Assembly (NCBI GenBank): GCA_026001225.1
Contig: BNZQ01000007.1
Location: 1 to 57,144 of the forward strand
Source: Clostridia bacterium
Lineage (GTDB): Bacteria > Bacillota > Clostridia > Christensenellales > DUVY01
Length of the DNA: 57,144 nt
Reading direction: 5' to 3'
Of the stretch, positions 1-57,144 are shown one piece after another (positions within the stretch are counted from its first letter, which is position 1; each line of letters begins with the position of its first letter). The notes under the pieces are model-generated. The model had not been told where the DNA came from, did not search any database, and saw only the letters and a program-made list of their open reading frames with translations. Position numbers and translations under genes: made by a program.

Positions 1-105
1 GGCGTGATCGTGGAGCGCGGCAATCTGCGGGAGCTGCTCGCGCTGAACGGGCGGTTCGCGGCGATCTATGAGGCGCAATCCGCTCACGCGGCGGAGACTT
101 TGTAG
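1..105 (+). CDS. ABC exporter subunit, C-terminal end only
   Basis: Only the last 34 residues are in the window, ending at TAG 103-105. They read GVIVERGNLRELLALNGRFA followed by AIYEAQ and a short tail. This is the usual end of an ABC exporter nucleotide-binding domain, after the H-loop, where the family has a D/E-x-G-x-H-x-E-L-L-x-x-x-G-x-Y/F motif. A second complete exporter half follows after one repeat element, so the two probably form a heterodimeric ABC exporter. The substrate cannot be inferred. Everything upstream lies outside the window. Confidence 0.75.
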   Translation, partial: GVIVERGNLRELLALNGRFAAIYEAQSAHAAETL

Positions 106-128
106 AGCAATGAAAGAATGAGGATTAA

Positions 129-312
129 ACAACTGAAAACTTAAACAAGTGAAAAGTGAAAAGTGAAAACTGAAAATTTCGGTCGAATATCCGTAAAAGA
201 AAGTTCGTCGGCGGGTAAGGAGTGTAAAGCATGATAAAGGCCGCATTCTCGACAGATCCGGAATTTTCAGTTTTCAGTTTTCACCTTTCAGTTATTGACA
301 GTTTTCAATTTA
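129..312 (+). repeat. Family A heptamer-bounded element, copy A1
   Basis: A left array of degenerate heptamers (TGAAAAC/TGAAAAG types, 129-178) is followed by a core of about 80 bp beginning TTTCGGTCGA and ending near TCGACAGATCC. A right array of the inverted heptamers (TTTTCAG/TTTTCAC, about 262-312) closes it. The arrays are complementary and can pair as a long stem. It lies between two ABC exporter genes and reads in their direction. An open frame runs through it, which explains an apparent 29-residue N-terminal extension of the next gene. Confidence 0.85.
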
Positions 313-317
313 AAATT

Positions 318-2111
318 ATGGCTGAACGCAATAGATTTTTTGAAGACGAGCGGTTGGACGAGCGGTTCAAGGGACGCATGTTGTTCCGCATCTTGCGTTA
401 CGTTAAACCGTATCGCAAGACGATCGCCTTTATCTTTGCCCTGATGCTGGTCATGGGCCTGGTCGCGTTGCTGCCGCCGCTGTTCAACCGGATCATCATC
501 GACCGGGTTTTCGAGGCGCAGGGCGCGTATGTGCGGTTGGCGATCGGGATCATGGCCGCATGGGCGAGCGTCGCCGCGGCCGACGTGATTTATACCTTTT
601 TCCGTTCGCGGATCATGGCGAAAACGGGCTATAAGATCGTGCGTGACATTCGGCGCGACGTTTTTTACAATCTGCAAAAGTTGGCGTTCGATTACTACGA
701 TTCGCGCCCTGCGGGCAAGGTTTTGGTGCGCGTGACCAACTATGTGGACGATTTGGCGAATATCTTTTCAAGTACGATCATCGGCATGATCGTGGACGTG
801 ATCAAAATGATCCTCGTCACGTTTTGGCTCTTTGTTTTGGATTGGCGGTTAGCGTCCGTCACGTTGGCCTGCATGATCCCGCTGTGCGGTTTGTTCTTCA
901 CGATCTACCACTTTTTGCACAAGCGCAGCGGCGACATGCGCAACAAGATCAGCAACCGCACCGCCTATATCGCGGAGAATATCAACGGCTCGTTCGTCAC
1001 GAAAGCGTTCGGCCGCGCCAAAACCAACACCGCGATCTACGACGGCCTGTCCAAGGACGTCAACAAACGGTGGCGCCGTTTCATTCGGTTGAATGAAACG
1101 TTATGGCCCTCGATGGACGGCTTTTACAGCTTGGCCGTTATCGGCACCTATATTTTGGTGCTGTGGCTGGCGACGAACGGCGGCGCCGGCGTCACCGCCG
1201 GCGGCATGTCGATCGGCTTATTGTCGAGCTTTATCGGCTATATGGGCATGTACGTGGGGCCCTTGAACAATATCGCGGCGCAATTTCAGGGCTTGAGCCT
1301 GGCGTCGAGCAACGTCGAGCGGATTTTCGAGGTCATGAACACCGAGCCCTCGATCTTTGATAAACCGAACGCCTACGAGTTGCCGCCGATCGCGGGCGAG
1401 GTGGCGTTTGACAACGTGACGTTCGCCTATGAAAAAGGGCACAACATTTTAGAGAACGTCAATTTAAACGTGCCCGCGGGCAAGTGCATCGCCCTCGTCG
1501 GGCCGACCGGCGCCGGCAAGTCCACGGTCGTCAATTTGCTGTCGCGCTTTTACGACGTGACGGCGGGCAAGGTGACGGTGGACGGGCACAACGTTGCGGA
1601 CGTGACCCTGCAATCCTTGCGCGAGCAGGTCGGCGTGATGATGCAGGACACCTTCATTTTCGGCGGGACGGTCATGGAGAACATCCGCTTCGGCCGTCCG
1701 TCGGCGACCGACGGGGAATGTATCAAGGCCGCGGAAACGGTCTATGCGTCGGAGTTTATAGAGAAGCTGTCGGGCGGATACGGGCATCAGCTGTCCGAGC
1801 AGGGCGCGGGCCTGTCGGTGGGGGAGAAGCAGCTGCTATGCTTTGCGCGCGCGGTCGTGGCCGATCCCAAAATTTTGATTTTGGACGAGGCCACGTCGAG
1901 TGTGGACAGCGAAACCGAGGCCAAAATTCAGCTTGCCTTGAACGCTCTTTTGCGGGGGCGCACGTCCTTTGTGATCGCGCACAGGCTGTCCACGATCAAA
2001 AAAGCGGATTGCATTCTGTATATCGCCGATAAGAATATCGCGGAAGCCGGCACGCACGAGCAGCTCATGGAGAAGCGCGGGCTGTATTACAAGTTAGCTG
2101 CAAATCATTAA
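318..2111 (+). CDS. ABC exporter, fused permease/ATPase half
   Basis: This is a 597-residue type IV ABC exporter half: an N-terminal six-helix transmembrane domain (about residues 1-330) and a C-terminal nucleotide-binding domain. Walker A is GPTGAGKST near residue 395, the signature is LSVGEKQ near 499, Walker B is ILILDEATSS near 522 and the H-loop is IAHRLST. ATG 318 is preferred to the upstream ATG at 231, because the extra 29 codons lie wholly inside repeat element A1 and are not family-like. No strong Shine-Dalgarno precedes 318, so the start is moderately certain. It probably pairs with the exporter half that ends at base 105. Export of a drug, lipid or peptide is possible; nothing shows which. 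Confidence 0.93.
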   Translation: MAERNRFFEDERLDERFKGRMLFRILRYVKPYRKTIAFIFALMLVMGLVALLPPLFNRIIIDRVFEAQGAYVRLAIGIMAAWASVAAADVIYTFFRSRIMAKTGYKIVRDIRRDVFYNLQKLAFDYYDSRPAGKVLVRVTNYVDDLANIFSSTIIGMIVDVIKMILVTFWLFVLDWRLASVTLACMIPLCGLFFTIYHFLHKRSGDMRNKISNRTAYIAENINGSFVTKAFGRAKTNTAIYDGLSKDVNKRWRRFIRLNETLWPSMDGFYSLAVIGTYILVLWLATNGGAGVTAGGMSIGLLSSFIGYMGMYVGPLNNIAAQFQGLSLASSNVERIFEVMNTEPSIFDKPNAYELPPIAGEVAFDNVTFAYEKGHNILENVNLNVPAGKCIALVGPTGAGKSTVVNLLSRFYDVTAGKVTVDGHNVADVTLQSLREQVGVMMQDTFIFGGTVMENIRFGRPSATDGECIKAAETVYASEFIEKLSGGYGHQLSEQGAGLSVGEKQLLCFARAVVADPKILILDEATSSVDSETEAKIQLALNALLRGRTSFVIAHRLSTIKKADCILYIADKNIAEAGTHEQLMEKRGLYYKLAANH

Positions 2112-2192
2112 AGAAATTCCGGAGCTGCATTCTAGCGCGTTTGATTCCGTTTTCAAGGTATGGGGAATGGTTCAAATTTACGAATATTCGCA

Positions 2193-3101
2193 TTATAAAA
2201 ATTCGGACAGCACATCATCGCCCGCACTATCAAAAGGAAAAACCGTTTTGCAAATAGAATAAATTTCTTTACTTTTAATTCCTAAATTTAAATCAATTTT
2301 CAATATTTTTTGGTGGCAGAATTCATTTTTCTGTTGACTGTCAACAATACTTCTTAGGTGTTCTGAATCTTTAAATTCCTCTTTTGCAATATCAAAATGG
2401 GTAAACATCATTTGCTTATTTATTTTTGCATGAAAATAAAAACAATTGGATATTTTTCTTTCTGTTCTATCCGGTTTATTATAATCATTCGGATAATATC
2501 TCCCTACAATTATCATAGCTGCACATTCATCTCTTTTGTAGGATACATCCAAGCTATATCCATATGTATCATTTGCATTTGCTGTAGTGAAAATCCCTCT
2601 AATTTTAGACCCATTTTTATTATTAAATAATTTGGAAAAAGCGTCTTTTAATGAAACGCCAGATGTAGGAGCCGCATTTTTGGGAGGGACGATTTGGCTT
2701 AGCTTGGGCGGAAAGACTCTCACAAATAATGCATTTTTTAATGCATTTTCAGCTGAGATTACTTTTGATAATTTTTCAAAGTCAAGTTCATCTAGCTCAA
2801 CAAGTTTTTCTTTTAAAAATACTCCATTCCCCTTTTTTTCCAAATCCGAAAATCTTACCAGTCCTTCTTCATGTTTTCTCAAATTAGCCCCATACGAATC
2901 AATTATCTCTTTAACGCCATATGATTCGATAGATGTCCCAACATTTCCATCTAAAATATATGTGATTTCATATTCTCTGCCACTCCGCAAGCGTTCAACT
3001 TGCCAAGACTTTTTTAGGGTAATCATTTCACCGTTTGGACGCTTTGCGTGTGCAGATGTTCGACACGATACAATAAATAGTTTTTCGGTAATTTCTGACA
3101 T
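2193..3101 (-). CDS. AT-rich protein of unknown function
   Basis: The gene encodes 302 residues that I do not recognise. No signal peptide or membrane helix is evident. The protein is mixed charged with a lysine-rich middle and Tyr/Phe-rich stretches such as YGYSLDVSYKRDE and ISNCFYFHAKINK. The DNA is much more AT-rich than the ABC and diguanylate cyclase genes on either side, which suggests recent acquisition. It stands alone on the minus strand, converging with the exporter gene. Upstream is a tandem 14-bp repeat. The protein may belong to a phage or defence island, but no motif supports a function. Confidence 0.6.
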   Translation of the reverse strand: MSEITEKLFIVSCRTSAHAKRPNGEMITLKKSWQVERLRSGREYEITYILDGNVGTSIESYGVKEIIDSYGANLRKHEEGLVRFSDLEKKGNGVFLKEKLVELDELDFEKLSKVISAENALKNALFVRVFPPKLSQIVPPKNAAPTSGVSLKDAFSKLFNNKNGSKIRGIFTTANANDTYGYSLDVSYKRDECAAMIIVGRYYPNDYNKPDRTERKISNCFYFHAKINKQMMFTHFDIAKEEFKDSEHLRSIVDSQQKNEFCHQKILKIDLNLGIKSKEIYSICKTVFPFDSAGDDVLSEFL

Positions 3102-3106
3102 AGCTC

Positions 3107-3140
3107 TAATTACACTCGTATAATTACACTCGTATAATTA
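3107..3140. repeat. Tandem 14-bp repeat before the AT-rich gene
   Basis: Two perfect copies of TAATTACACTCGTA are followed by a third partial unit, TAATTA. The array ends six bases from the start codon at 3101, so it occupies the promoter or operator position of that gene. Each unit contains TAATTA, itself a palindrome. Confidence 0.7.
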
Positions 3141-3225
3141 AATTCGGGAATCATGGTTTCGTGCCATAGTTTTTTTGGAGGGGCGAGGTAAAAGCCCGCA
3201 GAGCGCGCTAAGGGCGCGAAGCGCG

Positions 3226-4461
3226 TTAGCGATCGTTGACGCCCAAACCCTTGGCCGCTTTCCTGATTTTCTTGTGCTCGTACATCAAGGCGTCCGCCTG
3301 TTCGATCATTTGGGCGACGGTGGTATGCTCGCGGTAATCGCCCTTGCAATGGCCCTGACTGTATTCCAAACGGATATCGTTGTCCACGTTCTCGATTTCC
3401 ACGTTCTCCGCGAAACGGCGCAGAACATCGTCGACGACCCTTTCGTCGCGTCCGATAAAGGCCGCCACGAACTCGTCGCCGCCCATGCGGATTATAATAT
3501 CGCCCGCGCGGAACGTACGCTTTAACGCGCTGGCAAACCGTTTGATCAGGTTGTCGCCCGCCGCATGGCCCAATGTGTCGTTAACGCGCTTTAAGCCGTC
3601 CAAATCGAAGAACGTCACGCAGAGATAACAGGACGGATTGAGATTACGGAACAGCTCCTCCACCTTGGGCAAGCCCTGATTGCGGGCATACAGGCCGGTC
3701 AGGGCGTCGTAGGACGCCTCTTTCATATGCTCGTATTCGGTTTGCTCCTTGGTGATGTCCACGCAGTTGAAAAGCGTGACGTTGTTGTTTTCCGTCCAAC
3801 GGGTTTCGGTCATGATGATCTTGAACCAACAGTTCGAGCGGGAATCCAAATAAACGATATCCTCGCCGCTGGCGGGCGGCCGTTTGCACAGCTTGTACAG
3901 ATAGGTCAGGAGGCCCTCGCGTTTTTCGTGTTTTAAGTCGGTGTGGCCCGCGCAGAGGGCTGCCGCCGTTTCGTTGTGGAACACAATCCTGTCGGTTTCT
4001 TTGTCGATCAGCACGATCACGGAGTGCAGCGAGTTGAACAGGTTCAGCATCATGGCGCGGTTGACGTCAAATTCCTCGCGCTGTTTTTTGATGCTTTCCA
4101 CCGCCCAATTGAACGTTTTGCCGAAATCGCCCATGAAATCGATGCTTTGGCTGTAATCGCCCGCCGCGATCTGCTCGGCCTGCCAAATAATGTGCATCAA
4201 CTGGCTGTGAATAACCTTTAAGCCCATGGCGAGGTAATTCGAGCGCGGGGGAGGCGTCATCGACACGTTGCCGTTGGACAGCTCGCGCGAGAACTCGAAA
4301 ACCTCTTTGAGCATTTGGGATAATTTATTGAACGCGACGACAGCCTCAACCGCGCCGGGCGCGGCCGAGGCTTCGTCAAGCAACACAAAATCTGCGACGA
4401 CCAATTTCTTTAGTCCCGCGGAAAGCTGCTCGAAAATTTCCGTACAGGAATTTTCGGCCAT
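3226..4461 (-). CDS. Diguanylate cyclase with PAS-like domain
   Basis: This 411-residue soluble protein makes the second messenger c-di-GMP from two GTP. The C-terminal GGDEF domain has the intact active-site motif GGDEF at residues 327-331. RAGD at 318-321, exactly five residues before it, is the product-binding inhibitory I-site. A PAS-like segment lies at about 140-240 (NSLHSVIVLIDKETDRIVFH). Before it is a helical, HAMP-like stretch (about 80-135) with no transmembrane helix, so the sensor is cytosolic. It starts six bases after the stop of a V4R-domain gene in the same direction. The pair is probably a two-gene operon in which V4R senses a ligand and the cyclase responds. Confidence 0.93.
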   Translation of the reverse strand: MAENSCTEIFEQLSAGLKKLVVADFVLLDEASAAPGAVEAVVAFNKLSQMLKEVFEFSRELSNGNVSMTPPPRSNYLAMGLKVIHSQLMHIIWQAEQIAAGDYSQSIDFMGDFGKTFNWAVESIKKQREEFDVNRAMMLNLFNSLHSVIVLIDKETDRIVFHNETAAALCAGHTDLKHEKREGLLTYLYKLCKRPPASGEDIVYLDSRSNCWFKIIMTETRWTENNNVTLFNCVDITKEQTEYEHMKEASYDALTGLYARNQGLPKVEELFRNLNPSCYLCVTFFDLDGLKRVNDTLGHAAGDNLIKRFASALKRTFRAGDIIIRMGGDEFVAAFIGRDERVVDDVLRRFAENVEIENVDNDIRLEYSQGHCKGDYREHTTVAQMIEQADALMYEHKKIRKAAKGLGVNDR

Positions 4462-4467
4462 TAAAGG

Positions 4468-4992
4468 TTATTTCTTGTCGGCGGAGAACCGGCAGGTGCG
4501 GTCGCCGCTGGCCCAACAGTCGATCTCGATTACCTCGTAGTCGCCGCCGGTATAGGCCTTCAGGACGCCCGCGAGGAAGCCCTCGTCATAGTGGCAGACG
4601 GTTTCGCCGACCACCGGCAAGCCGGAGCAATCCAAATCCTCGGACACCGTCAAAACGAGCTTCGTTTTGTCCGCGTTGGACTTCTCGATCCGCAAAATGC
4701 CGATCGCCAACGTCTTTAAAACGCTTTGCAGCTCCGCGACGAAGGCGTCGAAGGCGGCTTTCAAATTGAGGTTGTTTTTGGCGAAAGCCATGCCCGCCGA
4801 AAAGCCCGCCTGCCGGAACATCTCCTGCGCGGTTTCGGTGCCGTAGTGCGCTTGCAGCGTGTCAAAGACCGTAAACTGCATCAACCGATAGACCGCGACG
4901 GGCAGGCTTTGCCCTAAATTCTTGCGTCCCTCCTCGATGTCGCCGATGCGTTTCCAATCAAATTCGGGAACCTTCACTTGCTTTTTGTCCAT
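4468..4992 (-). CDS. V4R-domain sensor protein
   Basis: This 174-residue protein has the layout of the V4R (4-vinyl reductase) domain, a small ligand-binding fold. The C-terminal half carries the expected pattern of CSGLP, CHYDEGFLAG, a Glu and DCWASGDRTCRF. The spaced cysteines (C in CSG, CHY, DCW and TC) can bind a metal or heme-like ligand in relatives. It is the first gene after a strong promoter and is followed six bases later by the diguanylate cyclase. V4R proteins often partner signalling enzymes, so a role as the input unit for c-di-GMP synthesis is the best inference. Confidence 0.8.
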   Translation of the reverse strand: MDKKQVKVPEFDWKRIGDIEEGRKNLGQSLPVAVYRLMQFTVFDTLQAHYGTETAQEMFRQAGFSAGMAFAKNNLNLKAAFDAFVAELQSVLKTLAIGILRIEKSNADKTKLVLTVSEDLDCSGLPVVGETVCHYDEGFLAGVLKAYTGGDYEVIEIDCWASGDRTCRFSADKK

Positions 4993-5049
4993 TGTTTCTT
5001 ACCACCTTTTTTTGAATTGGCCTCAAGGGCCAAAATTTGTGTTTACAGT

Positions 5050-5078
5050 AGTATACCGTAAAATTGTTCTTTTGTCAA
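5050..5078 (-). promoter_or_regulatory. Promoter of the V4R/GGDEF operon
   Basis: On the minus strand there is TTGACA (5073-5078), a 17-bp spacer and TATACT (5050-5055). It lies about 58 bases from the ATG at 4992, which is preceded by a purine-rich AGGTGG ribosome site. Confidence 0.8.
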
Positions 5079-5164
5079 AAGGAATTTACCAACTTGCCCG
5101 AAAGTGAAAATTGCAAGTTAAATTGTCCGGGTTTAAGAAATCTTGTTGATGGTTTCCTATTCGT

Positions 5165-5512
5165 TTATTTCAGCAGTTTATCAAAAATATGAAGTAAAAC
5201 GGTCAGCGACGCCAGAATACTAATAATCACATGAACATGCTTTACGGTACGTATCTTCTTTGTTTTAGAAGCAATGACGCCGGACAAGATGCTTATGAAA
5301 ATGAAAAGCACCGCAAGGATACCGGAAGAAAACTGCATTTGAATACCTGCTAAGTATATATGGAGAACGCAAGCGATCGACAGTACAACTCCAATAAAAA
5401 TATGTGTCTTAAAGGTATACCTTTTACCAAATACTTTTTTCCCTTTTAGCGGACCGTATGAAAGACATGCGATATAAAAGACTCCCGCAATCAATCCAAT
5501 TATTACACTCAT
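5165..5512 (-). CDS. Four-helix membrane protein, predicted bis-heme b
   Basis: This 115-residue protein has four predicted transmembrane helices. Helix 2 contains H-x13-H (HIFIGVVLSIACVLH) and helix 4 contains the same spacing (HVIISILASLTVLLH). Two His pairs with x13 spacing on alternate helices are the classic arrangement for binding two b hemes across a membrane, as in cytochrome b561-like and ferric-reductase-like proteins. It is the last gene of a minus-strand cluster with apbE and an FMN-binding protein, so it may carry electrons from quinol or a cytosolic donor to an extracellular flavoprotein. The heme assignment is inferred from spacing only. Confidence 0.7.
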   Translation of the reverse strand: MSVIIGLIAGVFYIACLSYGPLKGKKVFGKRYTFKTHIFIGVVLSIACVLHIYLAGIQMQFSSGILAVLFIFISILSGVIASKTKKIRTVKHVHVIISILASLTVLLHIFDKLLK

Positions 5513-5542
5513 TAAAAAACTCCTCTCAAAAAATATATTTTT

Positions 5543-6505
5543 CTATCGGCAAACATAACAATCTAAACGGCTAATTTTTTGCAAATGAAATTGACCCGGT
5601 AAATTCCTTGTTATATAAATCTCATTGTTTTCCGTATAAAATACCGCCTCCGTATTGTCCGTCTTGCCGATTAAGTCCATCCCATCAGTCAATCCCAAAA
5701 CAAATGCGGCAGTAGAAAGGCAATCCGCTTGCATAGAGCTTTGACAAATAACGGTAACACTTTTAATATCTGAATCGCAGGGCCGTCCTGTCTTATGATC
5801 TACAATGTGATGATGTTTTTTACCGCCCGTCTCAAAATACCGTTCGTATGCACCTGACGTAACCACGGATTGATCCTGTATGTCTAATGCCCCAAAGAAT
5901 GTTCCCCTCCGCTGATCGGGATGCTGGATTCCGATTGCCCAAGGCCGTCCGTCCGGGTTGTTTCCCAATGTTTTTACATTCCCGCCCAGATTGATAAAAG
6001 CCGACTGAATCCCCATCGCTTTATATATTTCAATACAACAATCAGCGGCATATCCTTTACCGATTGCCCCTAAATCTATCAGGCAACCGTCACCCCGTAA
6101 AAAAGCGGTATTGTTTTCATTATCCAGTTGCAAATTGTGATAACCGCAAAAAGATAACGCAGTGTTAATCTCCTTTGAGGATGGCAATACAGATTGCTTT
6201 CCGCAACGTCTCCAAAGATCAATAACGGGGGCAAGCGTAATGTCGAATGCCCCGCCGGAAATTTCCGCGAATTGAATTGCCGCGCCTAAAACCGTCATTA
6301 CATCCTTACCGACACAAACCGCTTTCCGTCCCGCCGAACGATTGATTTGGGCCACTTCACCGCTATCGATAAAGAAACTCATAAGGGATTCCAGATGGCT
6401 GATTTCATTCACGGCGTTTTGAGCGGCGGCGGCAGCGTCCTCGCCGCCGATTTTCTGCTCTACCGTTGTGTTCATTAAAAAATCTTGACGTTCCAACCAC
6501 TCCAT
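5543..6505 (-). CDS. apbE: FAD:protein FMN transferase, ApbE family
   Basis: ApbE attaches FMN from FAD to a threonine or serine of target flavoproteins. The 320-residue protein carries the family motifs DLGAIGKGYAAD, NLGGNVKTLG and HHHIVDHKTGRP, plus the metal and FAD region FDITLAPVIDLWR. It has no lipobox or signal peptide, so this version appears to be cytosolic, unlike the lipoprotein form common in Gram-negatives. Its start overlaps the stop of the FMN-binding gene (TAATG), which shows translational coupling. The obvious substrate is the neighbouring protein with the TGATKSS flavinylation motif. Confidence 0.92.
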   Translation of the reverse strand: MEWLERQDFLMNTTVEQKIGGEDAAAAAQNAVNEISHLESLMSFFIDSGEVAQINRSAGRKAVCVGKDVMTVLGAAIQFAEISGGAFDITLAPVIDLWRRCGKQSVLPSSKEINTALSFCGYHNLQLDNENNTAFLRGDGCLIDLGAIGKGYAADCCIEIYKAMGIQSAFINLGGNVKTLGNNPDGRPWAIGIQHPDQRRGTFFGALDIQDQSVVTSGAYERYFETGGKKHHHIVDHKTGRPCDSDIKSVTVICQSSMQADCLSTAAFVLGLTDGMDLIGKTDNTEAVFYTENNEIYITRNLPGQFHLQKISRLDCYVCR

Positions 6506-6921
6506 TATTGATTGCCGTATCCTTTCTCAATCGCATTCTCAATTGCTTTCAAAATGACTAAACTGCTTTTGGTAGCGCCCGTGACAGTATCAACATCAAG
6601 GGATTGAGCGGATAAAACCTCATCCGTTATCCGTACTGCCTGTTGCCCCTTGACGGTTTTGTGATTGTTGATTTTGATATCTGTTATTCTATGATCATGT
6701 ATAGTTACGCTAACATCGGCCGCATTCATAATTGCATCAAACGATCCGTCATAAACGCCGTTGCTGATTTTCGATAAATCGGGCGATTCAATCATGATGC
6801 CTGCAATGATTTCTCTATATTTTGCGTTCCTATAAAAATATCTGCCGGACAAAGAGATCAGCGAAATAAGTAAAACGAAGACCAAAACAGCAATCGTTTT
6901 TTTATACATGACAATTTTCAT
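6505..6921 (-). CDS. Membrane-anchored FMN-binding domain protein
   Basis: This 138-residue protein has one N-terminal transmembrane helix (about 8-25) and an external FMN-binding domain. The flavinylation motif is TVTGATKSS, with T117 as the likely acceptor of phosphoester-linked FMN. I chose ATG 6921 (MKIVMYKK) over the ATG at 6939 because GGAGGT lies six bases before 6921, whereas the upstream ATG overlaps the merR stop and has no site. It resembles small RnfG/NqrC-like carriers. With ApbE and the bis-heme protein it would form a short trans-membrane electron route to an extracellular acceptor. Confidence 0.88.
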   Translation of the reverse strand: MKIVMYKKTIAVLVFVLLISLISLSGRYFYRNAKYREIIAGIMIESPDLSKISNGVYDGSFDAIMNAADVSVTIHDHRITDIKINNHKTVKGQQAVRITDEVLSAQSLDVDTVTGATKSSLVILKAIENAIEKGYGNQ

Positions 6922-6935
6922 GATGGTACCTCCAT

Positions 6936-7361
6936 TCATTTAATAATCTGATTATAAATATCTTGAACGAAAGCCGCGATCTGCCTCTCGTTTTCGCAAT
7001 AAGTTTTACTGTCCCGCATCATGGGAAGTAAATTATCAAGCAGTTTTATAATCCCTCGATAATTCTCAATCATTTTCAGAAGCTCCGTCCGTTTACTGAC
7101 GAAAAGACCAAGATTTTTCCTGTTACATTCGTCACTGATTTCAAGCCCCAACCCTCGGATGACCTTTTTGATCTCCGAAAGTGAAAAGCGGGCATATTTC
7201 ATCACTGACACATACTGCAAATAGATATAATCACGCTCATCATAATAGCGATACCCGTTCTCCGCGCGTTTGGGAGATACGATTCCCAATTTGTCGTAAT
7301 ATCGCAAGGAATCAGTCGATATTCCGGACATCTGCGCCATTTGTTTTATATTCCATACCAT
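6936..7361 (-). CDS. MerR-family transcription regulator
   Basis: This 141-residue regulator has an N-terminal MerR winged helix (WNIKQMAQMSGISTDSLRYYDKLGIVSPKR), then a coiled coil and a short C-terminal effector region. The C-terminal cysteine positions do not match metal-sensing MerR proteins, so the signal is unknown. ATG 7361 follows AGGTGAAAAT, a good ribosome site; a TTG at 7376 is also possible. Its stop overlaps the next gene region (aaATGA). It is transcribed from a promoter with a 19-bp spacer, the hallmark of MerR control, so it probably regulates itself and the flavin module. Confidence 0.9.
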   Translation of the reverse strand: MVWNIKQMAQMSGISTDSLRYYDKLGIVSPKRAENGYRYYDERDYIYLQYVSVMKYARFSLSEIKKVIRGLGLEISDECNRKNLGLFVSKRTELLKMIENYRGIIKLLDNLLPMMRDSKTYCENERQIAAFVQDIYNQIIK

Positions 7362-7391
7362 ATTTTCACCTGCCAATATTGAAGTGCTCTC

Positions 7392-7422
7392 ATTATAACA
7401 TTGGAGCGCACTCTAATGTCAA
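7392..7422 (-). promoter_or_regulatory. MerR-type promoter with 19-bp spacer
   Basis: On the minus strand TTGACA (7417-7422) and TATAAT (7392-7397) are separated by exactly 19 bp. The spacer holds an imperfect dyad, ACATTAGAG and CTCCAATGT. Over-long spacers with a central dyad are how MerR proteins activate by DNA distortion, so this is both the promoter and the probable MerR operator. Confidence 0.9.
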
Positions 7423-7447
7423 CACTTTTTTTGCATCACTTACAACT

Positions 7448-7510
7448 TATTTTTCACTTGCCAATATTGAAGTGCTTTTATTGTAACATTGGAGCGCACT
7501 CCAATGTTTA
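7448..7510 (-). repeat. Second copy of the merR promoter/start region
   Basis: About 59 bp here match 7361-7419 with few changes, so the merR promoter, leader and first codons are present twice in direct orientation. In this copy the dyad is perfect (ACATTGGAG/CTCCAATGT, 19-bp spacer 7486-7504). The hexamers are weaker (TAAACA and TACAAT) and the frame after the TTG meets a stop. It may act as an auxiliary MerR site. Confidence 0.85.
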
Positions 7511-7560
7511 TTTACCCGAAAGCGTTCAGGGTGCGAAACGCGTGCCCGGGAAAATTGCGC

Positions 7561-7589
7561 TTGTATATAACGATTTTTTGTGGTATACT
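7561..7589 (+). promoter_or_regulatory. Promoter of cysE
   Basis: TTGTAT (7561-7566), a 17-bp spacer and TATACT (7584-7589) are present. A GTG at 7580 lies within this promoter, so translation must begin further downstream, which supports ATG 7652. Confidence 0.7.
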
Positions 7590-7651
7590 TAATAGATAAA
7601 CGGCGGAAGCTCAATACCCCCCTCTGTTTTGTTCCGGTATACGGTACTGTC

Positions 7652-8320
7652 ATGGAAACGGATAAAAAGCGAAAGCCCCGGAAAAGAACCGCCTGGGGCG
7701 ATATACGTGCGGATCTGAAATCCGCTATGCTCAACGATCCCGCCGCGCGCAGCCGATTCGAGGTCGCGCTGACTTATAGCGGCTTTCACGCGCTGCTCGC
7801 GTACCGCTTCGCGCATTTTTTGTATAGAGCCGGATTGAAGTTTTCTGCGCGGGTCGTCAGCCAAACGGCGCGTTTCTTTACGGGCGTCGAAATCCATCCG
7901 GCGGCCAAGCTCGGGCGGGGTATTTTTATCGACCACGGCATGGGCGTCGTGATCGGCGAGACCGCCGAGATCGGCGACAATGTCGTCATCTATCAAGGCG
8001 TCACATTGGGCGGCACGGGAAAAGACAAGGGCAAGCGCCACCCCACGATCGGCAACAACGTCATGATCAGCGCGGGCGCAAAGGTTTTAGGGCCGTTCAA
8101 GGTCGGCGACAATGCCAAGATCGGCGCGGGCAGCGTGGTTTTGCGGGAGGTGCCCGAAAACAGCACCGTCGTCGGCGTGCCGGCGCGGATCGTACGGCGC
8201 GGGGGCTTGCGGGTGGAGGATTTGGACCAGGCGACGCCCGACCCGGTCATGGAGGAATTCCATAAATTGCATTGCCAAATCGAGGCGCTGTACAGAATGA
8301 TCGAGGAAAAGGACCGCTAA
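7652..8320 (+). CDS. cysE: Serine O-acetyltransferase
   Basis: CysE acetylates L-serine with acetyl-CoA, the first step of cysteine synthesis. The 222-residue protein has the helical N-terminal segment ([16 protein letters not shown]) and left-handed beta-helix hexapeptide repeats. The active-site block is [20 protein letters not shown] followed by [19 protein letters not shown] 7652 is used because the upstream open frame lies inside the promoter. In many Firmicutes cysE is grouped with gltX and cysS; all three occur here within 11 kb but are split by other genes. Confidence 0.95.
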
Positions 8321-8352
8321 CCGCCGACCACTAACCACTGACCACGAAAAAA
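8319..8352 (+). repeat. Heptamer array, TGACCAC type
   Basis: Degenerate 7-bp units (CCGACCA, CTAACCA, CTGACCA) run directly from the cysE stop to just before the next start codon. Only one arm is present, without the inverted partner array. Confidence 0.6.
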
Positions 8353-9294
8353 ATGAACGGTGCGATACAAAATTTCATAGCGGCGGCGACGCCGGGTTGC
8401 GCGGAGGGCGGTCTGCAATTCGTGCTGTTTTTCGTTTTCGCCGTCGTGATCGTTGCGATCCTGGCGGTCGCCAAAAGTAAAAACAAGGGATATGAGAAAA
8501 AGCCGGGCGATCCGTCGGGGCCCGCAACGAAAACGGCGCCGCCGACCTATAGAACGTCCGACTTTGAGGAAATGGCCAAGCGGCGGCAGGAAATAGAGAC
8601 CGAACAGGAAAGGCGGAACAGGGTCGCCGAACTGAAAGCGGAATTGCAGGCTAAATGGGGGAGGACGGGGGCCGAAACATTGACGCAGGTCATCGAGCCG
8701 CCCGCGCCGATCATACGGGAGCAAAAAACCGAATACGGGGAAGAAACCGACGGGGAAACGGAAAAAGAAGTAGCCGAGGAGTACGACGGGGAAGAGACCG
8801 AGGAAGCGTATGACGGCGATGAAGCCGAGGCATATGACGATGAAGCCGACGAAGAGGAAATAGAGGAGGACGACTATGAAAGCGAAACAGAGCGGTTCGC
8901 CGCGAACCAAGAATCCGGCGTTCAACAAGACGGGAGTCAAACCGATGAATCCGCGCCCGCCGCAACGGCAGGTACGCAATCCGTCGATTCGCAGAACCCC
9001 GTAAACGGCGCGTCCGCGCCGTTTAGGGACAGCATAGGCGCGGTCACGTTCGGCTCCGATACCGAGGGCGAAAATATTCGCATCCTGCGCGTCGGCGCAA
9101 TGGAGGCGGGGCGCGTTTTGGCGGTCACGCCGAAGGAGGGCGGATATGTCCGCGTTCGCTTTGCGGTGCAGCCCGCGGGCGGAGACGCGTTTACGTGCGA
9201 GGCAATGTCGCCCGCCGACGCGAGGTTTGTGCCGGGTTCGGCGCATTACGTGGTGATCGATCCCGACGACAAGAGGAAGTGCGCCGTTATATAA
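8353..9294 (+). CDS. Membrane-anchored protein with acidic linker
   Basis: This 313-residue protein is of unknown function. One transmembrane helix lies at about residues 22-40 (FVLFFVFAVVIVAILAVA). Then come a charged, probably coiled region (55-105) and a very acidic, low-complexity linker (about 120-180, almost entirely Glu, Asp, Tyr and Ala). A small C-terminal domain of about 85 residues follows (AVTFGSDTEGENIRILRVGA onward). The helix with following positive residues suggests the bulk is cytosolic. The C-terminal domain is beta-rich by eye but I recognise no family. It lies between cysE and cysS in the same direction. Confidence 0.65.
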   Translation: MNGAIQNFIAAATPGCAEGGLQFVLFFVFAVVIVAILAVAKSKNKGYEKKPGDPSGPATKTAPPTYRTSDFEEMAKRRQEIETEQERRNRVAELKAELQAKWGRTGAETLTQVIEPPAPIIREQKTEYGEETDGETEKEVAEEYDGEETEEAYDGDEAEAYDDEADEEEIEEDDYESETERFAANQESGVQQDGSQTDESAPAATAGTQSVDSQNPVNGASAPFRDSIGAVTFGSDTEGENIRILRVGAMEAGRVLAVTPKEGGYVRVRFAVQPAGGDAFTCEAMSPADARFVPGSAHYVVIDPDDKRKCAVI

Positions 9295-9480
9295 GTGAAA
9301 GATGAAAGAATGAAAGATGAGAAATGATTTAAGTGAAACCTGAAAACTGAAAATTTCGGTCGAGGAATCGTAAAAGAAAATTTGTCGGCGGGTAAGGAAC
9401 GTAGAGCATAATAAAAGTTACTTTTTCGACAGGTCAATAATTTTCACTTTTCACTTTTCAGTTAATGACATCTTTCAATG
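9295..9480 (+). repeat. Family A element, copy A2
   Basis: The left array of GAAAGAT/TGAAAAC-type heptamers runs from 9295 to 9354. The conserved core (TTTCGGTCGAGGAATCGTAA to TTCGACAGGTC) spans about 9355-9434. The inverted array (TTTTCAC/TTTTCAG) spans 9437-9480. It sits between two plus-strand genes in the same orientation as they are transcribed. Confidence 0.85.
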
Positions 9481-9491
9481 AAAGAAAGGAT

Positions 9492-10901
9492 ATGAAGCTT
9501 TACAACACCTTAACACGACAAAAAGAGGAATTTCAGCCTCTCAAAGGCAAGACCGTGAGCATGTATTCCTGCGGGCCCACGGTCTATAATTACGCGCATA
9601 TCGGCAATATGCGCACCTATATCTTTATGGATATATTGCGGCGCGCGTTGAAGCGGAACGGTTATACGTTGAAGGGCGTGATGAATATCACCGACGTGGG
9701 GCATCTGTTAAGCGACGGCGACGAAGGAGAGGACAAATTAAACAAGGCCGCCCGCGAGCAAAAAAAATCGCCGGCGGAAATCGCCGCGTTCTATACGGAG
9801 GCGTTTATGGCCGATATCGAAAAATTGAATATCGGCAAGCCGGAGCTGATCGCGAAAGCCACCGACCATATCGGCGAGATGTTGGAATTCGTCGTCAAGC
9901 TCTGCGAAAAAGGGTACGGGTACGAAACCGCCGACGGGATCTACTTCGATATTTCCCGCTTTCCGGGCTACGGCAAGCTGTCGGGGATCAATTTGGAGGA
10001 ACAGCGGGCGGGCGCGCGCGTCGAGGTCAATCCCCAGAAACGCAATCCGGCCGACTTTGCGCTGTGGAAAAAGGCCGCGCCCGAACACATCATGCGTTGG
10101 GATTCGCCTTGGGGACCGAGTTATCCGGGTTGGCACATCGAATGCTCGGCGATGAGCCGCAAATATTTGGGCCCGCTGTTCGATATCCATACCGGCGGGG
10201 TCGATCATATTCCGATCCACCACGAGAACGAGATCGCCCAAAGCGAGGCCTTAGAGGGTAAAAAGACCGTCAATTTTTGGGTGCACGGCGAATTCATGAT
10301 GGTGGACAACGGCAAAATGAGCAAATCCTTGGGCAACGTGTACACAATTTCCGACCTCGAAGGGATGGGTTATTCCGCGTTGGATTTCCGGTATTTCTGC
10401 CTGAACGCCCATTACCGTAAGAAATTGAATTTCACGTTCGAGGGGTTGACCGGAGCGAAGACCGCGCTTTGCAATCTGCGGACGGCTTTACAGGCGCACA
10501 AAGCCGCGCCCGCCGCCGCGCCCGCGCCCGATTTGAGCGGGTATCAAAAGGACTTTGCCGAAGCCGTCGGCGACGATTTGAATATCCCGTACGCACTCGG
10601 CGTGCTGTGGACGATGGTCAAAGAGGGGAAAAAACACCCCGCCGTGTACGCGGCCGCGTCGGAAATGGATACAGTATTCGGGCTGTCGTTGGATCGGCTG
10701 CCGCCCGCGGAGGAGAAGAAAAGTCGATCCGCCGTCATTCCCGCCGAAATTTTGCGGTTGGCCGAACAGCGGCGGCAAGCCCGGTTGAATAAGGATTACA
10801 AGGCGAGCGACAGTTTGCGCGCGGAAATCGAGGCGGCGGGGTACGCGGTGATCGATAAGCCGGGCAACGAGTATGAGATTCAACCGAAAGCTGAGAAATA
10901 A
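9492..10901 (+). CDS. cysS: Cysteinyl-tRNA synthetase
   Basis: CysS charges tRNA-Cys. The 469-residue class I synthetase has HIGN at 36-39 as its HIGH motif and KMSKS near 275-279. It also has the zinc ligands C27 and those around HIECSAMS and HHENE. ATG 9492 is preceded by GAAAGGA and begins MKLYNTLTRQK, as in relatives; an upstream ATG at 9465 lies in the repeat. The C-terminal anticodon-binding domain is complete, with the usual tail RRQARLNKDYKASDSLR. The last codons overlap the left arm of repeat A3. Confidence 0.97.
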   Translation: MKLYNTLTRQKEEFQPLKGKTVSMYSCGPTVYNYAHIGNMRTYIFMDILRRALKRNGYTLKGVMNITDVGHLLSDGDEGEDKLNKAAREQKKSPAEIAAFYTEAFMADIEKLNIGKPELIAKATDHIGEMLEFVVKLCEKGYGYETADGIYFDISRFPGYGKLSGINLEEQRAGARVEVNPQKRNPADFALWKKAAPEHIMRWDSPWGPSYPGWHIECSAMSRKYLGPLFDIHTGGVDHIPIHHENEIAQSEALEGKKTVNFWVHGEFMMVDNGKMSKSLGNVYTISDLEGMGYSALDFRYFCLNAHYRKKLNFTFEGLTGAKTALCNLRTALQAHKAAPAAAPAPDLSGYQKDFAEAVGDDLNIPYALGVLWTMVKEGKKHPAVYAAASEMDTVFGLSLDRLPPAEEKKSRSAVIPAEILRLAEQRRQARLNKDYKASDSLRAEIEAAGYAVIDKPGNEYEIQPKAEK

Positions 10902-11021
10902 CTGAAAAGTGAAAACTTCGGTCGAGGAATCGTAAAAGAAAGGTTGTCGGCGGGTAAGGAACTTACAGCATAATAAAGGTTACTTCTTCGACAGATCCGA
11001 AATTTTCAGTTTTCACTTAAA
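10895..11021 (+). repeat. Family A element, copy A3
   Basis: This is a shorter copy. The left heptamers overlap the cysS stop codon, the core TTCGGTCGAGGAATCGTAA runs to TTCGACAGATCC, and the right inverted heptamers end at about 11021. It has the same orientation as the flanking genes. Confidence 0.82.
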
Positions 11022-11059
11022 ACGATAAACTGCTTCTAAAAAGGTAAGAAACGAAAAAA

Positions 11060-12697
11060 ATGGCAGATTTCTTTGACCCGGTAAACCTATGGCTGAACTT
11101 TGATCCCGCATTGACCGACGCAGACCTCAATATCCTGTCGGAGTACGAGCGGGACGGGATTCAATATAGGGAATTCTTTTTCAGCCCGTTCCCGACGGCG
11201 GTGCCGGGCGTCGCCCCGACGCGCGCGTTCGGGATTTTTGCGCGGAGCGCGGCGGACGCGGGGAAAACGCTGACGCCGGTCTTTTTGCCGGGCGACGCGG
11301 ATACCGGCATCGACCGCGAATGGCTCGCGGCGTTTTGCCGTAAAGGATACGCCGCGCTGACCGTCGATTTGCGCGGCTCCGGCGAGGGCGCGGCCCGCGG
11401 CGCAACCTTTTACGCCGCCGCCGACGCCGCCGCCAATTACGCGCTGATCGACGACCTATACACGACAGGCGTCGTTAAAAAATCCTGCTGGTATATTTGG
11501 AGCGCGCTCTGTATGCGTACCCTGAGCTTGGCCGAAACGTTCCCCGATCTGCGGCCGCGCCCTCTTTTGGCGGCCAAAGGCATCGCCGCGTCGGTCGGCA
11601 TGATTCTCGCGGCGGTCGATAAACGGCTTGCGGGCGCGGCTCTTTTATTCTGCAACGAACCGCAAACCTATGCGGGCGACGACGGCGCAAAGCGTTTTGC
11701 TGGCATTTTCTCGGCGATCGCCAATGCGCCGCTCGTCAAATGCCCCGTGCTTTTTATGGGCGCGACCAACGACGACCGTTTCAGCTTTGCGAACTTTTAC
11801 GAGATTTTCGCCCGTATACCGCCGGAAACCAACAGTGTCATGTCGATGTCGGCGGGGCTTTGCCGCGAGGTCGGCTTTGCGGAATCCACCGACCTCGATC
11901 TGTTTTTCGAAGCGGCCGCGGCGGACGATCTGCGGCTGTCCAAGCCCACGATTCACTTTACGGTCAGCGAAAATAAATTGTACTTTTCGATCAAGCCCTG
12001 CGCCGCTTTGCCCGTCAAGCATTGCATTTTGTACTGCGCTTACGGCGGCGAGGCTCGCGACCGCAACTGGGAGCGCAAGGAAGCGTTCGCGGGCGCAGAC
12101 GGGGAGTTTATCACCGCCGTGGACAGCTTCGATATCCCCGACCCGATTTATATTTACGGCGCGGTGCACTATGAATTCGGTCTGTCCCTGTGCACGCGCG
12201 TGATCAAAAAAACCGCCGCCGAATTGAACGCTCCCTGCAAACCGCTGGTGCACAGTCATTTGCTGTACGCGCCGGGGGGCGGGCGGGACAGCTTCACGAC
12301 CGTGGACAACGGCTGCCTGATTCACCGCAAGGAAAACGTCGAGCTTGCGCGCGGCCCCCTTGGGATCGAGGGCGCGCGGGCCGGTATCGGAAAGCTCGCG
12401 ACGTTCAAGCCCGGCGATCCGCGCTTTTCGCCTCTGCTCGCCGGTTCCGCGATCCAAATCAACGTCTATTCGCCCGCCGCCGGAACCTTTGTCGTGGTCT
12501 TGAAGGACGGCAAGGACGTTCGATATTATTCCAAGGAAACGCCCCTTTGCGGCGGCGAGATTTGGCAAAAAATCGTTCTCGACCCGTCCGCGTTTAAAAC
12601 GTCGGAAAAGGTCGCGCTGGTCGATTTCTCGGACATCAAGCTGCTGTATTTCGAGAGGCCGGCGGATATTTTGGTCAGCAGTATACTGTGGACGTGA
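11060..12697 (+). CDS. Alpha/beta-hydrolase-like protein, nucleophile unclear
   Basis: This 545-residue protein has a front half resembling the acetyl-xylan-esterase/dienelactone type of alpha/beta hydrolase. A strand with FLPGDADTG, then YAALTVDLRGSGEG, a DKRLAGAALLFCNEPQ segment and CPVLFMGATNDDRFSFAN (acidic residue loop) are all recognisable. The expected G-x-S-x-G elbow is absent. The corresponding stretch reads AAKGIAASVGM, offering at best A-A-S-V-G, so catalysis is doubtful. The C-terminal half (about 310-545) is beta-rich and of unknown family. No signal peptide is seen, so it is probably cytosolic. It lies between cysS and lepB. Confidence 0.65.
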   Translation: MADFFDPVNLWLNFDPALTDADLNILSEYERDGIQYREFFFSPFPTAVPGVAPTRAFGIFARSAADAGKTLTPVFLPGDADTGIDREWLAAFCRKGYAALTVDLRGSGEGAARGATFYAAADAAANYALIDDLYTTGVVKKSCWYIWSALCMRTLSLAETFPDLRPRPLLAAKGIAASVGMILAAVDKRLAGAALLFCNEPQTYAGDDGAKRFAGIFSAIANAPLVKCPVLFMGATNDDRFSFANFYEIFARIPPETNSVMSMSAGLCREVGFAESTDLDLFFEAAAADDLRLSKPTIHFTVSENKLYFSIKPCAALPVKHCILYCAYGGEARDRNWERKEAFAGADGEFITAVDSFDIPDPIYIYGAVHYEFGLSLCTRVIKKTAAELNAPCKPLVHSHLLYAPGGGRDSFTTVDNGCLIHRKENVELARGPLGIEGARAGIGKLATFKPGDPRFSPLLAGSAIQINVYSPAAGTFVVVLKDGKDVRYYSKETPLCGGEIWQKIVLDPSAFKTSEKVALVDFSDIKLLYFERPADILVSSILWT

Positions 12698-12699
12698 GG

Positions 12700-12852
12700 A
12701 GCGGTCAGCGGTTAGTTTAAGAGGTTGAGATTCTTCACGTCAAACAGAATGACACAAAACGCGAAGCCGCTTATTATCGGAGCGAAGCGATCCGACACTG
12801 ACCACTGATCACTAACCATTGATCACCGACCGCTAACCGCTGACCACTATAA
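12700..12852 (+). repeat. TGACCAC-type heptamer element with inverted arms
   Basis: Left units (GCGGTCA, GCGGTTA) begin just after the hydrolase stop. Inverted units (TGACCAC, TGATCAC, TAACCAT, TAACCGC) fill 12794-12848. Between them is a segment with GAGATTCTTCACGTC and AGAATGACAC, which also occurs near 20847, and a hairpin around GGAGCGAAGCGATCC. The arms can pair. Confidence 0.75.
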
Positions 12853-12855
12853 AAG

Positions 12856-13515
12856 ATGCAACCGGACTATTTGGAAAATACCTATATAAAACGCCGCGAG
12901 GAGCTGTTCTCGCTGATCCAAATCGCGTTGGTGATCGCTATCGCGGTGATTTTTGCTTCGCTGTTTCAAAGCGATATCAGCTCGCCGCGCGGCATATCGG
13001 GCGCGTCGATGCAGCCGACCTTTAACAATTACGCGGACTACACGAATTGGGGCGAGGTGCGCGACGGCGCGTATATCACACGTTTATCTCCGATCCGGCG
13101 CGGCGATATCGTCGTGCTCAAAGTGGCGGGAAAAAATGAGTCGTATATCAAACGCGTGATCGGTCTCGGCGGCGATGAGATCATGTTCGTGGAAACGGTC
13201 GTAGAAGGCCGGACATACGCGCGGGTAGCCGTCAACGGGGAGCTTCTGCAAGAGGATTATCTCGGCCAAGCTTACCGCGAGCATGACTACGGCTTCGATA
13301 TCAATAAGACGCCGTCCACGGGCGAGCCGATCGCCGTTCCGCCCCAATGCTATTATGTTTTAGGCGACAACCGCGACAACAGCTCCGACAGCCGCATCCT
13401 CGGCGCGATTTCCGCCTCCGACGTCGAGGGCAAGGTTTATATGAAGGTGACGCCGGAGCAGAGCTTTTGGGACGGGCTGCGGAGGTTGGTGTTTGAGCAT
13501 AATAACGGCATGTAG
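12856..13515 (+). CDS. lepB: Type I signal peptidase
   Basis: This enzyme removes Sec signal peptides on the outer face of the membrane. The 219-residue protein has one N-terminal membrane anchor (about 18-37). The catalytic Ser is S51 in SGASMQPT and the general-base Lys is K99 in YIKRVIGLGGD. The conserved box E motif YVLGDNRDNSSDSR is intact. The insert between the Ser and Lys boxes (NNYADYTNWGEVRDGAYITR) is longer than usual. It stands alone between repeat elements. The carbohydrate locus in this window encodes many secreted proteins it could serve. Confidence 0.95.
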   Translation: MQPDYLENTYIKRREELFSLIQIALVIAIAVIFASLFQSDISSPRGISGASMQPTFNNYADYTNWGEVRDGAYITRLSPIRRGDIVVLKVAGKNESYIKRVIGLGGDEIMFVETVVEGRTYARVAVNGELLQEDYLGQAYREHDYGFDINKTPSTGEPIAVPPQCYYVLGDNRDNSSDSRILGAISASDVEGKVYMKVTPEQSFWDGLRRLVFEHNNGM

Positions 13516-13529
13516 GAAAGTAAAAGGTA

Positions 13530-13676
13530 GAAATTAAACTGAAAACTTAAACAAGTGAAAATTTCGGTCGAATAGCCGTAAAAGAAAGGTTGTCGGCGGG
13601 TAAGGAGCTTATAGCATAATAAAAGCCGCTTCTTCGACAGATCAATAATTTTCACTTTTCACTTTTCACTTTTAAA
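13530..13676 (+). repeat. Family A element, copy A4
   Basis: The left array has AACTGAAAACTTAAACAAGTG-type units, and the core is TTTCGGTCGAATAGCCGTAA to TTCGACAGATC. The right array carries three near-perfect TTTTCAC units (13649-13676). It ends 20 bases before the first degV gene. Confidence 0.85.
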
Positions 13677-13695
13677 AAAGGAGTGTAACGATATA

Positions 13696-14541
13696 ATGGC
13701 AAAGATTGTAATTACGGGCGACTCGGCCTGGGACATGCCCAAGGAATTATTGGGCGAGGATTTGATCGCGATCCCGATGACCGTCGTTTTGGGCGACAAG
13801 GATTATTTGGACGGGGTAAACCTGACCAACGACGATATCTACGCGTATGCGGAAAAGACCGGTAGAACGCCGAAGACCGCCGCCACGCCGCCCGCTCTGT
13901 ATGAGGAAATCTTTGAAAAGCAGTTGGCCGCGGGCGCGGACGGGATCGTCCATATCGCGCTGTCCTCGGGCATTTCCGCCTGCTGCAACAACGCCAAGGA
14001 AGCCGCCAAAAGGTTTAAAAACGTGCATGTCGTGGACACGCTGTCGCTGTCGTCCGGCGTGTCGCTGGCCGCGCTGTATACCAAGGATTTATTGATCGCG
14101 GGGGCGGGCGCGGCCGAAGCCGCCGCCGAGACGGAGGCCCGCTTGTCCAAAATCCAATGCTCGTTCGTGATCGATAAATTGGAATTTCTGCATAAAGGCG
14201 GTCGGTGTTCGGGCTTGGCGCGGTTCATGTCCACGGTTTTGCGGATCAAGCCCACCATTCTGATGAACGGCGGCATGACCGTCGGTAAAAAATACATGGG
14301 GCTCAATTTCAAGACCGCGGTATCTCAATACGTGGACGACACATTCGCGCGTTGCCCGGAGCCCGATTTGCGGCGCGTATTTATCACCTATTCGACCGTC
14401 GCGCCCGACATGATCGAGACGGTACGGGAAAAGGTCACCGCCCGATTCAAGTTCGAGGAGGTCTATATCAATCCCGCGGGCTCGACGATCGTTTCGCATT
14501 GCGGAAAGAATACGCTGGGCGTGCTGTTCTTTAATCAGTGA
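13696..14541 (+). CDS. DegV family fatty-acid-binding protein, copy 1
   Basis: This 281-residue DegV-fold protein belongs to the family that binds one fatty acid and, in Firmicutes, can present it to fatty acid kinase. The N-terminal motif is GDSAWDMP, a variant of the common TDS-x-D-LP. Also present are NDDIYAYAEKTGRTPKTAATPP, HIALSSGISA, and LEFLHKGGRCSG (family LKGGR). It ends with SHCGKNTLGVLFF. AAGGAG lies about 12 bases before the ATG. It is adjacent to a closely similar paralogue at 14677, clearly a tandem duplication. Confidence 0.93.
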   Translation: MAKIVITGDSAWDMPKELLGEDLIAIPMTVVLGDKDYLDGVNLTNDDIYAYAEKTGRTPKTAATPPALYEEIFEKQLAAGADGIVHIALSSGISACCNNAKEAAKRFKNVHVVDTLSLSSGVSLAALYTKDLLIAGAGAAEAAAETEARLSKIQCSFVIDKLEFLHKGGRCSGLARFMSTVLRIKPTILMNGGMTVGKKYMGLNFKTAVSQYVDDTFARCPEPDLRRVFITYSTVAPDMIETVREKVTARFKFEEVYINPAGSTIVSHCGKNTLGVLFFNQ

Positions 14542-14645
14542 TAAGTGAGTTGAAAACTGAAAATTGAGAACTGAAAATTGCGGTCGAATAACCGTAAAGA
14601 CGGCTTTGTCGGCGGACAAGGAACGTATACCTGAATATCGCATTT
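14541..14645 (+). repeat. Family A element, truncated copy A5
   Basis: The left heptamers (GTTGAAAACTGAAAATTGAG) and the first half of the core (GCGGTCGAATAACCGTAAAG to GGCGGACAAGGAACGTATA) are present. The second half and the right array are missing or degenerate. It lies between the two degV genes. Confidence 0.75.
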
Positions 14646-14676
14646 ATATAGTATTGATTACGCGAAAGGAGTAACA

Positions 14677-15516
14677 GTGACAAAAATAAAAATCACCGGC
14701 GATTCCGCTTGGGATATGCCCCTTGAATGCCAAGGGGATTTTGTCACGACGCCGCTTTCCGTCATTTTGGACGACAAGGAATATCTCGACGGCGTGAACG
14801 TGACCAACGATGATATTTTCGCCTATTATAAGCGAACCAAAAGGACGCCCAAAACCGCCGCGATTCCGCCCGCGTATTACGAGGAGGTTTTCCGGCGGGA
14901 ACTGCAAACGGCCGACGGAATCGTCCACATCTCGCTGTCCTCGCACCTTTCCGCGTGTCACGGCAACGCAAAGCTCGCCGCGGCCTGTTTTCAGAACGTA
15001 CATATCGTGGACGGCCTCTCGCTGTCGTCGGGTTTGGCCGCCCTCGGACTGTACGCTTATGATTTAGCGGAAGCAGGTTTATCCGCCGCCGAAATCGCCG
15101 CGGGGGTCGAGGCGGCGCGGAGCAGGGTACAATGCTCGTTCGTGGTCAACGAGCTGGAATTTTTGCATAAAGGCGGTCGGTGTTCGGGGTTGGCGCGGTT
15201 TGCCGCTTCCCTTTTAAAAATCCGTCCGACGATTTTGATGAACGGTTCTATGTCGGTTGGGAAGAAGTACGCGGGCGGCGCGTTCAAGACCGCCGTTGCC
15301 AGGTTCACGGACGACGTTTTCGCCCGTCACCCCGATCCCGACTTAAAGCGGTTGTTTATCACCTATTCGACCGCCGCGCCCGACGTCGTGGAAACGGTGC
15401 GGGAAAGGATCGCGAAGAAATTCACCTTCGAGCATGTGTACATAGGACACACCGGTTGCACGATCACCTCGCATTGCGGCGAAAACACGCTGGGCATCGG
15501 GTTTTTGGATCGGTAA
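14677..15516 (+). CDS. DegV family fatty-acid-binding protein, copy 2
   Basis: This 279-residue paralogue of the preceding gene shares the GDSAWDMP start, LEFLHKGGRCSGLARF and the SHCGENTLGIGFL end. It starts at GTG 14677, six bases after AAAGGAG. The many synonymous and conservative differences show that the duplication is not recent, and both copies keep the ligand-pocket motifs. Paralogous DegV proteins commonly bind fatty acids of different chain type, so specialisation is plausible. Confidence 0.93.
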   Translation: MTKIKITGDSAWDMPLECQGDFVTTPLSVILDDKEYLDGVNVTNDDIFAYYKRTKRTPKTAAIPPAYYEEVFRRELQTADGIVHISLSSHLSACHGNAKLAAACFQNVHIVDGLSLSSGLAALGLYAYDLAEAGLSAAEIAAGVEAARSRVQCSFVVNELEFLHKGGRCSGLARFAASLLKIRPTILMNGSMSVGKKYAGGAFKTAVARFTDDVFARHPDPDLKRLFITYSTAAPDVVETVRERIAKKFTFEHVYIGHTGCTITSHCGENTLGIGFLDR

Positions 15517-15672
15517 CGGGGCGGCTTGCTTTGAAAAGATTTACGACGGCTTCGTTTTTTGCAAAGCCTTATAAAAGACAACGGGGGCGATCAAGGTGTT
15601 AATGAATAAGAATATTTTAAGGCGCTTGACGAGATTAAGCGGCAAATTCGCTCCGCCCAATACAGAGCGGTT

Positions 15673-16614
15673 TTGGGCGTTAACAGGGAACAGATTTTGC
15701 TTTATCACAACGTCGGCAAAATGATTTTGAAAAATAGCGCTTGGGGTAATAAGTATATCGACAACCTTGCGAGGGATATAAAATCGGAGTTTCCGAACGC
15801 AAGGGGCTATTCGGTGCGAAACCTTAAATATATGAAAAAGTTTGCCGAAACGATAACCGATCCTCAAATTGTGCAGAGGGTGTCTGCACAATTTAGTTGG
15901 TCGCATAATACTCTGCTTTTGGACAAGACAAACACCCTTGCGGAGTATATGTGGTATGCGGATAAAATTATACAGGACGGCTTATCCCTCTCGGTTTTAG
16001 AAAATCGAATTGGCATGAAAAATTACGAGCGTCAAGCCTTGCCGGAAAAGACTGCTAACTATGAACGCTTACTTACCGCTACGCAGCAAGAGAAAGCGAT
16101 TGAAACGCTGAAAAGTCCTTATGTGTTTGACTTTATTGAACGCCGCGACGAAATAATAGAGCGGGAAATTGAAAACGAGCTCGTGGCGAATATCGCAAAA
16201 ACTCTATTGGAACTCGGTAACGGTTTTTCTTTCGTGGGGAATCAATATCACCTTGTCGTAAGCGATACCGATTACTATATCGACCTTTTATTTTATCATT
16301 TGAAATTAAGGTGTTATGTAGTAATCGAATTAAAAAACACGAAATTCAAGCCGGAATATGCCGGTAAACTTAATTTTTATCTTTCCGCCGTTGACGATAT
16401 CCTGAAACACAAGGACGATAATCCGACAATCGGGATTATGCTTTGCCAAGAAAAGGATAAGCTAACAGCCGAATACGCGCTTAAAGATATAAACAAACCG
16501 ATAGGTATAAGCGAATACAAGCTATCCGATTTTGTGCCGAAAGAATTTGCCGACGCCTTGCCGTCCGCAGACGATATCGAAAAACGCATTAAAGACAAAT
16601 ACGATATTCAGTAA
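15673..16614 (+). CDS. DUF1016 (YhcG-like) PD-(D/E)XK nuclease protein
   Basis: This 313-residue DUF1016 protein belongs to a family usually found in mobile and defence-related DNA. The N-terminal helical domain includes NREQILLYHNVGKMI. The C-terminal nuclease core has YYIDLLFYHLKLRCYVVIELK, providing the D and E-x-K of the PD-(D/E)XK site. TTG 15673 is only the first start in this frame. The family's usual N-terminus (EYFKALDEIKRQIRSAQYRAV) is readable from 15610 but has no in-frame start. ATG 15602 would supply it if one base were restored near 15610. The gene is therefore probably frameshifted at its 5' end. Confidence 0.85.
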   Translation: MGVNREQILLYHNVGKMILKNSAWGNKYIDNLARDIKSEFPNARGYSVRNLKYMKKFAETITDPQIVQRVSAQFSWSHNTLLLDKTNTLAEYMWYADKIIQDGLSLSVLENRIGMKNYERQALPEKTANYERLLTATQQEKAIETLKSPYVFDFIERRDEIIEREIENELVANIAKTLLELGNGFSFVGNQYHLVVSDTDYYIDLLFYHLKLRCYVVIELKNTKFKPEYAGKLNFYLSAVDDILKHKDDNPTIGIMLCQEKDKLTAEYALKDINKPIGISEYKLSDFVPKEFADALPSADDIEKRIKDKYDIQ

Positions 16615-16641
16615 AGGGGAAAAGGCATAAGCGGGGGAATT

Positions 16642-18087
16642 TTATAGCCGCTTTAAACTGTATTCCAACCTCTCTATCGTCATCGGTTTGCCGAACAATT
16701 CGGCAAGCTCGGTCGCGCCGCCGGGCGTGCTTAAGGTCCCCGACAGGGCGATGCGCATGATCCAAAAAAGCGCGGCTTTTTTGAGGCCCTTGCTTTCCGC
16801 GAGGGCGGACGTTTGGGCGAACAGCTCGGCGTTGTTCCATGCGGAAGAGGGGACGGTTTTTAAGAGAGAGAGGATGTCGGGCAGCAAAATGCGCGCCGTC
16901 GCGGCGTCGGTTTTGTTTTTGTCGTTCGCGAACAGGTTTATATCGTAGTCCTCGAATTTGTCGATAAACTCTAACAGGCGGGGGATATCCGAAAAGACCT
17001 CCGTGCGCGTGTGCAGCAGATTGTCGATCAGGGTATACTCAAAGCGGTTGTTTTTGGCCGCCGATTGTTCGTACTGCGGCAAAGCGAGGCGGTGATAGTC
17101 CTCGCGGGGCAATTCCTTGATATACAGAGCGTTGAGCCAACGCAATTTCGGCTCGTCGAAGATCGAGGGGGACTTGGAAATGCCTGCGAGCGAGAACGCC
17201 TCGATCAGCTCCGGCATCGTGAATTTCTCTTTTACGTCTTTTGGGTTCCACCCTAAAAGGGCGATATAATTGATCACGGCCTCTTTGAGGTAGCCTTTTT
17301 TGATCAAGTCCTCGTAGGACGCGTCGCCGCGCCGCTTGGACAGCTTGTTCTGCGCGTCGCGCATGATCGGTTGCAGGTGAATGTACTTCGGCAGCTCCCA
17401 ACCGAACGCGCGGTACAGATGATTGTATTTGGGCGTGCTGGACAGGTATTCGATCCCGCGGATCACGTAGGTGATCCCCATCAAATGATCGTCCACGACG
17501 TTGGCGAAATTGTAAGTCGGCAGGCCGTCGGATTTTAACAGAATGTTGTCCTCTAAATCCTTGTTGTCGATCGTGATATCGCCGAAGATCAAATCGGTGT
17601 AGGTCGTCGCGCCGGTTTCGGGGATATTTTGACGGATCACATAGGAGTCGCCCGCGGTCAGACGCCGTTCGATTTCGGCTCCCGACAGGGACAGGCAATG
17701 CTTGTCGTATTTGGCCGCGCCGTCCGCGTGAAGCTTTTCCAACCGTTCTTTATCGCAAAAGCAATAGTACGCGCCGCCGAGGGCGATCAGCCTTTCGGCG
17801 TATTCCCGATAAATGCTTTTCCGTTGGCTTTGGACATAGGGGCCGCAGGGGCCGCCCACGTCGGGGCCTTCGGTATAGGTCAGACCTACGTCGCGCAGGG
17901 TGTTATAGATGATTTCCACCGCGCCCTTGGTGTAGCGGCCCGCATCGGTGTCCTCGATGCGCAACAGAAAATCGCCGCCGCTCTTTTGAGCGAACAGATA
18001 GGCGTACAGCGCCGTGCGCAGGTTGCCGATATGCATGTACCCCGTCGGGCTGGGGGCGAAACGGGTTCTTACTCGTGTCTCGTTCAT
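16642..18087 (-). CDS. gltX: Glutamyl-tRNA synthetase
   Basis: This 481-residue class I synthetase charges tRNA-Glu. It has HIGN at residues 19-22 (SPTGYMHIGNLRTALYA) and KLSKR near 245-249 (NKLSKRRGD). The zinc-binding region is degenerate (YCFCDKERLEKLHADG keeps two Cys). The C-terminal anticodon-binding domain is complete. It converges with the DUF1016 gene with only 27 bases between stops. Upstream, towards radC, lies family A repeat A6 in the same orientation as this gene. Confidence 0.96.
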   Translation of the reverse strand: MNETRVRTRFAPSPTGYMHIGNLRTALYAYLFAQKSGGDFLLRIEDTDAGRYTKGAVEIIYNTLRDVGLTYTEGPDVGGPCGPYVQSQRKSIYREYAERLIALGGAYYCFCDKERLEKLHADGAAKYDKHCLSLSGAEIERRLTAGDSYVIRQNIPETGATTYTDLIFGDITIDNKDLEDNILLKSDGLPTYNFANVVDDHLMGITYVIRGIEYLSSTPKYNHLYRAFGWELPKYIHLQPIMRDAQNKLSKRRGDASYEDLIKKGYLKEAVINYIALLGWNPKDVKEKFTMPELIEAFSLAGISKSPSIFDEPKLRWLNALYIKELPREDYHRLALPQYEQSAAKNNRFEYTLIDNLLHTRTEVFSDIPRLLEFIDKFEDYDINLFANDKNKTDAATARILLPDILSLLKTVPSSAWNNAELFAQTSALAESKGLKKAALFWIMRIALSGTLSTPGGATELAELFGKPMTIERLEYSLKRL

Positions 18088-18113
18088 GGTTTTAGAGATA
18101 CTCCTCTTTTTTT

Positions 18114-18248
18114 AACTGAAAATTGAAAACTGAAAACTGAAAATTGTTGACCTGTCGCAAAAGAAACTTTTATTATGCTATAAGTCCCTTATCCGCCGAC
18201 AAAGTCATCTTTACGATACTCGGCCGAAATTTTCAATTTTCCTTTTAA
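18114..18248 (-). repeat. Family A element, copy A6 (minus strand)
   Basis: Read on the minus strand it has GAAAATTTCGGCCGAGTATC, TTTGTCGGCGGATAAGG, TATAGCATAATAAAAG and GCGACAGGTC, then an array of TTTTCAG/TTTTCAA units. It separates radC from gltX and follows their direction, as the plus-strand copies do for their genes. Confidence 0.83.
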
Positions 18249-18268
18249 AATAGGCTATGAATTTTCGT

Positions 18269-19072
18269 TCAAAGATTCAAACTGCACCGCCGGACATACA
18301 TCGACAGCATCCCGCGCAGCTTTTCGTTTTGCGAGCCCGACAGGGAATGCAGAATAAAATCGTTTTGGTTATAGGAATAATGCTTGTCCTTGGCGATAAT
18401 AATGTGATCGAGCAGCAGAATTTCAATCGCGGCCAAAGCGACGCAGGAATCCCGCGTGATCGCGTCGTCCTCGGCCGACGGCGTGGGATCGCCGCTGGGG
18501 TGGTTGTGTACGAGAATCACCTTGCTTGCGCCCTGCGTCATCGCGGTCTTGACGACCGTGCGGGTGTTGAGGGCCACGCTTTGGGGCATGTAATCCGTTT
18601 TGGTGTTGCTGTTGATGATCTTGTCGGCGGCGTCCAAACACATGATATAGACCATCTCATAATCCTCGTACATCATTTTGTTCTTGACGAAATCGAGGAC
18701 CTTCTGCGTCGTATTGATCACTTGCGGAATAGGCCCGTTCATCGAGGCGGGCAGCGTCTTGAACGCATGGTACATGACTGACAGATCGACCGCCGCCCGC
18801 GCCGTCATACCCTTGACCGCATCCAATTCGATGGGCGGGGCTTGCAGGACTTTGAGCAGGGAGCCGAATTTCTCGATCAGCCTGTGCGCGATCTCCGATG
18901 TGTTCAGCATCGGCGTGTTGCGGAACAACAGCATTTCCAACACCTCGTGGGGCGCGAAGCTTTCGAGGGACATGTGCGTCAGAAAGCGTTTGTACATTCT
19001 ATCGCGGTGCTCGCTGTGCAGATTGCTGGCTTCCGATTTATAGGGTTTTTTCACGGTGTCGTCCAATTTCAA
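18269..19072 (-). CDS. radC: RadC family JAMM protein
   Basis: RadC-like proteins have an N-terminal helix-hairpin-helix region and a C-terminal JAMM/MPN+ metalloprotease-like domain; their molecular role is unsettled. Here HNHPSGDPTPSAEDD gives the full JAMM zinc motif, preceded by ALNTRTVVKTAMTQGASKVILV. The helical part includes PHEVLEMLLF and KFGSLLKVLQAP. The open frame extends to 19405 but crosses the promoter at 19191-19219, so the true start is lower. TTG 19072 after AAAAAGGCGGA is the best candidate (267 residues); a GTG a little further in is the alternative. Confidence 0.9.
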   Translation of the reverse strand: MKLDDTVKKPYKSEASNLHSEHRDRMYKRFLTHMSLESFAPHEVLEMLLFRNTPMLNTSEIAHRLIEKFGSLLKVLQAPPIELDAVKGMTARAAVDLSVMYHAFKTLPASMNGPIPQVINTTQKVLDFVKNKMMYEDYEMVYIMCLDAADKIINSNTKTDYMPQSVALNTRTVVKTAMTQGASKVILVHNHPSGDPTPSAEDDAITRDSCVALAAIEILLLDHIIIAKDKHYSYNQNDFILHSLSGSQNEKLRGMLSMYVRRCSLNL

Positions 19073-19090
19073 TTCCGCCTTTTTAAGCGG

Positions 19091-19147
19091 GTGTCGTGCA
19101 AGTAACCGACGGCATACAGTTCTCGAACATTTACTTGCGTGACACTC
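19091..19147 (-). promoter_or_regulatory. Stem-loop in the radC leader
   Basis: Two 15-base arms (GTGTCGTGCAAGTAA and TTACTTGCGTGACAC) pair with two mismatches around a loop of about 25 bases. The loop holds a smaller dyad, GTTCTCGAAC. It lies between the radC promoter and the proposed start, so it is transcribed. It may be a regulatory hairpin or a paired protein-binding site. Confidence 0.55.
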
Positions 19148-19190
19148 GCGGTTTTTTGTGGTAAAATATAGAGGGTTTGAATTGTTATCT

Positions 19191-19219
19191 ATTATACAGA
19201 AAATCGTTCCTTTTGACAA
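19191..19219 (-). promoter_or_regulatory. Promoter of radC
   Basis: On the minus strand TTGTCA (19214-19219), a 17-bp spacer and TATAAT (19191-19196) are present. It fixes the transcript start near 19185 and rules out upstream start codons for radC. Confidence 0.82.
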
Positions 19220-19231
19220 GTATAATTGATT

Positions 19232-19300
19232 AAGGTTTTTGGAAAGAGCGCGAGAGAACCGTTTTATAAAAAAGTTCGCTCGCGCGGAATAAAGAATGCA
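19232..19300 (+). repeat. Start-proximal hairpin H1
   Basis: The element reads AAGGTTTTTGGAAAGAGCGC, then an inverted repeat GCGCGAGAGAAC / GTTCGCTCGCGC closing on a TTTTATAAAAAA loop, then GGAATAAAGAATGC. It ends 20 bases before the pepV GTG. It shares its layout with H2, H3 and H4. Confidence 0.75.
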
Positions 19301-19319
19301 AAGAAAAGGAAAATAAACC

Positions 19320-20816
19320 GTGGAGAAAACGACGCAGGCAATTTTAAAAGATTTACGCGAATTGGCGGCGATCCCCAGCGTAAAGGCCGCGCCCGTAAAG
19401 GGCAAACCGTTCGGGACGGAAATCGGCCGCGCTCTCGATTGGTTTTTGGAAAAGGGCCGCGCGTTCGGGCTGACCGCCTTGAACGCCGACGGGTACGCCG
19501 GACATTTGGAAATTCCCGGAAAGCCGGACGGAAAATTGGCGGGCGTGTTGGTGCATCTGGACGTCGTACCCGCCGCCGACGGGGGGTGGCCGACGCCGCC
19601 GTTTCATCCGAAAGAGATCGACGGCCGTTTGGTCGGGCGCGGCGTGACCGACGATAAGGGCGCGGCGGTCGTGCTGCTGCACGTTTTGAAAGCCGTCAAA
19701 GAGCGGGGCGCGCCGCTGAAAAATACGGTGCGGCTGATCGCGGGCTGCGACGAGGAAAGCGGTAGCGCGTGTGTCCGGCATTATTTTCAATCGCAGCCGA
19801 TGCCGGACTTCGGCTTTTCGCCGGACGCCGACTTTCCGCTGATCTTTGCCGAAAAGCACATTATACGTTTGCACATAACCTTAAAGAGCGCGGCGGCGGG
19901 GAAAGGGATCGGCCGGATTTTAGGGGATTTTACGGAAAACGTCGTGCCCGAATACGCGGGAGCGGAAATCAATAAGGGCAATATGCACAATGCACAATTC
20001 AAGGGGACAGGGGACAGGGGACAGGGAGTAGGGAACAGGGAACAGGGGACAGGGAACAGGGAACAGGGAAAGGATAGTGGTCAGTGGTCAGTGGTCAGTA
20101 GTCAGTTAGCGGACGATAGCAAGGGACAAGGGACAAGTGACGGGGGACAAGCAAAGGATAAGACCGATCATTGTGAATTGTGCCTTGTGAATTGTGAATG
20201 GGAAACCGTTCATTGCCACGGCAGGGCGGCGCACTCGATGGAGTGTTTTAAGGGCGATAACGCGCTGTGGAAGCTGTGCGCGGAACTGCGGAAACGGTTT
20301 CCGGACGACGCGGCTTTGGCGTTCATAGCGGATAAAATTTGCGGCGAGACCGACGGCAAGAAATTGGGGATTGCTTGCGACGACGGGATCAGCGGCGCGC
20401 TGACCTGTAATTTTTCGACGTTGAAGGTGAAAGCGGGCGCATTGGAATTGACGCTGGACGTCCGTTGCCCCGTGGGGAAGAGACCGGAGGAAATCGCGGA
20501 CGCCGTAAAGCGGGCCTTGCCCGAGGGCGGGACGCTGGAGGCGGGAATCAACAAGGGGTTCGCGCTGGAAAAGGACGATCCGATTCTTCGGGTTTTACTG
20601 GATTCGTACCGCAAGGTCACGGGCCGAGAGGACGGGCCGAAAGCGAGCGGCGGGGGAACCTACGCGCGGTATTTAAAGCGCGCCGCGGCTTTCGGGCCGA
20701 TGTTTGAAGGCACGGATTACAAAATCCACGCGGCGGGCGAAAACTTGCCCGTCGATGAGATCGGCAAGCTGTTTGAGATATATTATAACGCGGTACTCGG
20801 AATCGGGAATTTATAG
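19320..20816 (+). CDS. pepV: PepV-like M20 dipeptidase with in-frame repeat insert
   Basis: This is a zinc-dependent M20 peptidase of the PepV/dipeptidase group. Motifs are VLVHLDVVPA (metal His79), GRGVTDDKGAA, GCDEESGS (catalytic Glu pair), FSPDADFPL and the C-terminal GGGTYAR. Start GTG 19320 follows AAAGGA by nine bases. Residues about 221-297 (NKGNMHNAQF to CELCLVNCEWE) are not family sequence. They are the translation of a composite heptamer repeat inserted in frame, in the loop before VHCHGRAAHS of the lid domain. Without it the length is about 420. The insert keeps the frame open, so the enzyme may remain active. Confidence 0.88.
   Translation: MEKTTQAILKDLRELAAIPSVKAAPVKGKPFGTEIGRALDWFLEKGRAFGLTALNADGYAGHLEIPGKPDGKLAGVLVHLDVVPAADGGWPTPPFHPKEIDGRLVGRGVTDDKGAAVVLLHVLKAVKERGAPLKNTVRLIAGCDEESGSACVRHYFQSQPMPDFGFSPDADFPLIFAEKHIIRLHITLKSAAAGKGIGRILGDFTENVVPEYAGAEINKGNMHNAQFKGTGDRGQGVGNREQGTGNREQGKDSGQWSVVSSQLADDSKGQGTSDGGQAKDKTDHCELCLVNCEWETVHCHGRAAHSMECFKGDNALWKLCAELRKRFPDDAALAFIADKICGETDGKKLGIACDDGISGALTCNFSTLKVKAGALELTLDVRCPVGKRPEEIADAVKRALPEGGTLEAGINKGFALEKDDPILRVLLDSYRKVTGREDGPKASGGGTYARYLKRAAAFGPMFEGTDYKIHAAGENLPVDEIGKLFEIYYNAVLGIGNL
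19981..20208 (+). repeat. Composite heptamer element inside pepV
   Basis: In order: ATGCACA units, a run of GGGGACA/GGGAACA units, GTGGTCA units, a unique 52-bp segment (20109-20160), then GTGAATT/GTGCCTT units that are inverted relative to the first. Its length is a multiple of three and it is open in the pepV frame, giving a periodic peptide of GNREQGT type. The 52-bp segment is identical to 20915-20966 on the other strand. Confidence 0.9.
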
Positions 20817-21566
20817 GGCCGAAGAACCTCCGTCGTCTTTCGGCGGCGGAGATTCTTCACTCACGGAAGAATGACACTCCTTTAACTGACCGCTGACCAT
20901 TGACCACTGACCACTATCCTTTGCTTGTCCCCCGTCACTTGTCCCTTGTCCCTTGCTATCGTCCGCTGACTGACCACTGACCACTGACCACTGACCATTG
21001 TCGGATTGCGCGCCGTCCTTGCCGCCCGTTGCTTTTAGATACGCCTTGACGCCCGCATACAACGGCAGCCCCAAGCCGTAAACGGCGAGGCTTTGTCCGA
21101 TCGCAAGCGAGAGAAAGCCCGATAGGTAGATCAGGAACGGGGCGGAAACGGCAATGCCGATGCTCTCCAGATCGCCGCCGATATAGGCGAAGATGATCAG
21201 GGGGACGATCAAGGCGTTGACCAACACGGGCGGAACCGCCGCCAAACAGATATGCTTTTTCAAGCGGCAACCGATCAGGTAGGTGAGAAAAGCCGCGATT
21301 AGGGTCGCCAACGTGCCGAATACCATGTCCGTCCACATACCCGTGAAGACGTTGCTGATCAAGCACCCGATTGTGACGCCGATCACCGCTTCGGGCAGGA
21401 GAGCGGGCAGGATCGTGAACGCTTCCGCAAAGCGCAGCTGAATCGGCCCGTAAGAAAGGGGCGCGGCGAGAATCGTGATCACGGAGTAGAGGGCGGCGAT
21501 CACGGCGGCGCGGGTCATTTGCTTGATATTCAAGCGGACGAGAGGGGAAAAGAAAGATTTGAACAT
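20811..21566 (-). CDS. queT: QueT family transporter with repeat-derived tail
   Basis: This is a QueT-type integral membrane protein, the substrate-binding (S) subunit of an ECF importer for queuosine precursors. The core has the family sequence APLSYGPIQLRFAEAFTILP, GCLISNVFTGMWTDMVFG and TLATLIAAFLTYL, with about six helices. AGGAGG lies eight bases before the ATG. The family usually ends near residue 185. Here about 65 more residues follow (GQWSVVSGQSADDSKGQGTS onward), encoded entirely by heptamer repeats. This tail contains the same peptide, ADDSKGQGTSDGGQAKD, as the PepV insert. The gene ends convergently with pepV, overlapping its last codons. Confidence 0.9.
   Translation of the reverse strand: MFKSFFSPLVRLNIKQMTRAAVIAALYSVITILAAPLSYGPIQLRFAEAFTILPALLPEAVIGVTIGCLISNVFTGMWTDMVFGTLATLIAAFLTYLIGCRLKKHICLAAVPPVLVNALIVPLIIFAYIGGDLESIGIAVSAPFLIYLSGFLSLAIGQSLAVYGLGLPLYAGVKAYLKATGGKDGAQSDNGQWSVVSGQSADDSKGQGTSDGGQAKDSGQWSMVSGQLKECHSSVSEESPPPKDDGGSSAL
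20845..21003 (-). repeat. Composite heptamer element forming the queT 3' end
   Basis: TGACCAC-type arrays (20886-20914 and 20967-21003) flank the 52-bp segment 20915-20966, identical in inverse orientation to 20109-20160. Next to it, 20847-20875 holds a GATTCTTC/GGAAGAAT hairpin followed by GACAC, similar to the core of the element at 12700-12852. Confidence 0.9.
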
Positions 21567-21585
21567 GAAAGGGACCTCCTGTTTT

Positions 21586-21656
21586 TATTCAAAAAAGAAA
21601 TAGGATAGATTTATTTCTTTTTCCTGCGGGTTTTCAGGCACCGCATGAATCATGGT
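21586..21656 (-). promoter_or_regulatory. Structured leader before queT, possible preQ1 sensor
   Basis: On the minus strand, between the aroK stop and the queT ribosome site, there is a hairpin TGCGG / CCGCA with an 11-base loop. It is followed by an A-rich tail (GGAAAAAGAAAT). QueT genes are often controlled by preQ1 riboswitches, and a short stem plus A-rich tail is their general plan. The loop does not match the class I consensus that I know, so this is only a candidate. Confidence 0.3.
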
Positions 21657-21685
21657 AACTGATAAATGACGTCGGTCGTTTATTT

Positions 21686-22225
21686 TTACTTATAGAACTT
21701 GATGATCTCCTCCTGAATCCTTTCGACGGTTTCCGCCACCGAAAGGCCGGTGTTGTCCACGACGATATCGGCGTATTTTTCGTATCGTTCCCGCCGCCGA
21801 TCCGCGAGTTGTTTCAGCTTGCGCGCTTTGAAAAAGCCCTGCAACAGCGGACGGTTTTTGTCGCGCTTTAAGCGGCCCGCAAGCTCCTTCGGATTGCAGG
21901 TCAAAAGGATGATCAGTCCGTACCGCTTCAATTTTTCCATGTTGTCGTCACGCTCCGGCACGCCGCCGCCCGTCGCGATGACGGTGTTCTCGAAGTAGTA
22001 AACGCGGTCCACAATCTTTGCCTCGAGGTCGCGGAAAGCGTCCTCGCCGTATTGTTTGAAGCATTCGGCAATCTTCATGCCGTACTCGAACTCGAAAAAG
22101 GCGTCCGTGTCCATGAAGTGCATTTCCAAACGGTCGGCAAGGAGTTTGCCCGCCGAGGTCTTGTACGTCCCCATCATGCCGATCAAGACGATATTGGTGA
22201 TTAAAACTTTATTTGTTCCGCTCAT
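21686..22225 (-). CDS. aroK: Shikimate kinase with unusual P-loop
   Basis: Shikimate kinase phosphorylates shikimate in the chorismate pathway. The 179-residue protein starts at ATG 22225, five bases after AAAGGA. It has the MDTD metal/substrate motif (residues 38-41), the ATGGGVP substrate motif and the lid RDKNRPLL. The Walker A motif is GMMGTYKT (16-23). The Gly before the P-loop Lys, nearly invariant in this family, is Tyr here, encoded by an unambiguous TAC. It is in one direction with aroQ and aroE, forming a shikimate gene group. Confidence 0.9.
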   Translation of the reverse strand: MSGTNKVLITNIVLIGMMGTYKTSAGKLLADRLEMHFMDTDAFFEFEYGMKIAECFKQYGEDAFRDLEAKIVDRVYYFENTVIATGGGVPERDDNMEKLKRYGLIILLTCNPKELAGRLKRDKNRPLLQGFFKARKLKQLADRRRERYEKYADIVVDNTGLSVAETVERIQEEIIKFYK

Positions 22226-22334
22226 ATATTCCTTTACGGGGAAACGTGCTTTATCGCTTTTTTCTTTAAGACGGCCCATCACGGGTTGCCCGTCAAAAGA
22301 AAGCCGCAACGGGAAAAAGAAAAAGAGGATTGGT

Positions 22335-22763
22335 TTACGTCGTAAGGTTGATTAGGGCTTCCACGGCCAAACGGTAGCTGTCGGGGCCGAAGCCCGAAAT
22401 CACGCCGCGGCAGACGGGGCTGATCACCGACGTGTGCCGGAATTCCTCCGGCCGCGCCCACAGGTTGGATACATGCACCTCGACGATCGGGCATTTCAGA
22501 ATGGCAAGCGCGTCGCGGATCGCGTGAGAGTAGTGCGAGTACGCGCCCGCGTTGATAATCACGCCGTCCGCCGCCGTTTGTTTTTGGATCTGGTCGATCA
22601 GCGCGCCCTCGCTGTTGCTCTGAAAGAACGTGAAAGCGGCGCCGGGGAAACGTTTGGCAAGGCCGGCGTTGATATCGTCCAACCGGACGCCGCCGTACAC
22701 GCTTTCGCGCAGGTGCAGCACGTTTAAATTCGGGCCGTTGATGACTGTTATATTGCGTTTCAT
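22335..22763 (-). CDS. aroQ: Type II 3-dehydroquinate dehydratase
   Basis: This enzyme converts 3-dehydroquinate to 3-dehydroshikimate as a dodecamer. The 142-residue length is typical. NGPNLNVLHLRES precedes the catalytic Tyr23 (SVYGG). Then come QSNSEGALIDQIQ, NAGAYSHYSHAIRDAL (Asn71, His80) and EVHVSNLWARPEEFR (His97). The usual LLG-x-REP block has become VLHLRES, a mild variation. It lies between aroE and aroK on the same strand, separated from aroE by a heptamer element. Confidence 0.95.
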   Translation of the reverse strand: MKRNITVINGPNLNVLHLRESVYGGVRLDDINAGLAKRFPGAAFTFFQSNSEGALIDQIQKQTAADGVIINAGAYSHYSHAIRDALAILKCPIVEVHVSNLWARPEEFRHTSVISPVCRGVISGFGPDSYRLAVEALINLTT

Positions 22764-22775
22764 ATAATACCTCTT

Positions 22776-22848
22776 TGTTAGTGGTCAGTGGTTAGTTATC
22801 GGATTTATCCTTTTAACTGACCACTGACCACTAACCACTATATACTTT
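22776..22848 (-). repeat. TGACCAC-type heptamer hairpin between aroE and aroQ
   Basis: Units GTTAGTGGTCAGTGGTTAGT (22778-22797) face the inverted array AACTGACCACTGACCACTAA near 22816-22840. A spacer of about 20 bases lies between them. The arms are complementary, giving a long hairpin inside the aro gene group. Confidence 0.8.
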
Positions 22849-23632
22849 CCACGACGCGCCGCACCTTCTCTGTCGGCAACGTAATTCCCTGCCAAAGGTA
22901 TTCGGCGCGCAAGGCCTGATAAAACAGCATCGCCGCGCCGTTGGCCGTCTTTAAGCCCGCCCGTTTCGCGAGCTTTAAAAACTCCGTTTCGCGGGGGTTG
23001 TAGATGATATCCGCCGCGGCCTTGAACGCGCGGAACGGGAAATCGGCGGGGACGGGGCATTCGCCCGCTTTCAGGCCCGCCGACGTACAGTTGATCACCG
23101 CGTAATAGCCGCTTTTGGGCAGCTCGCGGGTCGCCGTCACGTGGTCGCCCAAAGCGTCCGCCACCGCGGCGGCGTTCTCGTAGGTGCGGTTCCAAAGGAC
23201 GACGCGGGGACACATTTTGCGCAAAGCCTGCGCGACCGCCCGCGCGCCGCCGCCCGCGCCCAAAATCAGAACGTCGCGGTCCTTTAATTGAATCGAATGA
23301 TAAATCAGGCTGTCCGCAAAGCCCGCCGCGTCGGTGTTGTGCCCGATCAGCTTTCCGTCCGGCGTCCGCGTGACCGTGTTGACCGCGCCCGCCGCCTCCG
23401 CGCTGATATCCAGCTTGTCCAAGTATTTGCCGATTTCGATCTTATAGGGCTTGGTGATATTGAAGCCGTCATAGGTTGCCCGAAGGTGCGCGGCGCGTTC
23501 GGGAAATTCTTCGGGCGGGAAATCGAAAACGTCGTAGACCGCCGGAACGCCCGCGAGACGGCAAATCTCTCCGTGCACAAACGGCGAACGGGTAAAAGCG
23601 ATTTCACGGCCGATCAGCGCGAAGCGTTTCAT
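22838..23632 (-). CDS. aroE: Shikimate dehydrogenase
   Basis: AroE reduces 3-dehydroshikimate with NADPH. The 264-residue protein has the substrate Ser region FTRSPFVHGE, GFNITKPYK with catalytic Lys64, NTDAAGF with Asp101 and the dinucleotide motif LGAGGGARAVA. The NADP-specifying NRT is present in LWNRTYENA. It is the first gene of aroE-aroQ-aroK on the minus strand. No strong promoter was identified upstream; a heptamer array (AAAGTAA type) and three hairpins precede it. Confidence 0.95.
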   Translation of the reverse strand: MKRFALIGREIAFTRSPFVHGEICRLAGVPAVYDVFDFPPEEFPERAAHLRATYDGFNITKPYKIEIGKYLDKLDISAEAAGAVNTVTRTPDGKLIGHNTDAAGFADSLIYHSIQLKDRDVLILGAGGGARAVAQALRKMCPRVVLWNRTYENAAAVADALGDHVTATRELPKSGYYAVINCTSAGLKAGECPVPADFPFRAFKAAADIIYNPRETEFLKLAKRAGLKTANGAAMLFYQALRAEYLWQGITLPTEKVRRVVESI

Positions 23633-23653
23633 GGGAATAGTATAGCATATTTA

Positions 23654-23902
23654 AAGTAAAAAGTAAAAGGTAAAAAGTGAAAGGTTGCGTTTACGGGGGG
23701 ACTTCGCTCATTCGTCTGTCGGTCAAGACGGCATGCGTGTCCTCAATTCGCTCGTGCCCCCCGTATAGCCTCTCTGTTGAAAACCGCTATTCCGCTCCCA
23801 CGCCCATCAGGCGGGCCGCAGTCGCGCTCATACGCGGTTTTCATTAAGGGCGCGAAATCAGGCAAAGCCCGATTTCGCGGGAGCTCTTTTTGCGCCTAAC
23901 CG
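23654..23902. repeat. AAAGTAA heptamer array and three inverted repeats
   Basis: This 270-base non-coding stretch begins with heptamers AAAGTAA, AAAGTAA, AAGGTAA and AAAGTGA (23653-23680). Three inverted repeats follow: ACGGGGGG/CCCCCCGT (23693-23764), GAAAACCGC/GCGGTTTTC (23779-23842) and CGCGAAATC/GATTTCGCG (23851-23879). The last is a tight hairpin with an 11-base loop. No open frame of interest was seen. Confidence 0.65.
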
Positions 23903-24136
23903 TCATTCTATTTTTACTTTTGTTCCGTCATAGTTTTCTATTCCTATCAGATATCCCGCCGACACGTCAAAAATGCGGCATAGGATGATTAGACTTTCTA
24001 AATTCGGTTGCGTTTTTCCTTGCTCCCAATGCAGGTAAGATACTTGCGATAGGTTAAGCAGCTTGGCGATCTCTCTTTGCGTCAAACCGTTCTGTATTCT
24101 TAATTCCTTCAATCTATCTTTAAATGGTGGTTTCAT
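23903..24136 (-). CDS. Small XRE-family repressor
   Basis: This 77-residue helix-turn-helix protein of the Cro/CI type consists of one domain: LRIQNGLTQREIAKLLNLSQVSYLHWEQG, then PNLESLIILCRIFDVSAGYLIG. TATAAT lies nine bases before the ATG with no ribosome site, so the message may be nearly leaderless. The palindrome TAGCATTATGCTA overlaps this -10 and is a candidate operator. It lies 22 bases from a second XRE gene in the same direction. The DNA is more AT-rich than the neighbouring aro genes. Confidence 0.88.
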   Translation of the reverse strand: MKPPFKDRLKELRIQNGLTQREIAKLLNLSQVSYLHWEQGKTQPNLESLIILCRIFDVSAGYLIGIENYDGTKVKIE

Positions 24137-24158
24137 ATTTTGTAATTATAGCATAATG

Positions 24159-24368
24159 CTAATATTTCTTTCTGCCGACCAAATAATCAATATCGGTTTT
24201 AAAACAATCCGCCAAAAGCCAAAGACTTTCAATGCAAGGTTGCTTTTTGCCCGAAAGCCACGCGCTGATCGTGTTTTGTTTCAGCCCTATCTTTTGGGCT
24301 AATTTTACTTGGTTCAAATCACTTTCCGTCATCAATTCTTTTATGCGTTGCGCAATTAAAACTTCCAT
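24159..24368 (-). CDS. Small XRE-family regulator
   Basis: This 69-residue single-domain Cro/CI-type protein reads RIKELMTESDLNQVKLAQKI, then LKQNTISAWLSGKKQPCIES and FKTDIDYLVGRKKY. GAGGA lies about six bases before the ATG at 24368. It is divergent from a third XRE gene at 24459, and the shared region holds an inverted GTGCTA/TAGCAC pair around the -35 of that gene. It could therefore repress the divergent promoter. It may be the control part of a lost mobile element; no integrase is nearby. Confidence 0.88.
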   Translation of the reverse strand: MEVLIAQRIKELMTESDLNQVKLAQKIGLKQNTISAWLSGKKQPCIESLWLLADCFKTDIDYLVGRKKY

Positions 24369-24385
24369 GGGTTTTTCCTCACCGT

Positions 24386-24428
24386 GTGCTACTATTCCAT
24401 TGACATTTTAGCACTATGGGAGTATAAT
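24386..24428 (+). promoter_or_regulatory. Consensus promoter with operator-like dyad
   Basis: TTGACA (24400-24405), a 17-bp spacer and TATAAT (24423-24428) match the consensus perfectly. GTGCTA (24386-24391) and TAGCAC (24409-24414) form an inverted repeat that straddles the -35 box, a natural repressor site. Confidence 0.85.
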
Positions 24429-24458
24429 TAAATATTATATCCCCTTGGAGATATAAGA

Positions 24459-24725
24459 ATGAAAATAATTTTAGGAGCATGGAAATTTATGACAATGATC
24501 GAAGCGGTGGCGGAAAGAATTCAAGGCTTGCTGAAAGAAAAAAACATGACGCAAAGGGAATTGGAGCAAAGGGCGGGCATATCCCACGGCGGAATGAACC
24601 GTATTTTGAGAGGGGAAACCGCGAACATGGCGTTGAAAACGTGCTTGAAAATCGCGCGCGGCTTCGGTATGAAACTCGGCGCGTTTTTTGATTACCCGCC
24701 GTTAAGTCCGAAAAATTTTGTGTAG
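24459..24725 (+). CDS. XRE-family regulator (antitoxin-like size)
   Basis: This 88-residue helix-turn-helix protein has AERIQGLLKEKNMTQRELEQ, then RAGISHGGMNRILRGETANM and GFGMKLGAFFDYPPL. The last segment resembles the single-domain regulators that accompany toxin genes or govern small regulons. ATG 24459 follows GGAG by eight bases; ATG 24489 would give the minimal domain. Transcription starts from the consensus promoter at 24400. No toxin-like partner follows; the next feature is a large nested inverted repeat. Confidence 0.85.
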   Translation: MKIILGAWKFMTMIEAVAERIQGLLKEKNMTQRELEQRAGISHGGMNRILRGETANMALKTCLKIARGFGMKLGAFFDYPPLSPKNFV

Positions 24726-24738
24726 CAACGGCGCGATT

Positions 24739-24869
24739 GTTTTAACGGCATAGACGCGTCGCAGTCGGGCGACAGTTGCCGTGTCGGCGAGGGAGCGTAG
24801 TCAGGCCTACGTGACCGAGCCGGCGGGGCAAGCGTAGCCCGAATCCGACGATGGCTATGCCGTTAAAAC
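24739..24869 (+). repeat. Family Z nested-stem element, full copy Z1
   Basis: Perfect 15-bp terminal inverted repeats (GTTTTAACGGCATAG / CTATGCCGTTAAAAC) enclose further nested pairs: TCGGGC/GCCCGA, GTCGGC/GCCGGC, and an apical CGTAG / CTACG in GGAGCGTAGTCAGGCCTACG. It lies between the convergent ends of an XRE gene and nadE, and its right arm supplies the nadE stop codon. Copies Z2 (27271-27309, partial, inverted) and Z3 (53357-53479) share motifs. Confidence 0.8.
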
Positions 24870-25606
24870 ACCGTCGGCATTTCGCGTTTATGCTGTGAGG
24901 CCGCGTGCATCGCGTCGATTTTGTCCCGGATACGTTTGTCCTCGCACAGACCCGTCCGAATGTAGTTGTCCAAGGTGGCGTAGGTGAAACCGAAGTTTTC
25001 CTCGTCGGACTTGTCCGTCAGACCGTCGGCGGGGAGCTTGTCGATATAGCGTTTCACGTCCAAATTGAATTCCCGCGCCAACAGAGAGCCGATCGCGACC
25101 ACCTCGGTTTTTGTGAGATTGCCGATCGGGTTGAAATCGTAGCCGCCGTCGCCGTATTTCGTGAACCAGCCCGTATAGGCCTCGGACAGGTTGCCCGTGC
25201 CGACCACGCGCCAGCCGCGCGTTTGGGCGGCCGCGTACAGCGTCAGCATACGGACGCGGGGCGGGACGTTGAGGGCGGCGGGCTTTTCGACCGGCAGGGC
25301 GGGGTTTTTGAGGACGGCCTCGACCGCGGGGCCGATATTGACGGTCGCGTATCGAACGCCGATTATTTGCGCGGCGGATTCGCTGTCGGAGATGTCCTTT
25401 TGCACGCCGTTGGGCAGGAGCAGGGCGAACACGTCGTCGCCGAAAACCTTTTTGGCAAGCATCGCCACCGTCGTGCTGTCCTTGCCGCCCGACATGCCCA
25501 GAACGACGCCCTTGCAGGCCGTGTCCGTTTTGTACTTCGCCATTTGGGCGAGGATTTCGTTTAAAACCGCTTGCGCGTCGAATGTATATTCCTTATTTTC
25601 CATCAT
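24863..25606 (-). CDS. nadE: NAD+ synthetase, ammonia-dependent
   Basis: NadE amidates nicotinic acid adenine dinucleotide to NAD+. The 247-residue protein has the PP-loop SGGKDS (39-44). It also has VVGTGNLSEAYTGWFTKYGDG with the substrate-binding Glu and Thr, and NPIGNLTKTEV. There is no glutaminase domain, so free ammonia is the nitrogen source. It ends with HKREMPTVF, a typical C-terminus; the last codon and stop fall in the arm of element Z1. Start choice between the two leading Met codons is open. Confidence 0.95.
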   Translation of the reverse strand: MMENKEYTFDAQAVLNEILAQMAKYKTDTACKGVVLGMSGGKDSTTVAMLAKKVFGDDVFALLLPNGVQKDISDSESAAQIIGVRYATVNIGPAVEAVLKNPALPVEKPAALNVPPRVRMLTLYAAAQTRGWRVVGTGNLSEAYTGWFTKYGDGGYDFNPIGNLTKTEVVAIGSLLAREFNLDVKRYIDKLPADGLTDKSDEENFGFTYATLDNYIRTGLCEDKRIRDKIDAMHAASQHKREMPTVF

Positions 25607-25681
25607 GCAAATAGTTTACCATATTTCGCTTGTTTTTTAAAGCGTTTTCTGTTATTATTTTAAGAGTATATTTTTCATCGG

Positions 25682-25743
25682 CAAAAATTTTTGAAAAGGG
25701 TGCGGGGAATCCTTTTTGTAAAAAGGATTCCCCGAAAAAAAGC
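25682..25743 (+). repeat. Start-proximal hairpin H2
   Basis: The element reads AAATTTTTGAAAAGGGTGCG, then a perfect 14-bp inverted repeat GGGGAATCCTTTTT / AAAAAGGATTCCCC with a 3-base loop, then GAAAAAAAGC. It ends 15 bases before the hexomutase ATG. Confidence 0.8.
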
Positions 25744-25757
25744 AAACGGCAAATCAA

Positions 25758-27269
25758 ATGTTGGATATCAAAACCTTGAAAAGCGGAAGCGACGTGCGGG
25801 GCAGGGCTTTGGCGGCGGACGGGAAGGAAGCGGTCTTGACGCCCGAAATCGCGGGCGGGATTGCGCGCGCGTTTTTGGGGTACGCGGCGGAGAAATGGGG
25901 ACCAATTTCCCGCCTCGCGGTCGGGCACGACAGCCGTTTGACCGCCATGGATTTGAAAGAGGGTATTTTAAAGGCGTTGAAGGAGCCCGCCGCGGCCGCG
26001 CCGGACGGCGGTTTGACCGTGCTCGATTGCGGTTTGACGACCACGCCCGCTATGTTCATGACGACCAAATTTCCCGAGACCGACTGCGCCGCCGCGATCA
26101 TGCTCACCGCCAGCCATATGCCCAAGGACATGAACGGACTGAAATTCTTTGTGAAGGGCGGGGGATTGGAAGGGAAGGATATCGAGAGGATTTTAGAACG
26201 GGCGGCCACCCCGTCCGTTTCGCGGCCACCCCTCCGCAGAGGGGAATTTTTAAAGGATAAATTTACGGACGGATTAACGGTTGAGCGGGAGAATCATTTC
26301 AAAATCGTCAAAACGGACGGATTGCAGGTTTACCGCGCGTTCCTCAAAAACAAATTTCAAACCGAAACGGGGAAAGAAAAGCCGTTGACGGGCCGCAAAT
26401 TGGCCGTGGACGCGGGCAACGGCGCGGGCGGGTTCTATGCCGGGTTATTGGAAGAGCTGGGCGCGGACGTATCGGGAAGCCGGTATTTAGAGCCGGACGG
26501 GAGCTTCCCCAATCACATACCCAATCCCGAGGACGAAAGCGCGATGAAAGCGGCGCGGGCTATGGTAAAGGAATCGGGAGCGGAAGCGGGGATCGTGTTC
26601 GACGCCGACGCCGACCGCGCGGGGCTTGTGGGGCGGCGGGGCGATATCAACCGCAACGCGTTGATCGCGCTGTGCGCCAAATTGTCGGCGAGGGAGTATC
26701 CGGGCTGTACGATCGTGACCGACAGCGTGACGCACCGCGCTTTGACGCCGTATATCGAGGGCTTGGGATGCCGTCACCGTCGTTTTAAACGGGGGTATAG
26801 GAACGTCATAGACGAGGCTCGGCGATTGAGAAAAGAGGGCGTCAATGCCGTTTTAGCGATCGAAACGAGCGGGCACGCGGCCTTTTATGACAATTCATTT
26901 TTGGACGACGGCGCGTATTTGATCAGCTATTGTTTGATACGGGCGGCCAAGCTCGGGAAAAGCTTCGACGAACTGATCGCCGATTACAAGCCGCCGCTCG
27001 AGGAAAAGGAGCTGCGGCTGCCGATCGCGGCGGCGGATTTTAAGGCGGCGGGTGCGGACATGCTGAAACGGATCGAGGACGAGGCGAAAACGCGGGGCTG
27101 GGAAAGAATAGACGGATACGAGGGAATCCGCGTCGTGTCGCCGGAAGCGTGTTTGACCGCGAGGATGAGCGTGCACGAGCCGATTTTGGTGTTGAATTAT
27201 GAGAGCGATATAAAAGGCGGGTGTGAGGATATGCACAAAATCATCAGGGCCGTCGCATATCGGGCGTGA
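25758..27269 (+). CDS. Phosphoglucomutase/phosphomannomutase family enzyme
   Basis: This 503-residue alpha-D-phosphohexomutase interconverts hexose 1- and 6-phosphates. It has SGSDVRGRAL at the start, the phosphoserine motif TASHMPKDMNG (Ser near 118), the metal loop DADADR (near 282) and the sugar loop ETSGHAAF. It ends with the phosphate-binding RMSVHEPILVLNYES. The layout is closest to bacterial phosphomannomutase-like proteins, but substrate cannot be assigned. Around residues 150-170 it has extra sequence (ATPSVSRPPLRRGEF) encoded by a direct repeat plus a terminator-like hairpin (26229-26250), which looks inserted. Confidence 0.92.
   Translation: MLDIKTLKSGSDVRGRALAADGKEAVLTPEIAGGIARAFLGYAAEKWGPISRLAVGHDSRLTAMDLKEGILKALKEPAAAAPDGGLTVLDCGLTTTPAMFMTTKFPETDCAAAIMLTASHMPKDMNGLKFFVKGGGLEGKDIERILERAATPSVSRPPLRRGEFLKDKFTDGLTVERENHFKIVKTDGLQVYRAFLKNKFQTETGKEKPLTGRKLAVDAGNGAGGFYAGLLEELGADVSGSRYLEPDGSFPNHIPNPEDESAMKAARAMVKESGAEAGIVFDADADRAGLVGRRGDINRNALIALCAKLSAREYPGCTIVTDSVTHRALTPYIEGLGCRHRRFKRGYRNVIDEARRLRKEGVNAVLAIETSGHAAFYDNSFLDDGAYLISYCLIRAAKLGKSFDELIADYKPPLEEKELRLPIAAADFKAAGADMLKRIEDEAKTRGWERIDGYEGIRVVSPEACLTARMSVHEPILVLNYESDIKGGCEDMHKIIRAVAYRA
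26208..26250 (+). repeat. Hairpin and direct repeat inside the hexomutase gene
   Basis: The string GCGGCCACCCC occurs twice (about 26210-26220 and 26223-26232). The second copy runs into CCCCTC-CGCA-GAGGGG and AATTTTT (26229-26250), which has the form of an intrinsic terminator. It is nonetheless open in the gene's frame. Confidence 0.65.
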
Positions 27270-27270
27270 T

Positions 27271-27309
27271 GCGGGCTACGTTTGGCAAGTCGGCTCGGTT
27301 ACGTAGGAT
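27271..27309 (-). repeat. Family Z element, partial inverted copy Z2
   Basis: Read on the minus strand it has CCTACGTAACCGAGCCGACT, then TGCC and AACGTAGCCCGCAT. It aligns along its whole length with the 3' part of Z1 (CCTACGTGACCGAGCCGGCG onward). It begins two bases after the hexomutase stop. Confidence 0.75.
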
Positions 27310-27310
27310 G

Positions 27311-27373
27311 GTGAAAGTTTTGAAAAGAGCGCGAGAAAAACTTTTTACAAAAGTTTTTCTCGCAAATAAAAGC
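27311..27373 (+). repeat. Start-proximal hairpin H3
   Basis: The element reads GTGAAAGTTTTGAAAAGAGC, then a perfect 14-bp inverted repeat GCGAGAAAAACTTT / AAAGTTTTTCTCGC with a short loop, then AAATAAAAGC. It ends 17 bases before the transketolase ATG. Confidence 0.82.
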
Positions 27374-27390
27374 AAAAAAGGAGTGAAAAC

Positions 27391-29427
27391 ATGAAAGCAC
27401 AAATCGATTTGGAACAGCAGTCAATCATCGCAATCCGCATGTTGTCGGCGGAGGGCGTACAGGCGGCCAACAGCGGGCATCCGGGCCTGCCGCTCGGCGC
27501 GGCGGCCATGGCGTATACGCTGTGGGCTAAGCATTTGAAATTCAACGCGAACAATCCGAAATTCTTCGACCGCGACCGCTTTGTATTGAGCGCGGGACAC
27601 GGCTCGATGCTGCAGTATTCCTTACTGCATCTGTTCGGGTACGGCGTGACCAAGGAGGATTTGAAAAGCTTCCGGCAGGCGGGAAGCAAGACGCCGGGAC
27701 ATCCCGAATACGGCCACACGCCGGGTGTGGAAACCACCACGGGGCCGCTCGGGCAGGGGATCGCCAACGCGGTCGGCATGGCGATCGCCGAAACGATGCT
27801 CGCCGCCAAATTCAACCGCGAGGGCTTTCCGGTCGCCGATCATTATACGTTCGCGCTGTGCGGCGACGGCTGTATGATGGAGGGAATCGAAAACGAGGCC
27901 GCGAGTTTGGCGGGCACGCTGAAGCTCAATAAACTGATCGTGCTGTACGACAGCAACAATATTACGATCGAGGGCGACACGAATATCGCGTTCCGCGAGG
28001 ACGTTTTGGGACGGCACAAGGCTTTGGGCTGGAACACGGTCAAGGTCGCGGACGGCAACGACATAGCCGCGATCGACCGCGCGATTAAGAAAGCCAAAAA
28101 GAGCGACAAGCCCACCTTGATCGAAGTGAAAACGCAGATCGGCTTCGGCTCGCCGCTGGCGGGCAGCCACGAGGTTCACGGCGCGCCCCTCGGCAAAGAG
28201 AATATCGAGAAAATGCGCGCCTCTTTGGGTTGGACGGCCGAGCCGTTCGAGGTTCCCGCCGAGGTCCAAGCGTTTCTGAAAAAAATCATCGACAAAAAAA
28301 AGAAAAGCGAAACCGCGTGGAACAAGCTGATGAAAGCTTACGCCGCCGCCCATCCCGGCCTGTACGGGGAATTCAAGGAATGGACGGAAGGGAAATTCGC
28401 GGCGGGCGGGGCTTCGGACGGTTCTTTCGGCGATCTGTACGAGTTTTCGGCGATGTACGACTTTCCCGACAAGGCCGACGCGACGCGCAACACCGGCGGC
28501 GTCGTGCTGAACCGCTTTGCGGACTTCTTTCAAAATTTGGTCGGCGGCAGCGCGGATTTGGCGCCCAGCAACAAATCCCACATGAAGGGCAAGGGCGATT
28601 ACTCGGCCGAAAACCGGGCGGGGCGTAACATGCACTTCGGGATCCGCGAGCACGCGATGAGCGCGGTCTGCAACGGCATGGCCTTGCACGGCGGCTTGCG
28701 CGTCTATTGCGCGACGTTCTTCGTGTTCTCGGACTACATGAAAAACGGTATGCGGTTGTCGGCCTTGATGAACGCGCCCGTGCTGTATGTTCTGACGCAC
28801 GACAGTATCGGCGTCGGCGAGGACGGGCCGACTCATCAGCCGATCGAGCAGCTGATTTCCCTGCGTTCCATTCCCAATATGAAGGTGTTCCGGCCCTGCG
28901 ACGGGCGCGAAACCGCCGCCGCCTATATCGCGGCGTTTACGATGCCGGGGCCGACCGCCGTCGCGCTGTCCCGTCAGAATCTGCCGCCGATGAAGTACAG
29001 CGGGCCGGACGCTTTGAAGGGCGCGTATATCATCTCGGACAGCGAAAAGGAAACGCCCGATTTCCTGTTGATGGCCAGCGGCAGCGAGGTGCATTTGTGC
29101 ATGGAAGCGCAGGCGGAGCTCAAAAATCACGGCGTGGACGCGCGCGTCATTTCCGTGCCTTGCATGGAGCTGTTCGATAAACAGGACGAGGCGTATAAGG
29201 AATCGGTCATGCCTCTGAATGTGCGCAAGCGCGTGGCGGTCGAGGCGGGCAGCAGCTATTCGTGGCATAAGTACGTCGGTTTGGACGGCCGCGTGATCGG
29301 GATCGATACGTTCGGCGCGAGCGCGCCCGCCGAGATTTTGTTTGAGAAGTACGGCATTACGACGGAAAACGTGGTCGGGGCCGCGCTGGCGGTGCACTTG
29401 AAAGAGAAGATGCGAAGCGGGAATTGA
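27391..29427 (+). CDS. tkt: Transketolase
   Basis: Transketolase moves two-carbon units between sugar phosphates in the pentose phosphate pathway, using thiamine diphosphate. The 678-residue protein is full length. It has NSGHPGLPLGAA, the thiamine-diphosphate motif GDGCMMEG followed by YDSNNITIEG, TQIGFGSP with SHEVHGAPLG, GIREHAMSAV, and the phosphate-binding HDSIGVGEDGPTHQP. AAGGAG precedes the ATG by seven bases. Hairpin H3 lies directly upstream. It would supply ribose 5-phosphate and erythrose 4-phosphate, the latter feeding the shikimate genes in this window. Confidence 0.97.
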   Translation: MKAQIDLEQQSIIAIRMLSAEGVQAANSGHPGLPLGAAAMAYTLWAKHLKFNANNPKFFDRDRFVLSAGHGSMLQYSLLHLFGYGVTKEDLKSFRQAGSKTPGHPEYGHTPGVETTTGPLGQGIANAVGMAIAETMLAAKFNREGFPVADHYTFALCGDGCMMEGIENEAASLAGTLKLNKLIVLYDSNNITIEGDTNIAFREDVLGRHKALGWNTVKVADGNDIAAIDRAIKKAKKSDKPTLIEVKTQIGFGSPLAGSHEVHGAPLGKENIEKMRASLGWTAEPFEVPAEVQAFLKKIIDKKKKSETAWNKLMKAYAAAHPGLYGEFKEWTEGKFAAGGASDGSFGDLYEFSAMYDFPDKADATRNTGGVVLNRFADFFQNLVGGSADLAPSNKSHMKGKGDYSAENRAGRNMHFGIREHAMSAVCNGMALHGGLRVYCATFFVFSDYMKNGMRLSALMNAPVLYVLTHDSIGVGEDGPTHQPIEQLISLRSIPNMKVFRPCDGRETAAAYIAAFTMPGPTAVALSRQNLPPMKYSGPDALKGAYIISDSEKETPDFLLMASGSEVHLCMEAQAELKNHGVDARVISVPCMELFDKQDEAYKESVMPLNVRKRVAVEAGSSYSWHKYVGLDGRVIGIDTFGASAPAEILFEKYGITTENVVGAALAVHLKEKMRSGN

Positions 29428-29510
29428 AGGTTTAGGAGCGGCCGAACGACGGGAATCGGGAGAACGGCGACGATCCAAACGGACAAAATTAGAAAACCGT
29501 GTAAAAAGGT

Positions 29511-29538
29511 TTGCATTTAGGAAAAAGTGTGCTATAAT
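29511..29538 (+). promoter_or_regulatory. Promoter of the zinc-ribbon gene
   Basis: TTGCAT (29511-29516), a 16-bp spacer and TATAAT (29533-29538) are present. The transcript would have a leader of about 105 bases before ATG 29649. Confidence 0.72.
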
Positions 29539-29648
29539 AGTATTATCCTATGGATCCATTAAACACTTTCTCTCGAGCAATCTCGTTGGTCTTTCCGGTT
29601 ACGAAGAACGTCTTTAAAACGGTCCAAATCTTTAAAGGAGGTTCCAAT

Positions 29649-29828
29649 ATGCCGGACAAGACCCTCAAATGCGTAGACTGCGGTTCCGATTTCATTTTTA
29701 ATGAAAGCGAGCAGGCTTTTTATGCCGAGAAAGGGCTCCAAAACGAGCCCAAAAGATGTCCCGCTTGCCGTAAAGCGCGTAAACAAAACCGCGGCTTCGG
29801 CGGTCGGCGCGATGACAACAGGTACTAA
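29649..29828 (+). CDS. Small zinc-ribbon protein
   Basis: This 59-residue protein carries two CxxC knuckles, CVDC (positions 8-11) and CPAC (about 40-43), separated by about 28 residues. It has a positively charged, Gly/Arg-rich tail (KQNRGFGGRRDDNRY). Small proteins of this type are widespread in Clostridia and may bind nucleic acid; no precise role is established. ATG 29649 follows AAAGGAGG. The upstream in-frame ATG at 29550 is rejected because of this ribosome site. A strong promoter and an intrinsic terminator make it a monocistronic unit. Confidence 0.85.
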   Translation: MPDKTLKCVDCGSDFIFNESEQAFYAEKGLQNEPKRCPACRKARKQNRGFGGRRDDNRY

Positions 29829-29866
29829 TACCCGTTGCTTCGCAAACCAATGAAACACATTGCGAA

Positions 29867-29893
29867 AGGCCCGTTTTTTATAACGGGCCTTTT
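29867..29893 (+). terminator. Intrinsic terminator
   Basis: A 9-bp stem AGGCCCGTT / AACGGGCCT with a short T-rich loop is followed by TTTTG. It lies 40 bases after the zinc-ribbon stop codon. Confidence 0.9.
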
Positions 29894-29929
29894 GTATAGG
29901 CGAACGTTCCTTTATTGTATAGTTGATAG

Positions 29930-29993
29930 ATGAAAGTTTTTGGGAAAGGTGCGGAAGGCCTTTTTTCTAAAAAGGGCTTTCCGCAAGAAAAGC
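29930..29993 (+). repeat. Start-proximal hairpin H4, fused to mutY
   Basis: The element reads GAAAGTTTTTGGGAAAGGTG, then GCGGAAGGCCTTTTT pairs with AAAAAGGGCTTTCCGC, then AAGAAAAGC. It has the same layout as H1-H3. It supplies the ATG and the first 21 codons of the mutY frame. Confidence 0.78.
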
Positions 29994-31108
29994 CGTTCTT
30001 CTCCGCGTTGATTGCGTGGTTCGAAGGGCACGCGCGCGCTTTGCCGTGGCGGAACGACCGCGCGCCCTACGGCGTGTGGGTTTCCGAGGTCATGCTGCAA
30101 CAGACGCGCGCCACCGTCGCCGCCGATTATTACGTCCAGTTTATGCGCGCCTTGCCCGACGTTCGCGCGCTCGCGGCGGCGGACGAGCAAGACCTTTTTA
30201 AATTGTGGGAAGGGCTTGGCTATTATTCCCGCGCGCGCAACCTGCAAAAGGCCGCCCGCATAATTGTCGAAAGGTACGGCGGCGCGCTTCCGTGCGCATA
30301 TGAGCATTTGTTGGAATTGCCGGGGATCGGGGACTATACCGCGGGCGCGGTCGCGTCGATCTGCTTCAACTTGCCGACGCCCGCCGTGGACGGCAACGTA
30401 TTGCGCGTGCTGGCTCGCGTGTTGAACCGCCCGTGGACGGCGGGGGATACGGCGGCGCGCGCGGCGGCCTCGGATATTTTGAAGCCCGTTTACGGAGCGG
30501 CCGAGCGGCGGGGCATCTTGACCGAGGCGCTGATGGAGCTGGGGGCCGTGGTATGCGTTCCCCGAAACCCGCGTTGCGGGGAATGCCCCGTGCGGGAGGC
30601 TTGCGCGGCGTATAAGGCGGGGACGGCGGCGGCTTTGCCTTTGAAAAAGGCCAAACCGCAAAAGCCCGCGACGGAATTAACGGTCTTTATTTTAATCCGC
30701 AAAGGGCAGGACGGAGACCGAGAAGGGAAAGAGGACGAAAGGAACGGCGGTAAAGAAAACGCCGAAAACGACGGGGAGGGAAATACGGAAATCGCCGTGC
30801 GGAAGCGGGGGGAAAACGGCCTTTTAAAGGGTTTGTGGGAATTTCCCAACGTACAGGGCTTTTTGAGCGAACGGGAAGCGTTCCGAAAAATCGAGGAGTG
30901 GGGGTGCCGTCCGTCGGAGCTTTTGCGGTCGACACGGCGTAAACACGAATTTACCCATAGGATATGGAATATGACGGGATATTATATCGAATGCACGATG
31001 AGGAGGGAGGAATGCCGAACGAATGCGACGTTCGTTTGGGCGGAGCAAGAGCGGTTAGAGAAAGAAATACCGTTGCCTTCGGCGTTCAAGCCGTTTTTAT
31101 CAATTTAA
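29930..31108 (+). CDS. mutY: A/G-specific adenine glycosylase
   Basis: MutY removes adenine mispaired with 8-oxoguanine. The 392-residue protein has LPWRNDRAPYGVWVSEVMLQ, the helix-hairpin-helix LLELPGIGDYTAGAV, catalytic Asp in TPAVDGNVLRVL (near 153) and the [4Fe-4S] ligands C-x6-C-x2-C-x5-C in CVPRNPRCGECPVREAC. A NUDIX-like C-terminal domain follows (GLLKGLWEFPNV). The first 21 residues (MKVFGKGAEGLFSKKGFPQE) are the translation of hairpin H4 and are not part of the family. A charged low-complexity stretch (DGDREGKEDERNGGKENAEN) interrupts the start of the C-terminal domain. Confidence 0.93.
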   Translation: MKVFGKGAEGLFSKKGFPQEKPFFSALIAWFEGHARALPWRNDRAPYGVWVSEVMLQQTRATVAADYYVQFMRALPDVRALAAADEQDLFKLWEGLGYYSRARNLQKAARIIVERYGGALPCAYEHLLELPGIGDYTAGAVASICFNLPTPAVDGNVLRVLARVLNRPWTAGDTAARAAASDILKPVYGAAERRGILTEALMELGAVVCVPRNPRCGECPVREACAAYKAGTAAALPLKKAKPQKPATELTVFILIRKGQDGDREGKEDERNGGKENAENDGEGNTEIAVRKRGENGLLKGLWEFPNVQGFLSEREAFRKIEEWGCRPSELLRSTRRKHEFTHRIWNMTGYYIECTMRREECRTNATFVWAEQERLEKEIPLPSAFKPFLSI

Positions 31109-31217
31109 TGGGCGCGCCGCCGCTTTATGATCATTCCGTCCGGTTCCCGCATATACTGTTGAATAGGAGAAGCCTCTTTTACGGGTCGGGGTACATAGGT
31201 AAAGGAGGTTTTTTCTT

Positions 31218-31478
31218 ATGTCTTGTGATTTTGATGACAGCCGCTATGTAAACGGTTGCGGTTATGTGATTTATGAGTGTCACTCTTGCGAGCCCAAAGC
31301 ATGTTGTCATTGCTGCGGGCGGGGACCGACAGGGCCGACAGGGCCCGAAGGCCCGCGCGGACACATAGGTCCGACCGGCGCGACGGGGGCGACGGGCAAA
31401 ACCGGCGCAACTGGTGCAACGGGGGCAACGGAAGCAATAATTTATACACAACCGCGCATAGTTCAAAAACGAATATAG
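31218..31478 (+). CDS. Short Cys-rich collagen-like protein
   Basis: This 86-residue protein has a Cys-rich head ([20 protein letters not shown], then [11 protein letters not shown]). About ten Gly-X-Thr/Pro triplets follow ([20 protein letters not shown] and GATGATGATGA), then a short tail. Bacterial collagen-like proteins with G-x-T repeats form triple helices and often coat spores or cells. No signal peptide is seen, which fits a spore-surface type. AAAGGAGG lies nine bases before the ATG. The triplet region is very short and ends in an unrelated tail ([15 protein letters not shown]), so the gene is probably truncated. Confidence 0.75.
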
Positions 31479-31546
31479 AAAAACTTAAATAACTCCATAA
31501 TTACGATTTAATGTTTTTTGGACGAAGAAAATTTTGGTCACTACTG

Positions 31547-31595
31547 AAAAGGTAAAGCGGCTTTGTGCGTAAAAACACGAGCCGCTTTACCTTTG
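31547..31595 (+). terminator. Long hairpin after the collagen-like gene
   Basis: AAAGGTAAAGCGGCT pairs with AGCCGCTTTACCTTT over 15 bases, with an inner GTG/CAC pair. It lies 70 bases after the stop codon. There is no long T tract, so its role as a terminator is likely but not certain. Confidence 0.6.
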
Positions 31596-31638
31596 AAAGA
31601 CAGTAATACATTTTTGCAGAGGACATTTATTAGGAATA

Positions 31639-31758
31639 CTATTTCTCACGCCCTAAAAAGTAATCGAGCGTACAACCGAAATAGTCGGTCAAATCGACAA
31701 CGGGCTGGCGGAACGGATCGCCGCCCTTTTTCCAACTGTAAAGATTGTTTTCGGACAT
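31639..31758 (-). pseudogene. C-terminal remnant of an XRE regulator
   Basis: The minus strand encodes MSENNLYSWKKGGDPFRQPV followed by VDLTDYFGCTLDYFLGREK and a stop. This is the second half of an XRE helix-turn-helix domain (recognition helix, then D-x-L-D-Y-F-L-G). Upstream codons RYRSVKEKA continue the fold, but the first helices are missing. It is therefore a decayed gene, or a very short one starting at the internal Met. Confidence 0.65.
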
Positions 31759-31880
31759 CGCTTTTTCCTTAACGCTGCGATAACGGGTGATTTACATTCC
31801 GTCATCATCTTTTTCTCAACTCCTGCGTTCCTACCGTTGCACTTTTACTTGCAATTTACTTCACAAAAATACTTTTGTGT

Positions 31881-31986
31881 CACTCCCTCTATTACCGGAG
31901 TGGACAAACCGCGCTGACGGCGCGAAACGCCTAAAAATATCTCAAAAATATTTTTTCAGTGCAAATTGTCCACTCCTCTCTATTAC
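31881..31986. repeat. Small inverted-repeat element with flanking direct repeats
   Basis: GGAGTGGACAA (31897-31907) and TTGTCCACTCC (31966-31976) are perfect 11-bp inverted repeats about 58 bases apart. CACTCC-CTCTATTAC flanks the left side and nearly the same string the right, as short direct repeats. The rest of 31760-32190 holds no convincing gene. Confidence 0.5.
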
Positions 31987-32194
31987 TTGTCTTTTTCGAC
32001 ATAAAATGTTACACTGTAAAGTATCCGAATGTAAGTAAGTTATGATATACTTGTCTATTTGTAAGGCGACGATAAAATGCTTGACCGTTCTGTGATAACG
32101 AAACAACATTGTCCCTTATACAAAAAGTTATTAAAAACAAGCGAGGACGGAATAAACTTTTTGATAGACAATAGTAAAGGATAAGGAATTGTAT

Positions 32195-32926
32195 ATGAAT
32201 CGGATTTTAGAGAAATTAAAGAATAAGCAGAACGATATTTTCGGCAAGCCTCCCGTAACGGTTGCGTTTTTGGGCGACAGCGTAACGCACGGCTGTTTTG
32301 AAATTTACAAGACGGGCAAAAACGGTCTTGAAACCGTATTCGATTACGAAAACTCATACCCGAAAAAGTTTGAGAAAATTATAAAAACGCTTTACGGAAA
32401 AGCGCAAATCAATATAATCAACGCGGGCGCGAGCGGCGGCACGGCGGAGGACGGGTTATCGAGATTAGACCGCGACGCGCTAAGGTTTTCACCCGATTTA
32501 GTCGTCGTGTGTTTTGCGCTTAACGATTCGGGACGGGGCGGGGAGTATATCGAAACATATACAAAATCTCTGAAAACAATTTTCTGTAAGGTAATCAAAA
32601 GCGGCGCGTTATGTATATTCTTAACGCCGAATATGATGAACACCTATACGCCGTATAACGACGACCCGTTCTTTACAAATCTGGCCGACGGGATAGCGGA
32701 AATTCAAAACGGCGGTATGCTAAAAAAATATGTCGAGGCGGCAAAGGCGGTTGCGTTTGAGAACGGCGTTACCGTTTGCGACTGCTATAAAAAGTGGGAA
32801 ACAATGCTTGCGGCGGGCGTCGATACGACCGCATTACTCGCAAATAACGTCAATCACCCTAAGCGGGATATGAATTGGCTGTTTGCGTATTCGCTTGCGG
32901 AAACTTTATTTTCGATGGAAGGATAG
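32195..32926 (+). CDS. SGNH/GDSL-type hydrolase
   Basis: This 243-residue cytosolic esterase-like protein has the block I nucleophile GDSVTHGCFE. GASGGTAEDGLSRLDRDA is block II (Gly) and CFALNDSG is block III (Asn). Block V has NNVNHPKRDMNW with the catalytic His; the residue three before it is Asn rather than Asp, a variant that I have seen in Firmicute members. ATG 32195 follows AAGGA by seven bases. It sits just upstream of the carbohydrate locus and could remove acyl groups from imported glycans. It may be an independent unit. Confidence 0.85.
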   Translation: MNRILEKLKNKQNDIFGKPPVTVAFLGDSVTHGCFEIYKTGKNGLETVFDYENSYPKKFEKIIKTLYGKAQINIINAGASGGTAEDGLSRLDRDALRFSPDLVVVCFALNDSGRGGEYIETYTKSLKTIFCKVIKSGALCIFLTPNMMNTYTPYNDDPFFTNLADGIAEIQNGGMLKKYVEAAKAVAFENGVTVCDCYKKWETMLAAGVDTTALLANNVNHPKRDMNWLFAYSLAETLFSMEG

Positions 32927-33012
32927 GGAATATATATTCTAATGAAAAAGCCGGAAAAGCTAAATGAACAAAAATTGAACAAAATGAAAGCAAATTTAAA
33001 GGTAGATGCCGG

Positions 33013-33041
33013 TTGACAATGAATCCAAAACGCTCTATAAT
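33013..33041 (+). promoter_or_regulatory. Consensus promoter of the esterase lipoprotein
   Basis: TTGACA (33013-33018), a 17-bp spacer and TATAAT (33036-33041) are present, 20 bases before the ATG. This is the first strong promoter of the carbohydrate locus. Confidence 0.88.
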
Positions 33042-33061
33042 CTTTTCAAGGGTGAAGTTTG

Positions 33062-34345
33062 ATGAGACGCTTAAAAAGATTGCTATTGATTTTGTGCGCC
33101 GTATTCGGTGCGGCGATTGCGGGTTGCGGCGGAGGCGAAAAGCCCTATACGAACCCGTACCCGATTGAGGACGCCGAAATGCCGGACTCCATGTTTGATT
33201 TTACCTCGCTGTCGGCTTATTCGCCCGAAGTGACGGAAACGGAAAAACACTCTTCGGTTCCCGAGGGCGTTAAAGCCGTGTTTTATACATCCGTGCCGTT
33301 CGGCAATTTGGCTCACACGAAAATATTCGCCTATGTCGGAATCCCGACGTCCAAAAAGCCGAGGAACGGTTTCCCCGCGGTGGTGCTGGTGCACGGGGGC
33401 TTGGGCAAGGCCGAGCCCGGTTGGGTGAAACAATGGGTTGACAGAGGGTACGTTGCCATCGCTCCCGATATTTTTTCCAACATGGACGCCGGGGACGGGT
33501 TGAGAATACCGAACGAGCGGGGAGGCCCGGCCGAGAACAATGTCGGTTCGATAGGCTCGATGACCATGCCCGATGAATTTACGTGGACATATCAGCGCGT
33601 GTCGAACATCGTCCACGCTTTCAATGTTTTACACGCGATGCCTGAAACCGACGGCGCGAGAATCGGATTGGTCGGTATTTCATGGGGCGCGTATCTGACC
33701 TGTATCGCTTCGGGCATAGACAAGCGATTCGCTTTTTTCGCCCCGATTTACGGCTGCGGTTTCAACTATGACGATTCGACGTTTTGGGGCTGGGGACTCT
33801 CGGCCTCCGCCATAGGTCAGGTTAATTTCGACAAATGGAAGGCCCGGTACGATCCGTCGGTTTATCTCGCTTACGACGTTAAGCCCACGCTTTTTGTGGG
33901 CGGAGTGAATCGGGAGGAGCCTTTTTCATGTATGTCCCGCCAAAAATCGGCCGAGATAGTAAAGGGCAAGGTTTTTTTGTCCTATCGCGTTGCCCTGAGC
34001 CATAGCCAGGAGAGCGGCGCGGGAGTAGAGGAAGTCTTTGATTTCGCGCGGCATGTTCTTTACGGAGAAAACACGATGCTGCAAATAAAGGCGTGCGGCG
34101 TAACCGGCGCGGGCGGCGCGTTTTTTGAAACCGGCGGCAACCTTTCGGTCAATAATCTGCTGCTCGTCTATACGGACAATGCGGTCGATTCCGATCCCCA
34201 TGCGTGGACGTGGAATACAAGGGAAGTGATTTGCGGGACGGACGGACGGGCCGAAACGCCGATCCCGAATGGAACGACGGCGTTCTTTTTTGCCGCGACG
34301 GATCAAAACGGAGCGAAAAGCAGCTCGGGGATTTACAAAATTTGA
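33062..34345 (+). CDS. Lipoprotein alpha/beta-hydrolase, esterase type
   Basis: This 427-residue exported lipoprotein has signal peptide MRRLKRLLLILCAVFGAAIA with the lipobox Cys directly after AG. The hydrolase domain resembles acetyl-xylan esterases and dienelactone hydrolases. It has VVLVHGGLGKAEPGW (oxyanion strand), GYVAIAPDIF, the nucleophile elbow GISWGAY (Ser207), DKRFAFFAPIYG and a probable His in ALSHSQES. The C-terminal 90 residues form a beta domain. ATG 33062 follows AGGGTG. It is first in the glycan locus and probably deacylates a decorated polysaccharide at the cell surface. Confidence 0.88.
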   Translation: MRRLKRLLLILCAVFGAAIAGCGGGEKPYTNPYPIEDAEMPDSMFDFTSLSAYSPEVTETEKHSSVPEGVKAVFYTSVPFGNLAHTKIFAYVGIPTSKKPRNGFPAVVLVHGGLGKAEPGWVKQWVDRGYVAIAPDIFSNMDAGDGLRIPNERGGPAENNVGSIGSMTMPDEFTWTYQRVSNIVHAFNVLHAMPETDGARIGLVGISWGAYLTCIASGIDKRFAFFAPIYGCGFNYDDSTFWGWGLSASAIGQVNFDKWKARYDPSVYLAYDVKPTLFVGGVNREEPFSCMSRQKSAEIVKGKVFLSYRVALSHSQESGAGVEEVFDFARHVLYGENTMLQIKACGVTGAGGAFFETGGNLSVNNLLLVYTDNAVDSDPHAWTWNTREVICGTDGRAETPIPNGTTAFFFAATDQNGAKSSSGIYKI

Positions 34346-34410
34346 AACGGCGTGTAGCGGGAAAGCGTATATCCGGCTTTGATAGTAAGCCCCGGTTTCA
34401 GATATTTTAT

Positions 34411-34429
34411 TTGTATAAAAATTATACAA
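34411..34429. promoter_or_regulatory. Operator-like palindrome O1
   Basis: TTGTATA-AAAAT-TATACAA is a perfect 7-bp inverted repeat with a 5-bp centre, 20 bases upstream of the importer -35 box. Its design matches O2. The TTGTAC-type half site is also that of AraR, a GntR/LacI-type repressor. Confidence 0.75.
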
Positions 34430-34448
34430 TATTGAGCGATTTTCGGTA

Positions 34449-34477
34449 TTGACACCGATATTTTTGTATGTTATAAT
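34449..34477 (+). promoter_or_regulatory. Consensus promoter of the importer operon
   Basis: TTGACA (34449-34454), a 17-bp spacer and TATAAT (34472-34477) are present. It lies between palindromes O1 and O2 and drives the solute-binding protein, permeases and glycosidases. The leader is about 150 bases. Confidence 0.88.
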
Positions 34478-34523
34478 AGAATTGTCGGTACAATGCGGCA
34501 TTTTTGTGAGCCAGCCGAGGAAT

Positions 34524-34542
34524 TTGTACAAAAAGTGTACAA
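34524..34542. promoter_or_regulatory. Operator-like palindrome O2
   Basis: TTGTACA-AAAAG-TGTACAA is a perfect 7-bp inverted repeat with a 5-bp centre, placed downstream of the transcript start. CCGAGG and CCTCGG around it add an outer stem. The centres of O1 and O2 are about 113 bp apart, suitable for looping. Confidence 0.78.
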
Positions 34543-34636
34543 CTGTGATCCGCCTCGGAAATCCGGAGACGTTTCGGATTTGACGCCGTAGCCGCCGATT
34601 TTGAATCCGGAATCCTTTTTAATGTGGAGGTTGTCT

Positions 34637-36079
34637 ATGAAAAAATTGTTCAGCGTGTTTGCCGTCGCGGCGTTGGCCGTCATATCGATAGCCGGTTTTG
34701 GCGGCTGCGTCAATAAAAACACGGGAGAGGGTATCGACTCCGACCCTGTTTCCGGGCCGAACGGCAATCTGCAGATCGGTTACTACGCGGGGGGAGCGGG
34801 TACCGTTTGGATAAAAGATCTCGCGACGGCTTTTTACAAGGAAACCGGCGTCCGCGTCTATTTGAACGGCGACGCGCAAATGACCGAAAAGACGGCCACG
34901 TTATTGGAAAGCGGACGCAACTTGCCCGATCTCGTGTTCGTACTGTATACGAATTGGCAGGACTATGTGCGTAAAGGGCAGTTAGAGCCGCTGGATACGA
35001 TTTACGACGGGACGTTCGACGGCTTGGGCATATCGAGCAAGTATGACGGCAAAACGCTGTCGCAATCGCTGGTGCCCGAATTTGAAAACTACGGGTATAT
35101 GGGCAAGACGGTTTTGACGCCGGAAGCGGAGAAACACTACTACGTTATGCCGTGGACCGCGCCCGTTACGGGTTTTGTTTACAACGCGGATATGCTGGCC
35201 TCCGTCGGCTATAACGAGCCGCCGAAAACCGAAGCGGAATTAAAGGATCTATGCGCAAAGCTGAATGACATCGGCAAGGCTCCCTTTGCGTGGGGCGGTT
35301 TCGGAATGGATATCGGCTATTGGGATTTTCCCGTCATCACGTGGTGGGCGCAGCATTCGGGGATTAACGCATGGAAGTCCTTTTACGAATTTGAATCCGC
35401 CGACGTTTTTAACGACCCCGGCAGAGAACAGGCGTTGCGTCTGTTCCAAGATCTTTTGGTGGACGGGAGCGGGAATTGGAAGAACAGCATGACGAATCCC
35501 GGAGGAAAAAACCATATCGATGCCGAGCGCGACTTCGTTTCCGGCAATGCCGCCATGATTCCCACGGGTAGCTGGATTGAGAACGAGATAAGGGGCTTTA
35601 TCCGCGACGGCTTTAAAATGAGAATGATGCGCACTCCGGCGATCGAGGGCGCGGTCGAGACCGACGTCTGCAACACGGAGGCCGGCGACTTTGCCGCCAT
35701 ACCGTCCGGCGCGGAGCATAAGGATTGGGCGAAAGCGTTTCTGGCCTTTATGAATCGGCCGGAGAACGTCGAGAAGTTCACGCAGACCACGGGGATGCCG
35801 CGCCCGTTCCAATATCAGCCGTCCAAGCTTGCCGGTATTACCGAGTTTCAAAAGAGTTGCTTTCAGTTATATGAAAACTCCTCGAATATGTGGCGCAATT
35901 CAAAAAGTCCCATCTTTACTTATGTCGGAACGCGCGAATGGGCGCAGTACGGCAACAATACGATTTACGGAAAGTTGGCTAACGGCTCGCAAAAGAAGTC
36001 TCCCCAAGAGTTGAACAAGGAAATGTATGATTACGCCGCCGGCAATTGGGACGTCTGGAAAGCGTCGATAGGATTATAA
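34637..36079 (+). CDS. Sugar ABC importer solute-binding lipoprotein
   Basis: This 480-residue extracellular binding protein of the family 1 sugar type has a signal peptide and lipobox (SIAGFGGC, Cys near 24). The mature part begins with an acidic linker. Family sequence includes LQIGYYAGGAGTVWIKDLAT, PDLVFVLYTNWQDYVRKGQL, VMPWTAPVTGFVYNADMLA and GNAAMIPTGSWIENEI. ATG 34637 follows GGAGG by seven bases; an upstream ATG at 34601 is rejected. It is the first gene of a long operon. Large complex-glycan binding proteins of this size usually take oligosaccharides. Confidence 0.95.
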   Translation: MKKLFSVFAVAALAVISIAGFGGCVNKNTGEGIDSDPVSGPNGNLQIGYYAGGAGTVWIKDLATAFYKETGVRVYLNGDAQMTEKTATLLESGRNLPDLVFVLYTNWQDYVRKGQLEPLDTIYDGTFDGLGISSKYDGKTLSQSLVPEFENYGYMGKTVLTPEAEKHYYVMPWTAPVTGFVYNADMLASVGYNEPPKTEAELKDLCAKLNDIGKAPFAWGGFGMDIGYWDFPVITWWAQHSGINAWKSFYEFESADVFNDPGREQALRLFQDLLVDGSGNWKNSMTNPGGKNHIDAERDFVSGNAAMIPTGSWIENEIRGFIRDGFKMRMMRTPAIEGAVETDVCNTEAGDFAAIPSGAEHKDWAKAFLAFMNRPENVEKFTQTTGMPRPFQYQPSKLAGITEFQKSCFQLYENSSNMWRNSKSPIFTYVGTREWAQYGNNTIYGKLANGSQKKSPQELNKEMYDYAAGNWDVWKASIGL

Positions 36080-36081
36080 AA

Positions 36082-37077
36082 ATGCAAGCGGTGATGCAAA
36101 AAAACGCGGGCGTCGAGTCGAACGCTCCGACAACGCAAGGGGCAAAGAAAAAGTTCTGGCGGAAACAGAATAAGGATAGGATTTTTATCTCCCTTATGCT
36201 GCTTTGGCCGATAGCTCACTTTCTTGTCTTTTGGCTGTACATGAATTTCGATTCGCTGCTGATGACCTTTCGGCATGTCAACGTTACCACGGGTTTGAAC
36301 GAATGGTACGGTTTCAGGCGGTATGCCGACATTATTAACCACATATTCGGCAGCGAGTCCCGCGCGAATCCCATGTTCAGAAACGGCCTGCTCAATTCGC
36401 TTACCGTGTTCCCCGTCAACAACCTTATTATTTTACCGCTGTCGTTCGTATGCGCCTACTTTATGTTCAAAAGGGTACCGATGGCAAACCTGTTCCGCGT
36501 AATTTTTTTCTTGCCGTCGATAGTTTCTATCGTAGTGCTGACAATGAGCTTTCGATACATGTTCAATACGGAGTTCGGCCCTTTCAGCAATATTATCAAC
36601 ACGATTTTCGGCGTAAGACCCGATTACTTTTCCGCAATGAGCCCGACGGCTATGCCCATGGTATTTTTATTCTGCGTATGGGCGGGCTTGGGCTACAACG
36701 TCATTTTAATCGGCGGCGCGATGGCGCGGGTGCCCGCCGAGATTATCGAGTACGGCAAATTGGACGGAGTCGGCAAGGCGCGCGAAATGTTTCAAATAAT
36801 GCTCCCGCTGACTTGGCCTACCATTTCCACGCTGATTGTATTGAACGCGCTCGCGGTGTTCGGCTTTTGGTTGCAGCCCATGCTGCTGACGGGCGACGGC
36901 AGCTTCGAGGGCCGCACGTCCACGATAGGCTTGCTGGTCGTGGACATAATAAAGGCTTCCAATGCCGACGTCGCGGACGCCGCCGCGTTAGGCATCCTAT
37001 TCTCGGCGGCGGGCATACCATTTATCTTGTTGCTGCGGTGGATATTGTCAAAGATATCGGCCGACGTAGAATTTTAA
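36082..37077 (+). CDS. Sugar ABC importer permease, MalF/UgpA type
   Basis: This 331-residue inner-membrane permease has six predicted helices. An N-terminal cytosolic extension of about 30 residues (VESNAPTTQGAKKKFWRKQN) precedes helix 1. The ATPase-coupling EAA loop is IIEYGKLDGVGKAREMFQIM followed by LPLTWP. ATG 36082 starts two bases after the binding-protein stop, so the genes are coupled. Its partner permease (42166) is 5 kb away, beyond two giant secreted-protein genes. No ATPase gene is present in the window; a shared MsmX-like ATPase elsewhere would be needed. Confidence 0.94.
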   Translation: MQAVMQKNAGVESNAPTTQGAKKKFWRKQNKDRIFISLMLLWPIAHFLVFWLYMNFDSLLMTFRHVNVTTGLNEWYGFRRYADIINHIFGSESRANPMFRNGLLNSLTVFPVNNLIILPLSFVCAYFMFKRVPMANLFRVIFFLPSIVSIVVLTMSFRYMFNTEFGPFSNIINTIFGVRPDYFSAMSPTAMPMVFLFCVWAGLGYNVILIGGAMARVPAEIIEYGKLDGVGKAREMFQIMLPLTWPTISTLIVLNALAVFGFWLQPMLLTGDGSFEGRTSTIGLLVVDIIKASNADVADAAALGILFSAAGIPFILLLRWILSKISADVEF

Positions 37078-37098
37078 TATAACGAGGAGGTAAGGAAC

Positions 37099-39126
37099 AT
37101 GAAAAAGAAACCGGTCTTGCTTGCGCTTGCGCTCGCAATGTGCTTGTGCGCGGGTATAAGTCTGCCGCGGATCGCGGACGCGGTTAGCGTGCGGAGCGCG
37201 GTGTTCTCGGACGATTTCAAGGCCGCTACTCTGGATTCGTCCAAGTGGAGCGCGTCGGATGGGGTCACATTGAATGATTTGGGCGGCGCATTGCAAATGC
37301 GGGCGGGCCAATTTCAATCCGTCGCGGCGTGGATGGGCAATAACGTCGGGGCGAATGGCAAGGGAACGCCCCTATCGGGAAACTATACTTTGGAATGCGT
37401 GGTCACGATGAAAAGCGCGCCCGGCGAGTGGATGGCTATTTACAGCGGTATGTCCTCGTGCGACCTCAACTTCCAAACTATAAAGGGCGACGTGGCGGGC
37501 GCGACAGGCAACGTTCTCATCATCACCGAGAGTACAATCAAGAACTATACCGACAACGCGTCCAGGCAACTCGGCGACACGTTGAACGTCTCGTTTAAAA
37601 AGGATAGGACGCCTTACAAGTTGAAAATCGACTATCATAAGGGCGCGTCGTATGCGGACAACTATGCGGACGTTTATTCGGCCGTATACAATCCGTACGA
37701 CCAAGGGGCCTATGTAAAGCTTGGCACTCTGTCGGGCGGCATTGCGATCGACGGATATTTCGGTTTCGGCAGTATGTCCACGGCGGGAGTCTATACCGTT
37801 TCGCAGTTAAAGATTACGCAAGGCGCGGCGACCGTCTTTCAAAGCGAGTTCCGGGCAAACGTAATCGACTTTATTTACGGCTCGCAGCCCACCGATACGA
37901 CCAAGGCTTTCCGCGTTTGGTGTACGTACGCCAATCAATTCGCCGAGATGTATACAACGGGCGTACAGCAGTCCGTAAGGCTCGAATCCGCGGCGGCAAC
38001 CGACGCCCGCTTGACGGCGAAGACGGCCATAGCCGAGGACGCGAACGTCGTCAAAACGTTCGACATAACCGCCGACATCAAGCTTGCCGATTTGGACGCG
38101 GGCAAGGCGTACGTCGCGTTCGGCTTGACGGAAGGCGTTCCGAAAGCGGTTTTAGAGTTTACCGACGACGGGACGGCAACTACGTTGAGTTTAAGAAGCG
38201 GGGAGGGTCTTGGCCAAACCGATTCGCATAAATTGTCCTCGTCGCTGGTCGGACAAAACTTCCGTACGTACAATCTGGCCGGAGAAATCGGCGGGCTTTC
38301 AGTAACGGTAAACGGTGAGCGCGTCGCCGTGCTGACGAGCGCGTCGCCTCTGGGAGGCGCGTTCGCATTCGGCGCGTCCGGCGGAGCAAAAGCGGAGGTC
38401 ACGGACTTCTCGCTGTTCGTCAACGGCTATACGGCCGACGCCGCGCAAAGCCGCGCCATCGACTTTTCGGTAAAAAATGACGACGGTTTGGTCGCAGTCA
38501 GTACGGAGAATTGGTACATTACCGGCAACGCCATGCCTACGACGCTGAAGGATGCGTCAACCCAAAACAATACGGGCGCGCTGCTGTTTGCGGGCGCGAA
38601 TCCGGGCTCCTATTTCGGGCCGCGCGAAAAATACGGCGACTTCGTGTTAAAGTTCGATCTGCTGAATATTTCGCAAGGGGCTATAGGCGGTAACTCGCTG
38701 TGCAGCTGGATCGGGGTGACGCTTGGGCGCGCGACGCGCGATGCGGACCCTCTGACAAGCGCGACAATCATGTTCAGCCCTTATGTAGAGACGGATGCGA
38801 ACGCTGTCAAAACGATGTCGCTAAAGAGCTTGAACATGCTCATGGAGGACGGCTCCGTCGGTAAGGATATGCCTGAGAACTTCTTTCAGGACGGTAAAAG
38901 CGACGCGTCGAAAACGCGCGTTAACGTCGTCATCATAGCCCGCGGCGGCCGGGTAGAGGTATTCTATAAGTACGCCTCGCAACCGGATTCTGTTTTGAAC
39001 GCGCCTAAGGCCGTGTTCGCGGGGGTCAATACCGAGGGATATTTAGCGATATGCTGCAACTACGGCGGTAACTTTGCGGTGACGAATTTCAGCGTGACCA
39101 ATATCGGTTGCGCGAACTTAATCTGA
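37099..39126 (+). CDS. Secreted multi-domain lectin-like protein
   Basis: This 675-residue exported protein has a cleavable signal peptide (about 1-28, LALALAMCLCAGISLP). The mature protein appears to hold three jelly-roll modules of the laminin-G/concanavalin type. They begin near VFSDDFKAATLDSSKWSASD, VFQSEFRANVIDFIYG and AIDFSVKNDDGLVAVSTENW. Each contains GNYTLECVV- or GDFVLKFDL-like strands and ends in an NFSV/QLKI strand. No catalytic motif, anchor or lipobox was seen. GAGGAGG precedes the ATG. It lies between the two permease genes, so it is co-expressed with the importer and probably binds the target glycan outside the cell. Confidence 0.8.
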   Translation: MKKKPVLLALALAMCLCAGISLPRIADAVSVRSAVFSDDFKAATLDSSKWSASDGVTLNDLGGALQMRAGQFQSVAAWMGNNVGANGKGTPLSGNYTLECVVTMKSAPGEWMAIYSGMSSCDLNFQTIKGDVAGATGNVLIITESTIKNYTDNASRQLGDTLNVSFKKDRTPYKLKIDYHKGASYADNYADVYSAVYNPYDQGAYVKLGTLSGGIAIDGYFGFGSMSTAGVYTVSQLKITQGAATVFQSEFRANVIDFIYGSQPTDTTKAFRVWCTYANQFAEMYTTGVQQSVRLESAAATDARLTAKTAIAEDANVVKTFDITADIKLADLDAGKAYVAFGLTEGVPKAVLEFTDDGTATTLSLRSGEGLGQTDSHKLSSSLVGQNFRTYNLAGEIGGLSVTVNGERVAVLTSASPLGGAFAFGASGGAKAEVTDFSLFVNGYTADAAQSRAIDFSVKNDDGLVAVSTENWYITGNAMPTTLKDASTQNNTGALLFAGANPGSYFGPREKYGDFVLKFDLLNISQGAIGGNSLCSWIGVTLGRATRDADPLTSATIMFSPYVETDANAVKTMSLKSLNMLMEDGSVGKDMPENFFQDGKSDASKTRVNVVIIARGGRVEVFYKYASQPDSVLNAPKAVFAGVNTEGYLAICCNYGGNFAVTNFSVTNIGCANLI

Positions 39127-39163
39127 ACGAAACCCGTGTATTTTATCGAGAGAGGAAAAGGAT

Positions 39164-42130
39164 ATGAAACGGAATTATCTTAAAAAATGTCTGGCGGTCT
39201 TAGCGGCCGTGCTGTTTGTGTTCAACCTTGCTCCCGGCGCGTCGAAGCGGGCGGGAGCTATCCCGGGAGAAGGGGACGAGGTCGTGTTTCCCGACTCTAA
39301 GCCCATAGACAACGCCGCATTTAATTCGGCGACGCTTAACGGCGAGCTTTGGCAGGCGGGCGCGGGGACGTACGGAGACGACCTTGAATTCGACGCATCC
39401 GCGCCGGAGGTTCCGCCGCAGCCCCTTACGGCAAAAGAGGGCGGCGCCAGCGCGATACTGTACTCCCGGCAAAAGATTACCGGCGCGAGCGTCGCGGAGG
39501 TCGAATTTTCCCTTGCCGGTTATTCCGGCAATACGTTAGGGCTCGGGTATTCCGCGACCGATGCGAGTTCCAATCCCTATGCGTCGAGCATCATTTTGTT
39601 CAGCTCTAATCAATATCAAATTCCGTGGTCGGCGTCTCCCGTAGGGTTAACCGCTTATACCGGCTATAACGAGGATTATTGGGGCGTAGCCGCGTATTTC
39701 CGAGTAACCGCCCGCTTTGTGATCGCGTCGAACGGCGACACCGACGTGTATTTTTCCAGCACCGAGCCGGCCGCCACCTATGCCGGAAACGAGCCGCAAG
39801 AAAATTTGCAGAATATCAAGGTTTTATCCGCGCCGGGACTGTATGCAAGCGAGGTTACCGGCGGAGGCTATTTTACGCTGTGGATTCACGGGGTGACAGT
39901 CGCGGATACTCAAATCAAAATCCACTCCGTCAAAATTACGCAAGGCGAAACCTTAAAATTGGACGAAACCTTTAACCGTTTAATCAGCGATAATTGGAAA
40001 CTCTCCGAGACCACGGAGGCTTTGATAGCGGCAGGCAAGCTGACGGCTCCCGCGATCGACGCCGTGCCCGTTCCGCACGAGTATTTAACCTACGACGGCG
40101 TTGCCGCCGATTATAACGACGATCCGGTAATTTCCCCCGACGTGACGTTGCGGTTGGGGGACTCGGTCACCTTCACGCTTAACCCTTCGAATGCCGGCGG
40201 CGCGAATTGGGTGGGATTTTCTTTTACCGTTCCCGAGAGCGCGCCGACGTTCGACTATGCCAAGTCGGTTATTTGGGAATACACGAACTTTGTACTCGAC
40301 GGAGCCGCGGTGATCTCGGATTACGGCGGATATACGATATTCGGCGGGCTGAAGCTGCACGGTCCGTCGGAGGTGCGTATAGTCGCGGCGGCCTCGGGCG
40401 ATATGGAGATTTGGACGCTTTCGCGCAATAACGGAGGGCAGGATACCGGCTTTGCAAAGGATACGTGGTACAAGGCTTATACGGGAAAAGGGTATTTTAA
40501 CGCGTTTTTTTCAGACGGCAATGACGGCTTCCGCATTACCTTTCTCTCTAAGCGTCCCGCTTGTACCCTATATTCGTGTAAGGTAGAGAACGCCATGCGT
40601 GAGGTCGTGTACGAATCCTCGCTTGTAAACGACAACCTCGGCGGCCACGGCTTTAAGGCGTGGACGGCGTCGCCGGGCTTTACCTCCCATGCGGGCGTCT
40701 CCGCGCCCACGAACTTCGGACTAACTTGGAACCGGGCGGACGAGGACTACCTTTACTCTAAAAACGAGGTGCCGGACAGGAATTTTTCCGTACGCTTTTC
40801 CTTAAAACCCGCGGATTTTGACGACGGGTCGTTCGGCATGGCTTTCGGTTTGTCGGGCGTCACGGGTAAAATATCCGACGCCGACGTCCTGTATTTTTAC
40901 CTTACGGACGGCGCGGCGGGTCTGAAAAGCGGCGGATCGTCCGTCGCCGAGGAAGAAATCGCCGCGATAACGGGTAATGTCGTCGTCACGCTGCGGAGAG
41001 GCTCCGAAGGCGTAGGGCTGTATATCGACGGAGAGGAAGCCGCGTTCTTTAGCGGCGCGGCTCCGTCGGGCAAGTTTGCCTTTGTCGGCGAGGGCGGTTT
41101 TACGGGAACGCTTTACGCGGTAGACATGGTCGTAAGCGGTTTGACCCACTACGCCCCCGCGGTGAACGCGCCCGTTTTACCGTCGATTTTGTACGTCGGT
41201 ACGTTATATGACCTCACGCCGGATATAAACGATATTTACGGCGAGACCAACGTTACCGTATTGATAAAAGATGCGGGCGGCACGTCGGTCGGCGCCGCGT
41301 TGAATTACGTCTTTACAAAAGCCGGGACTTATACCGCCGAGTATACGGTCACAAACCAAATGGACCGCTACACATCGGCGTCGCTCGCTCTGACCGTAAT
41401 CATGCCGGATGCGCAAAACAGTGTCGCCGAGACCTTTTCGCAAGATTCCTACAGCACGTCGCTTTTCGGTTCGAGCGGCTTGACGGTCTCCGGCGGCAAG
41501 CTCAGCTTCGGGGGCGCGCCGGAATACGCGTATTTCGGCACCGCGGCCGCCGCCTCGAACTACATTCTGACGTTCGAGCTGTCCGGCTACGCGGCGGATT
41601 CGGGTTATATCGCCCTGACATTCGGCCGTCCCGCGGCGAACGACGCGATCGCCGATTCGTATTCGATCAAATTTTTGGCGGACGGTAAAATCGAGGTGTC
41701 GAACGGTTCGGCGGCCGTAACGGAAGATATCGGTTTTGACTTGTATGCAAAATTGGCGTCGCAAGCGGTGTTGATCCGCCTCGACGTGCGCGGCGGCGCG
41801 GTGAAGCTGTCGATGCGCGGGGTAAACGAGGCGGCGGAATTACTCAACGTTTCTCTGTATTCCGGAAGCGGCTTTGTGCAGAGCGGCCTCGTCGGGATAA
41901 CCTGCGGCGAGGGGGCAGTTTTTTCCGTCGATAACTTCAACTTTGTCAATACCAACGCGGCGTTCCCCGGCAATACCGACCCGAAAGACGAGGAGGAAAC
42001 GGATCCGCCTCCTCCTTTTGATAACAACGATAAGCCGGGTTGCGGAAGCTGCAAGGACGCCGGCGCGGCGGCGATCGCCTTGCTCGGACTTGCGGGAGCG
42101 TTGATTTTAAAGCGCAGAAACGGCAAATAG
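39164..42130 (+). CDS. Giant cell-surface lectin-like protein
   Basis: This 988-residue exported protein has signal peptide 1-33. Repeated jelly-roll modules resemble those of the preceding gene (SGNTLGLGYS, DDGSFGMAFGLSG, DSGYIALTFGRPAA). An immunoglobulin-like segment is at about 660-745 (APVLPSILYVGTLYDLTPDI). The C-terminus is a surface-anchor type: acidic Pro-rich linker, GCGSC, a hydrophobic helix and KRRNGK. There is no LPxTG, and the GCGSC plus helix suggests a different anchoring route. No enzyme motif was found. It is probably a glycan-binding scaffold. Confidence 0.8.
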   Translation: MKRNYLKKCLAVLAAVLFVFNLAPGASKRAGAIPGEGDEVVFPDSKPIDNAAFNSATLNGELWQAGAGTYGDDLEFDASAPEVPPQPLTAKEGGASAILYSRQKITGASVAEVEFSLAGYSGNTLGLGYSATDASSNPYASSIILFSSNQYQIPWSASPVGLTAYTGYNEDYWGVAAYFRVTARFVIASNGDTDVYFSSTEPAATYAGNEPQENLQNIKVLSAPGLYASEVTGGGYFTLWIHGVTVADTQIKIHSVKITQGETLKLDETFNRLISDNWKLSETTEALIAAGKLTAPAIDAVPVPHEYLTYDGVAADYNDDPVISPDVTLRLGDSVTFTLNPSNAGGANWVGFSFTVPESAPTFDYAKSVIWEYTNFVLDGAAVISDYGGYTIFGGLKLHGPSEVRIVAAASGDMEIWTLSRNNGGQDTGFAKDTWYKAYTGKGYFNAFFSDGNDGFRITFLSKRPACTLYSCKVENAMREVVYESSLVNDNLGGHGFKAWTASPGFTSHAGVSAPTNFGLTWNRADEDYLYSKNEVPDRNFSVRFSLKPADFDDGSFGMAFGLSGVTGKISDADVLYFYLTDGAAGLKSGGSSVAEEEIAAITGNVVVTLRRGSEGVGLYIDGEEAAFFSGAAPSGKFAFVGEGGFTGTLYAVDMVVSGLTHYAPAVNAPVLPSILYVGTLYDLTPDINDIYGETNVTVLIKDAGGTSVGAALNYVFTKAGTYTAEYTVTNQMDRYTSASLALTVIMPDAQNSVAETFSQDSYSTSLFGSSGLTVSGGKLSFGGAPEYAYFGTAAAASNYILTFELSGYAADSGYIALTFGRPAANDAIADSYSIKFLADGKIEVSNGSAAVTEDIGFDLYAKLASQAVLIRLDVRGGAVKLSMRGVNEAAELLNVSLYSGSGFVQSGLVGITCGEGAVFSVDNFNFVNTNAAFPGNTDPKDEEETDPPPPFDNNDKPGCGSCKDAGAAAIALLGLAGALILKRRNGK

Positions 42131-42165
42131 CAGCGGCATAAAAGAGAAAGGATTACACGGAAACT

Positions 42166-43059
42166 ATGGATGGTATTGTGCGCGGCCCCTCGGCGGTAAG
42201 CCCGTCGGGGGCGCGGAAAAAAAGAAGGGTCGGGAGAAAAGGCGTAACGTTATGGATCGTATTCGCAATTTTTTGCGTATATTCCTTAACGCTCGTATTT
42301 CCCTTTCTTTGGCTGACCCTTAATTCTCTGCGCGATAAGGTCGATTTCTTCTATAATCCTCTTTCCTTGCCGACTAAGGTAATATTCAAAAACTATGTGC
42401 AGATATTCAGCGACTACAATATCGGCGCGATGTTTATAAACAGTATCGTCCTCAGCGTGTCGGGCACCGCCGTGTCCGTTCTGTCGGGAGCGATGGGAGC
42501 GTACGTAGTCTCGAAATATAGCTTCAAGCTAAAAAATTTCATCTACGGTCTGGCGATCGCGCTGATGATTATTCCTACGGGAGGCTCGGCCGCCGCGTTG
42601 TACCGCTTCATGTTCGACACCCGGTTGGATAACCATTTCGGCGTTATTCTGTTGTACGGCGGCGGCTTCGGTTTCAATTTCTTTTTACTGTACGGCTTCT
42701 TCAAGAGTATTTCATGGTCGTACGCCGAGGCGGCGCAGATAGACGGCGCGAGCAATTTCAAGGTATTCATACTGATCATGCTGCCGCAGGCCGCGCCGGC
42801 CTTACTCGCCGTGGGAATCATCGTATTCATCGGGCTTTGGAACGATTATTATACGCCGTACATGTTTTTAAGAGGCCATGAAACATTGGCGGTGGGCATA
42901 CAAAAGCTGTCCGACACCATAACCAACGCCGAAAACGCGTATAACTTCCCGGCGGTATTCGCCGCCATTTTCGTGGCCACGCTGCCTGTCATCGTCGTGT
43001 TCGCCTGCTTTCAAAAGACGATTATCCAAAACACTGTCGCAGGAGGTTTAAAAGGTTGA
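42166..43059 (+). CDS. Sugar ABC importer permease, MalG type
   Basis: This 297-residue permease has six helices and a basic N-terminal extension (GARKKRRVGRKG). The EAA loop is YAEAAQIDGASNFKVFILIM followed by LPQAAP, a good match to the family. It completes the importer with the permease at 36082 and the binding protein at 34637. Separation of the two permease genes by two secreted-protein genes is unusual. The stop codon overlaps the TTG start of the next gene (TTGA). Confidence 0.94.
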   Translation: MDGIVRGPSAVSPSGARKKRRVGRKGVTLWIVFAIFCVYSLTLVFPFLWLTLNSLRDKVDFFYNPLSLPTKVIFKNYVQIFSDYNIGAMFINSIVLSVSGTAVSVLSGAMGAYVVSKYSFKLKNFIYGLAIALMIIPTGGSAAALYRFMFDTRLDNHFGVILLYGGGFGFNFFLLYGFFKSISWSYAEAAQIDGASNFKVFILIMLPQAAPALLAVGIIVFIGLWNDYYTPYMFLRGHETLAVGIQKLSDTITNAENAYNFPAVFAAIFVATLPVIVVFACFQKTIIQNTVAGGLKG

Positions 43060-44324
43060 AAACAAGGTTTAAAAGGGCGAGCGCCCGTTTACTATCGTTA
43101 GTATGCTTATCGTTGTTGGCCGCGACCGTTTTCGCGGGTTGCGCGAAGAAGCCGAAGCATGCGGGCTTTACGGTGGATAAGAGCAACCTTTTCGGTATAG
43201 ACGAGCCGCTTTGGGAAAAGGGCAGTCCCGACGCGTCCAATAATAATTTTCAAGTAAAGGGCTTCGATTTAGATAAAACCGTGGGGCTGATCGAAGCGCT
43301 GGGGGCAAAGAGCTTTCGCTTGAGGTTTCCCAGGGAAATGGTCACGAATCCTTCCGCAACCGACGGAGACATGATCGCGTACTTTACCGAAGCCGCGGCG
43401 AAGCTGCGTGCGGCGGGCGTCAAGCAGATTATCGGTACTTCGATGATTTTTCCCGCTTATACCGATTTTCGGCCCGACAGCGCGTACAGCGCGCCGCATG
43501 TCGACGACCCCGCCTACGGCCCGTGGCTGGATGCCGTGACGACGCTGTGGAAAAAATTGGCCGCTCTTTTCCCGGATATAACCTATTGGGAAATGGGCAA
43601 TGAGTTCAACATGAACACCTTCTATCATCCGAACGGTTACGTACCGCCGATCGGCAACGTACTGGGCGAGGGGGCAAACGGTTTTACGCAAAGCGAGTTA
43701 GCGGCGCAATGCGTAAACTATATGTATTATGCCTCAAAGGGGATTCGCGCCGGCAACCCTTCCGCCGTGACCGTTATGCCGGGCTTGAGCTGCGGCCCGG
43801 GCGGTATGGGCTCGCGAGCGGTAGAATACTTTATCGGCGACATGTACGGCTTGATCAAGAGCGGTTCATACCCGTACGGCGCGGATAAGTCAACCGATTG
43901 CGACGACTACTTCATGTGCCTGAATTGGCATCCGTACGTCCTGAACGGAGATTTGGACGCAAGCTGGCTGAAATACAATAACGACGTGTACGCCGTCGCG
44001 AAAAAGAACGGCGACGACGGTAAAAAGGTTTTCTTTACCGAATTCGGCTTTACCGATATGGGCGATTCGGGGGTGGAGGAGCGACAGATCGGCTTTATGA
44101 ACCAAGCCTTTAAATATGCTAAGGACGATATGCCCTATGTGGAAAGCATATGCGCTTTTCGGCTGTACGAGTGCGAGTTCGCCGCGAATTGGGGCGGAAC
44201 GGGCGAGACGTATTTCGGCTATTTTAAGGAGCCGTCGAACGGCAAGGGCTTTTCGCCCAAGGCCAAAGCGTTCGCTCTGCAGACTCTATACGGCGGTTCC
44301 GGAGATCTGAGGAGGTATGAGTGA
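43056..44324 (+). CDS. Clan-A glycoside hydrolase lipoprotein 1
   Basis: This 422-residue lipoprotein has signal peptide and lipobox FAGC (Cys29). The catalytic domain is a TIM barrel of the GH-A type. It has AKSFRLRFPREM on strand 2 and YWEMGNEFN with acid/base Glu183 on strand 4. LNWHPYVL is on strand 6 and VFFTEFGFT carries nucleophile Glu329 on strand 7. The pattern is nearest to GH39/GH5-like enzymes but I cannot name the family. TTG start 43056 overlaps the permease stop and follows AGGAGG. A paralogue follows immediately. Confidence 0.82.
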   Translation: MKTRFKRASARLLSLVCLSLLAATVFAGCAKKPKHAGFTVDKSNLFGIDEPLWEKGSPDASNNNFQVKGFDLDKTVGLIEALGAKSFRLRFPREMVTNPSATDGDMIAYFTEAAAKLRAAGVKQIIGTSMIFPAYTDFRPDSAYSAPHVDDPAYGPWLDAVTTLWKKLAALFPDITYWEMGNEFNMNTFYHPNGYVPPIGNVLGEGANGFTQSELAAQCVNYMYYASKGIRAGNPSAVTVMPGLSCGPGGMGSRAVEYFIGDMYGLIKSGSYPYGADKSTDCDDYFMCLNWHPYVLNGDLDASWLKYNNDVYAVAKKNGDDGKKVFFTEFGFTDMGDSGVEERQIGFMNQAFKYAKDDMPYVESICAFRLYECEFAANWGGTGETYFGYFKEPSNGKGFSPKAKAFALQTLYGGSGDLRRYE

Positions 44325-45580
44325 AGAAGCTCATTGCGTGTTTCGCCTTTTTATGCTTTCTGGCTACGGGCTGCGCGAGTACGGTGCCTCCGCCTCCTGA
44401 GAACGAGCCGCCGACCGGCGAGACCGTCGATTCGCGCCCCGCTCTCCACGGCATCGGCGAGCCGTTCTTTAACTCGGCCGTAAAGGGCTTCACCTTTGAC
44501 GTGGGAATTGATTTGGCGGCGGCAATCGGGGTAAAGAGCTATCGCGCATGGCTCGAGCAGAGCATATTTGTCAATTGGCAGGCCGATGTGTCCGTCGAAC
44601 AGTCAGCGGTTTTAAACGCGGGCGCCATAGCGGTATATCGCGGCGTCTTTCAACGTCTTAAGGCGAACGGCGTTCTGGAAATCGTCGGACACGGGATCCT
44701 TTTTCCGCGCGTGGCGGGTACCGTAGGCAAAAGCATAAATGCCGTTCCGCGTCCGGCTTCCGCCGAATACGGCGAGTTTTTATTAAAAATGAAGGCGTGC
44801 TATAAGGCCCTTGCCGCCGCCTTGCCCGAGGTGGACGTTTGGGAGGTCGGAAACGAGAGTAACGCCAATGAATGGATGCACCCGCCCGAATACGAGATCG
44901 ACTCGTCCGTAAGATTTACGCAAGCCGACAGCGCGCGCGTCTGCACCGATTTCCTGTATTACGCCTTGCAGGGGGTTAAGGAGGCAAACCCGAAAGCCCT
45001 TGTCATAAACCCCGGTTGGTCGCCTTATTTAGGGCCGGTTGCCGGCTTGCAAGACGTAAAGAATTTCCAAAAACTTATCTACGAGAATATCAAAAGCGGC
45101 GCGTATCCGTCGTACGGATCGGTCAAGTCTGTAAACAACAGAGATTATTTCGACGGCGTTTCTTGGCATCCGTACTACTATCACACTACGCCGCCGGACG
45201 CGCAGTGGCGGAGCCTGAACGACGACATCTACGAGGTGATGCGCGAGTACGGCGACGGCGACGTCGGCGTGTGGTTTACCGAGGTGGGTTTTACCAGCGG
45301 GCATCCCGGCTTTGCGTCCACCGAAACGCAGGCCGGTTGGTATGCGTTGATGTTCGGGCTTGTGGATGAAATGCCGTACGTGCATACCGTGAACGTATTC
45401 CGCATGTTCGAGTGCGCTCACGATGCCATATGGGGCGGCGAGGGAGAGGTAAAATTCGGTATGTTTTCCGAACCGGTGTCCGGTATAGGCGGCTTCGTAC
45501 CCAACGCGAAGGCATTTGCGTTGCAAGCCATATACGGCGGCACGGGCGACTTAAGCAAATACGCATCGGCGGCGAATTAG
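44321..45580 (+). CDS. Clan-A glycoside hydrolase lipoprotein 2
   Basis: This 419-residue paralogue of the previous gene has lipobox ATGC (Cys18) followed by a Pro-rich linker. It shares the barrel motifs: VWEVGNESN with Glu179, VSWHPYYYH, and VWFTEVGFT with Glu321. It also has the same ending (AFALQAIYGGTGDL). GTG start 44321 overlaps the upstream stop by four bases (GTGA), and AGGAGG precedes it. The low identity between the two suggests different linkages of one substrate. Both catalytic glutamates are present in each. Confidence 0.82.
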   Translation: MKKLIACFAFLCFLATGCASTVPPPPENEPPTGETVDSRPALHGIGEPFFNSAVKGFTFDVGIDLAAAIGVKSYRAWLEQSIFVNWQADVSVEQSAVLNAGAIAVYRGVFQRLKANGVLEIVGHGILFPRVAGTVGKSINAVPRPASAEYGEFLLKMKACYKALAAALPEVDVWEVGNESNANEWMHPPEYEIDSSVRFTQADSARVCTDFLYYALQGVKEANPKALVINPGWSPYLGPVAGLQDVKNFQKLIYENIKSGAYPSYGSVKSVNNRDYFDGVSWHPYYYHTTPPDAQWRSLNDDIYEVMREYGDGDVGVWFTEVGFTSGHPGFASTETQAGWYALMFGLVDEMPYVHTVNVFRMFECAHDAIWGGEGEVKFGMFSEPVSGIGGFVPNAKAFALQAIYGGTGDLSKYASAAN

Positions 45581-45586
45581 TAAATT

Positions 45587-46675
45587 ATGCAGAGCGCGGT
45601 ACTGCTCATCTATGAGCAGATCATGGAATATGTTTTGGACAAGATACGATGCGGCGAATACAAACCCGGTCAAACCATCGTGACCGAGGAAGCCGCCGCG
45701 AAGTTTTTTTATGTCTCGCGCGGGACGGTGAGAAAGGCGTACGACCAAATGGAATCGATGGGCTATATCGAGCGGCGGCGCGGCAAGGGTACGGTCGTCA
45801 GCTCGGATATATTTGAAAAGATCTCGCCTGTCAAACTGAACACCGAGGCGTTGGCTAAGACGGTCGGTATTCTTTTAAAGGACGAGGGCGAATTCCTCGC
45901 TCCTATTATCCGCGCCTTGGACGATCGGATAATAGGAAACGGTTGGAAATCGGTATTGCTTTTTAACGACAGTATCGAAAAGGAATATTACTGTATACGC
46001 AACCTGCTCAAACAAAAAGCGGACGGCATAATAGTGATACCGTTTCGTCAAAACAGCCCGTTCTCTTACAGAAATTTCTTTCTTTTGCAGGATTCGCATA
46101 TTCCGTTCGTCATGATCGGCAAGCCGCCTAAGGGCTTTAACGCGGATGCGGTTTACTTGGACGACGGCTATGCTTCTTTACAGATAATGGCCGAATTGAA
46201 ACGTCGTAGATGCGAATATTCGGCGCATATATCGGACTCTTCCGGCGACGTGATAGTAGTGGCCGACAGAAAGGAGGGCTACACGTTGGGCTTTAAGAAG
46301 TATTTCGAGGGCAAAAGCGCGACCTTTGATGTGCGTGACGCGAAATTTGCGCATAAATTCGAGGAGTTTTTGGACGCCTGCAAGGGCAAAATAGGGCTTA
46401 ATTTGACTGCCGACTTCACCATGACGTATATCTCGGATATCCTTTCGCGGCGCGGTTTGAAACCGGGAAAGGATATCGAGGTCATCGGCTTCGGCAACGA
46501 ACGGATATTGGAGAACTACGGCCTGCGGATCCCCAGCGTCGACATCCCGAAAGAGCGCATCGCTCGGGCCGCCGTCGACGTTTTGAAGCAAAAGATTATT
46601 GATCCGCAGGACGACCGCGTGACTCACAAGGTATTTACGTCTAAAATTGTCAACGATTACAAATACAATGGATAA
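45587..46675 (+). CDS. GntR/LacI-type transcription regulator (AraR-like)
   Basis: This 362-residue regulator has an N-terminal GntR winged helix (YEQIMEYVLDKIRCGEYKPG, then FYVSRGTVRKAYDQMESMGY and ERRRGKGT). The C-terminal sugar-sensing domain is of LacI type (about 85-362: VGILLKDEGE, KADGIIVIPF, PGKDIEVIGFG, IPSVDIPKERIARAA). This fusion is the AraR architecture. It is encoded inside the operon, 7 bases after the glycosidase gene. It probably binds palindromes O1 and O2 at the importer promoter and is released by a sugar from the glycan; both points are inference. Confidence 0.9.
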   Translation: MQSAVLLIYEQIMEYVLDKIRCGEYKPGQTIVTEEAAAKFFYVSRGTVRKAYDQMESMGYIERRRGKGTVVSSDIFEKISPVKLNTEALAKTVGILLKDEGEFLAPIIRALDDRIIGNGWKSVLLFNDSIEKEYYCIRNLLKQKADGIIVIPFRQNSPFSYRNFFLLQDSHIPFVMIGKPPKGFNADAVYLDDGYASLQIMAELKRRRCEYSAHISDSSGDVIVVADRKEGYTLGFKKYFEGKSATFDVRDAKFAHKFEEFLDACKGKIGLNLTADFTMTYISDILSRRGLKPGKDIEVIGFGNERILENYGLRIPSVDIPKERIARAAVDVLKQKIIDPQDDRVTHKVFTSKIVNDYKYNG

Positions 46676-49610
46676 ATTGCTGCAGTGGATAAATGAGAAC
46701 AAAAAGAGGTGCGCCGCCGTACCTTTTTTGACGTTTAACGACGGTATCGAGAAAACGGTTCTGATTGAAAAGATAGGAAAAATCGCCGAGGCGGGTGCAG
46801 GCGGCTTCTTTATGCACGCCCGAAGCGGCTTGCGTACAAAATATCTGTCGGACGAATGGATGGAAGCGGCGCGGATTTGCGCGGTCGAATGCGAGCGGCT
46901 GGGGCTTGGCTTTTATGTGTACGACGAGCAGGGCTGGCCGAGCGGCTTTGCCGGCGGACGCGTCAACGGACTCGGCGCGGACTACCATATCAAATGGTTG
47001 GTTATGGAGGAATGCTCCGCGGGCAAACGGTATGAGAACGCGCTGGGCTTTTACGACCCGTACGGAAATGCATTGAAAAACGTAAACGAGCCGCCGGAGG
47101 AAGGCTTTTTCGTCGCATGGAGATCGAGCGCGGGCTATGTGGATCTGTTCAATCCCGACGTTACGCGGGCCTTTATCGAGTGCACGCATGAAAAATATTA
47201 TGCCGCCCTGGGCAATCGCGTCAAGGGTATTTTTACGGACGAACCGCAGTACGGCGAACGGCAAATCCCGTACAGCCCGTTTATTTTTGAGGAATATCGT
47301 AAAAGATACGGAACGGATCCCGCCGACGGTTTGCTGGCCTTGTTTGTAAAGCGCGACGGTTATGAAGCGGAGCGTTTGAAGTATTTCCGCGTCGTAGCCG
47401 ACCTGTTTATGCGGAATTACTTCCGTCCCGTCTCGGAATGGTGCCGCGAACGCGGACTCGTGTTCACGGGACACGGCTTGGAGGAAAGGGCGCCCTCCCT
47501 GCAGGTCATGTCGGGCGGCGACTTGATGAGCGCGTACGAATACATGGATTGGCCGGGTATGGACTGGCTGGGCCGCGATATCGGCACCGAGATCGCTCCG
47601 AAGCAGGTTTCCTCGATTGCCCTTCAGCTGAACAAGAGCGGCACAATCTCCGAAATGTACGCTCTCGCCGGTTGGAATCCGTCCGTTGCCGAATTGAAGC
47701 TGATTGCCGAATGGCAATTTGTCAACGGCGTGAGCCGCATTTGCTATATCAATCAGTACAGCGTCCGCGGGAACCGTAAGCGCGACTATCCGTCGGGGCT
47801 GGTTTTCGAACAGCCGTATTACGAAACGGTCAAGCTGTACAACGACTATTTTTCCGCCCTCGGTTGTATTACGGGAGGCCTTAGAGAATATGCTCCGGTC
47901 CTGCTGATCAGTCCGTTGGATAGCGCGTATGTCGCCCGCGGCGCGGCCTCCAATCCCGATTCCGAGGCTTTAGACGCGGATTTCGAGGCGTTAGCGGAGT
48001 TTTTAGGCGTCGCGAACATAGGGCACCATATCGGCAATCCCGATACTATGCGCCGCCACGCCCGTACGGAAAGCGGTAAGCTTTTCGTCGGAGAATGTAT
48101 GTACGAAGCGGTCGTGTTGCCGCGCATGTTGACTCTTGACGGCGAGCTTGCCGACCTTTTGACGGAGTTCGGTGCGCGCGGCGGATTGATTCTGTCTCCG
48201 TGGCCGTTGCCGGAGCCGCACCGCGGCGCGCCGGCGGGAAGGATAGAGCTTCTCGAGCCGTACGTAACCGTAACGCGTTCGCTAAACGAGGTTGCGGACG
48301 CCGTCGATAAAGCGGGTCTCCGGCTCGCGCGTATAGAGAAATGCGGCGGCGACGTCCGGAGCACTCTGCGGTTTTTCGAGGACGAGTCGATTCTCTACGT
48401 TTTAAATCAGAGTCGCAGCGAAGCGGCTGAAACCGTCGTCTCGATGCCCGGGACGCGTGTCAGGTCTTTAGATTTAGAAAGCGGGACGCTGTTGCAGACT
48501 GAGCAAACGGTAACGGGCGGACGCGCCTATGCAAGGCTTTCGCTTCCGCCGATGCAGTCGCGCGCTTTAGTTTTCGACGCGGGACGGGCAAAGCCGTTCA
48601 AGCGAAGCCGTATCGAGCGCGTTTGCGCCGCGAGCGCGGTTTGGACGGCGGGCCAAATAGAAAACGCGCTGGTTCTCGACCTATGCGATTATTGCACGGA
48701 CGGCGGGGAATGGCAACCCGAGAAGCCGGTCATTTTGCTCTTCAACGAGCTATTGGAAAAACGCCGGGATACTCGCGTAAAAATGAGGTTTGCGTTTACC
48801 GTCGCCGACGGCGCGGGCAAGCTGTATCTTGCCGTGGAACAGCCGGAAAGGTTTGCGATTTCTCTCAACGGATGCGCCGTGAGGAACGGGGTGTGCGGAA
48901 TCTTTAACAACGAACACATCAAGAAGATAGAGATAAACGGGCATGTTCGGACGGGCTATAACGAGATAGTTTTGGAAACCGTCTTTCATCAGGAGCCCGA
49001 TACGTACCGGCTTCTCTTGGACGACGGGGTTTTGGAAAGCGAGAGAAATATGGTGACTCTCGACACCGAACTGGAGAATATATATATTGTCGGAGACTTC
49101 GGCGTAAAATGCGCGGACGCGCCGCGTCGGGGCGGCAACGGCTCGTCATTCTTTATGCCGCCGTTTATCGTGGGGCCGCCGATACGGCAATTTACAGAGG
49201 GAGATTTTACGTCGCAGGGGCTACCGTTTTTTGCCGGGAAGCTTCGTCTTAAAAATACGGTGGATATAGCCGATTTAACGGCCGGCGAGATACGTTTCGG
49301 CTTCGTACCCGAGGCTGCGGCGGCGACGCTTTTCATCAACGGGGAAAAGGTCAAAACATTCGTTTGGGGAGATTGCGAGGCCGATATAAGGCCCTACGCG
49401 CGTATCGGTTCCAATACCGTTGAAATCGAGCTGTATTCCGGCCTAAGAAACTTCTTCGGTCCGCATCATAATTTTCAAGGCGAGCCGTTCTTTACGGGCA
49501 TCTCTACCTTTACGGATAAGCGCGGTTGGTGCGACCCGGAGACCGACAGGATGTGGGACGGACGGTACGCGCTTGTTCCGTTCGGGTTGAAACGTTCAAC
49601 GACCGTTTAA
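46668..49610 (+). CDS. GH106-like glycoside hydrolase (rhamnosidase type)
   Basis: This very large protein of 980 residues has no signal peptide, so it is cytosolic. The N-terminal barrel has ILIEKIGKIAEAGAGGFFMH-like sequence, KYLSDEWMEAARICAVECER, GFYVYDEQGWPSGFAGG, GIFTDEPQYGER and TGHGLEERAP. These fit the GH106 alpha-L-rhamnosidase group by general pattern. The C-terminal part contains beta-sandwich modules (FAINGC-like galactose-binding folds, TVDIADLTAGEIRFGF). ATG 46668 overlaps the regulator stop, so translation is coupled. Specificity cannot be read from the sequence. Confidence 0.75.
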   Translation: MDKLLQWINENKKRCAAVPFLTFNDGIEKTVLIEKIGKIAEAGAGGFFMHARSGLRTKYLSDEWMEAARICAVECERLGLGFYVYDEQGWPSGFAGGRVNGLGADYHIKWLVMEECSAGKRYENALGFYDPYGNALKNVNEPPEEGFFVAWRSSAGYVDLFNPDVTRAFIECTHEKYYAALGNRVKGIFTDEPQYGERQIPYSPFIFEEYRKRYGTDPADGLLALFVKRDGYEAERLKYFRVVADLFMRNYFRPVSEWCRERGLVFTGHGLEERAPSLQVMSGGDLMSAYEYMDWPGMDWLGRDIGTEIAPKQVSSIALQLNKSGTISEMYALAGWNPSVAELKLIAEWQFVNGVSRICYINQYSVRGNRKRDYPSGLVFEQPYYETVKLYNDYFSALGCITGGLREYAPVLLISPLDSAYVARGAASNPDSEALDADFEALAEFLGVANIGHHIGNPDTMRRHARTESGKLFVGECMYEAVVLPRMLTLDGELADLLTEFGARGGLILSPWPLPEPHRGAPAGRIELLEPYVTVTRSLNEVADAVDKAGLRLARIEKCGGDVRSTLRFFEDESILYVLNQSRSEAAETVVSMPGTRVRSLDLESGTLLQTEQTVTGGRAYARLSLPPMQSRALVFDAGRAKPFKRSRIERVCAASAVWTAGQIENALVLDLCDYCTDGGEWQPEKPVILLFNELLEKRRDTRVKMRFAFTVADGAGKLYLAVEQPERFAISLNGCAVRNGVCGIFNNEHIKKIEINGHVRTGYNEIVLETVFHQEPDTYRLLLDDGVLESERNMVTLDTELENIYIVGDFGVKCADAPRRGGNGSSFFMPPFIVGPPIRQFTEGDFTSQGLPFFAGKLRLKNTVDIADLTAGEIRFGFVPEAAAATLFINGEKVKTFVWGDCEADIRPYARIGSNTVEIELYSGLRNFFGPHHNFQGEPFFTGISTFTDKRGWCDPETDRMWDGRYALVPFGLKRSTTV

Positions 49611-51887
49611 CCGTGCCAAAACGCTTTCCAACATCCTTTCGTCAAAGCGGTTTCCGGACAGATTAATCAGCGCGCGAAGCGGCATATTTTGCATGATGTT
49701 ATCGAACATCAAGTCGTTTGCGTGGCCGTTCTCCAGCTTTATTCCCGCGTTGAACGCGCCGTATATCGCATAGCACATCGGCTCGATAATTTCTGCTTCC
49801 GCTATAGAACGCCCCGCCTCGGTTTTGGTTATGTCGCCGATACAGGTGTTGCGCGTGTATTTAATTTTCGGCGGCTTCGTTTCAATCGTAAATTCAAACG
49901 AAGCGACGGGCGTTTGCGAGTCCCTGCAAATGTCAATTCCGTATCGTCCGCTTTCCAAAACGAACGAGTTCAAATTCACGTCGAATACGGCAAGCTCCGC
50001 CGCGGGGAGCTTGAATTCCAAACGCACCGTTTTGCCGCGTTTAATAAGAACCTTTTTAAATGCCTTAAGCTCGCGCAACGGCCGCTGCGGGCCGTAATTC
50101 AGGTTGCGGATATACAGCTGCGCGACCTCCTTTCCGTCCGTAGTACCCGTGTTTCTTATCTCGCCGCGCACGGAGATGACGTCGTTCTTTTGAAACTTCA
50201 CGTCGGAAAGCCGCCAATTTTTGTACCGGAAAGTCGTATAAGACAAACCGAAGCCGAACGGAAAGGCGACCGGTATCTCCCGCGTGATATAGTGCCTATA
50301 GCCGACAAAGAGACCCTCGCGATACTCGACACGTTTCGCATTTCCGGGGAACGAGGTGTAGGCGGGCGTGTCCTTTATGGAAACGGGAAAGGTTTCCGCG
50401 AGACGGCCGGAGGGATTTACAATACCGAACAATACGTCGGCTATAGCCGCGCCCACGCTTTCTCCGCCCAGATAAGTCTCGAGAATCGCCGAGGGAAGCC
50501 CTTTCCAACCGATTGCGACCGCGCCGCCGTTTTGCAGAATTACCGCAGTGTTTTTATTCGCGGCGCAGACGGTTTCAATTAGCCGTATATGGCTTTCGGG
50601 CATGTCGATCGTTTCGCGGTCATAGCCCTCCGATTCGCAATATTCAGGCAGGCCGCAAAATAGGAGAACGACGTCGGCTTCGCGCGCCGCGCGAGCCGCC
50701 TCGGCCGATAAACCCTCGTCGCATTCGGGAGTGTCGGCCGGGTATCCGTCCGCATAAAAAATCTCCGCGCCGGCGGGCGCCCGCTTTGCGATTTCCTCCA
50801 ACGGAACGGCGATGTGCCCGGCCTTTACCTTTGAGCTGCCTCCGCCTTGAAAACGCGGTTCCTTTGCAAATCGCCCTATAACGGCGATTTTTTTAACCCC
50901 GTCTTTAAGCGGCAAAAGTCCGCCGTCGTTTTTCAAGAGGACGAGTGAGTCGGCGGCGAGGGAACCGGCCAATACGGTGTTCTCCGCCAAGGCGTTTTCA
51001 ATAGTATCTCCGCTTTTCAACCTCGCCTCCTTGCCCGTAGCCGCGGTCTGCCCGAGCTTTAAAAGGACTTGCACGATCCGCGAAACCGCGCGGTTCAAGA
51101 CGCTCTCTTTTAACCTGCCGGATCGGACGGCGGCTTCTATTTCAGCCGCGGCCAAACCTCCGCTCGACGGCATTTCCAAGTCCAGCCCCGCCTTTATCGA
51201 CGCTACACGGTCGTCCACCGCGCCCCAATCCGATACGACGAAGCCCTTAAAGCCCCACTCTTTGCGCAGTATATCGGTCAGCAGGGTTTTATTCTCGCAG
51301 GCGTACGTGCCGTTTACGCGATTATAGCTGCCCATAATCGTCAGCGGACGAACGCTTTTCACGACGATTTCAAATGCCTTTAAATAAATCTCGCGTATAG
51401 TTTGAGCGTCGGCGACGACGTCTATGCTCATGCGCCGAAATTCTTGGTTGTTTAAAGCGTAATGCTTTGCGCACGCGGCCGTGCCCGCGGTTTGCACTCC
51501 TTTTATATGCGCTGCCGCCATTTTGCCCGATAGGACCGGATCCTCCGAATAATACTCGAAGTTTCGCCCGCATAACGGAGACCGTTTTATGTTGAGTCCC
51601 GGCCCGAGAATAATTTTTACGTCATAGAATCCGCACTCGCGGGCTATTCCCGCGCCGATGCTTTTTGAAACGTTCGGGTCGAACGAGCAAGCGGCCAAAC
51701 ATGCCGTCGGGAAACAAGTGGCGGTGCGGTTATTGCGCACGCCGTGCGGGCCGTCGGTCATGAAAACCGACGGGATTCCCAGCCTTTCCACCGCATATGT
51801 GGTAAAGGGTGTCGCGCCGCTCGTTATAGCGGCCCTTTCGCTTAAACTCATTTGAGCTACTAACGCCTTAATTTCACTGCTTTTCAT
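49596..51887 (-). CDS. GH3 family beta-glycosidase
   Basis: This 763-residue glycoside hydrolase family 3 enzyme has SVFMTDGPHGVR, LGPGLNIKRSPLCGRNFEYY, AKHYALNNQE and SYNRVNGTYACEN. The nucleophile is Asp220 in GFVVSDWGAV. The second domain has VLFCGLPEYCESEGYDRETI (acid/base region), and an FnIII-like C-terminus is present. There is no signal peptide, so it acts in the cytosol on imported oligosaccharide. It is on the minus strand and its 3' end overlaps the GH106-like gene by 15 bases. It completes the hydrolase set but needs its own promoter. Confidence 0.94.
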   Translation of the reverse strand: MKSSEIKALVAQMSLSERAAITSGATPFTTYAVERLGIPSVFMTDGPHGVRNNRTATCFPTACLAACSFDPNVSKSIGAGIARECGFYDVKIILGPGLNIKRSPLCGRNFEYYSEDPVLSGKMAAAHIKGVQTAGTAACAKHYALNNQEFRRMSIDVVADAQTIREIYLKAFEIVVKSVRPLTIMGSYNRVNGTYACENKTLLTDILRKEWGFKGFVVSDWGAVDDRVASIKAGLDLEMPSSGGLAAAEIEAAVRSGRLKESVLNRAVSRIVQVLLKLGQTAATGKEARLKSGDTIENALAENTVLAGSLAADSLVLLKNDGGLLPLKDGVKKIAVIGRFAKEPRFQGGGSSKVKAGHIAVPLEEIAKRAPAGAEIFYADGYPADTPECDEGLSAEAARAAREADVVLLFCGLPEYCESEGYDRETIDMPESHIRLIETVCAANKNTAVILQNGGAVAIGWKGLPSAILETYLGGESVGAAIADVLFGIVNPSGRLAETFPVSIKDTPAYTSFPGNAKRVEYREGLFVGYRHYITREIPVAFPFGFGLSYTTFRYKNWRLSDVKFQKNDVISVRGEIRNTGTTDGKEVAQLYIRNLNYGPQRPLRELKAFKKVLIKRGKTVRLEFKLPAAELAVFDVNLNSFVLESGRYGIDICRDSQTPVASFEFTIETKPPKIKYTRNTCIGDITKTEAGRSIAEAEIIEPMCYAIYGAFNAGIKLENGHANDLMFDNIMQNMPLRALINLSGNRFDERMLESVLARLNGR

Positions 51888-51968
51888 GCGATCATTATAT
51901 CAAATACGACGCCAAAGTCCAACCGTTCAAATGGGCTTCGCATGTACATAAAACATACATTTAGGGCA

Positions 51969-51997
51969 TTGCCTTTTACTGAAAAATCGGGTATAAT
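51969..51997 (+). promoter_or_regulatory. Promoter before the URO-D genes
   Basis: TTGCCT (51969-51974), a 17-bp spacer and TATAAT (51992-51997) are present. A weak dyad of ATGTA/TACAT type lies just upstream (51942-51960), near the divergent GH3 start. Confidence 0.7.
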
Positions 51998-52006
51998 AGC
52001 GGTTAG

Positions 52007-52189
52007 ATCGAGGGCGCGATTGCCGAATCCTGCGACTTGCGGCCCGTAAGCGATACGTTGCGCGTCGAAGCTGCGGTTCGCGCTTGCATCGCTGCGTCCG
52101 GCAATCGCGGTATGGTGTCGGCGGGCTGCGAAGTTCCGCAATTTACACTCTATGAAAACCCGTGGGCGGCGGTAAGAGTTGAGAATTAA
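52007..52189 (+). pseudogene. C-terminal remnant of a second URO-D family gene
   Basis: The open frame of 60 codons reads IEGAIAESCDLRPVSDTLRV, then EAAVRACIAA, GMVSAGCEVPQFTLYENPWA and AVRVEN before TAA 52187. S/A-GCE-V/I-P followed by Y-E-N-x-x-A is the characteristic end of URO-D/MtaA-like methyltransferases. No start codon or N-terminal part is present; it begins about ten bases after a -10 box. It is the tail of a deleted gene, standing in the leader of the intact URO-D gene. Confidence 0.75.
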
Positions 52190-52190
52190 G

Positions 52191-53243
52191 ATGGATTGCA
52201 ATCGTAAAAAAAGCGAGCTAACCGTAAGCGAAAGATTTGTGCGTACGCTGAACGGCCAACCGGTCGATCGTCTTCCCGTGATCGAGATGTCGATGTGGTG
52301 GGACAAGACTATTGAGAATTGGCAAGCGCAGGGCTTGCCGTGGAGAGGAAAATACGGTTCCGGATTTACCGAACAAATGGAAATCATGGAGGTATTCGGA
52401 CTCGATTTGCGCGGGCAGCTTTGGGTCACGCCTTATACCGGGCAAACCCCGCGGCCGGCGGCGCACGGGCAGGGCATGGTCGCGACGGCGGACGACTATA
52501 TAAGGAAGCTTCGGCCGACGTTGTATCCCGACCCCGAGGTTAAATTCCCGCCGGAATTCGTCCGCGCTATGAAAAAGTTGCAGAGCGAGGGCAGGGTCGT
52601 GACGGAGCTAATATTGAACGGGCCGTTTTGGGAGCCTCGTCAGTTTTTAGGGATTGAGAAACACCTATTCTCCTTTTACGATCAATCCGACTTGTACGGA
52701 ATGATGACGGCGGATATGCTGGCTTGGCATAAAAAGGTTCTCGAATATGCTTTGAACACGTTAAAATTCGACTTTGTGTTATTCGCCGAAGACATGTCCT
52801 ATAACAACGGTCCGATGATCGGAAAGAATATTTTCGACGGATTTATCGCGCCGTATTACACGGCGCTTGCTCCGCTTCTCAAAGCGGCGGACATATTTCC
52901 GATGTTAGACAGCGACGGAGACATTATGACGCCGCTCTCATGGTACCGCGAGGTCGGTATTAGAGGGGCCGAACCGTTAGAGGCGCAGGCCGGTTTTGAC
53001 GTGAACGCCGCGCAAACGCACTACCCCGATATGGCCTTTGTGGGTAATTTCGACAAAATGATAATGGATAAGGGGAGGCGCGCGCTGGAACGCGAATTTG
53101 AACGTTTGCTTCCGGCCGGCAAACGCGGCCGTTTCATCCTGTCCGTAGACCATCAAACGCCTCCGCACATTACCCTTGAGGATTATAAAACCTTCGTCGG
53201 ACTTTACAAACGCTGGGCCGTCGAAGCCGCACAATGCCGATAA
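52191..53243 (+). CDS. URO-D family protein
   Basis: This 350-residue protein of the uroporphyrinogen decarboxylase/corrinoid methyltransferase superfamily has VSERFVRTLNGQPVDRLPVI at the start (family signature). FVLFAEDMSYNNGPMIGKNI is in the middle, followed by VGIRGAEPLEAQAGFDVNAA and FVGNFDKMIM, and it ends with LSVDHQTPPHITLEDYKTFV. The metal-binding His/Cys set of methyltransferases is not clearly present. Such genes often sit beside glycan loci in gut Firmicutes, perhaps for demethylation of methoxy-sugars or aromatics, but no function is proven. It may start at ATG 52179 or 52191. Confidence 0.8.
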   Translation: MDCNRKKSELTVSERFVRTLNGQPVDRLPVIEMSMWWDKTIENWQAQGLPWRGKYGSGFTEQMEIMEVFGLDLRGQLWVTPYTGQTPRPAAHGQGMVATADDYIRKLRPTLYPDPEVKFPPEFVRAMKKLQSEGRVVTELILNGPFWEPRQFLGIEKHLFSFYDQSDLYGMMTADMLAWHKKVLEYALNTLKFDFVLFAEDMSYNNGPMIGKNIFDGFIAPYYTALAPLLKAADIFPMLDSDGDIMTPLSWYREVGIRGAEPLEAQAGFDVNAAQTHYPDMAFVGNFDKMIMDKGRRALEREFERLLPAGKRGRFILSVDHQTPPHITLEDYKTFVGLYKRWAVEAAQCR

Positions 53244-53356
53244 TGTATGGGCTTTTCAGCCGTGTTTCGCAGGAGCGAGCCGGTTTCCTTGACGGACATG
53301 CGCGGCGAATTAGACCTTATCAACAGGGGGACTCCAAGGGGCGCGGGCGAATCGGA

Positions 53357-53479
53357 TTAACGGCAAAGAGACGAGCCAGACGAGGAACGCGAGGATTTTC
53401 GGGGGGAGCGTAGTTTGGTCTACATGACCCGGGGAAATCCGAAACGGGACAAAGTATTGCGACGTATAGTTGCCGTTAA
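53357..53479 (+). repeat. Family Z nested-stem element, divergent copy Z3
   Basis: Perfect 10-bp terminal inverted repeats TTAACGGCAA / TTGCCGTTAA enclose GGATTT/AAATCC and the apical GTAG/CTAC in GGGAGCGTAGTTTGGTCTAC. The terminal TTAACGGCA and the apical GGAGCGTAG...CTACRTGACC match Z1, while the middle stems differ in sequence. Confidence 0.72.
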
Positions 53480-53516
53480 GGAGCGAGCGGCGTCTCCCTT
53501 TTGAGGGTTCGGTTGA

Positions 53517-53651
53517 ATAAATATTTTCGCGTTAAACGGGTTTCACCGCGTTTTCTACGGCGAGGCAAATAACACCCTTTTACAGTATCAAAAGACCTAT
53601 GTATATGAAAGCGGGCTGGATAGATACTGGGCGCAGGAACGGTCGCACTAA
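53517..53651 (+). pseudogene. Unidentified coding debris
   Basis: A 44-codon open stretch without a proper start reads INIFALNGFHRVFYGEANNT, then LLQYQKTYVYESGLDRYWAQ and ERSH before TAA. The composition is protein-like but I recognise no family. It is followed in another frame by a sigma-like fragment, so both may be parts of one decayed gene. Confidence 0.35.
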
Positions 53652-53692
53652 TAGAGAAAGCGAAAGCAGCAACTACACCCTTGCAAAGATAA

Positions 53693-53854
53693 CCGCCGGG
53701 AGAGCCGATCGATACGAGCGTAAATATCGAAGCGGACTATGAGGAACGCGAATGGACGCATGAGCAGATAGCGCAGGAGGAGAAAGTGTCGCAACCGGCG
53801 ATTACCAAGCTGATCCGTAAAATTCAGAATAAGGTCATCAACGTCTTTGTGTAA
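53693..53854 (+). pseudogene. Sigma-factor-like helix-turn-helix fragment
   Basis: The 53 codons end YEEREWTHEQIAQEEKVSQP, AITKLIRKIQNK and a short tail before TAA. W-T-H-E-Q-I-A-x-E-x-x-V-S-Q-P-A-I-T-K is the region 4 helix-turn-helix of small sigma-70-like proteins carried by conjugative elements. No start or upstream domains remain. It marks the edge of a degraded mobile element. Confidence 0.6.
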
Positions 53855-53860
53855 ATAGAG

Positions 53861-54029
53861 GGGGTTATGAAAAACACCCTATTTTGTCCTTAGTGGTACA
53901 AGGATTAAATATGCGCATTTCAAAAAAGGCAGAAACGGCAAGTAAAAAACTGCACGGCAAGCCGGCCGGAATGGTGGGGGTTATGAAAAACATCCCATTT
54001 TGTCCTTAGTAGTGCAAGGATTAAAATAT
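53861..54029 (+). repeat. Pair of 53-bp direct repeats
   Basis: GGGGTTATGAAAAACACCCT and following sequence (53861-53912) recurs at 53977-54029 with few changes. Each copy contains TTGTCCTTAGT(A/G)GT-(A/G)CAAGGAT, a small hairpin TCCTT/AAGGA. The 64 bases between have no recognisable gene. Confidence 0.75.
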
Positions 54030-54104
54030 AAAAATTATGGGAGCAAATAATGTTTGAAGAAAAAATGATATTGCGGCAAGGTTTTAAACAACGTATACAG
54101 ACGG

Positions 54105-54326
54105 TTGGGGAATTACGTCATCAACACGGCGCGGGTTTTCAAAGGCAAGGAAAAGCCCGCGCCGAATCGTTTGGCGCGGAAGCGGATCGGGAAACAAACG
54201 ACGGCGGCGCTCATGAAACATTGCCTCGCTTTGAGCGCGGCAATCGCGGGCGGCATAGCGGTTGTGTACCTGCGGCGCAGGCGCAAGGCGTTCAAAACCA
54301 AACCGAAACCGAGAAAAACAATGTAA
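54105..54326 (+). CDS. Possible small membrane protein
   Basis: This is a 73-residue open frame from a TTG, with one hydrophobic helix (CLALSAAIAGGIAVVYL, about 44-60) between strongly basic segments (NRLARKRIGKQTTAAL before, RRRRKAFKTKPKPRK after). It resembles small basic membrane proteins of mobile elements, but there is no clear ribosome site. Overlapping frames on both strands are also open because of base composition. A competing frame at 54050-54466 has a better start but low-complexity sequence. Confidence 0.3.
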   Translation: MGNYVINTARVFKGKEKPAPNRLARKRIGKQTTAALMKHCLALSAAIAGGIAVVYLRRRRKAFKTKPKPRKTM

Positions 54327-54375
54327 CGGTCGGGGCGCGGGATAAGGGGGCATCGCGTCCGATATGTATGGAACG

Positions 54376-54405
54376 GGGGCGCGGGACGAAGGAATCCCGC
54401 GCCCC
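54376..54405. repeat. Perfect 11-bp hairpin
   Basis: GGGGCGCGGGA pairs with TCCCGCGCCCC around an 8-base loop. No T tract follows, so it is not a typical terminator. Confidence 0.6.
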
Positions 54406-54523
54406 GCGCGGCGGGAGAAACGGTAAAGCCCGTGCAAAGAATCCGCATAAGGAGCCGATACTTTGAAACCGAAAACTGATGCAGACAAGGGGGTAAAACA
54501 GGCAAAAAGGAGAAGCAAGATAA

Positions 54524-54562
54524 GGTGAGATGCAGACGGCGCTTTTCGCCCGGCATCTCACC
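54524..54562. repeat. Perfect 10-bp inverted repeat with inner hairpin
   Basis: GGTGAGATGC pairs with GCATCTCACC; inside, GGCG-CTTTT-CGCC forms a second stem. It lies in the non-coding stretch before the AbiE system. Confidence 0.6.
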
Positions 54563-54659
54563 CCTTGGGGCAACAATCGGGACACCCGATTTTGCCGCGG
54601 CTTTGCGCGAAATTTGTCTTAATCGCTTGAAAATACAGTACCGAAGCATAGGTTTTCAG

Positions 54660-54690
54660 TTGACAAAAAACGTAGAAATGAGTACACTAT
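54660..54690 (+). promoter_or_regulatory. Upstream copy of the AbiE promoter
   Basis: TTGACA, a 17-bp spacer and TACACT (54683-54688) are present. The spacer and -10 (CGTAGAAATGAGTACACTAT) are identical to those of the promoter 177 bp downstream. It is followed only by a 7-codon frame, so its original gene is gone or it serves as an extra operator. Confidence 0.78.
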
Positions 54691-54836
54691 ATGCTGCGAG
54701 GTGAAATCACAGGGGTATTTATGCGTGACGATTTGATTGAATGATGGGTGATATTGTAATGAACAAACATCGGGAGCGCTTTTCTTAGGCTCAGTAAACT
54801 TAATTCATTTTACGACAAAAGAATACAGAAAAAGGG

Positions 54837-54865
54837 TTGACTTTTTGCGTAGAAATGAGTACACT
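54837..54865 (+). promoter_or_regulatory. Promoter of the AbiE operon
   Basis: TTGACT (54837-54842), a 17-bp spacer and TACACT (54860-54865) lie 22 bases before the antitoxin ATG. It shares the 20-bp block CGTAGAAATGAGTACACTAT with the upstream copy. AbiEi-type antitoxins repress their own promoters by binding repeats, so this block is a candidate operator. Confidence 0.8.
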
Positions 54866-54887
54866 ATTAAAGTAGTGAGGCGGCGAC

Positions 54888-55529
54888 ATGAAAGACACAA
54901 GTGCGGAGTTAGTTGACAAGTTAATATTGAGGTATGGGTATAACGAGCCGATACTGACAGATGAAATCCGTTCGACGTGGAGTGAATATTCGCGGACGAG
55001 AGTTTTTCAGTTGATTAAAAAATTAACGGAAAATAAGATGCTGCAAAAGTTTGATATGGGTGTGTACTATGTTCCGACGAGCAACCTGTCCGGCAAGCAG
55101 TCGTATTTATTTCCCCGGCAGGTGATAGAAAAGAAGTATATTAGATTCAACGACGAGGTGTACGGATACTATGCCGGATTGGTGATACAAAACAGTTTAG
55201 GGCTTACAACACAAATGCCGGTCACTAAGGAAGTGGTTACAAATAATGAAACTACGCGGGTTCGGGAAGTCAGAGTCGGGAAATCGAAGGTATTGCTCCG
55301 CCGGTCTAAAACGCATATAACACGAGAGAACGCGGCGGTCTTGCAGTTCCTTGATGCGCTAAAAGAAGCGGACGAGCCGCTTGATGAATATCAGTTAGGG
55401 CGGATAAGAGAGTTTGTACAGCAGGAAGGAATTAAGCAGGCGGACATATACAAGTATGCAAACCTATTCCCCCAAAGGGCAATCGTTAATTTACGGCACA
55501 TAGGAGAGCAGAATGTTTTTGCACATTGA
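54888..55529 (+). CDS. AbiEi-like antitoxin
   Basis: This 213-residue protein with an N-terminal winged helix (YNEPILTDEIRSTWSEYSRT, then VFQLIKKLTENKMLQKFDMG and VYYVP) belongs to the AbiEi/DUF6088 group. In type IV AbiE systems it represses the operon and counteracts the nucleotidyltransferase toxin. The gene is intact. Its stop overlaps the start of the toxin gene by 17 bases, the usual coupled arrangement. The base composition is less GC-rich than the carbohydrate locus, in keeping with a mobile origin. Confidence 0.82.
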   Translation: MKDTSAELVDKLILRYGYNEPILTDEIRSTWSEYSRTRVFQLIKKLTENKMLQKFDMGVYYVPTSNLSGKQSYLFPRQVIEKKYIRFNDEVYGYYAGLVIQNSLGLTTQMPVTKEVVTNNETTRVREVRVGKSKVLLRRSKTHITRENAAVLQFLDALKEADEPLDEYQLGRIREFVQQEGIKQADIYKYANLFPQRAIVNLRHIGEQNVFAH

Positions 55530-56186
55530 CAAAGATGAGTTTACAAGAATAATAGGCGAGATAGTCAACACACGGGAAGCCGACGAAGCTATTATCGAGA
55601 AAGACTATTTCGTCACAATGTTCTTAAAGGGCTTGGTGGCGAGAGAACCCAATATCATATTCAAGGGCGGAACCTCGCTGTCTAAATGTTATCATGTGTT
55701 ATAGACCGTTTCAGCGAGGACATAGATGTCAATTTGGCGGAGGGGACATCGCAAAACCGCAAGAAAAATTTTAAGGACTATGTAATCAGAACGGCGGAGG
55801 AACTTGGGTTAAGGCTGACCAATCCGGAGAACATCGTTCGTTGGGATAATTATAACAATTATCATATTGACTATCCGACACTATTTCCAAGCGGGAGCGT
55901 GCGCCAGGAACTTCTCGTTGAAGCGGTTTTTCGCATAAGTTCATTTCCCACCGAAACAATGCCGGCAGCTTCGATGATTTACGATTATCTGCAATCCAAC
56001 GGGGAATCGGAGTTAATTGAGAAATACGATTTAGCGCCGTTTAACATTCCCGTTCAAAGTTTAGAGCGCACCTTTATAGACAAGGTTTATGCTTTATGCG
56101 ATTATTACGTATGGATGAGGCGAGCGACAGCGGCGGGGTTATCACCGTCCGTGCGGATAGCGAGATGTAAAAACCGAATAACATAA
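55513..56186 (+). pseudogene. AbiEii-type toxin, frameshifted and truncated
   Basis: AbiEii toxins are nucleotidyltransferases that block translation. The first frame (55513-55704) ends FKGGTSLSKCYHVL-stop. The second (55686-56186) resumes as VIDRFSEDIDVNLAEG. Family members read KCYHVIDRFSEDID without interruption. GTGT at 55695-55698 in place of GT, a 2-bp duplication, explains the shift. The nucleotidyltransferase motifs GGTSLSK and EDIDV are otherwise preserved. The C-terminus stops matching after KVYALCDYY, where foreign sequence begins, so it is also truncated. Confidence 0.85.
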
Positions 56187-56193
56187 GCAGTGG

Positions 56194-56224
56194 ATTGCCC
56201 GCAGCGGAAACGCCGGGCAATTTT
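56194..56224 (+). terminator. Intrinsic terminator
   Basis: The stem ATTGCCCG / CGGGCAAT with a 12-base loop is followed by TTTT. It lies just after the broken toxin gene. Confidence 0.8.
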
Positions 56225-56236
56225 CATGTCAGTCAA

Positions 56237-56265
56237 GGCGGCGAATAAATGTGTTCGCCGCTTTT
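56237..56265 (+). terminator. Second intrinsic terminator-like hairpin
   Basis: GGCGGCGAA pairs with TTCGCCGC (eight pairs) and is followed by TTTT. The first ATG of the VirB4 fragment (56249) lies in its loop, which argues against that start. Confidence 0.75.
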
Positions 56266-56293
56266 CATATACAAAGAAATCAAGGAGGGAAAG

Positions 56294-57127
56294 GTGTCGT
56301 TCGCGGGGCTTAATTCGGATTGCATGGAGCTTCTGAACAAGGCGGCGTCGGACGCCTATCGTTTAAAGGGCGTTACGGGGGACTCACGGCTTGAAAGGTT
56401 AGAGGCGCGGGATTATCCCACCTTTGACGACCTCGCTATGGCGGTGGACGAAAAGACCGGGCGGGAAACCGATCCGTATACGCTGTCGTGCCTTAAAAAT
56501 ATACAAAATTACTTGTCTAAATTCCGTTCGGGCGGGCGCAACTCGGCGCTGTGGAACGGCGCGTCGTCGTTCGGACTCAAAGAAAACTTTGTGACCTTTA
56601 ACTTTCAGCGGTTGCTTGCCGACAAGAACGAAACCGTGGCGAACGCGCAGATGCTGCTGATCTTGAAGTGGCTGGAAAACGAAATGATTCAAAACCGCGA
56701 GTACAATCTGCGGCACGGTACTAACCGCAAGATAGCGGTTGTGATCGACGAGGCGCATTTATTCGTCAGCGAGCAGTACCCGGTCGCGTTGGATTTTATG
56801 TTTCAACTTGCCAAGCGTATCCGCAAGTACGACGGTATGCAGATCGTGATCACGCAGAACATAAAGGACTTCGCGGGTACGCCGGAGATCGCGCGGAAAA
56901 GCACGGCAATTATCAACGTGTCGCAATACTCCCTCATATTTTCGCTGTCGCCCGACGATATGACCGACTTGTGCAAACTGTACGAAAAGGCGGGCGGGAT
57001 TAACGAGAGCGAACAAACGAGTATCGTGTACAATCCGCGCGGGCGGGCGTTCTTTATCTACGGCCCCGCAAGCCGGACGAACGTCGGCGTCACGGCCACG
57101 CCCTATGTCGAGGGGCTGTTCATGTAG
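56294..57127 (+). pseudogene. C-terminal part of a VirB4/TrsE conjugation ATPase
   Basis: About 277 residues correspond to the C-terminal half of VirB4-type ATPases that power conjugative type IV secretion. They include MELLNKAASDAYRLKG, YLSKFRSGGRNSALWNGASS, FVTFNFQRLL, Walker B in KIAVVIDEAHLFV, QLAKRIRKYDGMQIVITQNI (the conserved RKY/TQ block) and a normal C-terminus. The N-terminal domain and Walker A are missing. GTG 56294 is preceded by AAGGAGGG, so the fragment could still be translated. It is a remnant of an integrative conjugative element. Confidence 0.85.
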
Positions 57128-57144
57128 AGGCTATAAATACTTCT

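What the first reader, a model, noticed from the sequence alone, without database searches (positions are those of the whole stretch)
19981..21003. The same repeat-derived peptide inserted in frame into pepV and queT
Segment 20109-20160 and the reverse complement of 20915-20966 are identical over 52 bp. The first lies inside pepV, the second inside the 3' end of queT on the opposite strand. Both are read in the same phase, so both proteins contain ADDSKGQGTSDGGQAKD, flanked by GQWSVVS-type heptad peptides. Arrays of 7-bp units read in any phase give a 7-residue period, so they tend to remain open. The PepV insert is about 77 residues in the lid domain; the QueT tail is about 65 residues beyond the normal end. 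This looks like recent movement of a repeat that tolerates, or is selected for, coding neutrality.
Basis: partly seen in the sequence, partly recalled or inferred. Interest (0 to 1): 0.85.

Follow-up and report, generated by a model that had tools for sequence, protein, structure and literature searches.

The report
Reading-frame-compatible repeats inside housekeeping proteins
An uncultured Clostridia-type bacterium carries patchworks of 7-base repeats inside a number of its housekeeping enzymes, nearly always in an orientation and reading phase that keeps the protein readable, and the pair noticed here looks like one recent copying event within that family.

Summary
20109-20160 and the reverse complement of 20915-20966 are identical (53 bp with one flanking base), in the same phase of pepV and queT, giving ADDSKGQGTSDGGQAKD in both. 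The pair is one case of a genome-wide family: mosaics of 7-bp arrays and short linkers in frame inside housekeeping genes (dxs, era, obg, mnmA, mnmE, coaBC, murG and others). Sense copies of the linkers sit in one phase (18 of 18, 11 of 11, 11 of 11, 9 of 9, 8 of 8). One end module has 22 places genome-wide: 20 in a sense ORF, 19 of these in one phase. The pepV site is old: a congener and a third lineage carry heptad-type inserts at the same point with different words; 7 of 8 other aligned relatives have an empty site. Both dxs sites are shared with the congener too. So insertion into pepV is not recent; copying of the 53-bp module probably is. Best reading: selfish, coding-compatible repeats that work like Rickettsia palindromic elements but are built of replaceable heptad arrays and match no such family by sequence. 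How the words are replaced is unknown. No expression data.

The parts
19320..20816 (+). pepV, M20 (Sapep/PepV-like) dipeptidase with a repeat-derived insert; GTG start
   Evidence: TIGR01887 E 9.8e-99, 331.5 bits against cut-off 207.95; Pfam Peptidase_M20
19984..20000 (+). left arm of the pepV insert, TGCACAATGCACAATTC (heptad CACAATG)
   Evidence: sequence; pairs with the right arm in the minimum-energy RNA fold, though not in the centroid
20002..20070 (+). AGGGAAC/AGGGGAC array, 9.9 units
20076..20106 (+). AGTGGTC array, 4.4 units; reads a GQWSVVS-type heptapeptide in any phase of this strand
20109..20160 (+). 52-nt segment shared with queT; reads ADDSKGQGTSDGGQAKD plus one base
20169..20200 (+). 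right arm of the pepV insert, CATTGTGAATTGTGCCTTGTGAATTGTGAATG, inverted relative to the left arm
   Evidence: sequence, minimum-energy fold
20811..21566 (-). queT, QueT-family protein with a repeat-derived C-terminal tail (about residues 180-251)
   Evidence: Pfam QueT PF06177 at residues 17-173, E 2.5e-37
20849..20877 (-). GTGTCATTCTTCCGTGAGTGAAGAATCTC linker (peptide CHSSVSEES), also in other host genes; part of a 43-nt exact match to the obg insert
20885..20915 (-). AGTGGTC-type array in the queT tail
20915..20966 (-). 52-nt segment shared with pepV
20969..20997 (-). AGTGGTC array, 4.1 exact units

Best explanation
The two segments belong to a genome-wide family of dispersed composite repeats: heptad arrays of a few words (AATGCAC, AGTGGTC, AGGGAAC, AAGGGAC) joined by short linkers, several of them bounded by inverted heptad arrays. 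They sit inside protein genes as in-frame segments, predicted disordered in the one case modelled. Shown: most in-gene arrays lie in one orientation and the linkers lie in one phase; hosts are conserved housekeeping enzymes; several sites are shared with a congener while the words differ. Inferred: they are translated; they insert like a non-autonomous, hairpin-forming (MITE-like) element; copies that break a gene are lost; the survivors are nearly neutral baggage in loops, tails and between domains; inside old sites the repeat content turns over by slippage and by copying or conversion between inserts. The pepV/queT identity is one such recent copy, between two inserts about 0.75 kb apart on opposite strands. 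The peptide itself most likely has no specific function.
For: Phase, in called genes of the 667-kb sample, sense copies: AATTAAAGGA one phase in 18 of 18, AGTTAAAGGA 11 of 11, GAAGAATCCC 11 of 11, GTGTCATTCT 9 of 9, AAAGGACGAT 8 of 8, ACAAGTAAAGGA 5 of 5, AAAGGATAAG 12 of 13; CAGGTATCGG 7 and 2. Genome-wide: AATGCACAATGCACAATTAAAGGA with up to 3 mismatches has 22 places, 20 in a sense ORF, 19 of these in one phase; AGGGAAC x3 with up to 1 mismatch has 16 distinct arrays, 14 of them sense in ORFs of 214 aa or more. AGGGAAC, AAGGGAC and AATGCAC arrays: 50 of 51 in genes; AAAACTG/AAAAGTG arrays: 44 of 57 intergenic, 12 at ORF 5' edges, 1 inside a gene. Hosts: 29 of the 30 ORFs sent had a Pfam family. 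Shared sites with different words: pepV, both dxs sites and one coaBC site. Loop: PepV 223-290 has pLDDT under 50, between strands 212-218 and 294-300. Insert RNA: minimum-energy fold -53.1 kcal/mol with the ends paired, z -2.99, 1 of 200 shuffles as good. The two copies share base differences from the other genomic copies.
Against: No expression, proteome or read data. No close strain with an exactly empty pepV or queT site, so no target-site duplication could be read, and no transposase was looked for. Some arrays lie antisense in genes or outside them: AGTGGTC 18 of 41 intergenic and 2 antisense; AAGGGAC 4 of 16 antisense; AATGCAC-type 7 of 20 antisense (expected for right arms); AGGGAAC 1 of 15 antisense; in 8 of 82 in-gene arrays the main word has a stop in the sense direction. 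The arm pairing is absent from the centroid fold. In G001 most arrays are intergenic (104 of 129 arrays, its AATGCAC arrays 6 of 6), and 9 of 80 clusters there lie in a long spanning ORF, so the coding bias of this word is not general to the genus. A neutral element filtered by selection should be commoner between genes than inside them; for the coding set the opposite holds and is unexplained. The G000 sample was partly chosen by array hits; among 17 stretches that are the first 20 kb of their contig, 8 of 234 genes carry an internal array.
Confidence: 0.77

Rival explanations
1. A recent, single transposition put the same repeat into pepV and queT.
For: 53 nt identical, against at most about 91% to the other copies over 40 nt or more.
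Against: The pepV site carries heptad-type inserts in three lineages with different words; the identical part is an inner module and not the whole insert.
Confidence: 0.12
2. The heptad arrays are phase-variable contingency tracts that switch the host genes on and off by slippage.
For: Heptanucleotide tracts can be phase-variable in other bacteria (recalled; a neuO paper was seen only in the listing); one unit shifts the frame by one.
Against: Hosts are housekeeping genes; 20 of 22 end modules and 14 of 16 AGGGAAC arrays lie in sense ORFs, not about one third; several arrays per insert.
Confidence: 0.04
3. The insert is removed, as an RNA intron, an intein or a segment bypassed by the ribosome.
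For: Inverted arms bring the ends together in the minimum-energy RNA fold.
Against: A removed segment need not be in frame or free of stops, but these are; no Pfam or NCBIfam family is found in the insert.
Confidence: 0.05
4. The insert peptides were recruited for a function (binding, localisation, regulation).
For: Copies are retained in housekeeping enzymes and at the same sites in a congener.
Against: Sequence and length differ widely between congeners at the same site; predicted disorder in PepV; the pepV insert matched only itself in the protein collection at that search's sensitivity.
Confidence: 0.05
5. Assembly artefact: short reads joined wrongly at repeats.
For: Fragmented draft genome (230 contigs, 78% complete); a congener contig ends in obg just where this genome has its insert.
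Against: A separate record (JAISFM) has an insert at the same pepV site; frames are kept in many genes.
Confidence: 0.04

Closest known systems
Rickettsia palindromic elements (RPE) and the similar coding palindromes of Wolbachia and Methanocaldococcus
   Same: Dispersed repeats in frame inside unrelated housekeeping genes, typically in non-structured segments, with some families coding and others not (passages of PMC10969869, PMC2996958 and PMC6649704; the Ogata papers they cite were not read).
   Different: Here the body is heptad arrays plus linkers, mosaic and variable in length, with words that differ between congeners at the same site; no match to any NCBIfam or Pfam model.
Bacterial heptamer repeats (TAACTGA repeats of Beggiatoaceae, Cyanobacteria and Bacteroidetes; cyanobacterial STRR, recalled; GGGAATC-type repeats of Xanthomonas and Nostoc)
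   Same: Tandem 7-mers, many short arrays per genome, some inside ORFs as 7-residue peptides, words mixed in some species, no evident mechanism of spread (MacGregor 2015, PMC4679880: abstract and sections 10 and 15 read; PMC4692102: passages).
   Different: Those are mainly intergenic, and in proteins mostly peripheral; here a coding set lies in the middle of many conserved enzymes, with linkers in one phase.
MITEs
   Same: Short, dispersed, no own protein, inverted ends in several copies.
   Different: No target-site duplication or partner transposase was shown; the ends are heptad arrays whose word changes.

Membership tests
Rickettsia palindromic elements | In-frame presence inside unrelated conserved genes | tested here: met
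Rickettsia palindromic elements | One preferred reading frame of the repeat | tested here: met
   19 of 20 sense end modules in one phase; linkers
Rickettsia palindromic elements | Sequence match to a described RPE family | tested here: not met
   No NCBIfam or Pfam match for the pepV insert or the queT tail up to E 1; that these libraries hold RPE models is recalled and was not checked
Rickettsia palindromic elements | Palindromic element of about 150 bp | tested here: inconclusive
   Inverted heptad arms and an end-paired minimum-energy fold in pepV, but length and content vary widely between sites
Bacterial heptamer (STRR-type) repeats | Tandem 7-mers at many places in the genome | tested here: met
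Bacterial heptamer (STRR-type) repeats | Mainly intergenic | tested here: not met
   Three coding words 50 of 51 in genes; AAAACTG/AAAAGTG mainly intergenic; in the congener mainly intergenic
MITE | Terminal inverted repeats | tested here: inconclusive
   Inverted heptad arms seen at several inserts; not counted for all
MITE | Target-site duplication | not testable with these tools
   No close strain with an empty site was found
MITE | Partner transposase in the genome | not tested
   Not searched
Intein | Protein-splicing domain in the insert | tested here: not met
   No family in the pepV insert or queT tail

The most novel reading that the evidence does not exclude
A cellular activity writes heptad arrays: elements whose two inverted ends are replaceable heptad arrays, with both ends rewritten together, so that one element core or one gene site carries different but matched words in different copies and species. 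In G001 one intergenic element core occurs with many heptad words, and the two ends match each other more than when shuffled among copies (16 of 26 matched against a shuffled mean of 7.2; none of 2000 shuffles reached the observed score of shared 7-mers).
Probability: 0.25. Interest if true: 0.85.

Novelty: new variant of a known kind. Interest (0 to 1): 0.62.

Why it matters
It extends selfish, in-frame repeats (reported for Rickettsia, Wolbachia and one archaeon in the passages read) to an uncultured Clostridia-type lineage, and joins them to bacterial heptamer repeats, for which MacGregor 2015 saw no evident mechanism of transfer. Shared sites with changed words give a natural experiment on how such arrays are rewritten and how enzymes take up new loops.

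Tried and rejected
Tried without result: Rfam scan of 19000-22000 with E up to 0.1 gave no match; a protein search with the insert region alone found only this protein, among 64 candidates, so the vocabulary could not be traced further; Pfam and NCBIfam on the insert pieces gave nothing up to E 1. The MAFFT alignments of CoaBC (first try), Obg and MurG picked wrong ORFs for some relatives, and that output was cut; CoaBC was redone, and for Obg and MurG only the tables are used. In one search four rows for places near contig ends (L234, L235, L242, L275) had been read at a neighbouring match; redid all 51 places at their exact positions and the totals stayed the same. In G000 the matched-ends test was negative (11 cores, 7 matched, shuffled mean 7.0, p 0.62); nearly all copies there carry one word. 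mnmA and murG had no orthologue in G001. Rejected: phase variation, intein or intron, and assembly artefact, for the reasons given under the rivals. The AlphaFold model rests on 11 sequences (mean pLDDT 77.3).

Papers: PMC4679880 abstract and sections 10 and 15 read; PMC10969869, PMC2996958, PMC6649704 and PMC4692102 passages only; all others seen in search listings only. I saw no report of such inserts in Clostridia in the listings; the library holds open-licence papers only.

Full report
What was checked. The 52-nt identity, the phase and the shared peptide are real; with one more base the exact match is 53 nt. PepV is an M20 dipeptidase and QueT has its Pfam domain at residues 17-173. Lag-7 arrays are a special feature of this genome: 76 in 667 kb, against at most 3 for any other lag from 4 to 13. 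In 56 loci (189 kb) of relatives outside the genus, all around pepV or queT homologues, there are none.

The wider family. The genome (2.19 Mb, 230 contigs, 78% complete) holds 77 matches to AGTGGTC x3 with up to 2 mismatches, overlapping ones counted. In the sample, 111 clusters of arrays were found. Two sets stand out. One uses AAAACTG and AAAAGTG and lies mainly between genes (44 of 57 arrays intergenic, 12 near ORF 5' edges, 1 inside a gene). The other uses AGGGAAC, AAGGGAC and AATGCAC and lies in genes (50 of 51; 38 sense, 12 antisense). AGTGGTC is in both (23 of 41 in genes, 21 of those sense). Twenty further arrays have other words. The sample was partly chosen by array hits: in the whole of it 37 of 462 called genes hold an internal array, and in 17 stretches that are the first 20 kb of their contig 8 of 234 do; the latter is not a clean random sample either, since other contigs of the same rank were taken at their hits.

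The frame filter. Arrays are spread over the phases, but the linkers between them are not. In called genes, sense copies lie in one phase in 18 of 18, 11 of 11, 11 of 11, 9 of 9, 8 of 8, 5 of 5 and 12 of 13 cases for seven linkers; an eighth, CAGGTATCGG, is in two phases (7 and 2). Antisense copies of the eight number 6. Of six linker forms and variants from 16 to 28 nt that I tested, four are open in one frame of their strand and two in two frames; the pepV insert and the queT tail as wholes are open in one frame only. Two genome-wide searches not tied to the sample agree: 20 of 22 places of the end module are in a sense ORF (one of them with a poor coding score) and 19 of 20 in one phase; of 16 distinct AGGGAAC arrays 14 are sense in ORFs, 1 is antisense in a long ORF, and 1 lies over a short ORF of negative coding score, taken as non-coding.

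The hosts. I sent 30 of the 49 ORFs that hold or touch an array to Pfam, and 29 had a family: among them DnaX, radical-SAM proteins (one YgiQ-like), a metalloenzyme of phosphopentomutase type, U32 peptidase, phosphoglucomutase, a two-domain ABC ATPase, CoaBC, GH94, MnmA, IspDF, YbeY, Era, DXS, MurG, Obg, MnmE, a UvrD-like helicase-nuclease and glutamate synthase (short names are my reading of the Pfam hits). Many inserts lie between Pfam domains, as in CoaBC, MnmA, DXS and Obg; others lie inside one, as in U32 and MnmE. In PepV the insert is a predicted disordered loop (residues 223-290) between two strands.

Age. G001, the only other genome of the genus among the 60 relatives searched, has the same PepV as P0004 of JAISFM010000287.1, titled Clostridiales bacterium isolate Gx485_bin36. 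It has an insert at the same point of PepV, with words ACAGTCC and AATTCTC. P0005 has one too, with peptides such as DKGQMTN, which I read as heptad-coded; its DNA was not seen. P0006-P0009 and P0011-P0013 have none; P0010 has a different segment there. DXS has inserts at the same two points in G000 and G001 and none in G002-G005. CoaBC shares one point and has a second full insert only in G001. At the first DXS site both arms differ between the species: AATGCAC with its complement in G000, ACAGTCC-type with its complement in G001. QueT of G001 has a short tail in which I see no heptads; P0124 has a heptad-like tail.

Hence the reading. Sites are old and content is young. The pepV and queT copies share base differences from the other copies of the module, whose identity is at most about 91% over 40 nt or more, so one was copied from the other or both from a lost copy, recently. 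Copying between inserts 0.75 kb apart fits gene conversion or template switching; this step is inferred. The insertion itself is inferred to be MITE-like from the inverted arms and the end-paired minimum-energy fold, which the centroid fold does not show; no footprint or enzyme was seen.

A puzzle and a lead. Neutral repeats should be commoner outside genes than inside, and the coding set is not. In G001 the arrays are mostly intergenic (104 of 129), and stop-free words lie there too, so the partition seen in G000 is not a rule of the genus. In G001 an intergenic element core related to that of G000 carries many different heptad words, and its two ends match each other far more than when shuffled (some copies are neighbours or tandem, so not all are independent; the same test was negative in G000). 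This suggests that both ends change together, and nothing in the passages I read explains it.

Limits.

Noticed in passing
window:142-293 and about 9389; L054:2644-2957; L063:2075-2276; L168, L174, L188, L200 (G001): An intergenic MITE-like element with a related core (GTCGGCGGGTAAGGAACGTAAAGCATAATAAAAG...) in both species, flanked by heptad arrays whose word differs between species and, in G001, between copies; there the two ends match each other within copies more than by chance.
   Followed up: partly
L081 (G000 contig 110), 569-3355, minus strand: A UvrD-like helicase/nuclease ORF of at least 929 aa, running to the contig end, with ten heptad arrays in five clusters.
   Followed up: partly
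L071:2096-10168: Two neighbouring GH94-type ORFs (1857 and 798 aa) each with several repeat inserts; the 1857-aa ORF also ends in an array.
   Followed up: no
L056:3918-5351: A metalloenzyme-superfamily ORF holds the one AGGGAAC array found antisense within a long ORF.
   Followed up: no
L219 (G001 contig 116): The obg contig of the congener ends about where this genome has its obg insert, as if a repeat there broke the assembly.
   Followed up: no
P0124: QueT of another lineage ends in a 7-residue repeat (NDEMQET) tail, so the queT tail may be a recurrent landing place.
   Followed up: no
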